In this document: positions 1 to 64,000 of the stretch, in pieces
How positions within the stretch are numbered: the stretch's first letter is position 1
How the letters are laid out: the number at the start of each line of letters is the position of its first letter
Assembly (NCBI GenBank): GCA_902984215.1
Contig: CADWAF010002770.1
Coordinates: 1 to 64,000, forward strand
DNA length: 64,000 nt
DNA from: Willaertia magna
Taxonomy: Eukaryota > Heterolobosea > Eutetramitea > Acrasida > Naegleriidae
Reading direction: 5' to 3'
Position numbers and translations under genes: made by a program
Notes under the pieces: generated by a model
Databases searched by the model: none
What the model saw: the letters and a program-made list of their open reading frames with translations, nothing else
Told to the model about the DNA's origin: nothing

Positions 1-1320
1 TAATAATAATTACAAGTACTTTAAAGATTTTTTAAGTATTTAATATTAATTTAAGTTTAATAAAAAATATATATATGAATTATAAAAGCTTTTAAAATAA
101 ATATAAAAATATTAGTTTTTAAAATTTGTTTAATTTAATAAAATAAATTTTTTATTATAAAAATATTAATAAATCTATAATATTAAAATTTAAAAAAAAT
201 ATATACATTTTTTATAAAAACTTTTTAAATTTTTATAATTGTTATTTTTTTAAAATTATATAACTTTAATATTATTAAAACTAAAATTTAATATAAAATA
301 TTAATTTATTGTAATGATAATAAAATAATAAAATAGGTTTAATTTATTATAATAAATAAATAATTTATTAAAAAATATATTTACTTATTTTTTATTAAAA
401 AATCTACAAATTTATAGAATTAAAAATAAAAAAATTATATTTTTTATTTTTATTTACTATCTGTTATTACATGTTATAAAATGAAATTTTATTAGTTTTT
501 TTAATTTATATAAAATGAAATCTAAAAATAAATAATAAAAAACAAACTAATAATTAAATTTAATATATTTATAATTTTTAAAAATTTAATTTAAATTTCA
601 AAATTATAATACTTTAAAAGAATTTATTGAATGTTATAGTAATATTGTTTTCGAAATTATAATAAATTTTTTATTTTTTTAATTTTATTTTATTTTTCTT
701 TAATTTAGTTTCAAAAAATTTATTTATAAAAAATAAATTTTTTAATTTTATTTAATAAAAAATAAGTATTATAAATTTTATATTAAAATTATTATAGTAT
801 ATATAATATTTATAAAAAATATTTTTTAAAATATATAAAAAAAATTAAATATACTAATTGAAGTTTTTATATAAATAAAATAATAATTATACATAAAAAT
901 AAGTTTTCATATTAAATAAAAATTTTAATTTAAAAAAATTATCTTTTTTTTTAAAATGACATAAATTTTTATAAAAATTATTTTAAAATGTAATTTTTAA
1001 TTATTAAGTTAATAAACTAAATATAATAAAACTTTTTAAATAAAAATCAATAATAAACTGTTAAAAATTAACTGTTTATAAAAAAAATCATTTTAAGGTT
1101 ATATTTAATAAAATTTTTAAAATTGTTAATTTTGTATTATTTTTTTTATTTGATTTTTTTAGTAAAATTTATATTATTTATATTAATATTTTATGTAATT
1201 TATACAATTATTTTTATTAATATTATTTAAATTATTTTTTAATTATTTCATTATTTTGTTTATTTTAATCATTTAAAAATTTCATTTTTTTTATTTAAAT
1301 ACATTTTAGTCACTTTAAAC
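1..1320. other. AT-extreme gene-free desert
   Basis: I see no ORF, tRNA or clear tandem repeat here. The sequence is almost only A and T: the first four 60-base lines hold 6, 4, 2 and 2 G/C bases. The rest of the window is visibly richer, roughly a quarter to a third G/C. The change is sharp near 1300-1320, about 100 bases before the first gene. It could be a low-complexity spacer, a centromere-like block or an assembly-edge repeat; the sequence alone does not decide. Confidence 0.85.
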
Positions 1321-1407
1321 AATTAACTTTATAAGGAGCCAATTAACTGTTTCTTCTATTGTAACATTTGATCTTGCTTACTAAGATAACTATAGCAAAT
1401 TAAAAAA

Positions 1408-2589
1408 ATGAATCATTTAGTTTGTCATATTTGTGGAGAAAATTTTACCTTAGAAAATCTTTCTTCTCATCTTCTAGTCTGTTCAAGTGAATGGAATAAT
1501 AAACAAAAGAAATTACCTTCTCACTTGCAGAGAGTTTACCCTCCAAGAGGTCCTCCTTCTCTAATGCTTCCAGAAAGTATTAAAGATACCCAACAATTCA
1601 CTAAATACAATCTAATGGCAAAATGTATCTTTATACAAGAGTCCCTTAATCCTTGCCCCGATTGTTTAACCCTTTTCACTGCAGATGATCTACTTCTACA
1701 TAACTGTAGTACCACAAAACTCATTAAAGAAAAACCAAAGATACAAATATCTTTAAATGAAGAACGACCTAGTACAAGCAATAGAACATTTGATATTCAA
1801 AAACAAAATACATCTTCAAATAATAATAACAACTCTACAACAAGAAAAAGTATTACCAAATCTCCTTCCTTAAGGGCAAGTAATGAAATGTTTTCCAACG
1901 GTACTGCAAACCAACAGGATGTTCAAAAATTTCTGCCAAAGAGAGACTCATCTCCACAATACAAAAAATCACCTAAAAAGTCTATGGTTACCAGAAGTCT
2001 TAATGGAAAGCCATTAGGTATTTACTGTCATCTATGTGGAAGAGAATATTTAACTGTAGAATCATTGTATATACATATTCCTCAATGTATTGACAAGAGA
2101 AAAGCTTCTCAACTTGAACTACCAAAGGAAATGAGAACTAAAGCTCCAAGTCCTCCAACTTTAACAATACCAGTAGATAAAGATGCTGAAGATTTTCTAC
2201 AAAGATTAGAAGATTACAATAATGAAGCTTACAGAATTTATGAGCAAAGTTCTAGGGTTAGTTGTAAATATTGTGGAAGAAGATTTAGTCCAGAAAGCTT
2301 AATAGTTCACTTGAGGGGATGTGAAAAGCAAGCTGAAAATAAGCAATATATGTCTAATAACTCGAAAATCCCATCAAGTAAAAATACAATAGGTTCTTCA
2401 AACTCTGGTGGCAATGCTATTGAATCTAATTATAATGATAGGAAAATAACTACTTCTAGTAATACTCAAAACATAGAGTCACAAGAGTCAAACCCATCAG
2501 AAAAAGATGAAAGAATTGCATGTAAATGTTGTGGAAGAAAATTCAGTCCAGATAGAATTCAAAGACACGAAGCCATTTGTAAAAAGTAA
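1408..2589 (+). CDS. C2HC-type zinc finger protein with five fingers (ZC2HC1-like)
   Basis: A 393-residue protein with five short Cys-Cys-His-Cys fingers. These are C6-C9-H21-C25, C83-C86-H98-C100 (shortened His-Cys spacing), C207-C210-H223-C227, C286-C289-H301-C305 and C372-C375-H387-C391. Fingers 3 to 5 share the CGR-[KRE]-[FY] core typical of the ZC2HC1 family. Long Ser/Asn/Lys-rich linkers that look disordered separate them. Family members include ciliary or centrosomal and poorly characterised proteins, so no precise role is claimed. The start is preceded by an A-run (AAAAAA-ATG), as for most genes here. It is the first gene after the AT desert, and its upstream bases from about 1320 look like an ordinary promoter. 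No intron is seen. The family call is secure; the function is not. Confidence 0.85.
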   Translation: MNHLVCHICGENFTLENLSSHLLVCSSEWNNKQKKLPSHLQRVYPPRGPPSLMLPESIKDTQQFTKYNLMAKCIFIQESLNPCPDCLTLFTADDLLLHNCSTTKLIKEKPKIQISLNEERPSTSNRTFDIQKQNTSSNNNNNSTTRKSITKSPSLRASNEMFSNGTANQQDVQKFLPKRDSSPQYKKSPKKSMVTRSLNGKPLGIYCHLCGREYLTVESLYIHIPQCIDKRKASQLELPKEMRTKAPSPPTLTIPVDKDAEDFLQRLEDYNNEAYRIYEQSSRVSCKYCGRRFSPESLIVHLRGCEKQAENKQYMSNNSKIPSSKNTIGSSNSGGNAIESNYNDRKITTSSNTQNIESQESNPSEKDERIACKCCGRKFSPDRIQRHEAICKK

Positions 2590-2872
2590 CTGTAAAAGAG
2601 TGTATCGATAGCTTTTAGTGTAAAACTGTGATAAAGTAGATGAATAATTGAATCCCTGATAATTAGAGGAAAACTTGGTGGTTGAAATTAGAAACTAGCA
2701 ATCCACAAATAACGTTTAAATATCAATTAGAAAATTACTATCGGGATGGAAGGCAATTTAAGATGAAGCATTCGTTACTAGTTTTGTGCCTTATTATAAA
2801 TAGCTCTTTTTTCAACTTCAAGATAAAATTCATTTAATTTTTTTAAAATAATATTTTTTTTTGCTTTAAAAA

Positions 2873-5797
2873 ATGTCCCAATATCAACAAACAAAGGCTG
2901 AAAGTGTATTGAAGCGTGCAAATGGTAAGTACAAGTTAAAAATTTTTAATGAAGAAATTAACCTTTCTTTTCTAATTTTCTTTCGGTGTTTAAATTAATA
3001 GAATTAATACAATCAGAACAATTACAATTAGCAATACAAGAATTAAGTTCTATAGTATCTAACTTTAATCGTAAAATAAAAACATGGCATGAAATTTATG
3101 AAGAAGTAATGAAAAAATTCATAAAAGTTTCTGTAGAACTCCGTAAAGGACAAGAACTTAAGAATGCATTATCTTCATATAGAGGTTTATGTCAATCCAG
3201 TGAAATTAAATCATTTGGAAATGTAGTTAGTTTATACTTAGAACAAGCAGAAAAACGTGCTCAAAAAGCTAAAGAGAAATCAAAGAATAAAACTTTAACT
3301 TTAGAAAAAGATTTAGAAAGTGAAATGCCTGAAAATATTTTATTAAGTGAAGTAAGTGGAGAAGATATAAAAGATAGAACTGATCGTGAAATTGTTACTC
3401 CATGGTTAAAATTCTTATGGGAGACTTATAGACAAGTTTTAGAATTGTTAAAGAAGGATGGACAATTAGAAACTATTTATCATGTAAGTATTTTTAAATA
3501 ATTGTTATTTATTTAATTTAAAATAATAGGATACTTGTCAAAGAGCATTTAAATTCTGTTTAGTTTATAAAAGAAAGAATGAATTTAAAAGATTATCTGA
3601 AATGTTACGTACTCATGTTAAAAGTATTGATTTAACTTCACCGCAAGGTATTCATCATTATTTAGATGCTCGTTTCTTCCAATTAAGTGTAGCAATCGAT
3701 TTAGAATTATGGCAAGATGCATTTAAGAGTGTTGAAGATATTTATTATTTAATTAGTGCATCTAAAACACCAATACCTCCAGAGATGTTATTAAGTTATT
3801 ATGATCAATTAACAAAAATATTTTGGAATTCCAAACATTTTATTCTTCATGCATATGCATATTATAAATCTTTTAATTTACAAAAGACAGTTGCAGGTGA
3901 AGATACTGATTTACAAGCAGCAGCAACTCGTTTATTACTTTCAACTTTAACAATTCCACCATCTGAAAATGAAAGCGAAACAGTACCAACAGACTTTAAT
4001 GCTGTTAGAAACGAAAGAAGATTGGTCTCATTATTAGGATTAAGTGCACCACCTAATAAATCATTATTATTATCTGAATTGGAAAGTAAACAAGTAACTA
4101 AATTAGTTTATCCAGAATTAAAAGATTTATATAACATTTTAACAGTTGAATTTAATCCATTGAAGGTATGTGAAAGAATGAAACCTGTATTTAAATTTAT
4201 TGAAAGTAGAGAAGAATTAAAGAATTATCTTGAACCATTAAAATATACAACAGTTGTTAATTTATTAGAAAAATTATCTAAAGTATATCAAACAGTTAAA
4301 ATTGAAACTGTTAGTAAATTAGCAGATTTTGTAACATTACCACAAATTGAAAAGATAATTGTTGAAACTGTAGAATTAGGTGATTTACATATTGTTATTG
4401 ATCATGGAAGAGGTGTTTTAGAATTTAATAAAACAAGAACTCCATTTGAAAGTAAAAAGATACATTCACAATTATCTGAATTAGGTAAAAGAATACATGA
4501 AGTTGTTGAATTAATTCATCCTGAAAGAAAAGAAGAAAAGGAAAAGAGAAGAAAGAAATTAATTATGGAAATTCAAAAGAAGCTTCCAGAAGAACTTAAA
4601 GAAATCTCATTAAGAAATGAATTTATTAGAATGAAGAAATTATGGCATGAACAAGAACAAAAGAGATTAGTTGAAAAGGCAGAAGAGAAGAAGAAGGAAT
4701 TAGAAAGACAAAAAGAATTAGAAGAACAAAAGAAACAAGAATTAGAAGCAAAGAAAAGAGAAGAAGAAAAGAAGAGAAGAGAGGAATTAATTGAAGAAGA
4801 AAAGAAGAAGAAAGAAATTATTCACCAATTAACTAATGGTAATCCTAAACAAGTTCAAGAAATGCTTAAACTTGCAAATCAATCATCTAAAAAGAAGATT
4901 AACAATTTATTGGAATTAGATATTGATACTCTTATTGACTTAAAGAGAACTGAAATTGAAAAGGAAAAGAGAGACAAGGAAAGAAAATTAGCTGAAAAGT
5001 CTAAGAGTTTAGATTACTTGGAAATAACAAGAAGAGAATTAGAAATACCTTTATTAGATGATTATAATAAGAAACAACAACAATTAAATAAGGAAGCCTT
5101 TGACATTCATGTTAATAAACAATCTACTGAACTACAAAAGGAAATGAATAAATTCAAAGAGATGAGAACTAAATACGAAAAGTATTTCGAAGATAAGAAT
5201 AGTTTCATAAATAAAGTTATTTTAGAAAAGAGAATGGAAGTTTATCAAGCTGCAAAACAAGATCAATTAAAGAGAAAACAACAACAGAAAGCTGAATGGG
5301 AAGCTAAACGTAACGCAATTAAAGAAGAAATTGATAGAATTAAAAAGAAGGAAGAAGAAGAAAAGGAAAGAAAGAAGAAAGAAAGAGAAGAACAAGATAG
5401 AAAGTTAAAGGAACAAGCAGAAATTCAACGTAAGAAATTAGAAGAAATGGAAAGAAAGAACAAGGAAGAAATGGAAAAGAAATTTGCTGCAAAGAAAGAA
5501 GACAAACCTGCTCCATTTGTCGCAAACAAGACTTCTTACGTTCCTCCACATTTAAGAGATAACACTACATCATCATCTTTCAGTAAGGAAACAAAGAAAG
5601 AAGAAACAACCACCAAAGAAGATGTATTCTCTGCCTTTGGTTCAAAGAAGAAACCAATGGGAAGAGGTACATTTACTTCTAGCTCATCATCTAGCAGTAG
5701 TGGTGGCGGTGCATTCTCCAATAAGTTCAGTAGTGGTGGTAGAGGAAGAGGAAGAGGTGAAAAGAAGGATGAAGAAACTGGTGGAAGATGGAGATAA
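2873..5797 (+). CDS. EIF3A: Eukaryotic translation initiation factor 3 subunit A (eIF3a)
   Basis: The eIF3 scaffold subunit that helps load mRNA on the 40S ribosome. Exons are 2873-2924, 3002-3483 and 3530-5797 (933 residues). The introns of 77 and 46 nt both use GTAAGT donors and TAG acceptors, and join in phase 1 and phase 0. The first exon is only 52 nt; the joined N-terminus reads ...LKRANEL..., matching the family's KRANE motif. The N-terminal half is the helical PCI-type scaffold, for example the AFKFC segment right after intron 2. From about residue 500 it becomes a long charged Glu/Lys/Arg coiled coil, and it ends in an Arg-Gly-rich tail. Human eIF3a is longer because of extra C-terminal repeats. 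It starts at an AAAAA-ATG context. Identification is confident. Confidence 0.95.
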
Positions 5798-5852
5798 ACA
5801 ACAATTATATTTATTTATTGTAATAAATTCCTTAATTTTGTAATTAAAAAAA

Positions 5853-7817
5853 ATGTTTAAAAACTTTATTAAAGGAAGTAAACAATTATCATCTACTTTC
5901 CGATGGGGATATCATAAAAAATCAAAAAACATTCTTCTTTATGGCTTAACTTCATTGACAACTATAGTCACTATCATTGGTTTTAAAGATAAAATTAAAA
6001 ATTTATTAGAAAATCATTTATTAACTCCAGTTCATGCATTTTCATTATTTACAGAACCAAGTGCAGATTTTACTACTTATCCATTTCGTACTGATGAAAT
6101 GCTTTGGAAAATTCCAACAAGAGAAGAACAATTAAATTTATTAAAAGAACAAGAAAATAAAATATTTGATATATGTATTATAGGAGATGGATTATTAAGT
6201 GCATCTTTAGCATATGAAGCATCATTAAGAGGATATTCTGTTTGTTTACTTTCTAAAAATGATTTTATTTCACATCAAGATACTTTTCATTTAAATTCAA
6301 ATTTCCTCTTTCATCACGTTTTAGAAGGAAATTCAAATAATTCTTTTTTAAAATCAAATCATTTAACACCAACTATTTCTTTTTGTAATTTAAATAATAA
6401 TATTTGTGAATCTTATAGTACTTTATATTCTTCATTAAAAGATAAAATTGAAAAGAGAAATCAATTATTTAAAATTGCTCCACATTTAATGAGAGAATTT
6501 AGAATGACTGAAATATTTACAAATAAAAATAAATTTAATTATAACAAACAATTAACACAATTATTAAGTTATGAATACTTTATTTATGGTAAACATTTAT
6601 GGATGGAAGATTTAATTTTAAAAAATAGAAATGAATGTGAAGGTAGTTTTTCTATTTTAAGAAATAAATTTATGGAAAGAACAAATTTAATGAATACAAA
6701 TAAAGATGATTTATTTATTGAATTTAAAGATATTAGAAATATTTATAGATGTTTAACTTATTATGACAGTGGTATATTAAATTTAAATAGATTTATAACA
6801 AGTTTAGCTTTAACTAATGCTTCAATTAAAAATAGTATTTCTTTAAATTATATTGATATTAAACAAATAAATAATAATCATATTATTTTTAAAGACTATT
6901 TAAATAATAATAATGAATATAATGTTAAATTTAAACATTTAGTTTATAAATTAGAAGATAATGATATTAATAATAATAAATTATTAAAAGAAGAATATCA
7001 ATTTACATTGCCATCTATTTCAAATTATTGTATAATTACTCCTTATGGTAATTTTATACCACATTATAATTATTCAATACTTTCTTTACCAAGTGAACAT
7101 TTAAATAAATTAAATGGTATTTTAAAGATTGCTAATTTTACAACAAATAATATTTATAGTCAATCTAAAGTAAAATATAATGATAATCAATTAAAAATAT
7201 TTAAAAATATATCTTCATTATTTAATAAAGATAATAATAATAACAATGGTATGATATTAGGATATATTGATACAACAAAAGATTATTACTCTTCTCAAAT
7301 TATTTTGAATTTACTATTTAAAGAAAAAGAACAAAAAGAATTTATTTATGAGCCAATTATTGGATCACAAAATTTTGTTCATTATTTAACACAAACAATG
7401 AAAACAAAATATCCATTTTTACATGATGATATTATTCGTTATTTAAAATTTAATTATGGTGATTGTTGTTTAAATGTTTTAAAAAGAGGTGTTTCTCAAA
7501 ATAATGATAATATTAGTTATAAATTATTAAATCAAATATGGGAAGATTTACCTTATATTGAAAGTGAAGTTTATTATTTAATCGAAAATGAAATGTGTTG
7601 TAAAGCATTGGATATTATTATAAGATGTCAAATGTATAAATATGATCCATTTAAAATTTTAGTTGAAAATGAAAAGTTATTAAAATTAATGAAAAATAAA
7701 TTGAATTGGAATGAAGAACGTTATCAATTGGAAAAGAATGAAATTACAACCTTTTTAACTCAATATTTAACTGATGATATGAAGAGAGAATTGGAAATCT
7801 CAACTTTATCATTGTAA
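5853..7817 (+). CDS. Divergent GPD2-like protein (FAD glycerol-3-phosphate dehydrogenase fold), probably inactive
   Basis: A 654-residue protein whose order of motifs follows mitochondrial FAD-linked glycerol-3-phosphate dehydrogenase. It has a basic N-terminus with one hydrophobic segment (about 27-43, likely mitochondrial), PTREEQL, a Rossmann strand at 105-110, an RNQLFKIAPHL block, a YYDSG block, and the C-terminal YIESEV-YYLIENEMC region. Key parts are degraded. The dinucleotide loop reads G111-D-G113-L-L-S116 instead of GxGxxG, and the Ser/Arg/Gly-rich FAD and substrate stretch that normally follows is replaced by unrelated Asn/His/Phe sequence. Asn repeats interrupt the fold. The ORF is open and intron-free, so this is not an obvious pseudogene. 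I infer a paralogue that lost catalysis. It starts 55 bases after the eIF3a stop on the same strand. Confidence 0.75.
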   Translation: MFKNFIKGSKQLSSTFRWGYHKKSKNILLYGLTSLTTIVTIIGFKDKIKNLLENHLLTPVHAFSLFTEPSADFTTYPFRTDEMLWKIPTREEQLNLLKEQENKIFDICIIGDGLLSASLAYEASLRGYSVCLLSKNDFISHQDTFHLNSNFLFHHVLEGNSNNSFLKSNHLTPTISFCNLNNNICESYSTLYSSLKDKIEKRNQLFKIAPHLMREFRMTEIFTNKNKFNYNKQLTQLLSYEYFIYGKHLWMEDLILKNRNECEGSFSILRNKFMERTNLMNTNKDDLFIEFKDIRNIYRCLTYYDSGILNLNRFITSLALTNASIKNSISLNYIDIKQINNNHIIFKDYLNNNNEYNVKFKHLVYKLEDNDINNNKLLKEEYQFTLPSISNYCIITPYGNFIPHYNYSILSLPSEHLNKLNGILKIANFTTNNIYSQSKVKYNDNQLKIFKNISSLFNKDNNNNNGMILGYIDTTKDYYSSQIILNLLFKEKEQKEFIYEPIIGSQNFVHYLTQTMKTKYPFLHDDIIRYLKFNYGDCCLNVLKRGVSQNNDNISYKLLNQIWEDLPYIESEVYYLIENEMCCKALDIIIRCQMYKYDPFKILVENEKLLKLMKNKLNWNEERYQLEKNEITTFLTQYLTDDMKRELEISTLSL

Positions 7818-7923
7818 AAAAGAATTTAAAACTTTTTGGTGCACTGCGCTTTAATTAAACCCAAGACAAGTTCTAATTTAAATTGATAATACAGACAAGT
7901 GTGAAGAAACAAAACAAATAAAA

Positions 7924-8334
7924 ATGTCAGCCCCAGCAAAACAATTCTTACTAGTAGTAGATGCACACAGTATTTCTACTGAAACATCTGGTGATCTGTT
8001 AAAACAAGGTGAATTTTATTTTAATGTTAATGGAAGAAGAACACCAGAAAAGGGAGATTTAATTTTAAAAGCTCATCAACACGTTACTTTTGAACCTCCT
8101 CTACAAGTTTATTCTCAACTCTTTCAAACTAAAAATGTTCAAAAAGTTGAAATTCATTTAAAAGTTAAGGAACATGATGTTATTACTATGGATGATACTT
8201 TATTAGATCAAAAATTACAACTTACTGTAGGCGATAAGAGTTTACATCAAGAATCACATGATTTATTGAGCTCTAATGGTAAAGTTAAAACTACAATTAA
8301 GATAGCAATTAGAGAAGTAGTTCCATCAATGTAA
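7924..8334 (+). CDS. Small conserved-looking orphan protein, possibly beta-sandwich
   Basis: 136 residues, no signal peptide, no membrane segment and little low complexity, unlike many neighbours. I do not recognise it. Alternating hydrophobic residues suggest a beta fold; the stretch around 75-105, with an acidic EHD...DD pattern followed by a strand, loosely recalls C2 domains. The start has an AAAA-ATG context. Its stop lies only three bases from the stop of the convergent lectin gene, so the two 3' UTRs must overlap. A real gene is likely; its function is unknown. Confidence 0.6.
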   Translation: MSAPAKQFLLVVDAHSISTETSGDLLKQGEFYFNVNGRRTPEKGDLILKAHQHVTFEPPLQVYSQLFQTKNVQKVEIHLKVKEHDVITMDDTLLDQKLQLTVGDKSLHQESHDLLSSNGKVKTTIKIAIREVVPSM

Positions 8335-8337
8335 TAA

Positions 8338-10326
8338 TTATTCTTCTGTAACTGTAGTAAATTTCCATTGTTGAGTTTTTGATTTATCTCTAATCTTTAA
8401 AGAAGCATCAATACTCTCATCTTTTTTTTCATTATTGTTTAATGTCATATTCAATTTAGAAACAAATGGTTGACCACCTTGTGCTAAAATATCACAATCT
8501 AAAACTAAATTTAAATTACCAACATTAGCAATACAAACACTATCACTTGAAATTGGACAAACAGGTTGAAAAACTAACCATTTCTGAGTTGCATTATTTT
8601 CATCTCTCTTTTCAGAAATTACAATAGGTGCATCTTCATCTAATGATAATACTTCTAAAACATAATTAGAATTAGAAGATAGTTCAATAAATCCAGATTC
8701 TCTAAATATAAATCTTTGATCTTGAGATAATAAAAATGTCTTTTCACTATTTACAATAACTGAATTCTCATGAGGTTTTGCTTCTAAAACAAATCCACTT
8801 GTACAATTCTTAATAAATAATTGTGTATTATATACAACTAAATTATTATTTTTAGATTTTTTAGAATTATTATTAATAATTTTAATATTATTATTATTCT
8901 TTTCATTCTTAATCTTCTTTTTATAAATAGCAAAATAACTAATATATAAATTTTGATGCCATGTTCTATTATCAATATTTCTAACATTTATAGAGAAACC
9001 ATAAGGTGAAATAGTTTTAAGTGACATTAAATGAATATCATTATTAGGTATTTGAGGATCACATCTAGGAGTACAAATAACTACACGTGGCATATAACTT
9101 TCATCATTTGAAGAAATAAATCTAATCTCTCTATCAACTACATCATCTGTTGTAACATTTTGTCCAATAGGTAATACTCCTGCTTTAATAATACAATCTT
9201 TACCAAATGGACTAGGTATTTGATTAGAATTATAAAATACTGTCCAATTTAATTTAACTGGTTGTGACCATGTTTTAGAATTATCATTAGATACTTTTCT
9301 AACAACTGCTACAAATCTATTTGGATATATTTCTCTAACTGATGCAACAAAACTTTCTTCTAAATTACCATCTGATGCATGTGGTGTAACAATTACAATT
9401 GGTGGTTGTTGTGATATTAAATTAGTTGTAGAACTATTCATTGAATACATTAAACTAGTTGATACTGTTGGTGATTCAGGTGCTGATATCTCAAAATTAG
9501 AATATGCTTGTTGTTGATTATCTGATCCACTAAATGCAGATTTATACAAATTAGGTGATTGTATTGAATATCTATTATTATTTTGTACCATAATATTGTT
9601 GCTATTATTTATATTCCAACTTGGTGGAATTGGTGGTAAATTAATTGTAACAGACATTAAATAAACTAATGAACTATTATTAGCATTAGATGACATTGTA
9701 CCTCCAACACCTACACTTGTAGATAATCCAGTTGGTAATCCAGTTGAAGTTGTTGATACCATTATAGATTCAGATATAGATCCAATTGATTGATTAGAAT
9801 ATAAATTATTATTATTTGAATTATTATGAATTGGTGATGAAGGTATTCCAACAACAGTTCTACCAGAACAGAAAGAAGGTAATGTTGCAAACCATTGTAA
9901 TTTAACATTATTATTCCATCCTTTCTGTTGTAATTTACAAACTCTTTTAATTATACAACAGAATCCAGTTGTAGTTGTTGATAAAATTGTAACAGAAAAT
10001 GTATTAGATACTTCTTTAATTAAAGTAGATGAAGAAGAAGATGAAGAAAATCCATGAGGATCAACCATTGTTTGTCCATGAACTATTGGTTGTTTAGAAA
10101 ATGGTTTTGGAAAGACAACATTTACATGAATACAGTTTTTAGCGTTTTTATTATCTCCTACAGAAATAACACCACATTGAGTAATTGGAGAAGAAGAGGA
10201 TGTTATAATATTAGATGAAGATGATAATTGAGAATAAGAAGCACTTCTAGTTCTTGTCAAGTTAGTGGAACTGGCATTCCCGGAAGAGGGACGTCTACCA
10301 GATGATGTTGTTGAAGTAGAAAGCAT
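8338..10326 (-). CDS. Multi-domain lectin: three H-type-lectin-like modules plus a C-terminal beta-trefoil
   Basis: 662 residues without a signal peptide, so probably cytosolic or unconventionally secreted like discoidins. After a Ser/Thr-rich tail, modules at about 51-150, 305-368 and 381-468 share one pattern. That pattern is a G-V-xxx-G-x-N turn (clear in the first and third), a V-x-F strand, P-x-V-V, then a GF/RF-x-V-x-V strand, a Trp-containing loop (W137, W353, W456) and a final V-x-[LF]-x-[WY] strand. This is the H-type lectin (discoidin II-like) layout. Residues 498-656 form a beta-trefoil (ricin-B-like fold) carbohydrate-binding domain with QKW and QQW repeats; no toxic catalytic chain is present. 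Asn/Ser spacers separate the modules. I infer glycan binding in recognition or adhesion. The lectin classes are inferred from motif spacing by eye. Confidence 0.7.
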   Translation of the reverse strand: MLSTSTTSSGRRPSSGNASSTNLTRTRSASYSQLSSSSNIITSSSSPITQCGVISVGDNKNAKNCIHVNVVFPKPFSKQPIVHGQTMVDPHGFSSSSSSSTLIKEVSNTFSVTILSTTTTGFCCIIKRVCKLQQKGWNNNVKLQWFATLPSFCSGRTVVGIPSSPIHNNSNNNNLYSNQSIGSISESIMVSTTSTGLPTGLSTSVGVGGTMSSNANNSSLVYLMSVTINLPPIPPSWNINNSNNIMVQNNNRYSIQSPNLYKSAFSGSDNQQQAYSNFEISAPESPTVSTSLMYSMNSSTTNLISQQPPIVIVTPHASDGNLEESFVASVREIYPNRFVAVVRKVSNDNSKTWSQPVKLNWTVFYNSNQIPSPFGKDCIIKAGVLPIGQNVTTDDVVDREIRFISSNDESYMPRVVICTPRCDPQIPNNDIHLMSLKTISPYGFSINVRNIDNRTWHQNLYISYFAIYKKKIKNEKNNNNIKIINNNSKKSKNNNLVVYNTQLFIKNCTSGFVLEAKPHENSVIVNSEKTFLLSQDQRFIFRESGFIELSSNSNYVLEVLSLDEDAPIVISEKRDENNATQKWLVFQPVCPISSDSVCIANVGNLNLVLDCDILAQGGQPFVSKLNMTLNNNEKKDESIDASLKIRDKSKTQQWKFTTVTEE

Positions 10327-10621
10327 TTTTTCTTTCTAATTTATTTTAGTTGATGATGATTAGGATGATTGGGTTAGATGACTTTTATGATGATATTATT
10401 ATAAATACATTACTACTTGCTGGCCATCATGTGAAGGTAAATACACAAGACAATAATTGTTACTTTAGCGATTTGGATTACTTAAGTTTATTCCGAGAAA
10501 CAAAACACGAAGTTTCTAGTTTTTCGAGTTCGATCTCAAATTCCACTTTGAAATGAACTATGTAAAATTCAATTTAAAAAGAAGATAATTGGTTAACAAA
10601 CACAAACAATAAAAAAACAAA

Positions 10622-11128
10622 ATGATAAAAGATAAATCCAATAACAATGATAATGAAACAACAACAATAAATCCTAAGGCATTTGTAGAATTTTCAGATG
10701 AATTTATTCAAAAATTAATTCATAAAGCATTAATAAGAGTTGTACCACCTTTATTAGAAGATGAAGATATTGTCAATTATATTATTGATGAATTATTAAC
10801 TATTTGTAATTCAACAAAAGAATCATTCTCAGAATTATCACATTTGGAAGGTGAAAAACAAAAAACATCGTTAACTTCAATTCAAAATGTTTTAACAGAA
10901 CATTTACTTAATTTTAGTTACGCTGATAATGAAGATGATGCAAATGATTTATGTGAAGAATTACAACAATGTTTCCAAGAAATAAGAATAGGTAATACTA
11001 AAAAGTTTGGTATAGATCTAGATAGTGAAGATGATGACGATGGTCAATACGTTGAAGATGGTTGTTGTTTATTATGTGAAAGAGAAATGCCATTGACAAG
11101 ACATCATGTCATACCTAAACATGAATAA
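10622..11128 (+). CDS. PWI-like helical protein ending in a truncated HNH-type zinc motif
   Basis: 168 residues. Residues 20-60 form an amphipathic helical region with a conserved-looking PPLLEDEDIV-NYI stretch that resembles the PWI-like fold of CCDC43-type proteins. After an acidic linker it ends in CLLCEREMPLTRHHVIPKHE, which is the first half of an HNH/zinc-ribbon module: Cys-x2-Cys plus His-His. The second half, which normally carries more Cys and His ligands, is missing. An in-frame stop follows at once, and I found no convincing continuation downstream in other frames. It may be a truncated version of a longer PWI-HNH protein, or an undetected intron may hide the end. The domain names are tentative. 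Confidence 0.6.
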   Translation: MIKDKSNNNDNETTTINPKAFVEFSDEFIQKLIHKALIRVVPPLLEDEDIVNYIIDELLTICNSTKESFSELSHLEGEKQKTSLTSIQNVLTEHLLNFSYADNEDDANDLCEELQQCFQEIRIGNTKKFGIDLDSEDDDDGQYVEDGCCLLCEREMPLTRHHVIPKHE

Positions 11129-11332
11129 ATAATTCACAAGATTGGTTGACAATTAAAAAGAAGTTCTTTCCTGATTTAAAATATTTAATTGGGTGATGAA
11201 AATTTAATTTAGTTTTATTACCAATTTGTTCAATAAGATGCATTTTTTTCTTTGAATTGGACCTGTCTATAATTTAGAGACCTCAGTGACTTGTTGTAAA
11301 ATAATTGTTTTATAAAAATGTACATCAATAAA

Positions 11333-13804
11333 TTATCTTTTTCTCTTTTTGTCTGCATTCTTTTCAGATCGTCTATCTTTCTTCAAACGACTATCTACAA
11401 ACTTTAGGACTGTATTCTTGGATGTATTACCTGTTTTATGTTTACCACCAACAACATAAATCTTTTTCTTTTTATCATTAACCTTAGCTCCTTTATAAAG
11501 TTTCATTAATTCCTTAGCTCTTTCTTGAGGCGTTAATTCTTGACTTGTAGCAATAAGTTCAGCCTTTTCTTTAACTTGCTTTAATTTCTTTTGAGCTCTG
11601 AACTTTCTTCTGATCTTAGCTTCTAAGACAGCCTTAATTGGTCTGTTATCAATTTCTTGGAATTTCTTCTTCATTTCTTCTACTTCTTCCTTGGTGACAG
11701 GTGCTTGTCTTACATAATGTTCAGTTTCTTCATCTTGTAACCATTGAGGTGCTTCTTCTTCAGCTCCAAATGCAAATCTATTGAATGAATCATCAATATA
11801 ATCTCTTCTTTCTTTCTTATTCAATAATCTCTTTGCAATAGCTAAAGTTGTAGCTCTTACTTCTGGATCATTCATTTCTTTTGGAATTTCTTCAAAACCA
11901 CCATTATCTATTGTTGGTTTAGTTTCACCAACCTTATTCTTCATTTCTTTAATTGCTTCTTCATCGTCATCATCTTCTTCAGCTCCTGATTCATCGTCAG
12001 ATGATTCTAAATCTTCTTCTGTTAATTGATCAATATTAATTAAACGTCTCTTTGTTCTTGAAGAATTTTCATCTTCATTGTCACTATTTCCTGTTTCTTC
12101 TTCTCTCAAAACTTTAAATATATTTTGATTAAAGAATTGATTTGCTTTCGTTGAATTACTACTCAAATCTTTATGTTCAATTAATAAAGGATTCTTACTT
12201 TCACCATATTTTTCATCTTCATATTTAATAGATTCATATAAAGTATTCTTTTCTGCATCTTTATCATTTCTAAGTTGTAAAATAGTTTGCTTATATCTCT
12301 TCTTTTTCTTTTCCATAAGTTGTTGATATAATAAATCAAGCTCAGCTTCTAATAATTCCTCCTCTTCTTCTTCAGTTAATTTAACATTCTTTAATGCTGC
12401 TTCTTCTGCTTCTTCATCCTCTTCTTCTTGTAATCTCTCTTGCATATATGATTCATATGCTTCGCTAGCCTTTGTTGGATCCAACACATCACTCAACATT
12501 GATTTAGATTTAATATCTTTAATACTAAATACTTGATTATCACCAAGAGTATCTATCATATCTTCATCTCTTTCAGCTGCGGCTTTAAGTGCTAATTTCT
12601 TTTTCTTTTCTCTAATTTTAGATTCTTTCTTCTTTAATAATTTCTTTTGTTTATCTCTCATTTCTTTAACTTCAGCTGATAATTCTTCTTCATCTGATGG
12701 AATATCCATATCGTCAACAGTTAATAATTTATTAAAATCATTTCCTTCTTGTTGTTCAGTTACTTTTTCTTCTTCAGCATCAGAAAGTTCTTCATCAACA
12801 CCCATTTGTTGAGCATCATGTTCTTCTTTAACTTCTTGCATTCTCTTTCTCCATTTCAATAACATTCTAAAATCTTGTTTACCTAAAATCTTTATATCTT
12901 CACATGCCTCAACTATTTGTTTATTAGTTTCAGGTTGATTTAAATATAAAGTAGAGGCTTCATCAAATTCTAATTCATTGTAATCTGCTAAAATTTTAAT
13001 TGGTTGTTCAGTATCAATAAATTCAGCAACAGAACATTTCTTAAATAAAACAGTTGCACCATCTTCATAACCTTCTCTATTTGGATTTCTAGCTGCTTTA
13101 ATTAAATCTTTAAAAGATAAAGATAATTTCTTTTTTTGAGTATCAACTTCTTCAAACACAACAGATGCATTAAATAAATTTGGATCAATTTGTGATGGTG
13201 CTTTATATCCGAAACAACAAACGAATATTTCTGCAGATGCATCTCTTGATGCTTTTGGTTTTGTTGCTTCAACTTTAGTAAAGAATTGATTTAATACCCA
13301 TAATAAAGAAGTATAATCTTTAGAACGAAAAACTTTTGTAATAAAAATTCCTTCAGGTTTTAAAAATTCTGTAGCCATTTTCAAAGCGTACAAACATAGT
13401 TCACTTTGTGTGAATGAATCTTTTAACCAAGAAGTACCCATGTTAGGAGCACCATCGTGTAAAACTACATCGCACTTTTGACCTCTCAATTGATTTTTAA
13501 CTCGAAGCATAGTTTTTTGATGAGTAATATCTCCTTCAATAGTTGTAACATTAGGTATAGATTTAATTGGGCAAATATCTACTCCAATTAATGTGGAATT
13601 TACAGGCATAAATTTCTTGGCAACTTGTAACCAACCTCCCGGTGCTGCGCAAAGATCTAGTAAACACCTAGCCGTAGATAAAAATTCATATTTTTTATTC
13701 AATTGCATTAATTTGAATGCAGCACGGGAACGATACCCTTGCTCTTTAGCCATATGATAATATTTATCTAAACGTCCTTCATTCTTCTTTGTCTTTTGTA
13801 CCAT
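11333..13804 (-). CDS. SPB1: rRNA 2'-O-methyltransferase Spb1 (FTSJ3)
   Basis: A nucleolar enzyme that 2'-O-methylates 25S/28S rRNA during 60S assembly. The ATG at 13804 (AAAAAAA-ATG) gives 823 residues, close to yeast Spb1. An upstream in-frame ATG at 13882 would add 26 atypical residues. The N-terminal FtsJ/RrmJ methyltransferase domain has the SAM loop at 49-58 (LDLCAAPGGW) and a complete K31-D117-K157-E192 tetrad. A long acidic and basic charged middle follows, then the Spb1 C-terminal domain with a Lys/Arg-rich end. No intron. It is divergent from the alpha/beta hydrolase gene. Confidence 0.95.
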   Translation of the reverse strand: MVQKTKKNEGRLDKYYHMAKEQGYRSRAAFKLMQLNKKYEFLSTARCLLDLCAAPGGWLQVAKKFMPVNSTLIGVDICPIKSIPNVTTIEGDITHQKTMLRVKNQLRGQKCDVVLHDGAPNMGTSWLKDSFTQSELCLYALKMATEFLKPEGIFITKVFRSKDYTSLLWVLNQFFTKVEATKPKASRDASAEIFVCCFGYKAPSQIDPNLFNASVVFEEVDTQKKKLSLSFKDLIKAARNPNREGYEDGATVLFKKCSVAEFIDTEQPIKILADYNELEFDEASTLYLNQPETNKQIVEACEDIKILGKQDFRMLLKWRKRMQEVKEEHDAQQMGVDEELSDAEEEKVTEQQEGNDFNKLLTVDDMDIPSDEEELSAEVKEMRDKQKKLLKKKESKIREKKKKLALKAAAERDEDMIDTLGDNQVFSIKDIKSKSMLSDVLDPTKASEAYESYMQERLQEEEDEEAEEAALKNVKLTEEEEEELLEAELDLLYQQLMEKKKKRYKQTILQLRNDKDAEKNTLYESIKYEDEKYGESKNPLLIEHKDLSSNSTKANQFFNQNIFKVLREEETGNSDNEDENSSRTKRRLINIDQLTEEDLESSDDESGAEEDDDDEEAIKEMKNKVGETKPTIDNGGFEEIPKEMNDPEVRATTLAIAKRLLNKKERRDYIDDSFNRFAFGAEEEAPQWLQDEETEHYVRQAPVTKEEVEEMKKKFQEIDNRPIKAVLEAKIRRKFRAQKKLKQVKEKAELIATSQELTPQERAKELMKLYKGAKVNDKKKKIYVVGGKHKTGNTSKNTVLKFVDSRLKKDRRSEKNADKKRKR

Positions 13805-14106
13805 TTTTTTTAGGCTGCAAATTAAAATATTTTGTTGAACTGATTTTTTTTCAATGTTGAAGGAGGTCTTGTTTTTTAGCAATTCAGAAGGGAGTAAATT
13901 GTTTGAAGCTAATGTTGTTGAGACGCAACAATTGTTAGTTATTTAAACACTAAAAAGAAATACAATAATTTAATAACAATTAAAATATTAAACGATTTAA
14001 ATGAAAAAACGTCAAGTTCCCTCCAGTAAAATCACAAGGAACTCAATTGACTAACTTTTAGAATTGTAAACTCGCCAAACAGTTCACATTTTCATAACAA
14101 AAAAAA
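13805..14106. promoter_or_regulatory. Divergent intergenic region between Spb1 and the hydrolase gene
   Basis: About 300 bases between two divergent starts. It contains A-runs just before each ATG. I see no TATA-like box, tRNA or further ORF I would trust. It must hold promoters for both genes. Confidence 0.5.
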
Positions 14107-15320
14107 ATGACAGATTATTTTATAGAGGAGGGTGAAATTTTAAATTCAAAATATAAATTGATCATCCCAACACTACAAAAACCAAATAGTATTTATATTT
14201 GGTGTCACGGATATCGTCCAATTGGCATTCCATTAACCACAACATTTGATTATTATTCTGAACCATATGCTACCTTAAATAGAAAAGGATTTATATTAGC
14301 TTCTTTAAGTTATCGTAGAGAAGGATATATTTTAAAAGATGCAGTAGAAGATATAATAAATTTAAGAAATTATATTGTAAATAAATATTTAAGTAATACT
14401 TTAATTAAATATATTTTACTAGAGGCAGAATCAATGGGTGGAGCAATTGTCACTTTTTTAAATGAAAGATCAAATCGTAATTTATTTACTGGAATAATTG
14501 CAACTGGAGCGGCACTATACGTTCAAAAAGATCCAATTGACAATCCAATTCAATTTTTACATACACCACATATTCCACAAATCTTTCTTTGTAATAATTC
14601 AGAAATATCTGTTGTAAATATATATATATTGAATTAGTGAAAGAAGAAAAAAAGAAATTAGAAGATATTATTGTTCCTGCCTGTTGGTTAGTTGACAGAG
14701 AAGGACATTGTGCTGTTTATAAAGAAGAAATACAATTATGTTTTTATGGATTATTTGAATGGATAGATAATAATAAAATATTATTAGAAAATGATATTAC
14801 CTTATTAGATATTGATACAGAACATTTCCATCCTAATGTTTTAAAAAAAGTTAGTAAAGTTGAATTTATACAAAATAATGAAACATTGAAAGGTGCATGG
14901 GTACAAGTAGATGAAGTGACATTATATGGTGAAGTTATTTTAGATATCACAGATTTTGAGTTTAAGAAATTACATATTTATCCTTATCAAAATTATAAGA
15001 TTTTAATTTCAAAAGAAAGTAAATTAAATAATTTTAAATTTAATTTAAATAGAAAAGAAGAATTTAATACATTTGAAATTGTACATGCTTCATTCCCTTA
15101 TGTAGGAATTGATAATAATACATGGGTGTCAGATTTCAATATGTCAAATGATTTAATAATTAGAAAACATTTTACAGGAAATAATTTAAATTCTGCTTCA
15201 AAAGAAATGAATGTTCAAATGGGACAATGGGTTTTTATTTGTGAAAAGGAAATTCCAAAAAGAGTATTTGCTAAAGAAAGTATGAAAGAAAAGATTGAAA
15301 AATTAAAACAAATAATTTAA
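14107..15320 (+). CDS. Alpha/beta hydrolase family protein, read in two frames
   Basis: Residues from 14107 form the N-terminal half of an alpha/beta hydrolase: an oxyanion-side WCHGYRP segment, a nucleophile elbow LEAESMGGA (S in E-S-M-G-G), and then PQIFLCNNSE. That frame stops at 14637. The downstream frame continues with REGHCAVYKEE, which carries the expected catalytic His, and a 200-residue beta-rich C-terminal part that I do not recognise. A 47-nt intron at 14591-14637 (GTAATA donor, TAG acceptor) joins the halves in the right phase. It would remove the NNSE segment, which looks coding, so a one-base frameshift near 14614-14640 is a real alternative. The start context is A-rich. The stop directly abuts the stop of the convergent LRR gene. 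The substrate is unknown. Confidence 0.65.
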
Positions 15321-16661
15321 TTACATTCCTGTATGCATCATTGCTAAATAAGGTGATATTTTAAGATTATCATTACCTCTAAATGTAAATTGATATAAAT
15401 TTGTTAAATTAATTATTTCAACAGGTAATTCTTCTAATAAATTATTATCTAAACAAAATCTTTTTAATTTTAAACAATTACCAATTGATTTAGGAATTGT
15501 TTTTAATTGATTTTCAAATAAATCAATTTCTTCTAAATTAATTAAATTACCAATTAAATCATCTAATTTATTTATTTTATTATTTTGTAAATATAAAGTT
15601 TTAAGTTTTAAACAATTATTAAATAAACTATTATTAATAAATAAATTTAATTGATTATTATTTAATGATAATTCTTCTAATTCTTTACAATTTGTAAAAT
15701 CAATATTTGAAATATCATTTAATTGATTATCTTGTAATGTAATTATTTTTAATTTATTAAAAAATTTAAATATATTATCAGATAATTTATTTATTTTATT
15801 TTTATGTAAATAAATTACTTGTAAATTATTTTCATCATTTAATTCTTCATCTATTTCTTCTAATTCATTTTCTGAAATTGTAAATTTCTTTAATTGTTTT
15901 AATTTTTGTAAATTTATAATTTTTTTAATTTTATTTTCATCTAAATATAATTCTAAAAGATTACAATTTGTATTTTCAAATGAAATTGTATTTTTTAAAT
16001 TATTATTTTTCATTTCTAAAATTTTTAAATTATTTAAATTATTTAAAATAAAAATTAAAGAATCATTTGTTAAATTATTATTATTTAAATTTAATTGTTG
16101 TAAATTTTGTAATGAATTATTTAAATAAAAAGAAGATAATTTATTATTTTCTAAATTTAATTTCTCTAAATTAATTAAATAATTTTCAAAATTTAATTCT
16201 TTAAATTCATTAAAACTTAAATCTAAATTTTTTAATTTTAAATTTTCTAAAAATAAATATTTCCAAATTTGATTATTTAAATTATTAAACTCACTATGAC
16301 TTGCTTGTAAAGTTTTACAATTCTCTTTTAATTGTAAACATTTCTCTTCATTACAATTTTCTAAAAATAAATCTTCATTTAAATGATTATAAGAAATTAT
16401 AAAATTTGTTACAATATTTAAATTTTCTTTAATTTTTGGAAAATTCTCTAAAAATTCATCAAATTTAAAATTTAACTCTGAAAAAGAAGAAAATTCTTGT
16501 TGTTCTTGTTGATTGTTGTTTAAATCTTCTTGTTGTTGATCTTGTCCAATTTTCTTTACTATATGAGACATTCTATTTAAATTATTCATCATTGGATTTT
16601 GTTGTTGATTATAAAAAAAGGATTGAAAATTATTTTGTTGTTGTTGTTGTTGATTATACAT
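15321..16661 (-). CDS. Leucine-rich repeat protein
   Basis: 446 residues from the ATG at 16661 (the frame stays open upstream to a TTG, but has no earlier ATG). It begins with Gln-rich and Asn-rich stretches, then from about residue 150 to 440 carries a dozen or so 22-24 residue LRRs of the L-x-x-L-x-L-x-x-N-x-[IL] type, very rich in Asn and Leu. There is no signal peptide and no obvious kinase or other catalytic domain. The function is most likely protein binding. Base composition is unusually AT-rich even for this window because nearly all Leu are TTA/TTG and Asn AAT. No base lies between its stop and the stop of the convergent hydrolase gene. Confidence 0.85.
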   Translation of the reverse strand: MYNQQQQQQNNFQSFFYNQQQNPMMNNLNRMSHIVKKIGQDQQQEDLNNNQQEQQEFSSFSELNFKFDEFLENFPKIKENLNIVTNFIISYNHLNEDLFLENCNEEKCLQLKENCKTLQASHSEFNNLNNQIWKYLFLENLKLKNLDLSFNEFKELNFENYLINLEKLNLENNKLSSFYLNNSLQNLQQLNLNNNNLTNDSLIFILNNLNNLKILEMKNNNLKNTISFENTNCNLLELYLDENKIKKIINLQKLKQLKKFTISENELEEIDEELNDENNLQVIYLHKNKINKLSDNIFKFFNKLKIITLQDNQLNDISNIDFTNCKELEELSLNNNQLNLFINNSLFNNCLKLKTLYLQNNKINKLDDLIGNLINLEEIDLFENQLKTIPKSIGNCLKLKRFCLDNNLLEELPVEIINLTNLYQFTFRGNDNLKISPYLAMMHTGM

Positions 16662-16956
16662 CTTGTTTTTATTAATAATTGATTTCTTCTTTTCATCCAC
16701 CAATTAACGATGAAATATTTTTTTTCGTATTTTATTTGTTCCGATAAAGCTGAAACTAAGCATTCCCGAGCGTTGCTTTAAAGAACTGGAAAGCTTTGTG
16801 TGATCTAATATTTATTAAACTTTTGTCTTATTGTAACTATGAAAGTTTCTTTAAATTACTTTTTATTTTAAGTTTTTATTCTTAAAATACTTTTTTTCTA
16901 AATAAAACAGAGTTGACTGATTTACTTTTTAAAAAAAAATTACAATAATTAAACAA

Positions 16957-18311
16957 ATGCAAAACGTAAGGACAAGACCCGAACAAAATTTTATACCCAA
17001 CATTAAGAAAGCAATAACCGAACCTGAAAACAAAAATTTAATTCAAACCTTTACCTACTTTATTGTTTTCCTTTTCTTTGGTTTTTCAAATGCCACACTT
17101 GGTCTTTCCCTTCCAACACTTGCAACTAAAGTTACGAAAGATGTTAGTCAAATGGGATTGATATTTACAACAAAAGTAAGTAATTGCAAAGTTGTGACAA
17201 TTTATTAATAAGTAAATAGGGTTTAGGAGGTATAATTGGTTCTTTAGTTGGTGGAGTGCTTTATGACACTCCAGTGCTTAGTAAAATACCTTTAAATGCT
17301 CACCTTTTCTTCTCTTTATCTGTTTTAGTACTTGCTTATGCCCTGTTTTTCATTCCACTCTCCACTTCATACGCCTCTCTTTTATCTTTAACATTTATTC
17401 AAGGGTTAGGTATTGGTTTAATTAATATTGGTGGAAATATCTTATTAACAAGACAACATGGCAAAAACGTATCAAAATATGCATTAGTTCAAATGTGTAT
17501 TGTTGGTTTGGGCAGTTTCTTATCCCCAATTGTTTACGGTTTAAGTGGTTTAGGTATTTTACAAATGTTTACGTTGTGGGCTAACTTCCTTGCTTTGTCA
17601 TCAATTATTGTGTCTACTTGGAATTTCTTAACTCCAGCACCAAGAACAATTGCTACAGAAGAAATTGAATCAACTGCAGACAGTACAACAAGTGACGAAA
17701 TTTCAAAAAGTTATCTTGCTGTTTTAGTTGGTGTTGGTCTGTTGGGTTGTGTAGGTATTGAATCTGGAGTTAGTGGATTGTTATATAGTTATTTGACTAC
17801 ATCTGGAATGAATTTAACACCTGAAACATTTGTTTCTTCGTTTTGGTTGTCTTATACATTAGCTCGTTTGGGAAGTAGTATTTTATTACAAAGAGGAATT
17901 AGACCACAACAATTGTTGCAATGGAGTGCTATTGGTTGTTTGGGTTCGTTAACACTTTTAATGATGTTTGGTCAACTATCAAAATATCTTTTATGGATAG
18001 GTATTGTTTCTTTATCATTAAGTTTAGCTTCATGTTATCCAATGATTTTATCTTATCCTTCAAGTGTGATGAATTTAAAGGTTTCAGGGACTTTAACCTC
18101 TATCATGATGGTAATTTCAAGTTTTGGTGAAGTATTCGTTCCAGCTTTAGCAACTACCATTGGGTTAAGACATTTCTTTGTGGTGTTGTCAGGTTCTTTT
18201 GCCCTAGTTGCCTTCTCCATGTACAGTTTGTTTTCATTTAAATTAAAACCATCCATGCATGCCCCAATTCAAACACCTCGTCCAACAACAGCAACTCTAG
18301 TGCAACAATAA
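16957..18311 (+). CDS. Major facilitator superfamily transporter
   Basis: Exons 16957-17175 and 17220-18311 with a 44-nt GTAAGT...TAG intron in phase 0 give 436 residues. About twelve hydrophobic segments are visible. Right after the splice junction comes a glycine-rich loop and helix ending in GGVLYD, the MFS motif-A region. The glycine pattern and the RLGSSILLQRGI segment recall the MFSD4 / Na-dependent glucose transporter-like branch, but I would not name a substrate. The N-terminal 35 residues are polar and cytosolic. It is divergent from the LRR gene. Confidence 0.85.
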
Positions 18312-18550
18312 ATTAACATATTTTAATAAATTATACATTTTATAATAAGATCTTTACAAATAACAACAAGCAAGTCCTTAAACTTCCTAAAACACTTTAT
18401 AGAAAGGACAAAATTTACAAAGTGGCGCTTTTTACAAAAAATAAAAAAGGCTTTTCATTTAAAGAGCGAGCGCCAAAAAATTTTTTCACTAGTGACCTAA
18501 AATTAATATCCTAGAGATTTAATAAAATTAAATATCAAGATTAAATAAAA

Positions 18551-19567
18551 ATGAATCAATTAGACCTCTTAGCTAAAGTTACAACTGTTGTTGCAGGTAG
18601 GTATTATTTGATAAACAGCTGTTCCGATAATTAATTGATTATAGATACCGGTGATTTTAAGTTATTAAAAGAATTAAAACCAACTGATGCAACTACTAAT
18701 CCTTCATTAATCTTCCAAGCTTCTCAAATGCAGGAATATGAACATTTAACTAAAGATGCATTAGAACATGCAAAGAACGTTGGAGGTAATGATGAAAAGA
18801 AACAATTAGAAGCTGCTTTAGATAAACTTAATGTTAATTTCGGTTTAGAAATTTTAAAGATCATTCCAGGAAGAGTTTCCACAGAAGTAGATGCAAGATT
18901 AAGCTTTGATACCGAAGCAACTGTAGCAAAGGCTAGACATTTAATTAAAATGTATGAAGAAGCAGGAGTATCACGTGAAAGAATCCTTGTTAAAATTGCA
19001 TCCACTTGGGAAGGTATTGAAGCTGCTAAAATTTTAGAAAAAGAAGGAATTCATTGTAATTTAACTTTATTATTTGCTAAAATTCAAGCAATTGCTTGTG
19101 CTGAAGCAGGTGTTACTTTAATTTCACCTTTTGTTGGTAGAATTTTTGATTATTATAAAGAAAAGGGTCAACTTCCAAACGCACCAAGTGAAGATCAAGG
19201 TGTTGTAAGCGTTACTAATATTTACAATTATTTTAAGAAGTTTGATTATAAAACTGTTGTTATGGGTGCATCTTTCAGAAATACTTCACAAATTATTGAG
19301 CTAGCTGGTTGTGATTTATTAACTATTTCACCAAAACTTTTACAAGATTTAAAAAATACTCCTTGTGAAAATTTAGAAACTAAATTAAGTGTTGAAAAGG
19401 CAAAACAAATGGATATTAAGAAAATTGATATTAATGAAAAAGTATTTAGATGGGAATTAAATGAAGATGCAATGGCAACAGAAAAATTAAGTCAAGGAAT
19501 TAGATTATTTACTGCAGATATTGTAAAACTTGAGAAGGTTGTCTCAGACAAGTTAAAACAACTATAA
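18551..19567 (+). CDS. TAL: Transaldolase
   Basis: A pentose phosphate pathway enzyme that transfers dihydroxyacetone units between sugar phosphates through a Lys Schiff base. Exons 18551-18596 and 18645-19567 (48-nt intron, GTAGGT donor, phase 1) give 322 residues. The 46-nt first exon joins to read [20 protein letters not shown], the conserved start of the type-1 family. The DATTNPS motif and the Schiff-base Lys (K132 in ILVKIAS) are present, at the same number as in E. coli TalB. It is full length. The 240 bases upstream contain a 7-bp inverted repeat, TGGCGCT (18423-18429) and AGCGCCA (18469-18475), of unknown meaning. Confidence 0.96.
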
Positions 19568-19684
19568 ATTATGCATTACATTTTTGTATATTTACATTCC
19601 TTTTGAGTTTTTAAAAGTTATCCATCTTCTTCTCCATAAAGTTGCCAAACATCAAATTATAAACACAAATCAAACTTCAAAAAA

Positions 19685-19961
19685 ATGTCTCGTATGAATG
19701 ATTTTGTTTTGCAACAATTATTGTAAGTATATTTCTCTTCGGAATACTAAATTTCAATTCGATAGACAAGAAAATGAAAGACTAAGAAAAGAATTAGAAA
19801 GTAGTAAAAGAGCAATTAAAGTTTCGGAAGCATGTAAGGATATTATTGATTTTTGTGAGAACACATCTGATATGATAACAAAACCAGATCCATCCATCAA
19901 GAATAGATTCCATGGAAACCCAGGAGGAGGTGGTTTATGTGGTGGTGGAAGTAATGATTAA
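19685..19961 (+). CDS. Heterotrimeric G-protein gamma subunit-like (GGL domain), no CaaX box
   Basis: Exons 19685-19722 and 19766-19961, with a 43-nt GTAAGT intron, give 77 residues. The first exon is 38 nt, too short to show as an ORF. A coiled coil (ENERLRKELES) leads into KVSEACKDIIDFCE and a Pro/Asp-rich turn with KNRF where G-gamma has ENPF. Length and motif order fit G-gamma, the partner of G-beta in GPCR signalling. The C-terminus is Gly-rich (GGGGLCGGGSND) with a single Cys seven residues from the end, so the normal prenylation motif is absent. No exon downstream supplies one. Family call likely but not certain at this size. Confidence 0.65.
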
Positions 19962-20100
19962 AAACCTGCCAAAACACTTTGTAAATAATAAAAGTAGAAC
20001 GATAAAAATTGTAATTTTTCCAGTAAATTTTAGTTGCACCCTTTTGGAATTATATTTTCTTAATTTAATATTTTTAAAAAATATTTTTCAAACAAAATTG

Positions 20101-20307
20101 GCTGGTGCACGACCAGCTCATTAGTATGTTATGAAGCTGTCATTAAAAAAATAGCTTGTAATTTTAAAAGAGTTTTCCTTTTTACTCTTGTTTTTGAAGT
20201 ATTGTTTGTTGTGCATAACATCTACAACTTCTTATTGGTAAGAAAGAAAACAGAGAGGGATTAGATAGAACACTTTCTCTCTAGTCCCCCTCTGATTTCT
20301 TTCTTAC
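20101..20307. other. Cluster of hairpins including a 33-position, 70-nt foldback
   Basis: This lies in the 448-base gap between convergent genes. 20238-20270 pairs with 20275-20307 around a 4-base loop (CACT): 29 Watson-Crick pairs, one G-U and three single mismatches. Upstream are GCTGGT/ACCAGC (20101-20106/20112-20117), GTTATG/CATAAC (20128-20133/20214-20219), AAGCT/AGCTT (20134-20138/20153-20157) and AAGAGT/ACTCTT (20168-20173/20184-20189); the last two nest inside the second. The strand cannot be decided. It could be a pre-miRNA-like or structured ncRNA, or a small inverted-repeat element. The rest of 19962-20409 shows nothing I recognise. Confidence 0.55.
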
Positions 20308-20409
20308 ATGTTTCATTTGTTGAAAATCCATGTTTGCAAATGCATGCATACATCAGTAATCGGGGAATTCAAGTAAGTGTACTGGTTTAATATAAAACTG
20401 CAAATAAAA

Positions 20410-21462
20410 TTATTTATTCTTTTCCTCTGGCAGTAAAGTGGTTGGATTTATATATTCAGGTTTCTTTGTTGTAACCTCAGGTGGTGGTAATGCTTCTCTT
20501 TCATGTTTGTTCCAAACAGTACTGTCAATAAACCTTAATATTTCATTATAATACCAACGAATATTCATAAAGAATAGTTTAGAATCAAAATTATCACTAA
20601 AAGTATTCTTTTTAATCCATTCAATACTTTCTTTTGTATTTTTAATACTTCCAAACAATAAATCCTTGTACACTATTGTCATCTCTATACTTGTTCCATC
20701 ATCTTTGTTAAAATATGTCTTTGGAAGGATAACATTTAATAATGTCAATATTAATAGTAAGCCTACCACACAAATAGAACAATAAATATAAGTAAAGGAA
20801 GTTGAACGATCAAAAGGTTGTTTACCAGGTTCCAGAACAGATTCATTAGGACATAGAGGGTTAAATCTAATTAAAACTGAATGATTTGTTTGATACTTTT
20901 GTTTAAGGCTTTCTAACCAAAGAAAAGGTTCTTCCTGTTCTTTTCTTGTAGTAAATAAAGTAAAATAAGGAACTGTCCAAAATACTCTATCGTTTTTAAA
21001 AATTCTTTTCTTTCCATTTGTTATTTCAATTAATTCTTCTGGGTAAATACTTGAATGCATCGGAGGGATATCTTCTTTGTCACTTTCTTTATCTACAAAT
21101 AATCTTTTAAATCCACTCTCTTTCATTCCATCATGTTTTATATAAAAATTACTAGTTCCTAATTCATATTCATAGGTAATAGATAACCTTTGAATATTAA
21201 AAGATAAAAATTTATATTTTTCAATTTCACTTGATATTATCTTTCCTTTAGCGAAAGGCCATTTACGGGATTGTTCACTCTTTTTTAAAATTATATTCTT
21301 TTGTTTAATGGAAGAATGACAATGTTTTATACATAAAAAAGAAAATAATAAAGAAGAAGATGCTAGTAATGTAGTGAATTGTCTATTCCGATTATTATTG
21401 ATCTTCAAACAAAGGGTAGATGAATATTTCTTCAATAAGCCACCATTTTTAATTGAAAGCAT
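20410..21462 (-). CDS. DUF3592-like membrane protein
   Basis: 350 residues. Two hydrophobic segments are visible, about 30-47 and about 227-250. Between them is a beta-rich region with the DUF3592 signature: a WPFAKGKIISS start, a TYEYEL strand, and a final LIRFNPLCPNESVLEPGKQP block just before the second membrane helix. A C-terminal Pro/Lys tail faces the other side. The function of the family is unknown. The ATG at 21462 sits after AAAA. It is divergent from lysyl-tRNA synthetase. Confidence 0.75.
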   Translation of the reverse strand: MLSIKNGGLLKKYSSTLCLKINNNRNRQFTTLLASSSLLFSFLCIKHCHSSIKQKNIILKKSEQSRKWPFAKGKIISSEIEKYKFLSFNIQRLSITYEYELGTSNFYIKHDGMKESGFKRLFVDKESDKEDIPPMHSSIYPEELIEITNGKKRIFKNDRVFWTVPYFTLFTTRKEQEEPFLWLESLKQKYQTNHSVLIRFNPLCPNESVLEPGKQPFDRSTSFTYIYCSICVVGLLLILTLLNVILPKTYFNKDDGTSIEMTIVYKDLLFGSIKNTKESIEWIKKNTFSDNFDSKLFFMNIRWYYNEILRFIDSTVWNKHEREALPPPEVTTKKPEYINPTTLLPEEKNK

Positions 21463-21703
21463 TTTTAGTGTTAAAAAATAATCGATAAGATGTTTTTAAG
21501 GGAAATGGTACAGCTCTTGATTGTAAGAGTTAGAAATAAGGAGCTTATAATGGCTTTCTCAATTACTACCTTCATTCAAGTAGAAGACTGTTCTGTTTTT
21601 AAAAATCCATTCAGCCAAGACCACAAAGTGCAATTTTGTAATCCGACTCAACCTATTTAATGGACCTAAGTAGCAGGACTCGTTCTCCAAAAAATACCTC
21701 AAC

Positions 21704-23641
21704 ATGGCTGAATTATCATCTGACCAATTATTAAAGGTTTTAACAACTTTAATCAAGACTTTTGAAACTGAACAAGAAAATATTAAAAAGTTAGAAGAAG
21801 CAGAACAAGATAAGAAAGTAACTGAATTAATAACTCAAGTCTTAAATGAAAATAGCGTCACTGTAGATGAAGCAGAATTAATAAATCAAGCTTTAAAGGC
21901 TGGAGAAGTTAATGATGAAATTGCAGAAGCAGTAAAGAAATTAAATGAAGTAAAGCCTCAAAGTAAGAATGCAAAGAAGAAATTAGATAAAAGAATTAGC
22001 GGTATGGATAAGAAGAGAGAAAAGAAGAAGAATAAACCAGCAACATCAACATCTGAAGAAGGAACAATTGATGAAGAAACTTTAGATCCAAGTAGATATT
22101 TTGAAATTAGAAAGAAAACAATTGAAGATTTAGAAAAACAAGGTTTTGATGCATATCCACATAAATTTGAAGTCTCTATTAGTGTTCCAGAATTTATTCA
22201 AAAATTCAAAGACTCTGTCCAACCAGAAGAACGTAAAACTGATGTTGTTGTTTCTATTGCTGGACGTGTTATCGCAAAGAGACCAGCAGGTAAATTAGTT
22301 TTCTATCATATTAGACAAGAAGGAGAAGATCTCCAAGTTATGAGTGGAATCAATGATTACGCAGAAGGAGAAGAAGCATTCAAAAAGATTCACTCAATAA
22401 TACGTCGTGGTGATATTATCGGTATTAATGGTTTCCCAGGTAAGAGTAAGAAGGGAGAATTAAGTATTATGCCAACTAAAGTTACTCTTTTATCTCCATG
22501 TTATCATATGTTACCAAAAGATCACTATGGTTTCAAAGATCAAGAAACTAGATATAGACAACGTTATTTGGATTTAATGATGAATAAGAAATCAAGAGAT
22601 ATCTTTGTTGCACGTACTAAAATTGTTGGTCATTTAAGAAACTTTTTAAATGAAAGAGGTTTCCTTGAAGTTGAAACTCCAATGATGAATATGATTCCTG
22701 GTGGTGCAAATGCTAGACCATTTATTACCCATCACAATGAACTTGATATGCAACTTTATATGCGTATTGCTCCTGAATTATATTTGAAACAATTGATTAT
22801 TGGTGGTTTAGAACGTGTTTATGAAATTGGTAAGAATTTCAGAAATGAAGGTATTGATTTAACACACAACCCTGAATTTACTTCATGTGAATTTTATTGG
22901 GCGTATGCTGATTATAATGATTTAATGAATATTACTGAACAATTTTTAAGTCAATTAGTTTTAATTATTAATGGTCATAATCCAAAGAATTTACCAGAAG
23001 TTGTTCCTGATGAGTGGTACAAGATTAACTTCACAATGCCACATAATCATAAGGATGTAGTTGTAGACTTCAAGCCACCATATAGAAGATTACCAATGAT
23101 TAAGAGTTTAGAAGAAAAGTTAGATATTAAGTTACCAACACAATTAGAAACTGAAGAAACTCGTTTATTCCTAGTTGATTTACTTAAGAAGAAGAAGATT
23201 GATTGCTCACCTCCATTAACTACACCAAGAATGTTAGATAAATTAGTTGGTGAATATTTAGAACCAGAATGTATAAGTCCAACCTTCATTACTGACCATC
23301 CTCAAATTATGTCTCCACTCTCCAAGTGGCATAGAGATAATAAGTTCTTAACTGAAAGATTTGAATTATTTATTATAGGAAAGGAAGTTTGTAACTCATA
23401 TACAGAATTAAATCAACCTTTCATCCAACGTGAGAGATTTGAAGACCAAGTTGCACAAAAGGATGCAGGTGACACTGAAGCTCAATTCATGGACGAAGAT
23501 TTCTGTACTTCCCTTGAATATGGTTTACCACCAACAGGAGGTTGGGGTGTTGGTATTGATAGATTGACAATGATCTTGACAAATAACTACAACATTAAGG
23601 AAGTCATTCTTTTCCCAGCAATGAAACCTGAAGATCTTTAA
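21704..23641 (+). CDS. KARS1: Lysyl-tRNA synthetase, cytosolic class II
   Basis: Charges tRNA-Lys. 645 residues, one exon. An unusual N-terminal helical and Lys/Glu-rich extension (about 1-125) precedes the OB-fold anticodon-binding domain (about 165-275). The class II core follows: motif 2 [20 protein letters not shown] and motif 3 [13 protein letters not shown] beginning at residue 612. The mid-domain [18 protein letters not shown] block is typical for LysRS. The extension is longer than the human one and has an N-terminal segment that looks like a separate helical hairpin, possibly for tRNA or complex binding. The start context is AACATGG. Confidence 0.96.
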
Positions 23642-23748
23642 ATAAATTATCAATGAGATAATGATTTAATTTTAACTACATTCCTTTATTTTGTAAATTC
23701 AACAATTTAATTTTCATAGCCCAATTTTAAAAAATATTATTAATAAAA

Positions 23749-24249
23749 ATGAGGTTAATAGAAAATGCTAACACTCCGATGAGTGACTTAAAAACACCAA
23801 TTGGTGAAGGTAATTCTCTCTTAAATAACAAGCAAAATTTTACACAAACAAAAAGTAGAAGAATATTACAATTCACTTTACAGGTTTTACAATTTTTAAC
23901 GAAAATATTTTACCAAACAAGTTTACAAAGTGGAAAATTTGCACTAACTTTTATTAAATTGTTTATAAAATCTGTTGCACCAAGTTTAAACTTAGAAATA
24001 AATACAACACCCAGCTTAGAAGAATTCCCAAAACGAATTTCTATTAACACTAAAATGTTTTTAACTTTAGATTGGAACATTCCTTTACTTTTGAGTTTAA
24101 AAACATCCTTACTTAATCATTCTAGTAATAATAATGAAAAACAACAAAGCGACAATCGTTTTTTACTAATGAATAAAAATAATTACTTCACTCATAATTT
24201 TAGTGATGAAAATAGACAATTGAAGAAATTGACAATCGTTGATAACTAA
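23749..24249 (+). CDS. Orphan small protein
   Basis: 166 residues with an AAAA-ATG start. The middle (about 40-80) is helical, hydrophobic and amphipathic rather than clearly transmembrane, and Asn-rich stretches lie near the C-terminus. No motif I recognise. It sits between lysyl-tRNA synthetase and the dehydrogenase on the same strand. It may be a fast-evolving gene; there is only moderate evidence that it is coding. Confidence 0.4.
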   Translation: MRLIENANTPMSDLKTPIGEGNSLLNNKQNFTQTKSRRILQFTLQVLQFLTKIFYQTSLQSGKFALTFIKLFIKSVAPSLNLEINTTPSLEEFPKRISINTKMFLTLDWNIPLLLSLKTSLLNHSSNNNEKQQSDNRFLLMNKNNYFTHNFSDENRQLKKLTIVDN

Positions 24250-24571
24250 ATTATTGTTTTAATATTATATTACAACAGTTCTTAAATTTGAACTTATCCC
24301 AAATAACATTAATACATTCAAACTCATTCGACACTTTCTAATAATTGTAATGCACATAAATTAATAATCCCATTCCTTCAATCCCGATACGGAGAATGTT
24401 AAAATTAAAGGACAATGCCCATAAACAAAATAATTGGTTTCATTCATTGATTAGATCTTTCATTCAAACATGAGCTAAAATTTACAATAAATAGACTGTC
24501 ATCATTTAACTGCGCAAATGGCATAAAGGCTTCCTCTTCGCTAAACAAAAAAAAATCCAACAAAACAAAAA
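24250..24571. other. Intergenic stretch without recognised feature
   Basis: About 320 bases between two same-strand genes. It should hold the 3' UTR of the orphan and the promoter of the dehydrogenase. I see no ORF, tRNA or repeat; an A-run precedes the next ATG. Confidence 0.5.
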
Positions 24572-26158
24572 ATGCAAAAGATCAGTCAAATTCGTAAGAT
24601 CGGCAGCTCATCCAAACGTTTCTTCTCCACTTCATTATTCCAAAAGGATGTTCATCGTGTACCAATGTTAATTAATGGTAAACAAGTTATTTCTAAGAGT
24701 AATGAATGGTTTGAAGTTAAAAATCCAGCAACTAATGAAGTTGTTGGTTTAGTTCCACAATCAACAGATGCTGAAATGAATGAAGCCGTTTTAGGAGCAA
24801 AGGAAGCTTACGGTAAATGGAAGGAAATGTCTGTTCAAAAACGTGTTAGAGTTTTATATAAATTCAGACAATTATTAGAAGATAATTTAGGTGAACTTTC
24901 ACATATGATCACTAAAGAACAAGGTAAAACTTTAAAAGATGCAGAAGGAGATGTTTTTAGAGGAATTGAAGTTGTTGAACAAGCTTGTAACATGGCAGTC
25001 TTACAAATGGGTGATACCACTGAAAATCTTGCAGAACATATTGATATCTACAGTTATAGACAACCATTAGGTGTTACCGCAGGTATTTGTCCATTTAACT
25101 TCCCAGCAATGATTCCTTTATGGATGTTCCCAATGGCAGTCGCTACTGGTAATACAATGGTATTAAAACCTTCTGAAATGGATCCAACCGCTGGAGTTAG
25201 AGTTGCAGAATTATTCTTATCTGTTTTACCAAAAGATATTCCACAAGGTGTAGTAAATGTTATTCACGGAAAGAAACAAACTTGTGACTTTATTTGTGAT
25301 CATCCAGATATTAAAGCAATTAGTTTTGTTGGTGGTAATAAAGCAGGTGAAGCAATCTTTGACAGAGGTACTAAGAATGGTAAAAGAGTTCAAGCAAACT
25401 TGGGTGCAAAGAATCACGCAGTTGTTTTACCAGATGCAAGAAAGAAGGATACTATTGATGCATTATGTGGTGCAGCATTCGGTGCAGCAGGTCAAAGATG
25501 TATGGCTTTAACTACTGCAATCTTAGTTGGTGAAGCAAAAGAATGGATACCAGAAATTATTGCTAAGGCAAAGACTTATAAAGTTAGAAATGGTACTGAT
25601 CCAGAAGCAGATTTAGGTCCATTGATCACTTCTCAAGCAAAGAAGCGTGTTGAAGATTTAATTGCTAGTGCAGGTAAGGAAGGTGCAAAGATTGAATTAG
25701 ATGGTAGAGGAATTGTTGTTCAAGGTTTTGAAAATGGTAACTTTGTTGGTCCAACTATTATTTCTGGAGTTCAAAAGAATCACACTTGTTACAAAGAAGA
25801 AATCTTTGGTCCAGTACTTTTAATCATGCAAGCTGAAACTTTAGATGAAGCAATTCAAATCATTAACTCAAATCCATATGGTAATGGTACTGCTCTTTTC
25901 ACAAGATCAGGTGCAGCAGCACGTAAATTCCAACATGAAATTGATGTTGGTCAAGTTGGTATCAATCTTCCAATTCCTGTTCCAGTTCCATTCTTCTCTT
26001 TCACTGGTTCTCGTGCATCTATTAGAGGTGACTTAAACTTCTATGGTAAGGCTGGTGTTTACTTCTTCACACAAACTAAGACAATCATGTCTAACTGGCG
26101 TGAAGATGCATCAGGTATTTCATTCGGTACTGTTATGCCAACTTATAAGGGTAATTAA
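24572..26158 (+). CDS. ALDH6A1: Methylmalonate-semialdehyde dehydrogenase (acylating), mitochondrial
   Basis: A CoA-dependent aldehyde dehydrogenase of valine, thymine and inositol breakdown that makes propionyl-CoA or acetyl-CoA. 528 residues. The N-terminus is Arg/Lys/Ser-rich and ends [13 protein letters not shown], a good mitochondrial presequence. The catalytic Cys310 lies in [13 protein letters not shown]. The position of the usual general-base Glu is Asn (NLGAKNH), the hallmark of this CoA-acylating branch. The cofactor-binding [13 protein letters not shown] segment is intact. Full length, no intron. Confidence 0.97.
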
Positions 26159-26303
26159 ATTATTTAACGATTGTAGACTAGTTCAATTTTGCTAATAAAC
26201 CTGCTATTTATTGTAAAGTTTTTTTTTGATTTTTTTGTAATGGTACGCCTTGAAATTTACATTGTACAGGTGATTTAAAAAAAATATATTGGTATGAATA
26301 ACC

Positions 26304-27521
26304 ATGATGGTATACCTTTCAAAAGATGTTTTAAATGAAGTGGCTTTATATTTAGCGAACCTAAAAGATGTGATCTGTTTAGCACAAACTTGTCACTCTT
26401 TCTATGAAGATTTATTACTAAATAATGAGTTTATTATTAATTATTGTTTTAAACATAACTCTATTAATTCTATAAGCCATATTCCTGTTTATATTGCAAC
26501 ACAAGTAAAGACCTTAATTATTCGTAAAAAAACAGATTCAGAACTTAATTTTACAAACTTTACAAATTTAGAAGAATTATTTCTATTATGCGCTGACAGA
26601 AATGCATCTGAATCAATGTTTTATCTAGAGAGCACTTTAAAATGTTTACCACAATTAAAGAAATTAAGTGTAAAGGGCTGGTCAGTGTTTAAAGGTAAAT
26701 GTTTTCTTTATTTAAAAAACTTAAAAGAAGTAGAAATTGTCTCATGTTCAGTAAAAGATAAATATCTAAAACATTTACAAAAATTAGATCGTTTATCAAT
26801 TACTAATTGTAATAACATAACTAAAAATGGAATTGGAAATTTAACAAAATTAAAAGAATTGACAACTGATTGTGTAACAAGTCATGAATTAAAGAAACTT
26901 AAAAATCTAACAACATTAAATGTTAGTTATTTAGATATTAAACATAAAGATTTTTTCCCTAACAGTTTAATTAATTTAAGTATTTGTAATACAAAATATA
27001 TTTTGGACAGTCATTTAAATAACTTAAACAATTTAGAATATTTATCAATACGTAATTGTCCAAAAATTAATGGTGATTGTTTACAAAATTTATTGAATTT
27101 AAAACAATTATTTGTTGTTGGCATTTCGCCTATTAAGAAAGAGAGTTTGCAAAATTTAACTCAACTTGAAGTGTTATCTTTACTTAGTAGTTGTAAAGAT
27201 GATTTTACATTTTTAAGTAATTTAAAAGAATTGAAGTATTTAACAGCAGTACAACCAATAAGTGATAAAGATTTAAAACATTGTACAAAAATAGAAAGCT
27301 TGTTGCTTTTTAATTGTTCAAAATTAAATGGTAGTTTCTTAAATTATTTATTAAATTTAAAAGTATTTAATACAAGTAAGCAAATATTTAATGGATTAAA
27401 ATTAAAACAATTAAAGAAAGATTTTGAAGAAGGCAAGTCTTTTCTTTCCTTAATTGGTGAAGAAGAAAAAGTAGAAGAGAAAAAAGTAATTAAAAAAGTT
27501 AAAAAGAAAAAGCAAATTTAA
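26304..27521 (+). CDS. F-box-like / leucine-rich repeat protein
   Basis: 405 residues. Residues 4-45 (LSKDVLNEVALYLANLKDVICLAQTCHSFYEDLL) match the F-box pattern of alternating Leu plus C-x-x-F/Y, which would bind Skp1. From about 70 to 370 there are about a dozen irregular LRRs with the L-x-x-L-x-I-x-x-C/N spacing of FBXL proteins. A Lys-rich tail follows. I infer a substrate receptor of an SCF ubiquitin ligase. A short upstream ATG at 26294 opens an overlapping out-of-frame ORF ending at 26338. The real start at 26304 has a second in-frame ATG directly after it. Confidence 0.75.
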   Translation: MMVYLSKDVLNEVALYLANLKDVICLAQTCHSFYEDLLLNNEFIINYCFKHNSINSISHIPVYIATQVKTLIIRKKTDSELNFTNFTNLEELFLLCADRNASESMFYLESTLKCLPQLKKLSVKGWSVFKGKCFLYLKNLKEVEIVSCSVKDKYLKHLQKLDRLSITNCNNITKNGIGNLTKLKELTTDCVTSHELKKLKNLTTLNVSYLDIKHKDFFPNSLINLSICNTKYILDSHLNNLNNLEYLSIRNCPKINGDCLQNLLNLKQLFVVGISPIKKESLQNLTQLEVLSLLSSCKDDFTFLSNLKELKYLTAVQPISDKDLKHCTKIESLLLFNCSKLNGSFLNYLLNLKVFNTSKQIFNGLKLKQLKKDFEEGKSFLSLIGEEEKVEEKKVIKKVKKKKQI

Positions 27522-28042
27522 TTTTTATTTTAATTAAATAATGTAAAAAATTATAATTTCAAATCCTTAAAAATTGTAAATTTAATTGTTTAAAATTTTG
27601 TAAATATTCTTCTGAAATTTTTGTTTTACATAACTTTAATTCAACAAAATTTTTAAAATTAAATCGAATTCTTTAAAAAATTAATACACAGCGCTAATAC
27701 ACACGTTGGTTTTAAAAATTGCAATTATGTGTGGTCAAGGAACAGAGATAATTGTAGTCATTTTAGATAAATTGTTTATTTCTTTTAAAAATTAAATTTA
27801 AAATATATTCGTCATTCATTGAATAATTATAATTAAGTTTGCACAAACAATAGTGAAAATAAAGAAATTATTTAATTCTAGAATTAATAAATTCAGCAAT
27901 ATAAAATATCTTTTGATAAATATTCTGTAAAATTTATTATTATTGATCCTTTCCAATATAAATAAATGATTGGGTGACTGTCCCATTTATTTTTAATGTT
28001 TGGGCAAAGAATGTCACAAACTTTACAATAAAATATTATTTA
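27522..28042. other. Convergent intergenic stretch
   Basis: 521 bases between two gene 3' ends, AT-rich. A perfect 16-base palindrome lies at 27872-27887 (TTAATTCTAGAATTAA), and a weak hairpin with GTGAC/GTCAC ends lies at 27974-28017, close to the SDR stop. The sequence just past the SDR stop reads TTGTAAAG on the minus strand, a likely 3' processing signal. I see no gene. Confidence 0.5.
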
Positions 28043-29047
28043 TTAACCACCTACAATTTCACCACCATTAACATGAATTACTTGTCCTGTAATATAAGAA
28101 CTATCCTTAGATGCCAAGAACACATAACAAGTACCACATTCAAAAGGTTGTCCAGCCCTTCCAAGTGGAGTGTTTTTACCAAAGTTTTCAATTTGTTCTG
28201 GACTGAACGTTGATGGAATGAGAGGCGTCCATATTGGACCTGGTGCTACAGCATTAACACGAATTCCCTTGTCAGCCACACTTAATGCTAAAGAACGAGT
28301 GAATGCAGTAATTGCTCCTTTTGTGGCACTATAATCCATTAAAATAGATTTTCCTTTAAAACTAGTCACAGAAGTAGTATTAATAATACTTCCACCTGAA
28401 GGAATATACTTTAAAGCCTCTCTAGCCATGTACATGTAACCAAATATATTTGTTCTAAAAGTATTTTCAATTTGTTCATCAGAAATGTCACTAATATCTT
28501 CTTGAACATATTGGACCGCAGCATTATTAACTAAAATATCTAATTTACCAAGTTCTTTAACTGTATCATCAATTGCTTTTTTACAGAATTCAGAAGATCT
28601 AACATCACCTTTAATTATTTTACATCTTCTTCCTTCTTCTTCAATTAATTTTTTAGTCAACTGCGCATCTTCATCGTTACTAAAATAAACAATTGCAACA
28701 TCACATCCTTCTCTAGCGAATAGAATTGCTGCAGATCTACCAATACCTGAATCACCACCTGTGATAATTGCTACTTTATCAAGTAATTTGTCACTTCCCT
28801 TATAATATTCCTTATCATCATATTGAGGTTCAGGCTTCATTTTGTGTTCTGTTCCAGGTTGACTTTCTTGTTTTGATTCACCTGGAAATTGTTTAGGTTT
28901 CATGTCATGTTGTCCTTTAAGGTCAGTAGTTTGTGTACTCATTGTTAATGATGTGGAGTAATAGAATCTATTGGAAGGTTGTAGTGTTTTTATTAAACTT
29001 CTTTTTAATGTTAAGCGAGAAGAATAATTTAATATTCTTTTTTTCAT
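28043..29047 (-). CDS. Short-chain dehydrogenase/reductase, bacterial YghA/GSP39 type
   Basis: 334 residues. A Rossmann fold with TGGDSGIGRS, an NNAA motif, a catalytic Ser in the TTSVTSF region, YSATK and an ITGQVIHVNGG end are all present. The extra segment before the Rossmann domain (PKQFPGESKQESQPGTEHKMKP-like, Gln/Pro/Lys-rich) is typical of bacterial general-stress oxidoreductases. In front of that is a Ser/Arg/Leu-rich presequence of about 35 residues that looks mitochondrial. The substrate is unknown. I infer an origin from bacteria followed by gain of a targeting signal; a phylogeny would be needed to show it. Confidence 0.88.
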   Translation of the reverse strand: MKKRILNYSSRLTLKRSLIKTLQPSNRFYYSTSLTMSTQTTDLKGQHDMKPKQFPGESKQESQPGTEHKMKPEPQYDDKEYYKGSDKLLDKVAIITGGDSGIGRSAAILFAREGCDVAIVYFSNDEDAQLTKKLIEEEGRRCKIIKGDVRSSEFCKKAIDDTVKELGKLDILVNNAAVQYVQEDISDISDEQIENTFRTNIFGYMYMAREALKYIPSGGSIINTTSVTSFKGKSILMDYSATKGAITAFTRSLALSVADKGIRVNAVAPGPIWTPLIPSTFSPEQIENFGKNTPLGRAGQPFECGTCYVFLASKDSSYITGQVIHVNGGEIVGG

Positions 29048-29233
29048 AATTTGTAATGTACTGCCGGTTGACTAAAATATTTATAGATTTGATATCAAAT
29101 AAAATATAGAATGCTATTTAAAATATTTTACAATTTAAAGTTAAAATATAAATTAAGTATATTCACTTTTTTTCAATTATAATTAAGTAAATAAAAGTAT
29201 TTACTATAAATAGTAATTAGCGATATACTTTAA

Positions 29234-30121
29234 TTATTTTAATACAATTTCAATATCAGTCAACTTAAAATCTTCCAATATTCTCATTCTCAATTTTTCT
29301 TTCAATAAATTATTGAATTTCTTTCCATGATCAAATAATAAATATCTTATCATTGTATTTGTTAAATCTTTAGAATATTTACTTGGTGAATCTTCCAAAG
29401 CATACCAATGATTAAATAACACTCGATGTTCTTTGTGAACTAAAATGGCACAACGTAAAGCACTAGATGTAAAGTTAGTGGCGAAACAAATCCAATCTTC
29501 AGGTTTACTTAATGTAGTTAAAGGTATTCCAGTACAGAAATCTCCCATTGGTGCAATTTTTGTTGGAAGATTAGTTTTGTTGACTTCTTCAGGTTTTACA
29601 GTTTCAAAATGATTTTTAATTTCATTTCCATATTCTTCTAAAAATTGATTTAAATAGAAACTATTAGTTAATTCTAATTGTTGTAACAATATTTTGTAAT
29701 TCATTTGAAAAGTAGAACTATATCCCCAATCAACATAACCATGATTATTTAAATAACACAACTCTTTAGTTAATGGTTCCTTTGTAGATATTCCTCTAAA
29801 AAATACACATGCCAATTTATTTGTGTCAATTAAATCTTTAATGTAGTGAACTACTGCAGCGGAAAGAGGTGAATAATTTGGGGGAACTAATAAAAGTTGA
29901 CATTGCGAAAGAATTCCACAATTTTCATTATCTGTTTTGTTAGCTGAGATTTCTTGAATGTTTTTGTTTACATAGCCACAACACAAAAAGAATGTTTTAA
30001 TTTTTTTCCAAAAAGAATCCTTATGTTTTAAAATACAAGCATTCACAAGGCTGCTTTTTGCCGGCATTTTTTCCATTTCCAAACAGTAACTCCCACTTTT
30101 CAAAAACACAACAAAAACCAT
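29234..30121 (-). CDS. Orphan protein of 295 residues
   Basis: The first in-frame ATG is at 30121 (AAAAA-ATG); the frame stays open upstream but with no earlier ATG. I do not recognise it. It begins hydrophobic (MVFVVFLKSG) and has a Cys-rich patch (FFLCCGY). After that comes a well-ordered mixed alpha/beta sequence with few homopolymers and several conserved-looking Trp, Gly and Pro, which suggests a folded domain. No signal peptide beyond the short hydrophobic start. It sits next to tRNA-Val, divergent from the coiled-coil gene. Confidence 0.6.
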   Translation of the reverse strand: MVFVVFLKSGSYCLEMEKMPAKSSLVNACILKHKDSFWKKIKTFFLCCGYVNKNIQEISANKTDNENCGILSQCQLLLVPPNYSPLSAAVVHYIKDLIDTNKLACVFFRGISTKEPLTKELCYLNNHGYVDWGYSSTFQMNYKILLQQLELTNSFYLNQFLEEYGNEIKNHFETVKPEEVNKTNLPTKIAPMGDFCTGIPLTTLSKPEDWICFATNFTSSALRCAILVHKEHRVLFNHWYALEDSPSKYSKDLTNTMIRYLLFDHGKKFNNLLKEKLRMRILEDFKLTDIEIVLK

Positions 30122-30187
30122 TTTTTCACACACAAACTTCCCTTTACATGAAAACCAACATCAGATAGATTATGTTATAAACTACAA

Positions 30188-30260
30188 GCAGCATTAGATC
30201 AGTTGGTTAGATCGTCAGCTTTACACGCTGAAGGTCACGTGTTCGAGCCACGTATGCTGT
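30188..30260 (+). tRNA. tRNA-Val (anticodon UAC)
   Basis: A 73-nt cloverleaf. The acceptor stem GCAGCAT pairs with ATGCTGT (one G-U at the end). The D arm contains AGTTGGTTA. The anticodon stem TCAGC/GCTGA encloses loop TTTACAC, so the anticodon is TAC, which reads GUA (Val). The T arm ACGTG-TTCGAGC-CACGT carries the B box. A T-run at 30267-30270 can end Pol III transcription. No intron, and CCA is not encoded. Confidence 0.95.
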
Positions 30261-30588
30261 AAAAAATTTTGCTTCGCCAAAGTAATTTGTACTATGTTGT
30301 TTTTCTTGTTTCCATACAATTTCTAGCTGGTAAATCACTATTTGCTTTTGTTTTATTAATTTTGGTTTGGAAACGAAAATTATTAACCAAAATTATTTAG
30401 TTTTGTAAGTCTTGCCTTAATTCCCGAACCTATAAAAACCATTACAACCCAGCAACCTCCAAGCAAGAAAAAAAAATGATGAATGCGAAAATGAGTTCTT
30501 GCCCAATATTTTAGCATTCTTAAAAAAAAAGCCTTGAGAGGTTTGCTTTTTGGAAAATCACCATAACTTTAAAGTACTTTCTATCACC
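30261..30588. other. Upstream region of the coiled-coil gene
   Basis: 328 bases downstream of the tRNA. It holds a perfect 11-bp inverted repeat, TAATTTTGGTT (30357-30367) and AACCAAAATTA (30385-30395), with a 17-base loop, and a TATAAAA at about 30431. I find no ORF I trust. Confidence 0.4.
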
Positions 30589-32040
30589 ATGGTTTCTAAG
30601 AAAAACACAGAAAATGATGAAGGTAATTTAATAGATCCATCGATATTATATGCTGTAGAGCGTATTACTATGATGGATCAATCAATCAAACTACAAAGAA
30701 CAGATGTAGTTGTTGGTACTATTGAATGTAAACCAAATGGTTTTAATAGAAATGAAAAACGTAGTCCTCCAAATACCACCCATAACGTATTTGTAGGTGA
30801 TGAGCTAAAAATCTCGTTAACCTTTCCTAACCCAAATCAATTACAGCAAATTAACAACCATCAATTCCATCCATATTTAAATAGAGTTTATCAAAAAGAA
30901 CTTGAAACTACTATTCCATTCTTAAACCCAACAGAATCGTTTTTCATTACTGAAGATACCAATAGTACTGTAAGAAATGAATTGATGATACCTGAAGAAC
31001 TAACATCTAACTCTTCAAATAACAATAACCAAATAACAACTAGCCTTGAAACTGATTTTAATCAAGTACTAGCTACCCACTCTATTTTTTGTCAGTTAAT
31101 TATAAATGACCAACAATTAGCGGTTGAGAAACAATTTAATGAATTGAATGAGGTATCTGTATTTATTCCTAGATGTAATAAAGGAGGTGCAGGTGGTAAA
31201 AGTAGGGTTGGTAAGTTAAAGTTAGTATGCAAAGAAGAAGGTTCTCAACAAAAGGAGGTAACGGAACAGGTTATTGCAATTTCTAATTGTTTTTGGATTC
31301 GTACTAAAACTAGAAAAGAAACAGTTACGAATATTGGTTCTAACAATACTTCTTCTGTTGGGAAAAAGAAAGAAAGCAATGGTTATAAACGAGAATTAAA
31401 AGAAACAACAATGGTTAACAATAATACTAAAAAGAAGAAAATTATTAAAGATTCAACTAGCGATATATCATCCAGTAGTGGAGAAGATGAAAACACTATT
31501 TGCGGAGAGGTTTCATCAAATAATTCTGAAAGTAAACAATCTCCAGATGAATTTTTAAAATTTTTAGATGAAAACAATTTTCAAACTACTAACGATAATA
31601 ATAAGGTTGTATTAGATCAACAGGCTATACTACAAGTAAAGAATGAAAACTTGGAGTTAAAGAAAAGAGTACAACATTTAGAACAATTGGTACAAGATAT
31701 TTTGTTGGGTAAAATTCCTATCAATTCTACTTCTAATAATACCCAAACATCAAATTCGAAACAGAACTTAGTGGAACAACAACCAAAGAAAAGTAATGTT
31801 CACTTATCAGTTAGTATTCCATCACCTAATTTTATTGAACAATACTCACCTAATGGTGAAATATTATCCAATAATACTTCTCCATTTTGTTCGAGAAGTG
31901 AAACAATAGGTTTTCAACCTCACTACTCACCAATAGGTTTTGTTTCAGATACTTTATCACCAACGTCACTTTTCTTTGTTTCAAGTCCACCAAGGGATGA
32001 TTGGTGTGTGAGAACTGAAGATGAATATTTTAATTTGTAG
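30589..32040 (+). CDS. Disordered Asn/Ser-rich protein with a coiled coil
   Basis: 483 residues from the ATG at 30589 (an in-frame TTG at 30550 is no start). The N-terminal half is partly ordered with strand-like stretches (a QRTDVVVGTIE region near 50-60 and a LKISLTFPNP region near 95-105). The middle is Lys/Ser/Asn-rich with a likely nuclear KKKKIIKD cluster. A leucine-heptad coiled coil (NENLELKKRVQHLEQLVQDILL) lies at about 360-385, and the rest is a Ser/Pro-rich tail. It could be a transcription regulator, but no DNA-binding domain is visible. Its 3' end faces the kinase-HECT gene, 52 bases away. Confidence 0.7.
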   Translation: MVSKKNTENDEGNLIDPSILYAVERITMMDQSIKLQRTDVVVGTIECKPNGFNRNEKRSPPNTTHNVFVGDELKISLTFPNPNQLQQINNHQFHPYLNRVYQKELETTIPFLNPTESFFITEDTNSTVRNELMIPEELTSNSSNNNNQITTSLETDFNQVLATHSIFCQLIINDQQLAVEKQFNELNEVSVFIPRCNKGGAGGKSRVGKLKLVCKEEGSQQKEVTEQVIAISNCFWIRTKTRKETVTNIGSNNTSSVGKKKESNGYKRELKETTMVNNNTKKKKIIKDSTSDISSSSGEDENTICGEVSSNNSESKQSPDEFLKFLDENNFQTTNDNNKVVLDQQAILQVKNENLELKKRVQHLEQLVQDILLGKIPINSTSNNTQTSNSKQNLVEQQPKKSNVHLSVSIPSPNFIEQYSPNGEILSNNTSPFCSRSETIGFQPHYSPIGFVSDTLSPTSLFFVSSPPRDDWCVRTEDEYFNL

Positions 32041-32092
32041 AGAAGGTAATTTGTAGTTACTTTCTAACTTGTAAATTTAATAAATTCTTTAT

Positions 32093-35000
32093 TTATGCCA
32101 AGTGGAAACCGTCCATTGAAGAATAATCCAAGGCTTTAACAAGTTTTTCTTCCAATTGTTCTAAGTTTCTATATTCTGGGATATCTATTGTGGAGGAGCA
32201 AACATGAGAGACTGGTAAGGCGTTGCTTCCTAACATAACCCTTTGTATGATGATTGGTTTTCTGTCAGTGTTGTAAGGTAGAGAAGGTTGTCCAGTCGTG
32301 AATTCTAAGAACTTTCTAAGTGTCACCACATCAAATTTTCTTAGTACTTCCTTAAACAAATGAGGGAATGTGGAATAGTTATTAAATCCTTTAAAATCCA
32401 ATAATTCAATAATTGTTTCAACATCTAAGAAGTCATTCTCTAGTCCATAAAACAATACCATTAATTCTCTGTAGTAAAATGTTTTTAATGGAATTAAAAG
32501 TTCAGGAATAGCTTCTTGGAATCCTTTCCTTAATTGTTGCCATCTCCCTAATCTACTATCTAATAAGATATATCTAATTTTCTTTTTAATATATTCCTCC
32601 TTGTTATTATTTGTTACTTTTCTATCATCTCTTTCATTAAATTCATTAAAATTTAATTCAAATAAATCTATATCATTTGTTGTAACCATTAAAGATAAAG
32701 AATGGGCTAATTGAGAATCAAATAATTCTAAATCTCTAAATGTTACATTTATATTTTCAAAGTACTGATCATCTTCAAAATAAGTTAAAATTTTAAATAA
32801 AAAAGGAGAAAATACATTTGGAATTATACGTTGATCAAATAAACATTTCATTAAAATTTTACCAATTAAATAAAATATAAAATTAATATTTTCTTCATTC
32901 ATTGTTGAGTGAAAATAACGATTACAATATTTCTCTAAAAATTCATTTCTTCCATTAAAATTATCTCTAATAGGTAAATAATTAACATTACCTAAATTAT
33001 CACATTCAAATAATCCATATTTCTCTTCAATAACATTTTTAAAGAATTCATTATACATATTTGTTGTTAATCCACCTAAATCATAACCAATTTCGTTATT
33101 AAATTCTATTTTTAAAGTATTTAATAAATGTTGTGAATTTAATTGTCTAAATGCTTCAAAAACATGTCTTACAATATTATTTCTTTTTAATTTAATAAAA
33201 ATATTTCTATTAGTAACTAATAATGATGTATTTTTATAATGATATAAAAATCTTTGAAATGTTTGAATTTTAGAATCTGTAAATTTATTATTTAAAATAG
33301 ATGATGATACTTTTGTTAAATCTATTCCACTTGTTGTAAAGAATATATGTGTTATAATATCATCCATTGTAAATCTTTTTTTAGGATCTCTTTGTAAAAT
33401 ATTTTTTAATAAATCACTTAAATATTCCATATTATTTTGTAAAATATTTTGATATTCAGATAATTGTTCATTTGTAATATTATTTAAATAATTTTTAATA
33501 AATGGATAAATACTAGTTGTAGTTTTAACATACTCTTCATTAGGTAATAATACTACTTCTGAACAAAAGAATGATTGATACATTAATACACCTAATGACC
33601 AAACATCTAATGAATAAGAATAATATTGATTTAATAACTCTGTATTATTATTAATTGTTGTTTGATTAATAGATTGTAATACTTCAGGTGGTAAATAAGG
33701 TAATGTTCCTTTTACTTGAATAGAATCTAAAGTTAAACTACGTTTTAAATTTTTAGAAATTTCAAAATCAATTAAAATTGGTTTCCAACAATTATTACCT
33801 TTCTTTACCATCATTATATTTTCAGGTTTTAAATCACAATGAATTATATTATTTTGATGAATAAAATGTATTACTTGACATAGAGAATGAAATACAGATT
33901 TTAATTCTAAAAAATAATTTATAATATCATGTTGTTGTTGTTGTAAGTAATCTTTTAATGTAACTTCACCTAAATATTCCATTTGAATATAAATTGTATT
34001 TTCATTTTCAATAAAAAAGTTTTCAATCTTTACAATGCATGGATGATTTAATTTTGATAAACTGTCAATTTCTTGAATAAATTTTTTACGATTTTCTAAA
34101 AATGAAAATTTCTTTAAAATTGAAATTTTGTCTGCAAATTTTACAATTAAAATTTTATCATTTATTTTTCTTAAAATTTCATAATCCTTTAATGAACGAG
34201 TAACTTGTAAAGAATTTTTATTTAAAAAATCAAAAATAGTCATTGGTATTTTTTGATTTTTAAAAATACTTTCAATATTTTGGTTTTCTAAATGAATTAA
34301 AAGGAAAGGTATTTCAGGATGTGAAATTTTACATTTTTGTAATTGTTGTTCAAAGTTTTGTAATTTCTTTTGTTTTTGATTTAATTCATTGTTTAATTGT
34401 TGTAAAGTATTTTGTAAATTATTTAATAATTCTATTGAACTACCTTCTAATTCCATTTCTTCTTTTTTATAATTAATTTTTAATTGGTTTCTTTTAATTT
34501 CTCTTAATTCTTGTTGTAAATTTTTGTAAAACTGATAAATATCTTCAATTGTTTTATCTTTAATATAATTTATATTATTATCTTCATTATTTATTAAATT
34601 TGACATTTCAATAAATGAATTTAATTCATTTTCTTTTTCTTTATAAAAATTAAAAAGTGATTGAATTTGATTTTTAAATTCAAATTGATAATTTAATTTT
34701 TTAACTCTATTGTAAAGTTCAATTTTTAATTCATTTACAATTTTAGTTAATGTATAATAATGTTTTTCATTATTATCAATATTACTAATGTTATTATTAT
34801 TTACATTATTCCATTCATTATATTCTTCTTGTAAAGTTAAATAAAAATTATGAAATGCTTGATTTGTTTTTTGAAAATGTTTACTCATCACTTGTCCAGT
34901 ATTGGTTATTTGAAATTGATATTGTAATAAATTTTGTAAAACTATATTAATACCAGAATTAATATCTTTATTTCCAAATAAATATCCTAAATTATTTTCT

Positions 35001-36211
35001 CCTTCTTCTTTATTTTCTTCTTCTTTTTCTTCATTTGAAGAAGATCTTGGAGAAATTTCTTCTTCTTCTTCATTATTTTCATCTTCTATTAATCTATGAA
35101 TAGAATCTTCTATAAATTGAATATTATTTGATAACATTCCTTTTCTTTTAGTATTATCATCCATTTCAATTTCAATTTCTTTTAATTTATAAATTTTATT
35201 AATTTCTTCTTCTTGATTAAATTCACTTAAAAATTTTTCAATTTCTTTTGTTACTTTTTGTAATTCAATAAATAAATATTTTCTTAAATCATTTCTTTTT
35301 GTTATAATATTTACAAAATAATCATTCTTATTTACATTATTATTATTTATAAAATTTTGTAATTCATTTTCAATTTGTTTTAAATTATTTAATTCTTCAT
35401 CTACTTTTTGTAAATTATTAAAAAATAATTCTTTATTCGGTATTGATAATTTATCAAAATGTAAAATAAATTCAATTTCCTTTTTTAAATATGAATGAAT
35501 TTCTGATAGTTTTAAACTATTCTCAAAATGTTTACGATTTTCTAAAATATTTTCAAATAATGAAATAAATATTTTTTCTTTTTGTTTTAAATTATTTAAT
35601 AATGTATATTGTTGACAAGTATTTTTTAAAGTTCTTTTTGCCTTTAATCTAGTTCTAGTTTGTTGTTGTTTCTTTCGTGTTGGTTGTAAAGAAAACTCTG
35701 CAACATTATTTGTAATTCTATTTATAGTTTGATAGTGTTCATTATTATTATTGTTGGAAAAGTTTGGTACAGTCAATGGTGGTGGAGAAGGCTGATTTGA
35801 TAAAGAAGAAGGTATTGTTGAAGAAGTGTTGAGGAATGTAGTAGAGGTATTAGGAAAGATTGGAGAATTACTATTTGTGAAAGTTGATGATGATGGTAAA
35901 AGATTTGGTGTAGATGAAGAAGATGCTAAAGAAGAGGAATTATCATTAACAATAAAAAAAGGAGATGTTTGTTGTGAATCAATTGTCACAAAAGGAGAAG
36001 CATTAGTAGCATTAATAATATTGGTAGAGTCTATTTTCATTTGATTTCCTCTTCTTTTCGCTGTAATTTTCTTCTTTTCAAATGGTGAATTTTGAAACTG
36101 TACATTATTACTATTATTTGAATGAGAAGTGATGAATCCATTATTAGATAAATTATTTTGATTCGGGATTGTTAAAATTCTTTGTGGTTTCTTATGTGTT
36201 TTTCTATTCAT
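32093..36211 (-). CDS. Protein kinase-HECT E3 ubiquitin ligase fusion
   Basis: 1372 residues in one exon. A disordered N-terminus (1-195) and coiled-coil Asn/Glu-rich region (to about 650) precede a kinase domain (about 676-958): probable Lys700, alpha-C Glu714, HCD catalytic loop 791-793 with Lys795 and Asn798, DFE 815-817 and PPE 841-843. The glycine loop is not recognisable, and HRD and DFG are altered (HCD, DFE), so activity is uncertain. A HECT domain (about 1000-1372) follows directly, with the N-lobe EIGYDLGGLTTNMYNEFF and the C-lobe catalytic Cys1338 in LPVSHVCSSTIDIPEY, which looks intact. Such a fusion could bring phosphorylation and ubiquitination to the same substrate. It is divergent from ATG2, 327 bases between starts. 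Confidence 0.9.
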   Translation of the reverse strand: MNRKTHKKPQRILTIPNQNNLSNNGFITSHSNNSNNVQFQNSPFEKKKITAKRRGNQMKIDSTNIINATNASPFVTIDSQQTSPFFIVNDNSSSLASSSSTPNLLPSSSTFTNSNSPIFPNTSTTFLNTSSTIPSSLSNQPSPPPLTVPNFSNNNNNEHYQTINRITNNVAEFSLQPTRKKQQQTRTRLKAKRTLKNTCQQYTLLNNLKQKEKIFISLFENILENRKHFENSLKLSEIHSYLKKEIEFILHFDKLSIPNKELFFNNLQKVDEELNNLKQIENELQNFINNNNVNKNDYFVNIITKRNDLRKYLFIELQKVTKEIEKFLSEFNQEEEINKIYKLKEIEIEMDDNTKRKGMLSNNIQFIEDSIHRLIEDENNEEEEEISPRSSSNEEKEEENKEEGENNLGYLFGNKDINSGINIVLQNLLQYQFQITNTGQVMSKHFQKTNQAFHNFYLTLQEEYNEWNNVNNNNISNIDNNEKHYYTLTKIVNELKIELYNRVKKLNYQFEFKNQIQSLFNFYKEKENELNSFIEMSNLINNEDNNINYIKDKTIEDIYQFYKNLQQELREIKRNQLKINYKKEEMELEGSSIELLNNLQNTLQQLNNELNQKQKKLQNFEQQLQKCKISHPEIPFLLIHLENQNIESIFKNQKIPMTIFDFLNKNSLQVTRSLKDYEILRKINDKILIVKFADKISILKKFSFLENRKKFIQEIDSLSKLNHPCIVKIENFFIENENTIYIQMEYLGEVTLKDYLQQQQHDIINYFLELKSVFHSLCQVIHFIHQNNIIHCDLKPENIMMVKKGNNCWKPILIDFEISKNLKRSLTLDSIQVKGTLPYLPPEVLQSINQTTINNNTELLNQYYSYSLDVWSLGVLMYQSFFCSEVVLLPNEEYVKTTTSIYPFIKNYLNNITNEQLSEYQNILQNNMEYLSDLLKNILQRDPKKRFTMDDIITHIFFTTSGIDLTKVSSSILNNKFTDSKIQTFQRFLYHYKNTSLLVTNRNIFIKLKRNNIVRHVFEAFRQLNSQHLLNTLKIEFNNEIGYDLGGLTTNMYNEFFKNVIEEKYGLFECDNLGNVNYLPIRDNFNGRNEFLEKYCNRYFHSTMNEENINFIFYLIGKILMKCLFDQRIIPNVFSPFLFKILTYFEDDQYFENINVTFRDLELFDSQLAHSLSLMVTTNDIDLFELNFNEFNERDDRKVTNNNKEEYIKKKIRYILLDSRLGRWQQLRKGFQEAIPELLIPLKTFYYRELMVLFYGLENDFLDVETIIELLDFKGFNNYSTFPHLFKEVLRKFDVVTLRKFLEFTTGQPSLPYNTDRKPIIIQRVMLGSNALPVSHVCSSTIDIPEYRNLEQLEEKLVKALDYSSMDGFHLA

Positions 36212-36538
36212 TTTTTTTGGCGCTAAGAAAGAAAAAGGACATTTTGTTTGAAAAAGATAAATTGTTGAAAAATAGTAATTGGTTTCGAGGGAAATTAACT
36301 TTTGAATTGTTAACCTTTTCTTTCATAAGATAGCTATAATGTATCCCTCATTAATTTACTTTTCTAACTTCTTTCAATTTACTTATTTCCAATTAATTAA
36401 ATGGCTGTAGTTTGTCAAACCAAAAAAAATCTTAAACATTTTAATTGAATTATTTAATCAAAAAAAATAATTGAATCAAGTTCAAATTAATTTTAATCCT
36501 TTCCTTTCGTTTCTTTCAACAATAATAATTAATAGAAC
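36212..36538. promoter_or_regulatory. Shared divergent promoter region, kinase-HECT / ATG2
   Basis: 327 bases between two start codons on opposite strands. A TTTGGCGC element sits 5-15 bases before the kinase-HECT ATG and resembles an E2F-type site, but it could be chance. No ORF or tRNA. Confidence 0.45.
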
Positions 36539-39500
36539 ATGAGCTCTTGGTTTGGATTCAATAGATTAGCGGATCCGATTAAAAAACGTATTTTTAAATT
36601 TGTTATAAAGAGGGTTTTAGGTAGATTTATTGTAGAACCTGATTTAAGCCAACTAGATGTACAATTACAATCGGGTAGTTATGAATTAAATAATGTACAA
36701 TTAAAAGTTAAAGAAATTAATGAAACTTTAAAACAAAGTTCCTTTATATTAAGTAGTGGGTATATAGAGAAAATTACCGTAAAAATTCCTTCTTTATTAA
36801 AAATTCTAGATGAATCAATGATATTAGAATTAAGTGGTTTAGAGGTAAAGTTAAAGATGATTAATACTAATTGTCAAAATGAAAATACTCCGATAACAGA
36901 TGGATCCCTTTTATTTCATTCAACGAACTTTTATTCCGATCCTAATATACTTGCTTCTTCATTACTAGTTGGGGATGTCACAAAATCAGATATAGCTTCT
37001 GAATTTTCTGATCTTCAAAAAGAAAGTGATGTAGATTTACAACAAAGCCTTGAGCTACTGAGTAGTTTCATGGAATCCTCACAACATCAACAAAGATCAT
37101 CCGCTAGTGATGAATGTTTTACTGAAGGACATGGAATAATTTCTCAAACAATAGAAAGAGTAATCTCTAATTTAAAAGCTTATGTAAATAATGTAACTAT
37201 TAGATTTGAATTTCCGAAATGTATACAAGATAATACTCAAGAGAATGTACCAAAAAGAAAGAATGTATTTTTACTATTTTTCCCAAGGTTGGAGTACTTA
37301 GATGAAACTCCAATGCCAAAGGTTAATGAGAATTGGTTGCCATCTATTTTTGTTTATTCCTTTTTATTTAAAGGAATATTTGTACAAGTTTTTGAGGAAG
37401 AAGAGATTTGCAATAGCAATAGTAAGAAAGTTAGGTCAATGAATGATAGTTTGAGTGAATTTTCAGATGAATCAGAAGATGAATTGATGTCAAGTAATTT
37501 ATCTACAAATAGTAGTGGTATTGCCTCTAGTTTTATTGTTTCGAATAATACAAGTTCAGGCAATGATTTAAATGAAGGAAATACTATATTTTATGGTGAA
37601 ACTGAGGAAAACAAAATTAAAATAACAATTAAACCAAATAATCTTTCAACAGTGATTGGTGGGAATAATTTATCTAGTTCTTTTATGAATATGGGTTTAC
37701 CACAACAAGAGAGCCCAAGGATTGATGTACAATTTAATATTGCTTCTATACATGCTGTTCTTTCACCAACACAAATGGAAATATTGTTAGATATTTTCCA
37801 GGCCTTAAGTTCAGCAGGAATTTCAGTCAACTCAAAAGAAGATGCACCAAAAGGGAACGAGAAAACAGAAAAAAGAAAAGAACAAAATGATAGAAAGGAG
37901 AAAAAACAAGAAAAAGTTGAACAAAAAGATAAATCATCATCACAAACTAAATTGAGTGAAACAACAGTATTTAAGCTTAATGAGCAAATAAAAAGACAGC
38001 AACAAACGAAAGTCATGGAATCTGGGATGTCTGATAATAGTAAAATAATACACGAATTGGAGAATATCCAGTTCCATAACTTTGAATCAGATGATTTTTC
38101 CAGTGACGATGATTTTAATGAATCGTTTTATTCAACTAAGGATGAACACGATTTTTCAAAGAAGAACAATAGGTCTGCAAATAGTGATAATGAATTAGAA
38201 GATATACAGTTAGACAACAAGAAATCACCTTCTCCAAAAATACGAAAGTACTTTGAAGAAGAATTATTCTCCAGAAAAAATATCAGTCTTAATAACGCAC
38301 TACCAATATGTTTTCACTTAGAGGTGACTTTGAAAGCGGCTACTTTTAATCTACTTTATGAAGATACTGCACAGCTTTCTGAGATGTGGAAGAAATTTAT
38401 TGCCATGCCTTCTTCTTCGAAGAAACAGTTAGGCCCCGTAATACCAAATGTCAGTCATTTATGTGTTCAATGTACCAAAACCCTTACCTTCACTGCAGAT
38501 ATTAATAATGGTGTAAATAATATAAATAATACCTTAGTAGGCGAGGGATACCACAGTGATAGAGACGTCTCAGTTAATGTGGCCATAGGTAAACTAGTAG
38601 TATATGAGAGACTTTGTAACAGTTCTAGCAACAAACAATCCGTTTTTACAGAAATGAAAATATTGGAATTCATCCAAAAGTCATCTAATATGAGCTCGAG
38701 TGGAAATAATGTGACAACAAAAGTTAAACAAGAAGACAGTATGCCCCAAATTAATTACGGGTTTTCTTACAAAAAGAAAGAGAACACGATTTCTCATGTT
38801 CTACGTTTGAAATATTTACTTCAACTTAATGTAGATATGGGACTAATGGAAAGACTTTCCATGTTATTTAAGAGATTTTCTAAATCTACACCAATAGATC
38901 TGCCAAAACCAAAAGATAATGTCATCTCACAGGAACAGGGTAATATTAATATTTTAAAAACCGATTGGAAAACGGACGAAGACCAGTTATTGAAAGATTT
39001 GGATTCAGAAATTGTGCCACCATTAAGGACTATAGTTGATGTAGCAAGTGGAATGGTCAGAATTAATATATTATTTCCAACTTCAGAAGAAAATCCTCAA
39101 CATGTATATGAAAAAAATAGTTTAAAGCTGGAATGTGATGGTATAAAGATAAATGCAAAGTTTAATAGTAGTGGAGAATTGTTAGACACTGGTGCTCATT
39201 TACCAGTTGACACTCACAAGCCAAACTTTGCAAGTATTGTAACCTCATTGCCAATATCGCTGAGAACTACCAGGTTGTATGTTATCAATGAAAGTCACTT
39301 CCCTAAAATAACCCAACCAATGCTTGTAATGAAACCTATGGATATTCACATAACATTAAGAAAATTTTTCTCAGATCTGTCACCAAATAATGACACTTTT
39401 CAATCTTTTGGTCAAGCATCAATGGTATCATCAAATAATGATCGTGTAGATTTATTAACTGATGATGATAGTTCTAGTTCAAGCAGTTCCTTGGATGAGG

Positions 39501-42500
39501 ATAGTGAAGAAAATGAATCTGTAGATGATAATGAAAGTGACTCAAACGATGATGAAAGTGACAAAAATAAGAATGGAAAAGATTTGGAAAATTCAATTAT
39601 TGATGCTATAGATCAAACAGTGTCTGGTGGAAAAACTATACAAAATGCAAGATTATCTATACTTATTGATCCTGTGGAAAAATCCCAACCTGATTTTGAG
39701 CTTGAAGTAACTAAACCTCAATACGAATTATTTATGAAGTTATTAAACAAAGTCACAAATGGTCTTGCAAGACTTGGACGATTAATGGGAGCTAATGAAA
39801 AAGAAACTGAAAAGAAAATTATTACCACATCAACCATTCCAGATATTGCAATCAAATTATCGCTGAATGAATTTTCTATTGCCTTTGTAGAGATTGACTC
39901 AGCATTAATTACTACAAAAAGGAAATTGAAGATTATTTTGAAGAAATTTAGTGCCTTGCTAACCCTATTCTCTAATTGGCCTTCAGAAATGCCAAATACT
40001 ACAACAAGCATGCTTAATACATATATTACCAATGAAGATATAACAGTTGAAGAAGTTTCTTATCGTTCTACCCAGCCAAATACTATATTTAGACCAATTA
40101 TAAGAAGAAACGAACGTATGATCAAAAGCTATAGATCTAGTAAATATTGTACCTCTATATCCTTAAACTTACTAACGCAAAAGGACAACACAACTTCTAA
40201 ACTGATAAAAACAAAACTAAGCACGAATTTACATCTTAGTGGTTTGTACTTTACCTTATTTATTCAACCTTCAGATGATAGCTGGATTTCTTTTATGTCA
40301 AGTTTCTTTGCGTCTGATAGTAAAATGGATGATCCCTTCATAATGAAGGTTCGATTAACTTTACAGGATTGTGCCTTGGATTATATGCCAGTAAATATTC
40401 CTTCTAGAGCCATTGCTCTTTTTGATAAAGTTTGCGTAACCACGAAGTTAAATAACAAAAAGAAGACAGAAGAGCCAACCAAATTGTCAATTTTACTTAA
40501 TGGTGCTTATTTAATGCTGAATAACAATTTCAAGGATGATGTAATGAAATATATGGAAGAAAACATACAAAGAATCCCTGCTAGTGAGTTTGGATTTGTT
40601 AATGATTTAAAACACTTAAATTTTGCTCAAGTTGCCTCAGCAAACACTCTTTTATTTGTTTTCTCCAGCAGAGATAGCATTGGAAATCCAAACTCTACTT
40701 TAGAAGAAGAGAGATTGACTTCTAGATTACCTTTAAAACAATTAGAATTTTCCAGGGGTACTTTGATGATAGATCTATGTTCAGATTCTTTATTAACCTT
40801 CATAGAAATATTAAACTATTTCTTAGATGATGGAGATATTCCTGCTGAAAAGAAAGAAGAGATTAAAAACAAACTTCAACAATCATTAGAAAATAGCGAT
40901 ACTTTGTCTCCAAGAGCCAAATTTGAAGGAACAAATGACAAAAATCCTACACCATTATATGACCCTCTCATCAAGAACCCAACTGATGATTCTATTTATC
41001 AAACAATAGCCTCTGATACTGGAGATTTTATGATTACTGCAAAAAGAACACAGTTCGAAAGAATGGATTTCTTAAATGGAATAGACGATACACAATTTGG
41101 AGAGACTAAACTATTTTCAATCAGTAGTAACCCTTACAATAAGATTAAGTCACCATCGTATTCTAATATTAAAAAGCAAAGCCCTCCAAGAAGTTTACCA
41201 ACTACTTCTCATTCATCTCCATCACTATCTAGCAATAATACCATATACCCCAATCTGTACAATGCCAGTGATGATGAAGAAGTTGGTCTTTACTTCAACA
41301 ATGGAAATGAGAATGAAGAATCGACCCCTGTAATGGAAAAGAGCTTTTCAGGCATTAGCTCTTTTATTAACTTTGACCATTTCCAAGAAAATGAAACTGT
41401 AGACGAAAAGAAAACCAAAAAGAAGGACAAAAAGACATCAAATACTGAAATTAAAAGAGGTTTAAGCAATGCCCAACAAGTAAGGCAAGATGAAGAACAA
41501 GAGGTTAGTGTTAATATTTTAACTAATGGTGTTAGTCAACAAAGTCAATCCAGTTTACTCTCATCCTTCATTCAAAATGACTATTTTCCAAAAATTAATG
41601 AAGAAGATTATGGAATATCTCCTCTTTTACCTGATGAATACCCAACAGCTAATTTTGAAATATTAATTCACAAAGATTTTAACATTGTTGTATATTTATA
41701 TGGAGGTCAAGATTGGGGTCAATCAGAGGAAGAAGATGAGACTAATAGATTGCTTAGTTCCACTACATCCCTCTCAAGCACAACAAGTTATAAAACAAAA
41801 AGTACTAGAGACATGATGAAAGTTGTTCAACTGTCTTTATATGACTTTTATCTTCAATTTTCATGGTTCAAGACTACAATTTCAAAATATGTTTCCAGAA
41901 AACGTATATCCATTCGCGACATAGAAATTTTAGATAAGCTGAAATTATCTAATAGAAACAAATTATTAAAATATTGGGAAACTGAAAAAGATCCTCGTGA
42001 AACTGGAAGCAGAATGTTTGATTTTATTCACGAAATAGTTAGACAAATTCCTTCTATGAATTCCACAACAACAATCCCTCTATCTGATGATTATGAAGAA
42101 GTAAGAATCGATTTAGACATTTTGCCTTTACGCCTCAACTTGCACCAAACCACTTTAGAATTTTTATTGGAATTTATATCGAATCTTGACAAGTCCCCTA
42201 AAGGTGAACTAAAACCTCAACCAGTACCTTCATTAGAACCTCCAAAAGAAAGTAATGAAAAACAAACCTACTTCCAACATGTCAGAGTTAGTCCTTTAAA
42301 GTTGAAAATTGATTATCAACCAGTTAAAATTCATTATGACGCATTACGTGAGAATGTAGTTTCTTATCGTTCATTACTACAAGTGCTTAACTTGATTCCT
42401 TTCAATGGCTCTGAAATTGCTATAAAAGAGATACAATTAAATGGTTTACGTGGCACTGAAGAAGTAATTGCAAATGCTACTTCTTCTATTTTAAGTAATG

Positions 42501-43075
42501 TTGGGGCTACAGATATATTCAAAATACTACTTGGCATAATGCCAATTAAGTCCTTCTATAGCATTGGTTCAGGTGTTGCTGACTTGGTTATTCTTCCTGT
42601 TCAATATTACCAAACAGATGGGCAAGTATTACGTGGATTAAGACATGGACTTTTCTCGTTCATAACCAATCTATCTGTTGGAACTGTACAACTCACAGCC
42701 AATGCTGCAAATACCGTAAATTATGTTGTTGGTTCTGTTGATGGATATTTGACAAACAATAATCCATCTGATGATGAATATTTAGATGAAGATTATGAAT
42801 CAGAAGACTCAAGCCAAAAACAATCGCAAAATCTTCCAACCAACATTAGTGATGCTGTTCAAAAAGCTTACAAAGAACTTTCACAAGGTTTTGGAAATGC
42901 TAAGATGGCAGTTATAGCTATTCCAAAAACTGGGTCTGTTAAAACCTTGCCTCGAGTTTTATTATCACCCCTTGCAGGAATCACAGGTGCTATCTCTAAT
43001 ATCATGGTTGGTTTAAGAAGTGAAATTGACGTTAATTATAAACGTGAAAAAGAAGAATTATTTAAAAATAAGTAA
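36539..43075 (+). CDS. ATG2: Autophagy-related lipid transfer protein ATG2
   Basis: 2178 residues, one exon, the largest gene here. The N-terminus (about 1-110) is the chorein domain shared with VPS13: FGFNRLADPIKKRIFKFVIKRVLGRF followed by the LQSGSYELNNVQLK beta layer. The last about 250 residues are the ATG2 C-terminal region with ILLGIMPIKSFYSIGSGVADLVILPV and the RGLRHGLFSF segment that follow each other in the family. ATG2 moves phospholipids from ER to the growing autophagosome membrane with ATG9 and ATG18/WIPI. Long acidic and Ser-rich insertions make it slightly longer than human ATG2B. Domain order and length fit ATG2, not VPS13. Confidence 0.92.
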   Translation: MSSWFGFNRLADPIKKRIFKFVIKRVLGRFIVEPDLSQLDVQLQSGSYELNNVQLKVKEINETLKQSSFILSSGYIEKITVKIPSLLKILDESMILELSGLEVKLKMINTNCQNENTPITDGSLLFHSTNFYSDPNILASSLLVGDVTKSDIASEFSDLQKESDVDLQQSLELLSSFMESSQHQQRSSASDECFTEGHGIISQTIERVISNLKAYVNNVTIRFEFPKCIQDNTQENVPKRKNVFLLFFPRLEYLDETPMPKVNENWLPSIFVYSFLFKGIFVQVFEEEEICNSNSKKVRSMNDSLSEFSDESEDELMSSNLSTNSSGIASSFIVSNNTSSGNDLNEGNTIFYGETEENKIKITIKPNNLSTVIGGNNLSSSFMNMGLPQQESPRIDVQFNIASIHAVLSPTQMEILLDIFQALSSAGISVNSKEDAPKGNEKTEKRKEQNDRKEKKQEKVEQKDKSSSQTKLSETTVFKLNEQIKRQQQTKVMESGMSDNSKIIHELENIQFHNFESDDFSSDDDFNESFYSTKDEHDFSKKNNRSANSDNELEDIQLDNKKSPSPKIRKYFEEELFSRKNISLNNALPICFHLEVTLKAATFNLLYEDTAQLSEMWKKFIAMPSSSKKQLGPVIPNVSHLCVQCTKTLTFTADINNGVNNINNTLVGEGYHSDRDVSVNVAIGKLVVYERLCNSSSNKQSVFTEMKILEFIQKSSNMSSSGNNVTTKVKQEDSMPQINYGFSYKKKENTISHVLRLKYLLQLNVDMGLMERLSMLFKRFSKSTPIDLPKPKDNVISQEQGNINILKTDWKTDEDQLLKDLDSEIVPPLRTIVDVASGMVRINILFPTSEENPQHVYEKNSLKLECDGIKINAKFNSSGELLDTGAHLPVDTHKPNFASIVTSLPISLRTTRLYVINESHFPKITQPMLVMKPMDIHITLRKFFSDLSPNNDTFQSFGQASMVSSNNDRVDLLTDDDSSSSSSSLDEDSEENESVDDNESDSNDDESDKNKNGKDLENSIIDAIDQTVSGGKTIQNARLSILIDPVEKSQPDFELEVTKPQYELFMKLLNKVTNGLARLGRLMGANEKETEKKIITTSTIPDIAIKLSLNEFSIAFVEIDSALITTKRKLKIILKKFSALLTLFSNWPSEMPNTTTSMLNTYITNEDITVEEVSYRSTQPNTIFRPIIRRNERMIKSYRSSKYCTSISLNLLTQKDNTTSKLIKTKLSTNLHLSGLYFTLFIQPSDDSWISFMSSFFASDSKMDDPFIMKVRLTLQDCALDYMPVNIPSRAIALFDKVCVTTKLNNKKKTEEPTKLSILLNGAYLMLNNNFKDDVMKYMEENIQRIPASEFGFVNDLKHLNFAQVASANTLLFVFSSRDSIGNPNSTLEEERLTSRLPLKQLEFSRGTLMIDLCSDSLLTFIEILNYFLDDGDIPAEKKEEIKNKLQQSLENSDTLSPRAKFEGTNDKNPTPLYDPLIKNPTDDSIYQTIASDTGDFMITAKRTQFERMDFLNGIDDTQFGETKLFSISSNPYNKIKSPSYSNIKKQSPPRSLPTTSHSSPSLSSNNTIYPNLYNASDDEEVGLYFNNGNENEESTPVMEKSFSGISSFINFDHFQENETVDEKKTKKKDKKTSNTEIKRGLSNAQQVRQDEEQEVSVNILTNGVSQQSQSSLLSSFIQNDYFPKINEEDYGISPLLPDEYPTANFEILIHKDFNIVVYLYGGQDWGQSEEEDETNRLLSSTTSLSSTTSYKTKSTRDMMKVVQLSLYDFYLQFSWFKTTISKYVSRKRISIRDIEILDKLKLSNRNKLLKYWETEKDPRETGSRMFDFIHEIVRQIPSMNSTTTIPLSDDYEEVRIDLDILPLRLNLHQTTLEFLLEFISNLDKSPKGELKPQPVPSLEPPKESNEKQTYFQHVRVSPLKLKIDYQPVKIHYDALRENVVSYRSLLQVLNLIPFNGSEIAIKEIQLNGLRGTEEVIANATSSILSNVGATDIFKILLGIMPIKSFYSIGSGVADLVILPVQYYQTDGQVLRGLRHGLFSFITNLSVGTVQLTANAANTVNYVVGSVDGYLTNNNPSDDEYLDEDYESEDSSQKQSQNLPTNISDAVQKAYKELSQGFGNAKMAVIAIPKTGSVKTLPRVLLSPLAGITGAISNIMVGLRSEIDVNYKREKEELFKNK

Positions 43076-43340
43076 TCCATTGTGTATATCAAATTATTGT
43101 AAATCAAAAATGTATTTTATTTTGTTCAATCAATAAACTTCTTTTCTGTAAATCCAAAACAAACTCAATTCAACTAAACTTGTTGAAAGAATTCGGCGTG
43201 ATTTGTGTAGTAGATGGCGTCCATGGAAGAAATAAAAGCAAAACAAAAATAACCAATCATTTTGCAAAAAATTGCTGAAAAAAATACCTCTACTTCTCTA
43301 AAGCCTATTTTCTTCTTCTTTTTCACAAATATCAACAACA

Positions 43341-43928
43341 ATGCCACAGTGGATTAATCGTTCTCATACTTATCAACATCCTTGGGAAAGAGTTACTAAC
43401 GCTTTCTGGCACAAATATCCAAATCCTCTATCACCTCATGTTCTAAGTATTGATGTTCTTGATCGTTGGATTGATGAAGAAGGTAATTTACACACTGTTC
43501 GTTTAATGACCTGTAAAGATAGAGCTGTTCCTGAATGGATTAGTAATGTTGTAGGAGGTAAAAACTATGCCTATGTTATTGAAAGAAGTATGATTAACTT
43601 GAATGAAAAACAATTAGTAATGAAATCAAAAAATATATCTTATGAATCTTTAATTTCAGTTGAAGAAACTTGTAGATATACAGTTGATAAAGAAAATACA
43701 GAACATACATTATTCTCTCAAGAAGCTAAGATATCTGTTCCAATATGGGGATTAGCTGCAAGAAAAGTTGAAAATTTAACACTGGAGAATTTCCATAAAA
43801 ACGCAAAGAAAGGTTTACAAGCAATGGAACATATTTGTGAAAAAATTAAGAATAATACTTATTTAGATATCTTTTCAACAACGTCAAATAATACAGAATC
43901 AACAACAACAACTAATCAAAAGGAGTAA
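43341..43928 (+). CDS. PRELI/MSF1 domain protein (PRELID/Slowmo-like)
   Basis: 195 residues. The N-terminus shows the family block HTYQHPWERVTNAFWHKYPNP, then HVLSIDVLDRW and RLMTCKDRAVPEW, followed by strands with IERSMINL and a C-terminal helix. PRELI proteins shuttle phosphatidic acid or phosphatidylserine across the mitochondrial intermembrane space with TRIAP1-type partners. Which lipid is carried cannot be seen. A Thr/Asn-rich tail is extra. Its stop is 29 bases from the convergent CIAO1 stop. Confidence 0.93.
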   Translation: MPQWINRSHTYQHPWERVTNAFWHKYPNPLSPHVLSIDVLDRWIDEEGNLHTVRLMTCKDRAVPEWISNVVGGKNYAYVIERSMINLNEKQLVMKSKNISYESLISVEETCRYTVDKENTEHTLFSQEAKISVPIWGLAARKVENLTLENFHKNAKKGLQAMEHICEKIKNNTYLDIFSTTSNNTESTTTTNQKE

Positions 43929-43957
43929 AATATATTGTATTTTTAATAATAAATGGT

Positions 43958-45148
43958 TTAATAAACAAATTTCCATAATTTAATTGTACCATCATCTGAA
44001 CAAGTAGATAATAAACCAAAGAAATGTGGATTCCAACAACAAGCATTAATATCTGAATCATGTGCTTTCTCTACTTTAGTTAATAATTTTAATTTCTCTT
44101 CTGATCTAGAAAATTCAAAAATGGAAATAGAATTATCTCCTGAAACAATGGCAACTAAAGAAACTATTTCATTATTGTTTGTAGGATGTTGATACGTACA
44201 CCAATCAACAAAGTAAATTGTTCTTTCATGTACATCATTAATTAATTGTAATTGAGTATATTTTAAATTACTCAATTCTTCATCTTGCATATCATCGTCA
44301 TTACTTAATTTCTCTTCTTTCCATAAAATAATTTCTTCTCCAACACTAACTAAATATTGTACTTCATTTTGATAAATTGGTTCAAATGCTAAACACCAAA
44401 CTGTTCCAGAATGTCCTCTTAATATATTAACACATAACCATTCACCATCTTCTACTTCTTTCCAAACTCTAATTGTGTCATCATAAGAAGTACTAAATAA
44501 AAGTGGATAAGATGAATTTGGATGAAATAGAACATATTTTACATCTTGTGTATGTCCACTACAAACACTAATACAATCAAAATCATTAAAAGTTATTTGG
44601 TCAATTGCATCCCAAATCCAAACTGTTTTATCTCTTCCACAAGTAGCTAACAAAGTACCATCCATTTCATCTTTATTTTTAGAATTATGCCATGCAACAG
44701 CTTTCACTTCATTTTCATGTCCTTCTAACGTTGAAACACATTTTAAAACATTATATGAAAGATTTCCTTGATTTTTGTTAACAATGTTATTATTCACAAT
44801 ATTTGGGAATTGTTGTTGTTGTTGAACATTTCCCAATTTATTTTTTGACAATACCCAAACACTTGCTGTTCCATCAAAACTAGAACAAGCTAAGGCATTT
44901 CCATTTGGTAAAGACCAGGCAACTCTTCTTATTGTTCTATTATGATTTCCTTCATAGTTATCAATACATTGGAATGAATTTCTATTGGAATCATATTGGA
45001 AAAGTTTTAATGTTTTATCTGATCCACATGATGCAAATAAAGTTGGGTATTTAGGATGCCATGCAATTGACCATACGGTATCTTCATGATCCGATAGTGT
45101 TTGAAGTAAAGTTAGAGCCACGGAAGAAGCATGATTGTTGTGAATCAT
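43958..45148 (-). CDS. CIAO1: Cytosolic iron-sulfur assembly protein CIAO1
   Basis: A WD40 scaffold of the CIA targeting complex (with MMS19 and CIAO2B) that loads iron-sulfur clusters on cytosolic and nuclear proteins. 396 residues with seven WD repeats, for example HEDTVWSIAWHP...LKLFQ, RTIRRVAWS...ASVWV and HENEVKAVAWH...VWIWD. The DNACCWNP...SDDGTIKLWKF end is typical. Slightly longer than human CIAO1 owing to Asn/Gln loops. A run of A precedes the ATG. Confidence 0.92.
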   Translation of the reverse strand: MIHNNHASSVALTLLQTLSDHEDTVWSIAWHPKYPTLFASCGSDKTLKLFQYDSNRNSFQCIDNYEGNHNRTIRRVAWSLPNGNALACSSFDGTASVWVLSKNKLGNVQQQQQFPNIVNNNIVNKNQGNLSYNVLKCVSTLEGHENEVKAVAWHNSKNKDEMDGTLLATCGRDKTVWIWDAIDQITFNDFDCISVCSGHTQDVKYVLFHPNSSYPLLFSTSYDDTIRVWKEVEDGEWLCVNILRGHSGTVWCLAFEPIYQNEVQYLVSVGEEIILWKEEKLSNDDDMQDEELSNLKYTQLQLINDVHERTIYFVDWCTYQHPTNNNEIVSLVAIVSGDNSISIFEFSRSEEKLKLLTKVEKAHDSDINACCWNPHFFGLLSTCSDDGTIKLWKFVY

Positions 45149-45494
45149 TTTTTTTTGTTATAAGGCTTTACAAATTGAATTGTTGGATCCTCGCAACTGC
45201 TTTTGTACAGATCCACCCGCCAAGAAATTACGATTGTTCAATTTACAGATTTAACGCGCCTCAAAAAATTAATTAAGGAAATGCCACCGTGGTGAAGTTA
45301 AATGAAAGTCGGTTAACAAATTACAAGAAAGGCATTCGATATCAATAATTTGGAATTTAAGAATTACGCTTTTTATTAAAACAGATTACTTGATTTATGT
45401 ACATTTCAGTAATTTTACTATTTAATCCACAAGTTTTAGGTAAAAGCTAGAAACTGATTAAAAAAAAACATATATACATTATCAATAACAAACA
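45149..45494. promoter_or_regulatory. Divergent intergenic region CIAO1 / EF-hand gene
   Basis: 346 bases between divergent starts. It contains an A-run before each ATG and a GC-rich patch near 45180-45260. I see no ORF, tRNA or repeat I would report. Confidence 0.45.
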
Positions 45495-46454
45495 ATGAAA
45501 AGTTTTAAGAATTTAGCTTCAAGTATAGCAGCCAAATGGAAATCAAAGAAGGTTTCCCCAGTCGAAACAGAGAAAGAAGAGAGTTCGTTTGTCATTTCAG
45601 TATCAACTACTGAAGACAATGCTTCTAACATCTATAACTCTCCAGTAACTCCTAACAAACCAAGAGTAAAAAGTGCTAACATCCAAGAACATCATTTATC
45701 TCCTACAAGTCCAGGAAGAAAAAGGAGACCAGGGTCAGTTAATATAAGCGCAATCACAAACTTTAAAAATCCAAACCTTAAATATTCTGAAGAACAACTA
45801 CAAGAGATTGCAGTTATAAGACAAAAGGAAAGATTAAGGATAATATTTGATCTGTTTGATGGTGATAGAGATGGTTATTTAAGAGAGGAAGAAGTTGTTA
45901 GACTAGTTAACTCTGTTTTCTCCAAGGAAATGAATCCTGGCGGTTTACCTGCTAAAATCTCCTTTAACGATTTTCTTTCAATTTGCCTCGTAGATGATAG
46001 AGAGAATGAAAGCGTGTTTAAAAAAGTAGGAAAAGGTGCTACCCCTAACAATAATAGTTCTGCAGCAACTAGACGAAAACAAAGTATGCAAGTAGAAACG
46101 TTTTACCCTCCAGCCCATTCAGAAGAAATACTAAGAAAGAGAAGAAACTCAACTAGCTCGAATACATCTTCATCCAACACATCAGAAACAAGTTTAAATT
46201 GTCCTTACTTTTTAGAGGAAAACATATCTGAAAATTATAGAGAGGATGAGCTGAAAGAAATCTTTTTCAACGTTTTTGATAACAATAAAGATGGAGTTCT
46301 TACGAAAAGAGAGTTTCTACGCGTTCTTAATAATGTAGGTATGGATAAGATATTCTTTGGTTTCGAGATAGATCTACTATTCGAAATGGGAACGAATGGC
46401 AATACGAACGGATACATGACTTTTGACCAATTTTTAAAGTTAGCACTCAACTAA
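45495..46454 (+). CDS. EF-hand calcium-binding protein
   Basis: 319 residues. Two full EF loops: D122-x-D124-x-D126-G-Y-x-R-E-E-E133 and D262-x-N264-x-D266-G-V-L-T-K-R-E273. A degenerate third loop lies near 300 (GTNGNTNGYMTFDQF). The N-terminal 95 residues are basic, Pro/Ser-rich and probably disordered, with phosphosite-like Ser-Pro and Thr-Pro. A Ser/Asn linker separates the two loops by about 130 residues. It looks like a calcium sensor of unknown target. No catalytic domain. Confidence 0.9.
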   Translation: MKSFKNLASSIAAKWKSKKVSPVETEKEESSFVISVSTTEDNASNIYNSPVTPNKPRVKSANIQEHHLSPTSPGRKRRPGSVNISAITNFKNPNLKYSEEQLQEIAVIRQKERLRIIFDLFDGDRDGYLREEEVVRLVNSVFSKEMNPGGLPAKISFNDFLSICLVDDRENESVFKKVGKGATPNNNSSAATRRKQSMQVETFYPPAHSEEILRKRRNSTSSNTSSSNTSETSLNCPYFLEENISENYREDELKEIFFNVFDNNKDGVLTKREFLRVLNNVGMDKIFFGFEIDLLFEMGTNGNTNGYMTFDQFLKLALN

Positions 46455-46615
46455 GACACCCAAGTATTCTTTGTTTAAAGGATCGTTGTGTTGTTAATAA
46501 GTAGTGGTTAACGAGGTTGAATTCGCATAATACAAGTCTGTACAATAACAAATTAAAGGCAGCAATTTCAAAGTTGGTATTTGAAATGTATGTACACTTA
46601 CAAAATAATAAATAT

Positions 46616-48381
46616 TTATTTCTTCTTTTTAAATCTACTGTCAACTTGTATTTTGTTACCACCAACTGTAGTTCTTGCTTTTTTATCTTCTACGTTTGAA
46701 CTACTACTGGCCATAGCAGTGGTGACTGCTGCTCCATAAATCTGCTCTTCTTGATCATCAATTTTAATATCATTATTAATTTCTCCTCCTTCTTGTTGTT
46801 TTCTAATTAATTTGAAATATTCAGGTGTCAATTTTGCATTACTTTCATCACCTAGTTCAATACCTAATTTCTTTAATATCAACAATTGTCTTCTCTTTAT
46901 TTTTCTCATTCTACTTTCATGACTTTCTTTCTCTAATTTATAACGTTCTCTTTCACGTTCAATATCTCTCATTAATTGTTTACGTTCATCTTCTAAACCA
47001 ATTAATTGATCATCTTCTGAAATTTCACTACTACTTATTGCTAATTTTAATTTAGCCATTTCTTCTTCTAATTCTTTTCTTTCTTTTGACCATTCTTTTG
47101 ATTTCTCATCTAATTCATGTTTAACTTGGTCTCTAATCTCCTTTTCTTGTTTATATTTTTCTTTCCAACTTTCAACATATTCTCTCCATCTATCTTGAAC
47201 TGAAGAAATATCTTCATTATTATTATTACTATTAGTGTTTGAATCTGTATTTTGTTGTTGTAATTGTTGTTGTTGTTGAATCCTTAAACGATCTAATAAT
47301 TGACCTAATTTACCTCCACCTCCAGCAGTAGATCCACCATTGCCATTAGATTGTGTTTCTTCTGTAAAGATCTTTTCATAATGTTCTAAACACATACCAA
47401 TTAAATTAATATAAATTTGACCATTTGGGAAAGTAGAACCAATCATTTGTTCTTTTTCTTGTTGTAAAATAAAAGGACCTAATGCCAAACTTAATAATTT
47501 TGGATTTGTCTTATTTAAATTATGATGATAAATAAATTCAGCTAAAACTTCAATTAATTCTTTAAAAACTTTCTTATAAATTACATGATTTAATTTATTT
47601 AAAGCATCTGTAAATTCTTCAATTCTTTTCTCTACTTTTTCAATTCTACCAATTTCCATAAATCTTTCTTTCGGATGAAGAAGAGGAACATCTAATTGTT
47701 TAAAGTATTCTTTAAGTAAGGCTACAACAATATTTGGATCTAATGTATTTTCAAATACAATTTCATCAAATTTCTTATTCGTTCTTTGTAATTCATTAAA
47801 TGTTTCAATTAATTGTTGAACATGAGATGCATTCGCAACTAATCTAAAAATTCCAATGTAGCGAAGAGAACGATCTTTTAAAATGTAATCGTATAATTTT
47901 CTTAAAATTGGCGGGATATTTCTAAATCGTTTTTGATTCACATTCTCTTCAATGTAATAATGTTCTGGTAATTTCCCTCCAAAAACTTTATCGGAAATAT
48001 CTAATTTTCCAGTTTTTTGTAATTGATCTAATGTTACATTGTTTGGTGTATTTTTTGATGGATACCACTCTGGTTTAATTTCTAATTCACATTGTTCTTT
48101 AATTAAATTTTTAGTTAGTGTTGTCCATGGAACTAAATTTTCAGGATGTCCCATTACAAATAATACATATTTATCTATTTTTATTTAGTAAATTGATGAA
48201 TTGTTATTTACTTACCTGGATTTGGTGCAATCGTTTGGTATTTTGTGGCGATTAATGTTAGTATTTCAGTTAATTCATCTTTTGGTTGAATTAAAATTTC
48301 TTCTATATGATTAGGATTTAGTTTGATTTTAATATTCTTAGGTCTTCCGTGTTTTCCTACTGATAGAGCTCTGTTAAACAT
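46616..48381 (-). CDS. RhoGAP domain protein with N-terminal ubiquitin-like region
   Basis: Exons 48216-48381 and 46616-48174, with a 41-nt GTAAGT...TAG intron in phase 1, give 574 residues. The first exon restores an N-terminus MFNRALSVGKHGRPKNIKIKL that leads into NPDKYVLFVMGHPENLVPW. Strand spacing (about 15-95) resembles a Ras-associating or FERM-type ubiquitin fold. The RhoGAP domain is about 120-315, with the arginine finger R166 in IGIFRLVAN and the KEYFKQLDVPLLHP helix. Then come Gln/Asn repeats, a coiled coil (about 360-490) and a basic tail. It should switch off Rho/Rac-type GTPases. Confidence 0.9.
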
Positions 48382-48609
48382 TTTTTTTAATTGTTGACAA
48401 GTGAAGGATAGTTAATTGAGGGTAATGAAGGTATATGTAAATAGAGTTATCCCGTACAACATTATTAAAGTTTGTATTTAATTTAAATGTTTTGAGTATT
48501 TGTTTTTAATTTATGAAATCAATGAATGAATAAATAAACTGTTAGTTAAAAATTAAAATTCAACTTGTAAGGGACGTCTCCAATGTGCAGCTCCGAGTAG
48601 TTGAAAAAA

Positions 48610-50139
48610 ATGAAAGTATTCGTTACTGCTATCCTTTTAGCAATATTTATTGTTGCATTTGCGGAATCAGGTGCTCTCAAAAGAAACAGACACATTGGAG
48701 CTTTAAATCATGGAAGAAATATTGAACAACAACGTTTATTATTAAAAAAGAGTTTAGTTGGTGTTGACCAATGGATGGAACAACAATTAGATCACTACGA
48801 TCCAACAAATACTGAAACATTCCAACAAAGATTTTGGGTAAACGCTACTGCATGGAATAAACAAAATAATGGACCAGTTTTTATTATCATTGGTGGTGAA
48901 GGTCCAGCTTCAGAAGGATATATCAATGGACACTTTATTGCAACTGAATATGCACAACGCTATGGAGCAATGGTTGCTGCATTAGAACATAGATTTTACG
49001 GAAAGAGTGGTAAGTAATGATAATTAAATTATTATTGAAATTCATTCTTTATGGCAACAGTTCCAAGAAATTCCTTATCTACTGCTAATTTAAGATATTT
49101 ATCTAGTCAACAAGCTTTATCCGATCTTGTTTCTTTCAGAAAGTTTTTAATAACAAAGTTTGGTATTAACGAAAGTGCAACAAAGTTTGTTCTTTTTGGA
49201 GGCAGTTACTCTGGAAATCTTTCAGCATGGGGTAGACTTAAGTTCCCTAATTTATTCGCAGCATCATTGGCATCATCTGGCCCAGTATTAGCTCAATTAG
49301 AATTTAAGGAATATATGGAAGTTGTTGCAAGAAGTGTTGGTCCAGCATGTGCTGCAAGAGTTAGACAAGCAAATGACATGATTGAAACATTACTTAAAAC
49401 ACCTGCTGGAAAACAAAGAGTTACTAAAATGTTTAATATTTGTAATCCAAACAAATTAGATAATGATAATGATTTAGCATTATTATTTATGTCTTTATCT
49501 GATGGTGTTTGTGAAGTAGTTCAATACAACCTTGATAACAATGGAAGAAATACTTATAACACAACTAATATGTGTCAAATTATTCAATCAGGAAGTGATG
49601 TCTTGGAATCATTTGCAACTTGGGTAAACACTTGGAATAAATATTCAGGCAATCCATGTACTGAAAATGATTATGATGAATATATTCAAGAATTAAAGGA
49701 TACTAGACCATGGCCTGAAAATGGAGGTGCAGCTGGAAGATCTTGGACTTATCAAACATGTGTTGAATTTGGTTATTATCAAAATGCTGTTGGAAGTTCT
49801 CAACCATTTTCTCCTCGTATTACTCTTGAATGGTATTTACAACAATGTCAACAATTATTTGGAGTCAATGATGTCACACCACACATCACTTTCACTAATG
49901 ATTATTATGGAGCTAAGGGCATTGATACTTCCAATACAGTGTTCACTTTCGGAAACATTGACCCATGGCATATTTTAGGTTTGACTTCACCGAATAATTA
50001 TGTAGGTCAACAAAATATTTACTTTATGCAAGGAACTGCTCATTGTGCAGATTTATATGCAAGTTCTCCAAATGATTTACCAACTTTAAAGAATACTAGA
50101 CAACAAACTATTAAATTGTTTGACCAATGGTTACTTTAA
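48610..50139 (+). CDS. Serine peptidase family S28 (lysosomal Pro-X carboxypeptidase-like)
   Basis: Exons 48610-49009 and 49061-50139 (51-nt GTAAGT intron, phase 1) give 492 residues. A signal peptide is evident (MKVFVTAILLAIFIVAFAES). S28 landmarks: QLDHYDPTNTETFQQRFW, GGEGPASEGY, EHRFYGKS crossing the junction, the nucleophile S182 in GGSYSG, an Asp in NIDPWH and a His in GTAHCADLY. It cleaves short peptides after Pro, or as an aminodipeptidase, in the lysosome or food vacuole. An amoeba probably uses it in digestion of prey. Start at 48610 is the AAAAAAA-ATG; the earlier in-frame TTG is not used. Confidence 0.95.
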
Positions 50140-50283
50140 TTATTATATATATTTTTAATTATTATAATGTATTTTTTTAATAAATTATCAATTTTTGTAA
50201 AAGTAAATTTTTGAAAATGGAAACTGTACTTTACAATATTTTGCGCTATCCAAAAAACAAACAGTCTACTGCATGACGAATTA

Positions 50284-51366
50284 ATGTTAAAAAAAAATAT
50301 GGATGACTCAAAGACTGTGCCACCTTTAACTTCACCAGAGCAGACTGGTTCAAACACCATACATGATGATGCAAACAAAATCTTATCTCCAGAAACAACG
50401 GTTTCAAGTATTAACCTACTGAGTCCGAGTGCTGATAACATGGAAGAAACTCCGTTTGACAATGATAAAGTCAACTCATCTTTTTCAAGTACCACAAAGT
50501 CTCTTGCTATTAGTATTCCAGGAGAGACTGTTTCTGACAAAATTGAGTGTCATTTGTATGATTCACCAAGGACTCGTCTGGAAGATGTAATTCAATCTAA
50601 ATTTTACAAAATATTTTCAAATTCAATGTATATAATACTAGATATTTGTTTTTTTATAGGAGCGTCAATGTTTATTGCTGGATGTACATGTTTTGCTGTG
50701 GATTCAACAAATCTATTTAATTGTGGAAGTTATAACTTTTTAATTGGTTCAATTTTATTTCTGATAGGTCCAATTTGTAAAATATTTGTAGATATTTATA
50801 ATTTAATTAATCACAGAAGATATTGTAAAAAACTTGAACAAATACGAAATAATTCGTCAACTAGCGCATTATTACCATTAGCGGCTTATAAACAAAGAGA
50901 AAAAGCATCCAAACTACAATTACAATTAATTATTACAGAATATTTTGTAGATTTCCTTTTATGTATAGGTGGATCGACATTTATCACTGGTTCTGTTTTA
51001 TTTATGAATTTACCATCTACCTTTACTAAAGTTATATCAGCTGAGATAGTTTGGATGGTTGGAGCTTGTGCATTTCTTTTATCAAGCATAATACAATTAT
51101 TTATGAAATTAAATTCAATAGTTTACAATAGTAAAAATTATATGGATAAGAAATTTATACAATCAATAATGTTTTACATAGATGTTGGTTCATTTATCTT
51201 AAATATTATAAGTAGTGTTTTGTTTGTTGCTGGTTCAGGTTGTTTCTTAGTAAATTATAGACCTGTAGAAATTGTGGGGCATGTAATGTGGAGTTCAGGT
51301 TGTCTTGCCATGAATATTGCTATCCTTAGTTCTAGAACTGTTTGGTTTTATGAATTATTAAAATAA
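50284..51366 (+). CDS. Multi-pass membrane protein with three similar two-helix units
   Basis: 360 residues. The ATG at 50284 or the next one at 50299 starts it. A Ser/Thr-rich cytosolic tail of about 105 residues precedes six membrane segments in three pairs. Each pair reads like [IG]-x-[FIL]-x-x-G-[ST]-x-x-[FI] followed by G-x-x-x-F/L-I-x-[GS] and a short loop. The pairing and Gly/Ser pattern recalls the YrhK-like domain repeated three times. The repeat claim is by eye. The function is unknown; a channel or stress membrane protein is possible. Confidence 0.7.
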   Translation: MLKKNMDDSKTVPPLTSPEQTGSNTIHDDANKILSPETTVSSINLLSPSADNMEETPFDNDKVNSSFSSTTKSLAISIPGETVSDKIECHLYDSPRTRLEDVIQSKFYKIFSNSMYIILDICFFIGASMFIAGCTCFAVDSTNLFNCGSYNFLIGSILFLIGPICKIFVDIYNLINHRRYCKKLEQIRNNSSTSALLPLAAYKQREKASKLQLQLIITEYFVDFLLCIGGSTFITGSVLFMNLPSTFTKVISAEIVWMVGACAFLLSSIIQLFMKLNSIVYNSKNYMDKKFIQSIMFYIDVGSFILNIISSVLFVAGSGCFLVNYRPVEIVGHVMWSSGCLAMNIAILSSRTVWFYELLK

Positions 51367-51416
51367 ATATTAACAAAATAAATATTACGAAATAAATAAT
51401 TGAAAAAAAATAAAAA

Positions 51417-51862
51417 ATGGATCCACAATTAATGAAGGCTATACAGCAATTAAATATCTATCAAGAAGATATTAATAAAATTAATTCTGGTACGTGTTTT
51501 TGAAAACTACTAAATTATTAAATTCCGATAAAATAGAAATTCAAAGGGAAGCAATTAGACAACAATCTTTCGCTGCACAAAAGAATGAAAATGATAGCGT
51601 AAAAACCGAATTCGATCTAATTGATTCCGATAGTGGAGTAGAAGTTTATAAATTAATAGGACCTGTTTTAGTTAAACAAGATGTAAATGAAGCAAAATCT
51701 AATGTAGATAAAAGATTAGAATTTATTAATAAAGAAATAGAAAATATTGATAAAAAGATTGAAGAGGGATTAGAAAAGAAAAAGAAATTAGAAAAGAATA
51801 TGAATGATTTATCTCAATGGATTCAACAAAAAGTTGCTCAATTTCAACAACAACGCAAATAA
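51417..51862 (+). CDS. PFDN6: Prefoldin subunit 6
   Basis: A beta-type prefoldin subunit of the hexameric chaperone that hands unfolded actin and tubulin to CCT. Exons 51417-51489 and 51537-51862 (47-nt intron, GTACGT donor, phase 1) give 132 residues. The ends are coiled-coil helices and the centre is the beta hairpin with the signature VYKLIGPVLVKQDVNEAKSNV. The 73-nt first exon is too small for ORF scans and contributes the N-terminal helix MDPQLMKAIQQLNIYQEDI. Length is normal. Confidence 0.93.
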
Positions 51863-52051
51863 ATAAATTGTATTATTACAAGTTCCTTTGAATTTTCATT
51901 GCATGATTGATTCGTGCATTGATTAGTGTTATTCCTTGTGTGATTCGTTATCCAATGTTTATTTACCCTATTATCTTTTCGCTTTCTCTTATCTTATATA
52001 AAAGAGAAATGTCAAATTGTCAAATCACAACAAAAAAAAAGAAAATAAAAT

Positions 52052-54647
52052 ATGAGTAACAAAGGAAGAGATGCCATCCTTAGATGGTGCCAACGTAATA
52101 GTTTCGGATATGATAATGTAGATATTTCAAATTTTGATACATCTTTTGCAGATGGCTTAGCTTTCTGTTGTCTTTTAGATAGTGTAAGTAAGATCATCTC
52201 AGTATTAATTATTTACATTGCATTAATATTTTTCAATCAATTGGATTGCAGCAACGTCCTGATTTGTTAAAAGAAACTGGATTAACTTGGGATGACCTTG
52301 TTAATGATTTTACAAGAGAAGAAAGACTTGAATGGGCTTTCAGTAAAGGTGATGAAATTGGTATTCCAAGATTATTAGACCCAGAAGATGTAGATTCTAA
52401 AAAACCAGATCCAAAAGTTATAATCACATATCTTAGTGGAATGATTAAATTCTTCCAAGAAGAAGACAATAACTCATCATCAAATAATATTGAGAAATCA
52501 ACCGGTTCTTTTGCTGCTTCTATTGAAGACTTAATTAATGGAAGTAAATCAACTACGACTACGAAGCCTAAAACAAATGCAACTACAACGAATGCAACAA
52601 CAAAGAAGCAATCCAATACTCCAACAACAAAGACAGTTCCAACCTTAACAACCAATAAATCTCCAGTACAAAATAATAATCATGGTGTACAACCTTCTCC
52701 TAGAAAGGATATTCCAATTGAAAAACAATTAGAAGTAAGTACTTTTATAATAATGTTAATAATTTAAATTATTAGAATTTGGAAAGAATGTTCCAGAAAG
52801 GCTTATTGGCTCAAGATGCTTATGAAAAGGCTAGAAATAAAATCTTAGAAAAGATGAATACTCCAAGAGATAACAACAGTAATAATAATACTCCATCATC
52901 AAACTCTTCAAACAATATTGAATTAGATGAAAAAACTCAAAAACAATTACAAAGCTTACAAAAATTATTTGAAAGAGGTACTATCTCTGAAGAAGATTAT
53001 AAGAAAGCAGTTGAAAAGGCTAAAAGTAAAGCAACAAGTGGAAATATTCCAGTTGTTGAAGATGTTGTAAGCAGTAAGACAAACTCAAATAATTCTTCGA
53101 CTAATTCTACACCAAGATCAACCACCTCTTCAACATCTTCTAATCAAAATGTTATGGATGATATTGATGAATCTACTTTAACACCAGAACAAAAGAAACA
53201 ATTGGATAGTTACAAGAAAATGATGACTATGGGAATTTTATCAAAGGAAGAATTCCAAAAAGCTGTTGTTAAATTAACGGAAAAGAAGAGTACTGCACCA
53301 ACAAATAGTGGTGATAAATTATCTCACTTGAAGAATTTGAGAGACAGAGGGGTTATAAATGAGGAAGAATATCAAAAAGCTGTCAAGAAATACGACACAT
53401 CAAATAATTCTACACCAAGTACAACAACTTCTAATACAACGACACCTGTCACCAATAGTGGCGAAATTAATGTAGATGATATTAAAGAAGAAGACTTAGA
53501 TGAAAAGACAAAAGGTAGATTGAAGGCAATTGACAGAATGTATAAATGCGGATTATTTAAAGAAGAAGAATATATACATTCAAGAAGAAAGATTATTATG
53601 CAAGGTTTACAAGAATCTGGCAAGAATGCAGGAACAACTACTCCAAAAGAAGAACCAAAAGAAGAAAAAGTGGTTGGACCACCAAAAGTTGAGGTTCAAG
53701 AGGTAGAAGAAGAAGTGGAAGAGGAAGAAGAAAAAGAAGAACCAAAAGTAGAAGAAAAAGTAGTTGAACCACCAAAAGTTGAGGTTGAAGATGAAGAACA
53801 AGCACCATTGACCAAAACTCAATCATTTAGTGAAAGAATTGGTTTCTTCCAAAAAGTTAATGACCTCAGCCAAAAGAAGCAACGAAAGCCTTCTGTTAGA
53901 GTTACTAATTTAAAAGATAGAATGAACGTATTTGAAAAGAAGAATGATGACACCAGTAGCAATAATTCTCCTAAACAATCAACTCAACTTAATAAGATTA
54001 ATAAAAAACAAGATATTGCAGTTGTAGAACCAGAGGAAGAAGAAAATTTAGAAGAAGAACACGAAGAAGAATATCATCAACCACAAGAAGAACAACAAGA
54101 GGAAGAAAATGTTGAAGAAGAAGAACACAAAGAAGAAACAAAATCCAACGTCCCAACCATTACAATGTATGAAGAAGAAGAGGAAGATGTCAAGCCAAAA
54201 CATGTTCACAATCCAAAATACTTTTATCCTTCTTCAGATGACGAAGACCAACAGTATGTACCAAAGAAAAGATCTGGAAGCGTATTCTTAGACCAGCCAA
54301 ATTTACCACAAAAGATGAGTGCAGGATTAGAAGATTATAAGATTTTATACGATAAATTGTTAAAAGAACATCAAGAATTAGCTGAAGATTATGACGAACT
54401 AGCTGATGAATATGATGAATTAAAAGAACAATTAGCTGTAGTATATCAAGGCCAAGTACAACAAGCACCTGTTGTGCAAAAGAAGGATGACTTGGAGATT
54501 CCAGAAGAGTTGAAACCAATAATTAAGAAACTAATAATGAGACAAAAGCAATCCTTAGGCAAGTCATTTGATGTATTAGTAATATATCCAAATGAAGACA
54601 GTCGTGGCAATCAAGTCCTCATGCAAGATAAAGTCACATTGAAATAA
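52052..54647 (+). CDS. Calponin-homology protein with five SHOCT-like repeats and a coiled coil
   Basis: Exons 52052-52183, 52252-52734 and 52776-54647 (introns 68 and 41 nt, GTAAGT, both phase 0) give 828 residues. Residues 1-125 form a CH domain (ILRWCQRN, FADGLAFCCLLDS, GIPRLLDPEDV, KVIITYLSGM), an actin-binding type fold. Five copies of a 26-30 residue unit follow at about 206-231, 263-289, 347-375, 387-411 and 453-482. Each has L-x-x-[LM]-[YFR]-x-x-G-x-[LI]-x-x-E-[ED]-[YF]-x-[KR]-A-x-x-K, the pattern of the SHOCT domain. Then come acidic Glu-rich tracts and a Glu/Asp/Leu coiled coil near 710-755. I infer an actin- or cytoskeleton-linked multimeric adaptor. Confidence 0.85.
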
Positions 54648-54781
54648 TTGTAAATATTTATTAGCACTGTAAAATTAACAATAAATCATTGTAATCTCTA
54701 CGATAATTAGGGTGCGGTTCTCTTCCTTCATTTAATTTATTCCAGCCAAATAACTTTTCACTTTGTCGTTCGAAAAAAAAA

Positions 54782-57700
54782 ATGCAGGACTTTTCCCATC
54801 AACTCTATTCTGTCTTCCTAAATACCTTCAGTACCAATAAATCCTTGCAACAAGTCTCTGAACAACAATTAACTCAATGGAAAAGTAACGAAGGATTTCC
54901 TAGTTCAATTTTACAATTAATTTTAACTAGTCAACAATCTAACGCAGTAGAAGCACTTCATATCCAACAAGCCGGAGCTATCTACTTAAAAAATTTAGTC
55001 AATAAACATTGGAATCCTAAAAGAAGAAGTTTAATAGAAGAAGCGGAAGAAGAGGAAGAACAACAACAAGATGGAGTAGTTTTTGAAATGGCTCTCTCCG
55101 ATAAGAATTATTTAAAAACCAATATTTTACAGGCCTTAGTTCAATCTAAACATGTAATTCAAAATCAATTATGTGATGTTCTTAGAGTGATGGTTTATAA
55201 TGATTATCCTGTTAGTTGGAATAATTTAGTAGATGACATTTTACAATTATTACAATCTAATGATATTAGTAAAGTTTATGGAGCTTTATTAGCATTAGAC
55301 CAACTATTGAAGAGTTATAAATTTGCATTTGGAGAACAATATAAAATGGTTGTAGATGATGTTGTCACAAGAACAAGTGATGTTATTTTAAATTTATTTA
55401 AATATTTACTTTCTCAAAACACAGATGAATTTGCATTTATGAGAAAATTAGCATGTAAAGTTATTTGGGCTGGATTTTATCTTGGTATTCCACAATATTA
55501 TAGTTTAGAAATTTTAAACAATTCACAATTCAGTAGATTTGATCAATTAATGCAATTATTAATTGATTCATTTAAGATGGATGTTCCACAAGGAAATAAT
55601 TTTGAAAATCAAGGTAATCCACATTGGAAAGTAAAGAAATGGATTGGTCATTTCATTTATAGATTAATTGCTCAATTTAATACAATTGATGCTAAAGAAC
55701 CAACTGAAGAAGAACGTAAATTAGCAAAATATTTCTTACAAAAGTGGGCTATTCCATTTTTAGAAGTAATGGTATCTGTTGTTCAATTAAATTTAAAGAA
55801 TATATTTGTTCCACCTAGAATCATTACTTTAGCTTTACGTGTTTTAGATGGTTGTACTTCAGAACCAAATATTTATAATATTGCAATCAAACCTAAATTA
55901 AAAGATATTATTACAAATATCTTATTCCCTTATATTTGTTTTAATCAATATGATAAAGAAACATGGGAAAATGATCCACAAGAGTTTTTAAGAATTGGTT
56001 ATGAAATGATTGAAGATTTATGGAATACAAGAATTACTGCAATGGGTTCATTATTTAATTTAATTGCTGAAAGAAGAAAGGATGTATTTCCAGTTTATTT
56101 AGCATATGTCACTGAGGTATTAACTAATTATCAAAATGGTACAAATGTTAATCCTTCTTTAAAAGATGGTGTTTTATATTCAATAGGTAATTTAGCATCT
56201 ATTTTTGTAAAGAGTAACATGACAAAAGATAAGATTGAAGATTTATTAACAATGTTTGTTTTCCCTGAATTTACTAATAATCAATATCCTTATTTAAGAG
56301 CAAGAGCATGTTGGTTATTAGGTATCTTTTCATTAATCAATTGGAAGAATGAAAATACACCAATCGAAGGATTGAAATTAATTTTAAATTGTTTACAAGA
56401 TAAAGATATTCCAGTTAAAATTCAAGCAGGTTTAGCATTAAGTTGTTTATTACACACAGATATAGCAATGCAACAAGTTAGACCAATCTTGCCACAATTA
56501 TTAGAGATTTATATGAATATCTTGAATGAAATGGAACATTCTACAGTTGTTGAAAGTATTGAGAAATTAATTGATGCATTTGCAGAAGATATTGAACCAT
56601 ATGCTATTTCAATTTGTTCTAGAATGATATCTACGTTTATTAGATTACAAGAAGAAGAAGAAGATGCAGATTTAGATCACGTAGAAGAAGAAACTTTAAT
56701 GGAAAATTGTATTCTTACAGTTTTAACTTTAATGAGAGCATTTACTTCTAAACCATCAATTTATAGACAATTAGAACCTATTCTATTACCTTTCATTGCT
56801 AAAGTATTAGAAAGTCCAGAAGTTGGTTATGATTTCATTGAATATGTTATGGAAATGTTAACATTCTTAACTTATCATTGTGAAGGTAAAATTAGTGAAA
56901 ATTGTTGGAAAATGTTACCAATTGTTTATGAAGCATTCAAAGGATGGGCAAGTGATTATATTGGTTATTTAGTTCCACCAATGGATAATTATATTTCTGT
57001 TAATACAGATGTATTCTTACAAAATCAAGATCATGTCACAATGGTTTATGAATTATGTAAAGTACATTTAGGTGCTGATGCACAAACATGTGAAAAAGAA
57101 GCACAAGGTGCATGCAAGATATTGTCTGTTATGTTACAACGTTGTAAAGGTAGAATTGATAATGAAGTTCCAAAATATTTAGAAATGGCATTAGAACAAT
57201 TAAAACTTGCTGAAACACCTGCATTTACAGTTTTACTTTTCGATCTATTTGCAGATGCTATTTGTTATAACATTGATATTACTTTAAATTATATTGAATC
57301 AAAACAAGCAACATTCTCAGTATTTGGTAAATGGTCAAATGCCTTCACTCTAATGCACAGAATATTTGATAAGAAGTTAACTGTTTTAGCTTTCTCTACA
57401 ATTATTGGTTATCCTAATTTTGCAAATTTACCTTCTCCTATTCAAGGAAATATTACTCATCTAGTTGGTTCTTGTGTTAAATTATTAATTGATATTCATC
57501 AACAACGAAAGGTAGAAGAGGAAAATAAATTAAAAGCTGAACAAGAAAGAAAAGAACTATTAGAGAATTATTATGATAGTGAAGAAGAAGAATATAATAG
57601 AGAAGATAATAATGGAGGTAGTGCTACTTTATCAACCTTAAAGAAGAATCCTCAATTATTAAAGTTAGCTGAAAGTCTTACAAATACGTCTTATGATAAT

Positions 57701-57901
57701 CAAGCAAATGATGAAGAGATTGATGATACTGAAACAATAGAAACTGTTTATGATAGTATTGATGAAAATGTCTATTTTGGTCAATCAATTATTTCTTTCT
57801 CCAACAGATATCAAAGTCAATTCCAACAAATTATTTCACAACTTGGAGATGAGGAAAAATTAGCTTTACAACAATTAATGAATAGTGCAAATCAACAATA
57901 A
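54782..57901 (+). CDS. IPO7: Importin-7/8 family karyopherin
   Basis: 1039 residues, one exon. N-terminal importin-beta repeat with VSEQQLTQWKSNEGFPSSILQLIL and IQQAGAIYLKNLVNKHW, then about twenty HEAT-like helical pairs. An acidic patch near 920-1000 (EEEEYNRED, DEEIDDTETIETVYDS) lies next to the C-terminus. Length and layout fit importin-7/8 (yeast Nmd5/Sxm1), which import ribosomal proteins, histones and signalling kinases. Start context AAAAAAAAATG. Importin-7 and importin-8 cannot be told apart here. Confidence 0.92.
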   Translation: MQDFSHQLYSVFLNTFSTNKSLQQVSEQQLTQWKSNEGFPSSILQLILTSQQSNAVEALHIQQAGAIYLKNLVNKHWNPKRRSLIEEAEEEEEQQQDGVVFEMALSDKNYLKTNILQALVQSKHVIQNQLCDVLRVMVYNDYPVSWNNLVDDILQLLQSNDISKVYGALLALDQLLKSYKFAFGEQYKMVVDDVVTRTSDVILNLFKYLLSQNTDEFAFMRKLACKVIWAGFYLGIPQYYSLEILNNSQFSRFDQLMQLLIDSFKMDVPQGNNFENQGNPHWKVKKWIGHFIYRLIAQFNTIDAKEPTEEERKLAKYFLQKWAIPFLEVMVSVVQLNLKNIFVPPRIITLALRVLDGCTSEPNIYNIAIKPKLKDIITNILFPYICFNQYDKETWENDPQEFLRIGYEMIEDLWNTRITAMGSLFNLIAERRKDVFPVYLAYVTEVLTNYQNGTNVNPSLKDGVLYSIGNLASIFVKSNMTKDKIEDLLTMFVFPEFTNNQYPYLRARACWLLGIFSLINWKNENTPIEGLKLILNCLQDKDIPVKIQAGLALSCLLHTDIAMQQVRPILPQLLEIYMNILNEMEHSTVVESIEKLIDAFAEDIEPYAISICSRMISTFIRLQEEEEDADLDHVEEETLMENCILTVLTLMRAFTSKPSIYRQLEPILLPFIAKVLESPEVGYDFIEYVMEMLTFLTYHCEGKISENCWKMLPIVYEAFKGWASDYIGYLVPPMDNYISVNTDVFLQNQDHVTMVYELCKVHLGADAQTCEKEAQGACKILSVMLQRCKGRIDNEVPKYLEMALEQLKLAETPAFTVLLFDLFADAICYNIDITLNYIESKQATFSVFGKWSNAFTLMHRIFDKKLTVLAFSTIIGYPNFANLPSPIQGNITHLVGSCVKLLIDIHQQRKVEEENKLKAEQERKELLENYYDSEEEEYNREDNNGGSATLSTLKKNPQLLKLAESLTNTSYDNQANDEEIDDTETIETVYDSIDENVYFGQSIISFSNRYQSQFQQIISQLGDEEKLALQQLMNSANQQ

Positions 57902-58011
57902 ATAACCACTTTCTCTACTTGGAGTAAAAACTCAACAAACATCGTTAAACTATTTCCAACAGATAGATTTACAAAAATCAATGAGTTTTGGAAAACGGTA
58001 AATTAATTTAT

Positions 58012-58771
58012 TTAAATTAATATGCCAAAATATCCACATTCTTTACAAGACATGGAAAGAAAAGTTGAACCAAACTTTTGTTCAGAATTAATTGTTGGTT
58101 CTTTGTCACATTGTTGTTTATGTTCAACAAAGTTGTCAATTAAATTTTGGGAAACATCTGAAGCACTTAATCCATCATACTGTAATAAAGTAAATAAAGG
58201 GTTAGAGAAATTAATTAAAAAACAAAACAAAACAAACTTTGGTGGGTATTCTTAAGCCACATTTACAAAATAGTGAGTGTTTTGTTTCCAGTAATCTGTT
58301 TTTCTTACAAATTGGACAAAGAAATACTGACTTTTCAAAATAATCAATTAATTCTTGTAAATCTTCACTTTCAATCTTTTCATTTTCTTCAAATTCTTTT
58401 AATAAAAGTTCTTCCTCTTCTTTCTTTATTTCTTCTTCAATTTCATTTCCTATTTCAATTAATAAATCCATATATTCATCTTCATCCATATTTCCTTTCT
58501 CTTGTATTAATAATCTTTCTAATTCTTCTTTGCATTCTTTCGTATACTTTTCAAATAATTCAGCACAAACATCTTTTTCATGTTCTCTGATTGATTCTAA
58601 AAGTTTTTGTCTTTTCTCTTTCACATTTTCAAAAGCTCTTCTTCTAATAACATCTTTATAAAAAGATCTTTGTTCTTTTATTGATGATGGTCTATCTTTT
58701 AATTTATGTGAATTAAAAAACATAAAAGCTTGTTCCGATGGTTTGTTGTTGTCATTGTCGTTTGGAATCAT
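58012..58771 (-). CDS. RPAIN: RPA-interacting protein (RPAIN)
   Basis: Exons 58238-58771 and 58012-58179 with a 58-nt intron (GTTTGT donor, CAG acceptor, phase 0) give 233 residues, near human RPAIN (219). The first exon alone would end in a wrong tail. Features: an N-terminal helical region with KEQRSFYKDVIRRRAFENVKEKR, an acidic Glu-rich middle, and a zinc module of CPIC, CKCG and, after the splice, HKQQCDK and SCKECG. In animals it brings RPA into the nucleus. Its 3' end faces importin-7/8. Confidence 0.88.
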
Positions 58772-58813
58772 TTTTTTTATTATTTTACAAAATCAAATAA
58801 AAGCATGAAACAA

Positions 58814-61800
58814 TTACATTACAATACAGCAACAACAACCTTGTTCAACTTGTCGTTGTTGTAACATCATTCTTAAATTAGCAACGTTTTCTCTTGCTGT
58901 TATTGTCTTATCATGATTGTCACCATAAAATTCAGCAAAGATACGTTCACATGTTGCAAAATTAAGAATTGCATCTTCAATCTTTTGTAATTGTACACGA
59001 CATGCACCTAAATCATTAATAAGTTCACCATATTCTAAATTATTATCATTTCCAGTCTTTTTTAATACAAGTTGTTCTACTTCTTCAAATACTTTTTCAG
59101 CTGATTCAAAATCTTTTGGATCTCGTTTCGTGTGACAACTTGCAATCGCTTTCTTTACAGTAATTATTTTATCTAATTCATTAGGAGATACTTCTTTTAA
59201 TAAATCTAAAACCTTATTATAATATTCAATTGCTGGTTCATACTTAGCTTGACGATCCAAACAAACTGCTAATGCTTGGAATGTGGCAATAAAGTTCTCT
59301 TTTGGTTGTTGTTGTTTTGTTTTCATCTCAATAACTTTAAGATAAATTGCTTCAGCACCAGATAAATCCTTCTTATTTAATTTTGCATTTGCTGAAAGAG
59401 ATAAAAAGTTTGAATAAAGAGGATATGCTGCACCACCAAGTTTAGTATCAATAATCTCCATTCCTCTATCTAAAAGTTCTGAAGCTTCTTTATATTGTTG
59501 TTTATCATAATGTAATGTAGCCATACCATATAATATTCTTGCTGTTTCACCCAAAATGTCAAGATAATCAGTACTTTCAGGATTGGTGGTCTTTTTAACT
59601 TCTTCTAAAACGGCCATTGATTGTTCATATAATTCAATTGCCTTGTCATAATTTTGTTTTTGTCTTTGTGTGTCAGCCATAGAGGCAAGGGTTGAGGCCA
59701 TTTGTCTACCTTTTTCACCTTTAATTTCTTCATCTTGTAAAGATTCTAGAGCTTCTTCAAATGACTTTTGAATTTCATCAATATCAGAATTTGTTTCTAA
59801 TTTTAATTTGGCAACATTAGTTTTCAAAGTGGCAACACGACTGTCATTAGGACCATAAAGATTAGTTAAAATAGTCATTGATGAAGTATAATGTTCTGAT
59901 GCCTCTTCATATTTCTTTAAATGTTTCAAACAAATAGCCAAGTTATTGTGAGTAGATGAAACTGTTAAATCTGATTCTCCAAAATACTTTTTACGTATCT
60001 CCAATGACTTTTTAAAATTAACTTCAGCTTCTTTAAATTTTTGTTGTAAAAGTAGCGCAATAGCATAACCATCATATATTTCTCCCATTTGGAAGGAAGT
60101 TTCACCAAATATTTTAGCGTTAATTTCAACTGCCTCTTTGTAATATTTAATAACATCGTCATAATATTTACTATTTTTAAGATCTCTTAATAATGAGGCA
60201 TAGGATGCAAGGGCATCAGAAATCAATGGATGATAACGGTGATATATTCTTTGTAAAATCATTAAACCACGTTCGAAATATTGTTTACCAAGTTTGGTTT
60301 CGCCACGGTGCATATAAATTCTTGCTTGATTAATCATAGCTTTTCCAATAAATATATCTTTAATGATATATTCATCTTTTTCAAACCCTTCAAGGACTTC
60401 TTCATTTGATTCAATTTTTAATTTTTGCCATTCATGTGCGTTTTTAGTGGCAATGTCAACCATCTTTTCAAAATATTTCATAGCAATATCATGTTGATTT
60501 TGACGTAAGGCAATGTCACCAGTAATGTGAAGCACTGGTAGTTTCTTTAACTCATCACTCGGTTCTTCACTAAGGATACAAGCATTTTCCAATAATTCGA
60601 GTGCCTTTTTAGCTTTAATAAAAGCATTCTTGTGGTCCATTAAATCAAAATACACTAAAGCAAATCCCTCATAAAATTGAGCTTTTCCAAACTCACTCTT
60701 CACTTTATCGATAGCTGCATTATTTTCAAAATATGTATACATTCTACCTCTGTCAATCGCATAAATAACATTTCTAAATATGTATCTACCGTTGTTTAAA
60801 CCGTCTATGTAATCTTCATCAGATAAATCCCTTAAGAAATGAATTACTTGTTTCATATTTTCAATATCCATATCATATCTTTCCACACCAGGCATAAACA
60901 TGATACCACTGTATTCATGTTGTAAATTATAGAGACCTAAGAGGTTATAGTAATGTTGAGTGTATCTTTCGTCACATTCTTGAACTGCAACCTTTACAGG
61001 GTCATCATCAGGCATTTCTTCACAATGATAAACCAACGTGTCACGAACTAAATCATGATAACAAAATCTATTAGGTTCACATCCAATAAGAAGACCCATA
61101 AAAACCAATAATTGAATATGTTGTAAGGTTTCATGAAGAGGTGTCTCTGTAATTAAACTTGCACTAACAACATCAAATGAGAATGGGAAAATTGATAATT
61201 TCAATGCAAAGCTTTGTAATTCTTTTGGCCACTTTTGGAAGGCTCCAATTATAAAGCCTTCACATAATTTTCTTAATTGAGGGAAGTTTGGTTTGGTATG
61301 TTCATCAATATAAGAACTGACATGAATAGAATAATCAGAGAGTGTGTGATCACTAACGTATAACATATGACATCTTGTTGCAATTTTCATGAAAATAGGG
61401 ATATTATCTGCAAGTGCAGCTAAAGATCTACCCTCTTCCATTGTTACAGAAGGATTTAATGATAAAATCATTTCTGAACCCTGATCTAATGTTAATGTCT
61501 CTAATTGACAATAAATAACATCAAATTGTCTTTGGAAAATTGGTAATTTCTCATCATCATCCTTAGTTCCAATGTGAATACTAACAGTTTTCTTTTGTGT
61601 ACTACCAAAGATTGCCTTCAACTCTTTTTCCATTTTCTTTTGATGTGGAGTTTTCTTAATGTGGAATTTGCCTACAGCATTAACAGGAGAAGTTGGTACG
61701 TCTTCTTCTTTGTCACTTTCATTATCACTATCATCATCTGATGAGCCAAAATCAGATTCATGATCAGAGAAATTCTCCAAATCAATTTGATCAATTGCTA

Positions 61801-62981
61801 TTGATCCCCCTTCTATTGAAGTTTTATCTTCCTCTGGAATACGATCTCTTACTTGTTTAATTTCGTCTTCATTTACTAAGTCTATGTAACCCTTAGAAAA
61901 ACGATCAAAATCTAATTTAAGGGAAGAACGTGAACTAATAACTACAATAGCTTTACTTGATGGTGAGTATTTAATATAAGGTAATAAGGCTAAAACTTGA
62001 TGAATATTTGCTGGATCTTCTAAATATAATAAAGAAGATACCCCAATAAAAGATTGATGATAAACATCTCTTAATTGTTTCTCGTGAATAGGAAGTGGTT
62101 GTCCTCTCCATGTTTGAATGACATATTGCATTGCCTCCGTTGTCTAAACATTATTATTTAGCGCCATTATTATTATATTTTAAAAAAATAAAACTTACAG
62201 TTAAGCTTTGTTTTGTGTTTGCCCTTAATCTTAGATGATACTTTCTTTGGATTTGATTTTCTTTACATATTTCTCTACATAAATGTAAAGCAAAATTACT
62301 TTTACCAACACCTGTTACTCCATTTACTAAGATTACTTTTAAACGTTGTTGAGCTGCTTTTGCTAAACTGTCAAAAGCGTTTGTACTGGTTGATAAGGCA
62401 GCCTGTTCTTTTTGATTTTCCATTGCCAATAACACTTTCTTAAGCATGGATGATCTTCCTCCGAATGACTCATGACCAACCAGATGAAAAGTTCTGGGAT
62501 CATTAGTCAATTCTTCAGGTAACATGACACCACTCACTGCAGATTTAGGATAATATTTAGCATGAGCATCAAATTGAAATGTTGCTTTTCCATTAGAACC
62601 TTGAGCAGCTTCTTCATTTGCTCTTTCCGTTGACACTTGAATTGCATTGATTTTGGCAATAATTTTCTGTATCAATTCTTTTTCTTCTCTTTCAAAAAGA
62701 TAATCGTTTTGTGCATCTTCTTTTCGTTGAAATTGTGGGTCGTTTTGTAAGTTACTGATTAGAAAGTTGGCCGCATCTACTAAAGCTTTAATGACATTAT
62801 CCAAAGAAGATGAAGAAATAGAAGAAACAAAGGAATTTGAAGAAGGAATTTGCTTATAAAGTTGCACTTGTTGATATATAGATAGAATAAATTCGCACAA
62901 AGAAGTAGTGTAAACTTTACTTTGTGAAATGTCCAGAGCATATTCACTTAGTTTATCAATTATGCTGTGTAATTCTTCCAT
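58814..62981 (-). CDS. NLR-like STAND NTPase with TPR repeats and C-terminal CaaX motif
   Basis: Exons 62199-62981 and 58814-62143 (55-nt GTAAGT...TAG intron, phase 0) give 1370 residues. The first 215 residues are helical and unrecognised. Walker A is G221-V-T-G-V-G-K227-S228. Past the splice are a Walker-B-like LLYLED, a sensor segment VVISSRS and a winged-helix-like stretch ending FCYHDLVRDTL, close to the MHD motif of NB-ARC proteins. A Ser/Asp-rich insert lies inside the NTPase. From about residue 700 at least ten TPRs follow, several like kinesin light chain (FKEAEVNFKKSLEI, YEEASEHYTSSMTI). The end is GCCCCIVM: CIVM is a CaaX box, and Met favours farnesylation. I infer a membrane-anchored sensor; the trigger is unknown. 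Confidence 0.85.
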
Positions 62982-63137
62982 AGCGATGTGTTCAATATTT
63001 TTAAAAAGAAATTGTTGATGATTGACGATTAACGACAATTAACAGTGTGGAATGGATAACGAGACACCCTGCTTTTAATTGAAAACTATCGAATCCTTGA
63101 TTATTTATTATGAGTATTTTAATATTTTAATTATTCA

Positions 63138-64000
63138 TTAATTAACAATTGGTACTGCAAAAGCACACTCAGTTTGAATTGCTAAATTGTAGAATTCTGT
63201 TCCAACAACAATTCTGAAAAATCCGCCTTCACCCCATTCAGTTCCCTGCAGATTTACAAGAAATTATTTTAGTAAATAATTAAATTTTAACTTACCCATG
63301 AATTTCTTACAATCCAATACTAAAATAATAATGAAAAAGATTATAAAAATTATTGTAAATTGTCATTAATCAATTATTACTTACTTTTTGTCCATTTTCT
63401 TCACCCCAACCAACAACAGAAATGATGTGATTAATCATTGGGAAAACAGAAAATTCAGAGAAAATACCTCCAGTATATTTTTCTAATTTGCTTGTTGCAT
63501 CAATTCCACAACTAATAGGACCACGTGCATAAATTTCAGCTTTCATTTCATGTTCACCACTAATTGATCCAAACTCACTTACTTTCCATCTCTTAAAGTT
63601 AGTAATTGGCCAACAAGATGTTGTATTACAAGTACCGCATTCAGAAAAAGCAGTACAATCTTCATCCTTTGCTTTATAGACATTACAACCTTCCTCTGGA
63701 ATACCCTTCCTTTTAATAGTTCAAAATAATATTCGCAATGTCAGTAATTGTCATGTGAAAATTTACTTACTTTTGTGCATAATAATAAACTGGAGAATCA
63801 TCACCACCTTCACAACTACCAGCTAAAATAATTTAAATGTAAATTAAAAAATATTAAAATTTTACTAACCATCTCCACAAGCAATGACGTGTTGAACACT
63901 TAATTCAATTCTTGGCCATTGATTTTTTCTCATGATATTAATTCTGTCAGCTAATGCAGAAGTAGATCCATGAGCCCAACAACTACCACAATATTGTGGA
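63138..64000 (-). CDS. CTSZ: Cathepsin Z/X-like papain-family peptidase, C-terminal part
   Basis: The 5' end lies beyond the window. Exons on the minus strand: 63870-64000 (partial), 63771-63822, 63385-63709, 63296-63319 and 63138-63245; introns of 47, 61, 65 and 50 nt. Joined, they give 213 residues: [22 protein letters not shown] with the catalytic Cys, CGDAGSCEGG, a cathepsin-Z-type CGTCN region, [17 protein letters not shown] with the catalytic His, [21 protein letters not shown] with the Asn, and an [10 protein letters not shown] end. The NHI-to-NSW and GSCEGG features match cathepsin Z, a lysosomal carboxypeptidase. It is the most intron-rich gene here; one exon has only 24 nt. Confidence 0.95.

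Follow-up and report, generated by a model that had tools for sequence, protein, structure and literature searches.

A putative NB-ARC-TPR switch protein with a conserved CaaX signal in Willaertia magna

The closest known counterparts of the protein described here are the bacterial and archaeal NB-ARC-TPR STAND proteins (fxsT / FxSxx-COOH system TPR proteins; NCBIfam HaaT). Plant immunity and animal apoptosis both depend centrally on NB-ARC switches; to our knowledge, almost no tests have been made of their roles in protists. The host of the present gene, Willaertia magna, belongs to the Heterolobosea, which are only distantly related to plants, animals and fungi. Among eukaryotes, the same domain pair is found in fungal, Acanthamoeba (one protein; PMC4053784) and Ectocarpus proteins (PMC4053784, PMC4986451), with no CaaX tail in their descriptions as excerpted: it is by descriptions, not by sequences, that they are set apart here, and “caax” and “prenyl” do not occur in PMC4986451. 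W. magna transcripts include two NB-ARC-TPR homologues according to excerpts of PMC7285305, in which neither “farnesyl” nor “prenyl” occurs; these are perhaps not the present gene, since they are named among 18 LRR-containing proteins.

With such proteins reported from both W. magna (PMC7285305) and Acanthamoeba (PMC4053784), the “undescribed system” of the initial annotation is too strong a term: NB-ARC-TPR proteins are already known, and the novelty lies in the conserved prenylation signal. The preferred reading, given a probability of about 0.58, is an NB-ARC STAND switch whose sensor is a C-terminal TPR array and which is attached to a membrane through CaaX prenylation and probably acylation of a neighboring cysteine. 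With a conserved, apparently membrane-tethered member in Heterolobosea, the function of NB-ARC-TPR proteins beyond large immune repertoires can be addressed on a defined gene, as can the question of whether a lipid anchor may stand in for other means of membrane targeting.

Gene model and relatives

The window analyzed is a 64,000-nucleotide stretch of W. magna DNA. Splicing 62981..62199 to 62143..58814 yields 1370 aa with a single terminal stop, identical to the annotated W. magna protein ABK040_006712 (Table 1). The intron was chosen among 12 possible GT-AG joins, only the chosen join being credited with consensus ends. All of the sequence elements named in the initial annotation are present, and in place, in the translation of the spliced gene.

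Table 1. Features of the W. magna gene (positions in the window; residues of the spliced product).
Feature	Position	Strand	Basis or remark
Gene	62981-58814	-	One 55-nt GT-AG intron; product 1370 aa
Exon 1 (residues 1-261)	62199..62981	-	Splicing; translation identical to deposited protein
N-terminal region (1-155), candidate effector/adaptor domain	62517..62981	-	Probably helical
SFGGR, counterpart of the F.GR motif preceding the P-loop in bacterial NB-ARC-TPR proteins	62454..62468	-	hhalign
Walker A / P-loop GVTGVGKS (221-228)	62298..62321	-	MAFFT
GT-AG intron, 55 nt, inside NB domain, GTAAGT...TTTAG	62144..62198	-	
Exon 2 (residues 262-1370, plus stop)	58814..62143	-	Splicing
Walker B SLLYLEDP (298-305)	62012..62035	-	-2.2 bits in motif chain
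RNBS-B / sensor-1 strand IVVISSRSS (327-335)	61922..61948	-	11.0 bits
Variable stretch, acidic core (367-430: 17 D/E, 6 K/R of 64)	61637..61828	-	
RNBS-C-like LETLTLDQGSEMI (475-487)	61466..61504	-	7.1 bits
GxP (GLPL)-like ADNIPIFMKIA (506-516), Gly replaced	61379..61411	-	0.1 bits
MHD-like FCYHDLVRDT (621-630), end of predicted winged-helix domain	61037..61066	-	9.2 bits
TPR array (about 761-1350)	58877..60646	-	TPR_12; kinesin-light-chain TPR matches in PDB
C-terminal GCCCCIVM (1363-1370), CaaX CIVM (1367-1370)	58817..58840	-	

The family as found consists of three proteins: that of W. magna, one from N. fowleri, and a metagenome fragment that begins just past the intron position of the W. 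magna gene. A second homologue search, with an alignment, returned the same three from at least 7982 candidates scored, the search being sensitive only to relatives that share short exact words. Identity between W. magna and N. fowleri is 45% in the N-terminal region and reaches 80% in residues 262-366, the best conserved of 12 segments; to the two relatives (three sequences only) it is 51-80% in the NB/WHD segments after the P-loop and 60-71% in the TPR segments.

The NB-ARC-like core and the TPR array

The P-loop, an acidic Walker B, the RNBS-B Arg, GxP and MHD are present in order, with the GxP Gly replaced and MHD reading YHD. GVTGVGKS aligns to bacterial GLGG(I/V)GKT in all four MAFFT modes (shown for four bacterial rows), while the GxP-like motif is in register in 2 of 4; the latter site reads NIPIF/NLPI in the family. 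The Walker A in exon 1 and the “sensor-like” ISSRS of the initial annotation, the latter now matched as RNBS-B, both hold up, as does its MHD-like reading of YHDLVRDT: the relatives have FSMHD at this site, and across the 61 rows of the final alignment no column but that of its His is invariant. That alignment (58 of 80 loci, chosen by length) is restricted to NB-ARC cut-outs, because in each of three MAFFT runs with full-length bacterial proteins the P-loop and RNBS-B stayed in register but GxP and MHD did not. For the variable charged stretch, no counterpart was seen at the same place in six bacterial rows.

As an ordered and spaced chain, the five NB-ARC blocks after the P-loop score 25.3 in the three-row alignment, versus a null of 4.1 ± 4.7; none of 1000 column shuffles reaches 25.3, under spacing limits set after the positions had been seen, and the counts for single sequences scored without such limits are 19, 16 and 1 of 1000 shuffles. 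Profile searches gave less: the Pfam NB-ARC model PF00931 is not among the families listed for the W. magna protein (25/26), and a purpose-built profile from 123 of 126 NB-ARC-TPR cut-outs (three dropped for length) gives at most 3.8 bits on the three proteins, the best of 1000 shuffles giving 8.0. With hhalign, an initial comparison using six bacterial rows reached a probability of 21 (E 0.0011), and two NB-ARC-TPR sets gave probabilities of 46 (E 2e-4) and 60 (E 8.5e-5). Most of this signal comes from the surroundings of the P-loop. Taken by itself, the portion C-terminal to the P-loop scores 18.3 with the first set, which does not exceed the null (16.3 ± 2.6); with the 80 loci it gives an uncalibrated 23.7, in an alignment where the GxP motif is out of register.

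A putative NB-ARC fold is supported by a model. The AlphaFold prediction from the three-row alignment (residues 1-830; pLDDT 33.5, pTM 0.22) was kept out of the fold search; a better model, with 190 of 545 residues below pLDDT 50, matches NRC1, Apaf-1 and MalT, but depends on NB-ARC rows in its alignment. Among the 50 Foldseek matches listed, no TM-score relative to the query exceeds 0.42, and RMSD is 4.5-5.4 Å for the best seven rows in a VIA re-look; no row among those listed names a NACHT protein, though a NACHT fold is still conceivable. The predicted structure, built on NB-ARC rows as it is, did not turn out to lack a P-loop NTPase/winged-helix fold.

The large TPR array of the initial annotation is borne out by TPR_12 (Pfam; 172.8 bits in 8 stretches), its units fitting a regular 42-residue unit weakly. 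Core followed by TPR array makes an NB-ARC-TPR architecture, provided that the core is NB-ARC; motif chain, alignment, TPR profile and model matches together support a STAND/NB-ARC switch with a TPR array. In the N-terminal region, no Pfam family exceeds its cut-off, and a PDB profile search gave two weak matches (best E 0.54) and no PDB relative; helices are seen only in the model of pLDDT 33.5, and a possible resemblance to HeLo/MLKL-type four-helix bundles was noticed by eye only.

Another possibility, considerably less probable, is that the core is a degenerate P-loop scaffold that has lost nucleotide switching, with the TPR array and lipid tail working as an adaptor or trafficking protein, for instance a kinesin-light-chain-like cargo platform. 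Among solved structures, kinesin light chain TPRs are indeed the nearest to the exon-2 protein in sequence, and the NB domain, interrupted by the charged stretch, is too divergent for NB-ARC profiles; against this, the P-loop Lys-Ser is kept in both members covering that site, the Walker B acid, the Arg of SSR and the MHD His/Asp are each kept in 3 of 3, and residues 262-366 are the best conserved segment of the protein.

The C-terminal CaaX tail

An exact C-terminal CaaX is present in all three proteins found, as CIVM once (Cys1367 being the CaaX Cys) and CLIL twice; the search for relatives proposed in the initial annotation turned up none without it, and CIVM stands as a genuine CaaX end. 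Judged by composition, a C[VIL][VIL]X ending would arise by chance with a probability of ~6e-4 in the W. magna protein, and of ~4e-4 to 6e-4 per family protein, the three being relatives and not independent draws. The window has 36 stop-to-stop frames of 150 codons or more, and a relaxed CaaX terminates only that of this gene. The four-Cys run (TGT TGT TGC TGT) is found only in Willaertia among the three; the relatives have CPC instead, and “poly-Cys” is not a family feature.

Farnesylation in particular, as initially suggested, is not established, because CIVM and CLIL both fit the CaaL/I/M class taken by GGTase-I (a GGTase-I subset, as excerpted from PMC11152559). The beta subunit of GGTase-I is the sole prenyltransferase beta subunit found in the genome with PF00432, a search that misses intron-split genes; those of farnesyltransferase and Rab GGTase were not found by it, search or assembly being incomplete, and the absence of the former is meaningless because the latter was likewise missed.

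Could the CaaX end be incidental and unmodified? This seems very unlikely: the family is small (three proteins), but all three keep a CaaX with differing residues, each of CaaL/I/M type, and the chance per protein is low, though the three are related. Judged from sequence, the CaaX end is genuine and conserved, and we infer prenylation in the cell; since the tag is kept in both relatives found, the lipid-anchored switch looks real. In the excerpts of the literature searched on prenylated NLR/NB-ARC proteins, no prenylated NB-ARC-TPR protein was found; the domain of isoprenylated HMA proteins may also occur as an integrated part of immune receptors in plants (PMC12835825, excerpt). Inhibitors of the prenylation pathway are under study against Naegleria (PMC7560193, excerpt), and a prenylated tail would make the present protein one defined substrate of that pathway.

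Proposed mechanism and comparison with known systems

For nucleotide switching, oligomerization, site and signal, we infer the following. At rest, the NB-HD-WHD core would be closed and hold ADP; the MHD His would lie at the nucleotide, and the TPR arm would pack onto this core. Binding of a ligand or partner protein to the TPRs would lead to exchange of ADP for ATP, upon which the core would open and oligomerize on the membrane surface, bringing the N-terminal regions together to signal; the prenylated CaaX Cys would provide the anchor, with acylation of a neighboring Cys probably holding the protein there.

What the TPRs may read is a separate question. One candidate, somewhat unlikely, is an immune NLR: a receptor, anchored in the plasma membrane or that of the phagosome, whose TPRs would sense microbial products so as to trigger defense or cell death. 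The architecture matches that of fungal and bacterial NB-ARC-TPR proteins, such proteins are discussed as pattern-recognition receptors in Acanthamoeba and W. magna (PMC4053784, PMC7285305, excerpts), and W. magna eliminates Legionella (PMC7285305). However, the exon-2 protein has a single match in the W. magna genome, where an expanded repertoire would be usual, if not universal, for immune NLRs, and none of four NB-ARC-profile genome matches looks NB-ARC by eye (they were read as ORC1, GET3, an ABC transporter and a GPN GTPase, and rejected), although this search did not list the present gene and so leaves paralogues possible. The TPR segments (three sequences) evolve no faster than the NB/WHD segments, so that a usual, if not universal, trait of immune NLRs is absent, and their weak fit to a 42-residue unit differs from the near-identical repeats frequent in fungal NLRs (PMC4986451, excerpt). 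Such conserved TPRs would argue weakly against a diversifying immune receptor; together with the one genome match, they weakly suggest a switch reading a conserved partner. Of the “lipid-anchored NLR-like sensor” first proposed, STAND-TPR and CaaX are retained, and an immune role is no more than a candidate; for the proposed membrane-anchored switch, a conserved endogenous or guarded partner is favored over direct recognition of variable microbes.

More speculatively, and improbably as matters stand, the protein may form a heterolobosean STAND oligomer on a prenyl-anchored platform, with the sensor end at the membrane and the N-terminal domains gathered there upon activation; lipid anchoring would then have arisen far from plants and animals, the last residue (Met/Leu) tuning lipid and site. 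Plant resistosomes reach the membrane with their N-termini, the opposite layout.

A lipid-modified STAND-TPR protein is already known in nephrocystin-3, via an N-myristate, at the other end from the CaaX of the amoeba protein. NPHP3 consists of an N-terminal region, a P-loop NTPase and TPRs, a broad order shared here, and a ciliary or flagellar protein of this kind, with a prenyl anchor replacing the N-myristate, would be in keeping with the TPR_NPHP3 matches, an UNC119-like lipid-cargo carrier gene (identity by eye) and the flagellate stage of W. magna (PMC7285305, excerpt). It is nevertheless highly improbable. The TPR_NPHP3 matches (42.9-66.1 bits, cut-off 100) are generic, since four bacterial TPR proteins scanned reach 139-430 bits; all 14 NPHP3_N matches in the genome stay below cut-off; and the sequences begin MEEL and MIDD (residue 2 Glu, or Ile in a relative), lacking the Gly2 for N-myristoylation. 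On the domain scores, nephrocystin-3 identity was rejected.

The proposed membrane-anchored NB-ARC-TPR switch differs from other known systems mainly in sensor and tail. Apaf-1 and the plant NRC NLRs have WD40 or LRR sensors rather than a TPR array, and contact membranes by other means. PH0952 (PDB 6mfv) and MalT (8bob) are STAND proteins with TPR-type sensors, but are prokaryotic and have no lipid tail known to us; MalT, in the source excerpted, acts in transcription, unlike the membrane switch proposed here. The bacterial NB-ARC-TPR proteins come closest, with the same order of F.GR, P-loop, Walker B, TSR, GLPL, winged helix with (M/I/V/L)H, and TPR array, and with 15-19% identity to the W. 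magna protein in the aligned NB-WHD cut (58 rows); the amoeba protein alone has the charged variable stretch, an unrelated N-terminus, an intron and the CaaX tail.

Gene, relatives and neighborhood

Joined across a 55-nt intron (GTAAGT start, TTTAG end), the two open frames of the gene encode 1370 aa. A search of 5.8 billion proteins with residues 150-760 recovered an identical protein, ABK040_006712 of Willaertia magna, and two relatives: FDP41_009508 of Naegleria fowleri (1393 aa, 63% identity), representing a cluster of four sequences of which one was examined, and, from a metagenome, an 1100-aa protein whose start lies after the intron position. A repeat search with the three-protein alignment as query returned the same three and none further (taxonomy: Heterolobosea, Naegleriidae). 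In the W. magna genome (19.2 Mb, 894 contigs) the exon-2 protein matches only itself; an NB-ARC profile search of that genome did not list even this gene, so further NB-ARC genes are possible.

Among the neighbors, the kinase-HECT combination is noteworthy. YrhK is a bacterial family, making lateral transfer of that gene possible, and the SHOCT domain is best known from prokaryotes. Elsewhere in the genome (L015, G000:C29, about 11036-11595) is an UNC119/PDE-delta family gene (PF05351) of at least three exons, UNC119 by eye.

Features of the window
Coordinates	Strand	Feature	Match
32093-36211	-	1372-aa frame: protein kinase domain (680-958), C-terminal HECT ubiquitin-ligase domain (1057-1371)	Pkinase 138 bits; HECT 151 bits
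36539-43075	+	2178-aa open frame, match to autophagy protein ATG2	317 bits
50284-51366	+	360-aa protein, three YrhK-like stretches	PF14145, 68 bits
52779-54647	+	622-aa frame, SHOCT domain	52 bits
54782-57901	+	Importin-beta family protein, facing the gene studied	IBN_N, Cse1
58211-58771	-	Small RPA-interacting-protein homologue, immediately downstream of the gene studied	RPA_interact_N and _C, barely above cut-off
62981-58814	-	Gene studied; open frames 62981..62199 and 62143..58814	
63140-64000	-	Partial intron-containing gene	Resembles papain-family (cathepsin-type) protease by eye

NTPase core and bacterial and archaeal counterparts

Family profiles make the large TPR array of the initial annotation certain (TPR_12, 1.6e-51) and leave the NTPase identity uncertain: among the families listed, P-loop families such as nSTAND3 and NACHT are weak and below cut-offs. 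The motifs tell more about STAND identity: GVTGVGKS, SLLYLEDP, IVVISSRSS, LETLTLDQGSEMI, ADNIPIFMKIA and FCYHDLVRDT, among them the Walker A, ISSRS and MHD-like elements claimed initially, with NLPI at the GxP-like site and an exact MHD, FSMHDL(V/L)R, in both relatives.

The N. fowleri protein matched 40 of 72,556 plasmid records by tblastn, within residues 759-1383 (the TPR part) in the 30 matches listed, four of these 30 being annotated fxsT. Of four plasmid TPR proteins scanned, the three annotated fxsT have an NB-ARC domain that passes the Pfam cut-off, with TPRs after it; the remaining one shows no NB-ARC. Against 123 cut-outs of NB-ARC-TPR proteins, most from the best 120 of 3406 hits, a plain HMM search scored the three proteins at 3.8, 2.3 and -1.4 bits, short of the 8.0 that the highest of 1000 shuffles attained, and hhalign scored 39.4 (null 17.0 +- 2.8, maximum 24.7, n=100); restricted to the region past the P-loop it scored 18.3, inside its null. 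Against 80 bacterial and archaeal genome loci, retained out of 163 relatives, hhalign reached a probability of 60 (E 8.5e-5) from the GR motif through RNBS-B; the extended alignment has MHD in register and GxP out of register, and an earlier hhalign alignment has both in register.

The five-motif chain past the P-loop scored 25.3 on the three-row alignment, reached by 0 of 1000 column shuffles under spacing limits chosen once motif positions had been seen; Walker B and GxP contribute almost nothing (-2.2 and 0.1 bits). Single sequences without these limits were equaled by 19, 16 and 1 of 1000 shuffles, Walker B and GxP being placed at other sites in both relatives. Unguided MAFFT with NB-ARC cut-outs (four bacterial rows listed) brought into register the P-loop, Walker B, RNBS-B and MHD in four of four modes and GxP in two; given full-length bacterial proteins instead, it lost both GxP and MHD in all three runs. 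The sole invariant column of a 61-row alignment (the three proteins and 58 of the 80 loci) is the MHD His, and the best stretch of the NCBIfam model HaaT on the N. fowleri protein is the winged-helix/MHD region (whole protein 32.8 bits, far under the cut-off of 1125).

The C-terminal tail

The gene ends GGT TGT TGT TGC TGT ATT GTA ATG TAA; both relatives end GCPCLIL, with one extra Cys two residues upstream of the CaaX Cys. Of the poly-Cys CaaX tail proposed initially, the CaaX thus recurs in all three proteins found, but the four-Cys run occurs among them in Willaertia alone and may be the product of a TGT repeat. GGTase-I targets a CaaL/I/M subset and FTase targets CaaX generally, some ends being accepted by both (PMC11152559). 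Given these specificities, the shared CaaX, a GGTase-I beta gene in the W. magna genome and a farnesyltransferase gene reported for N. fowleri (PMC7560193), prenylation is predicted with either lipid; the initial proposal of a farnesyltransferase substrate agrees with this predicted prenylation, but farnesyl in particular is not established. We infer S-acylation of the neighboring Cys.

Possible working and known systems

The claim of an undescribed system does not hold for the architecture: NB-ARC-TPR proteins are described in fungi (PMC4986451), Acanthamoeba and Ectocarpus (PMC4053784), and two homologues, possibly different from this gene, are named among W. magna transcripts in a sentence on 18 LRR-containing proteins (PMC7285305). 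In the titles and abstract openings searched, no NLR or NB-ARC protein with CaaX or prenylation was named; the nearest published link is plant isoprenylated HMA proteins, a domain type that can be integrated in immune receptors (PMC12835825). The STAND-TPR sensors PH0952 and MalT rest ADP-closed through NOD-sensor contacts and multimerise on induction (PMC6468293); by analogy, the W. magna protein would do likewise, at a membrane.

Identity between W. magna and the two relatives is 76-80% in NB residues 262-366, 51-56% in residues 463-550, 57-63% in the WHD and 60-71% in the TPRs, and 45% at the N-terminus (N. fowleri only). An immune function is possible; because the TPRs are conserved to this degree, these three sequences weakly suggest that they read a fixed partner, whereas the repeats of fungal NLRs are often near-identical and variable (PMC4986451).
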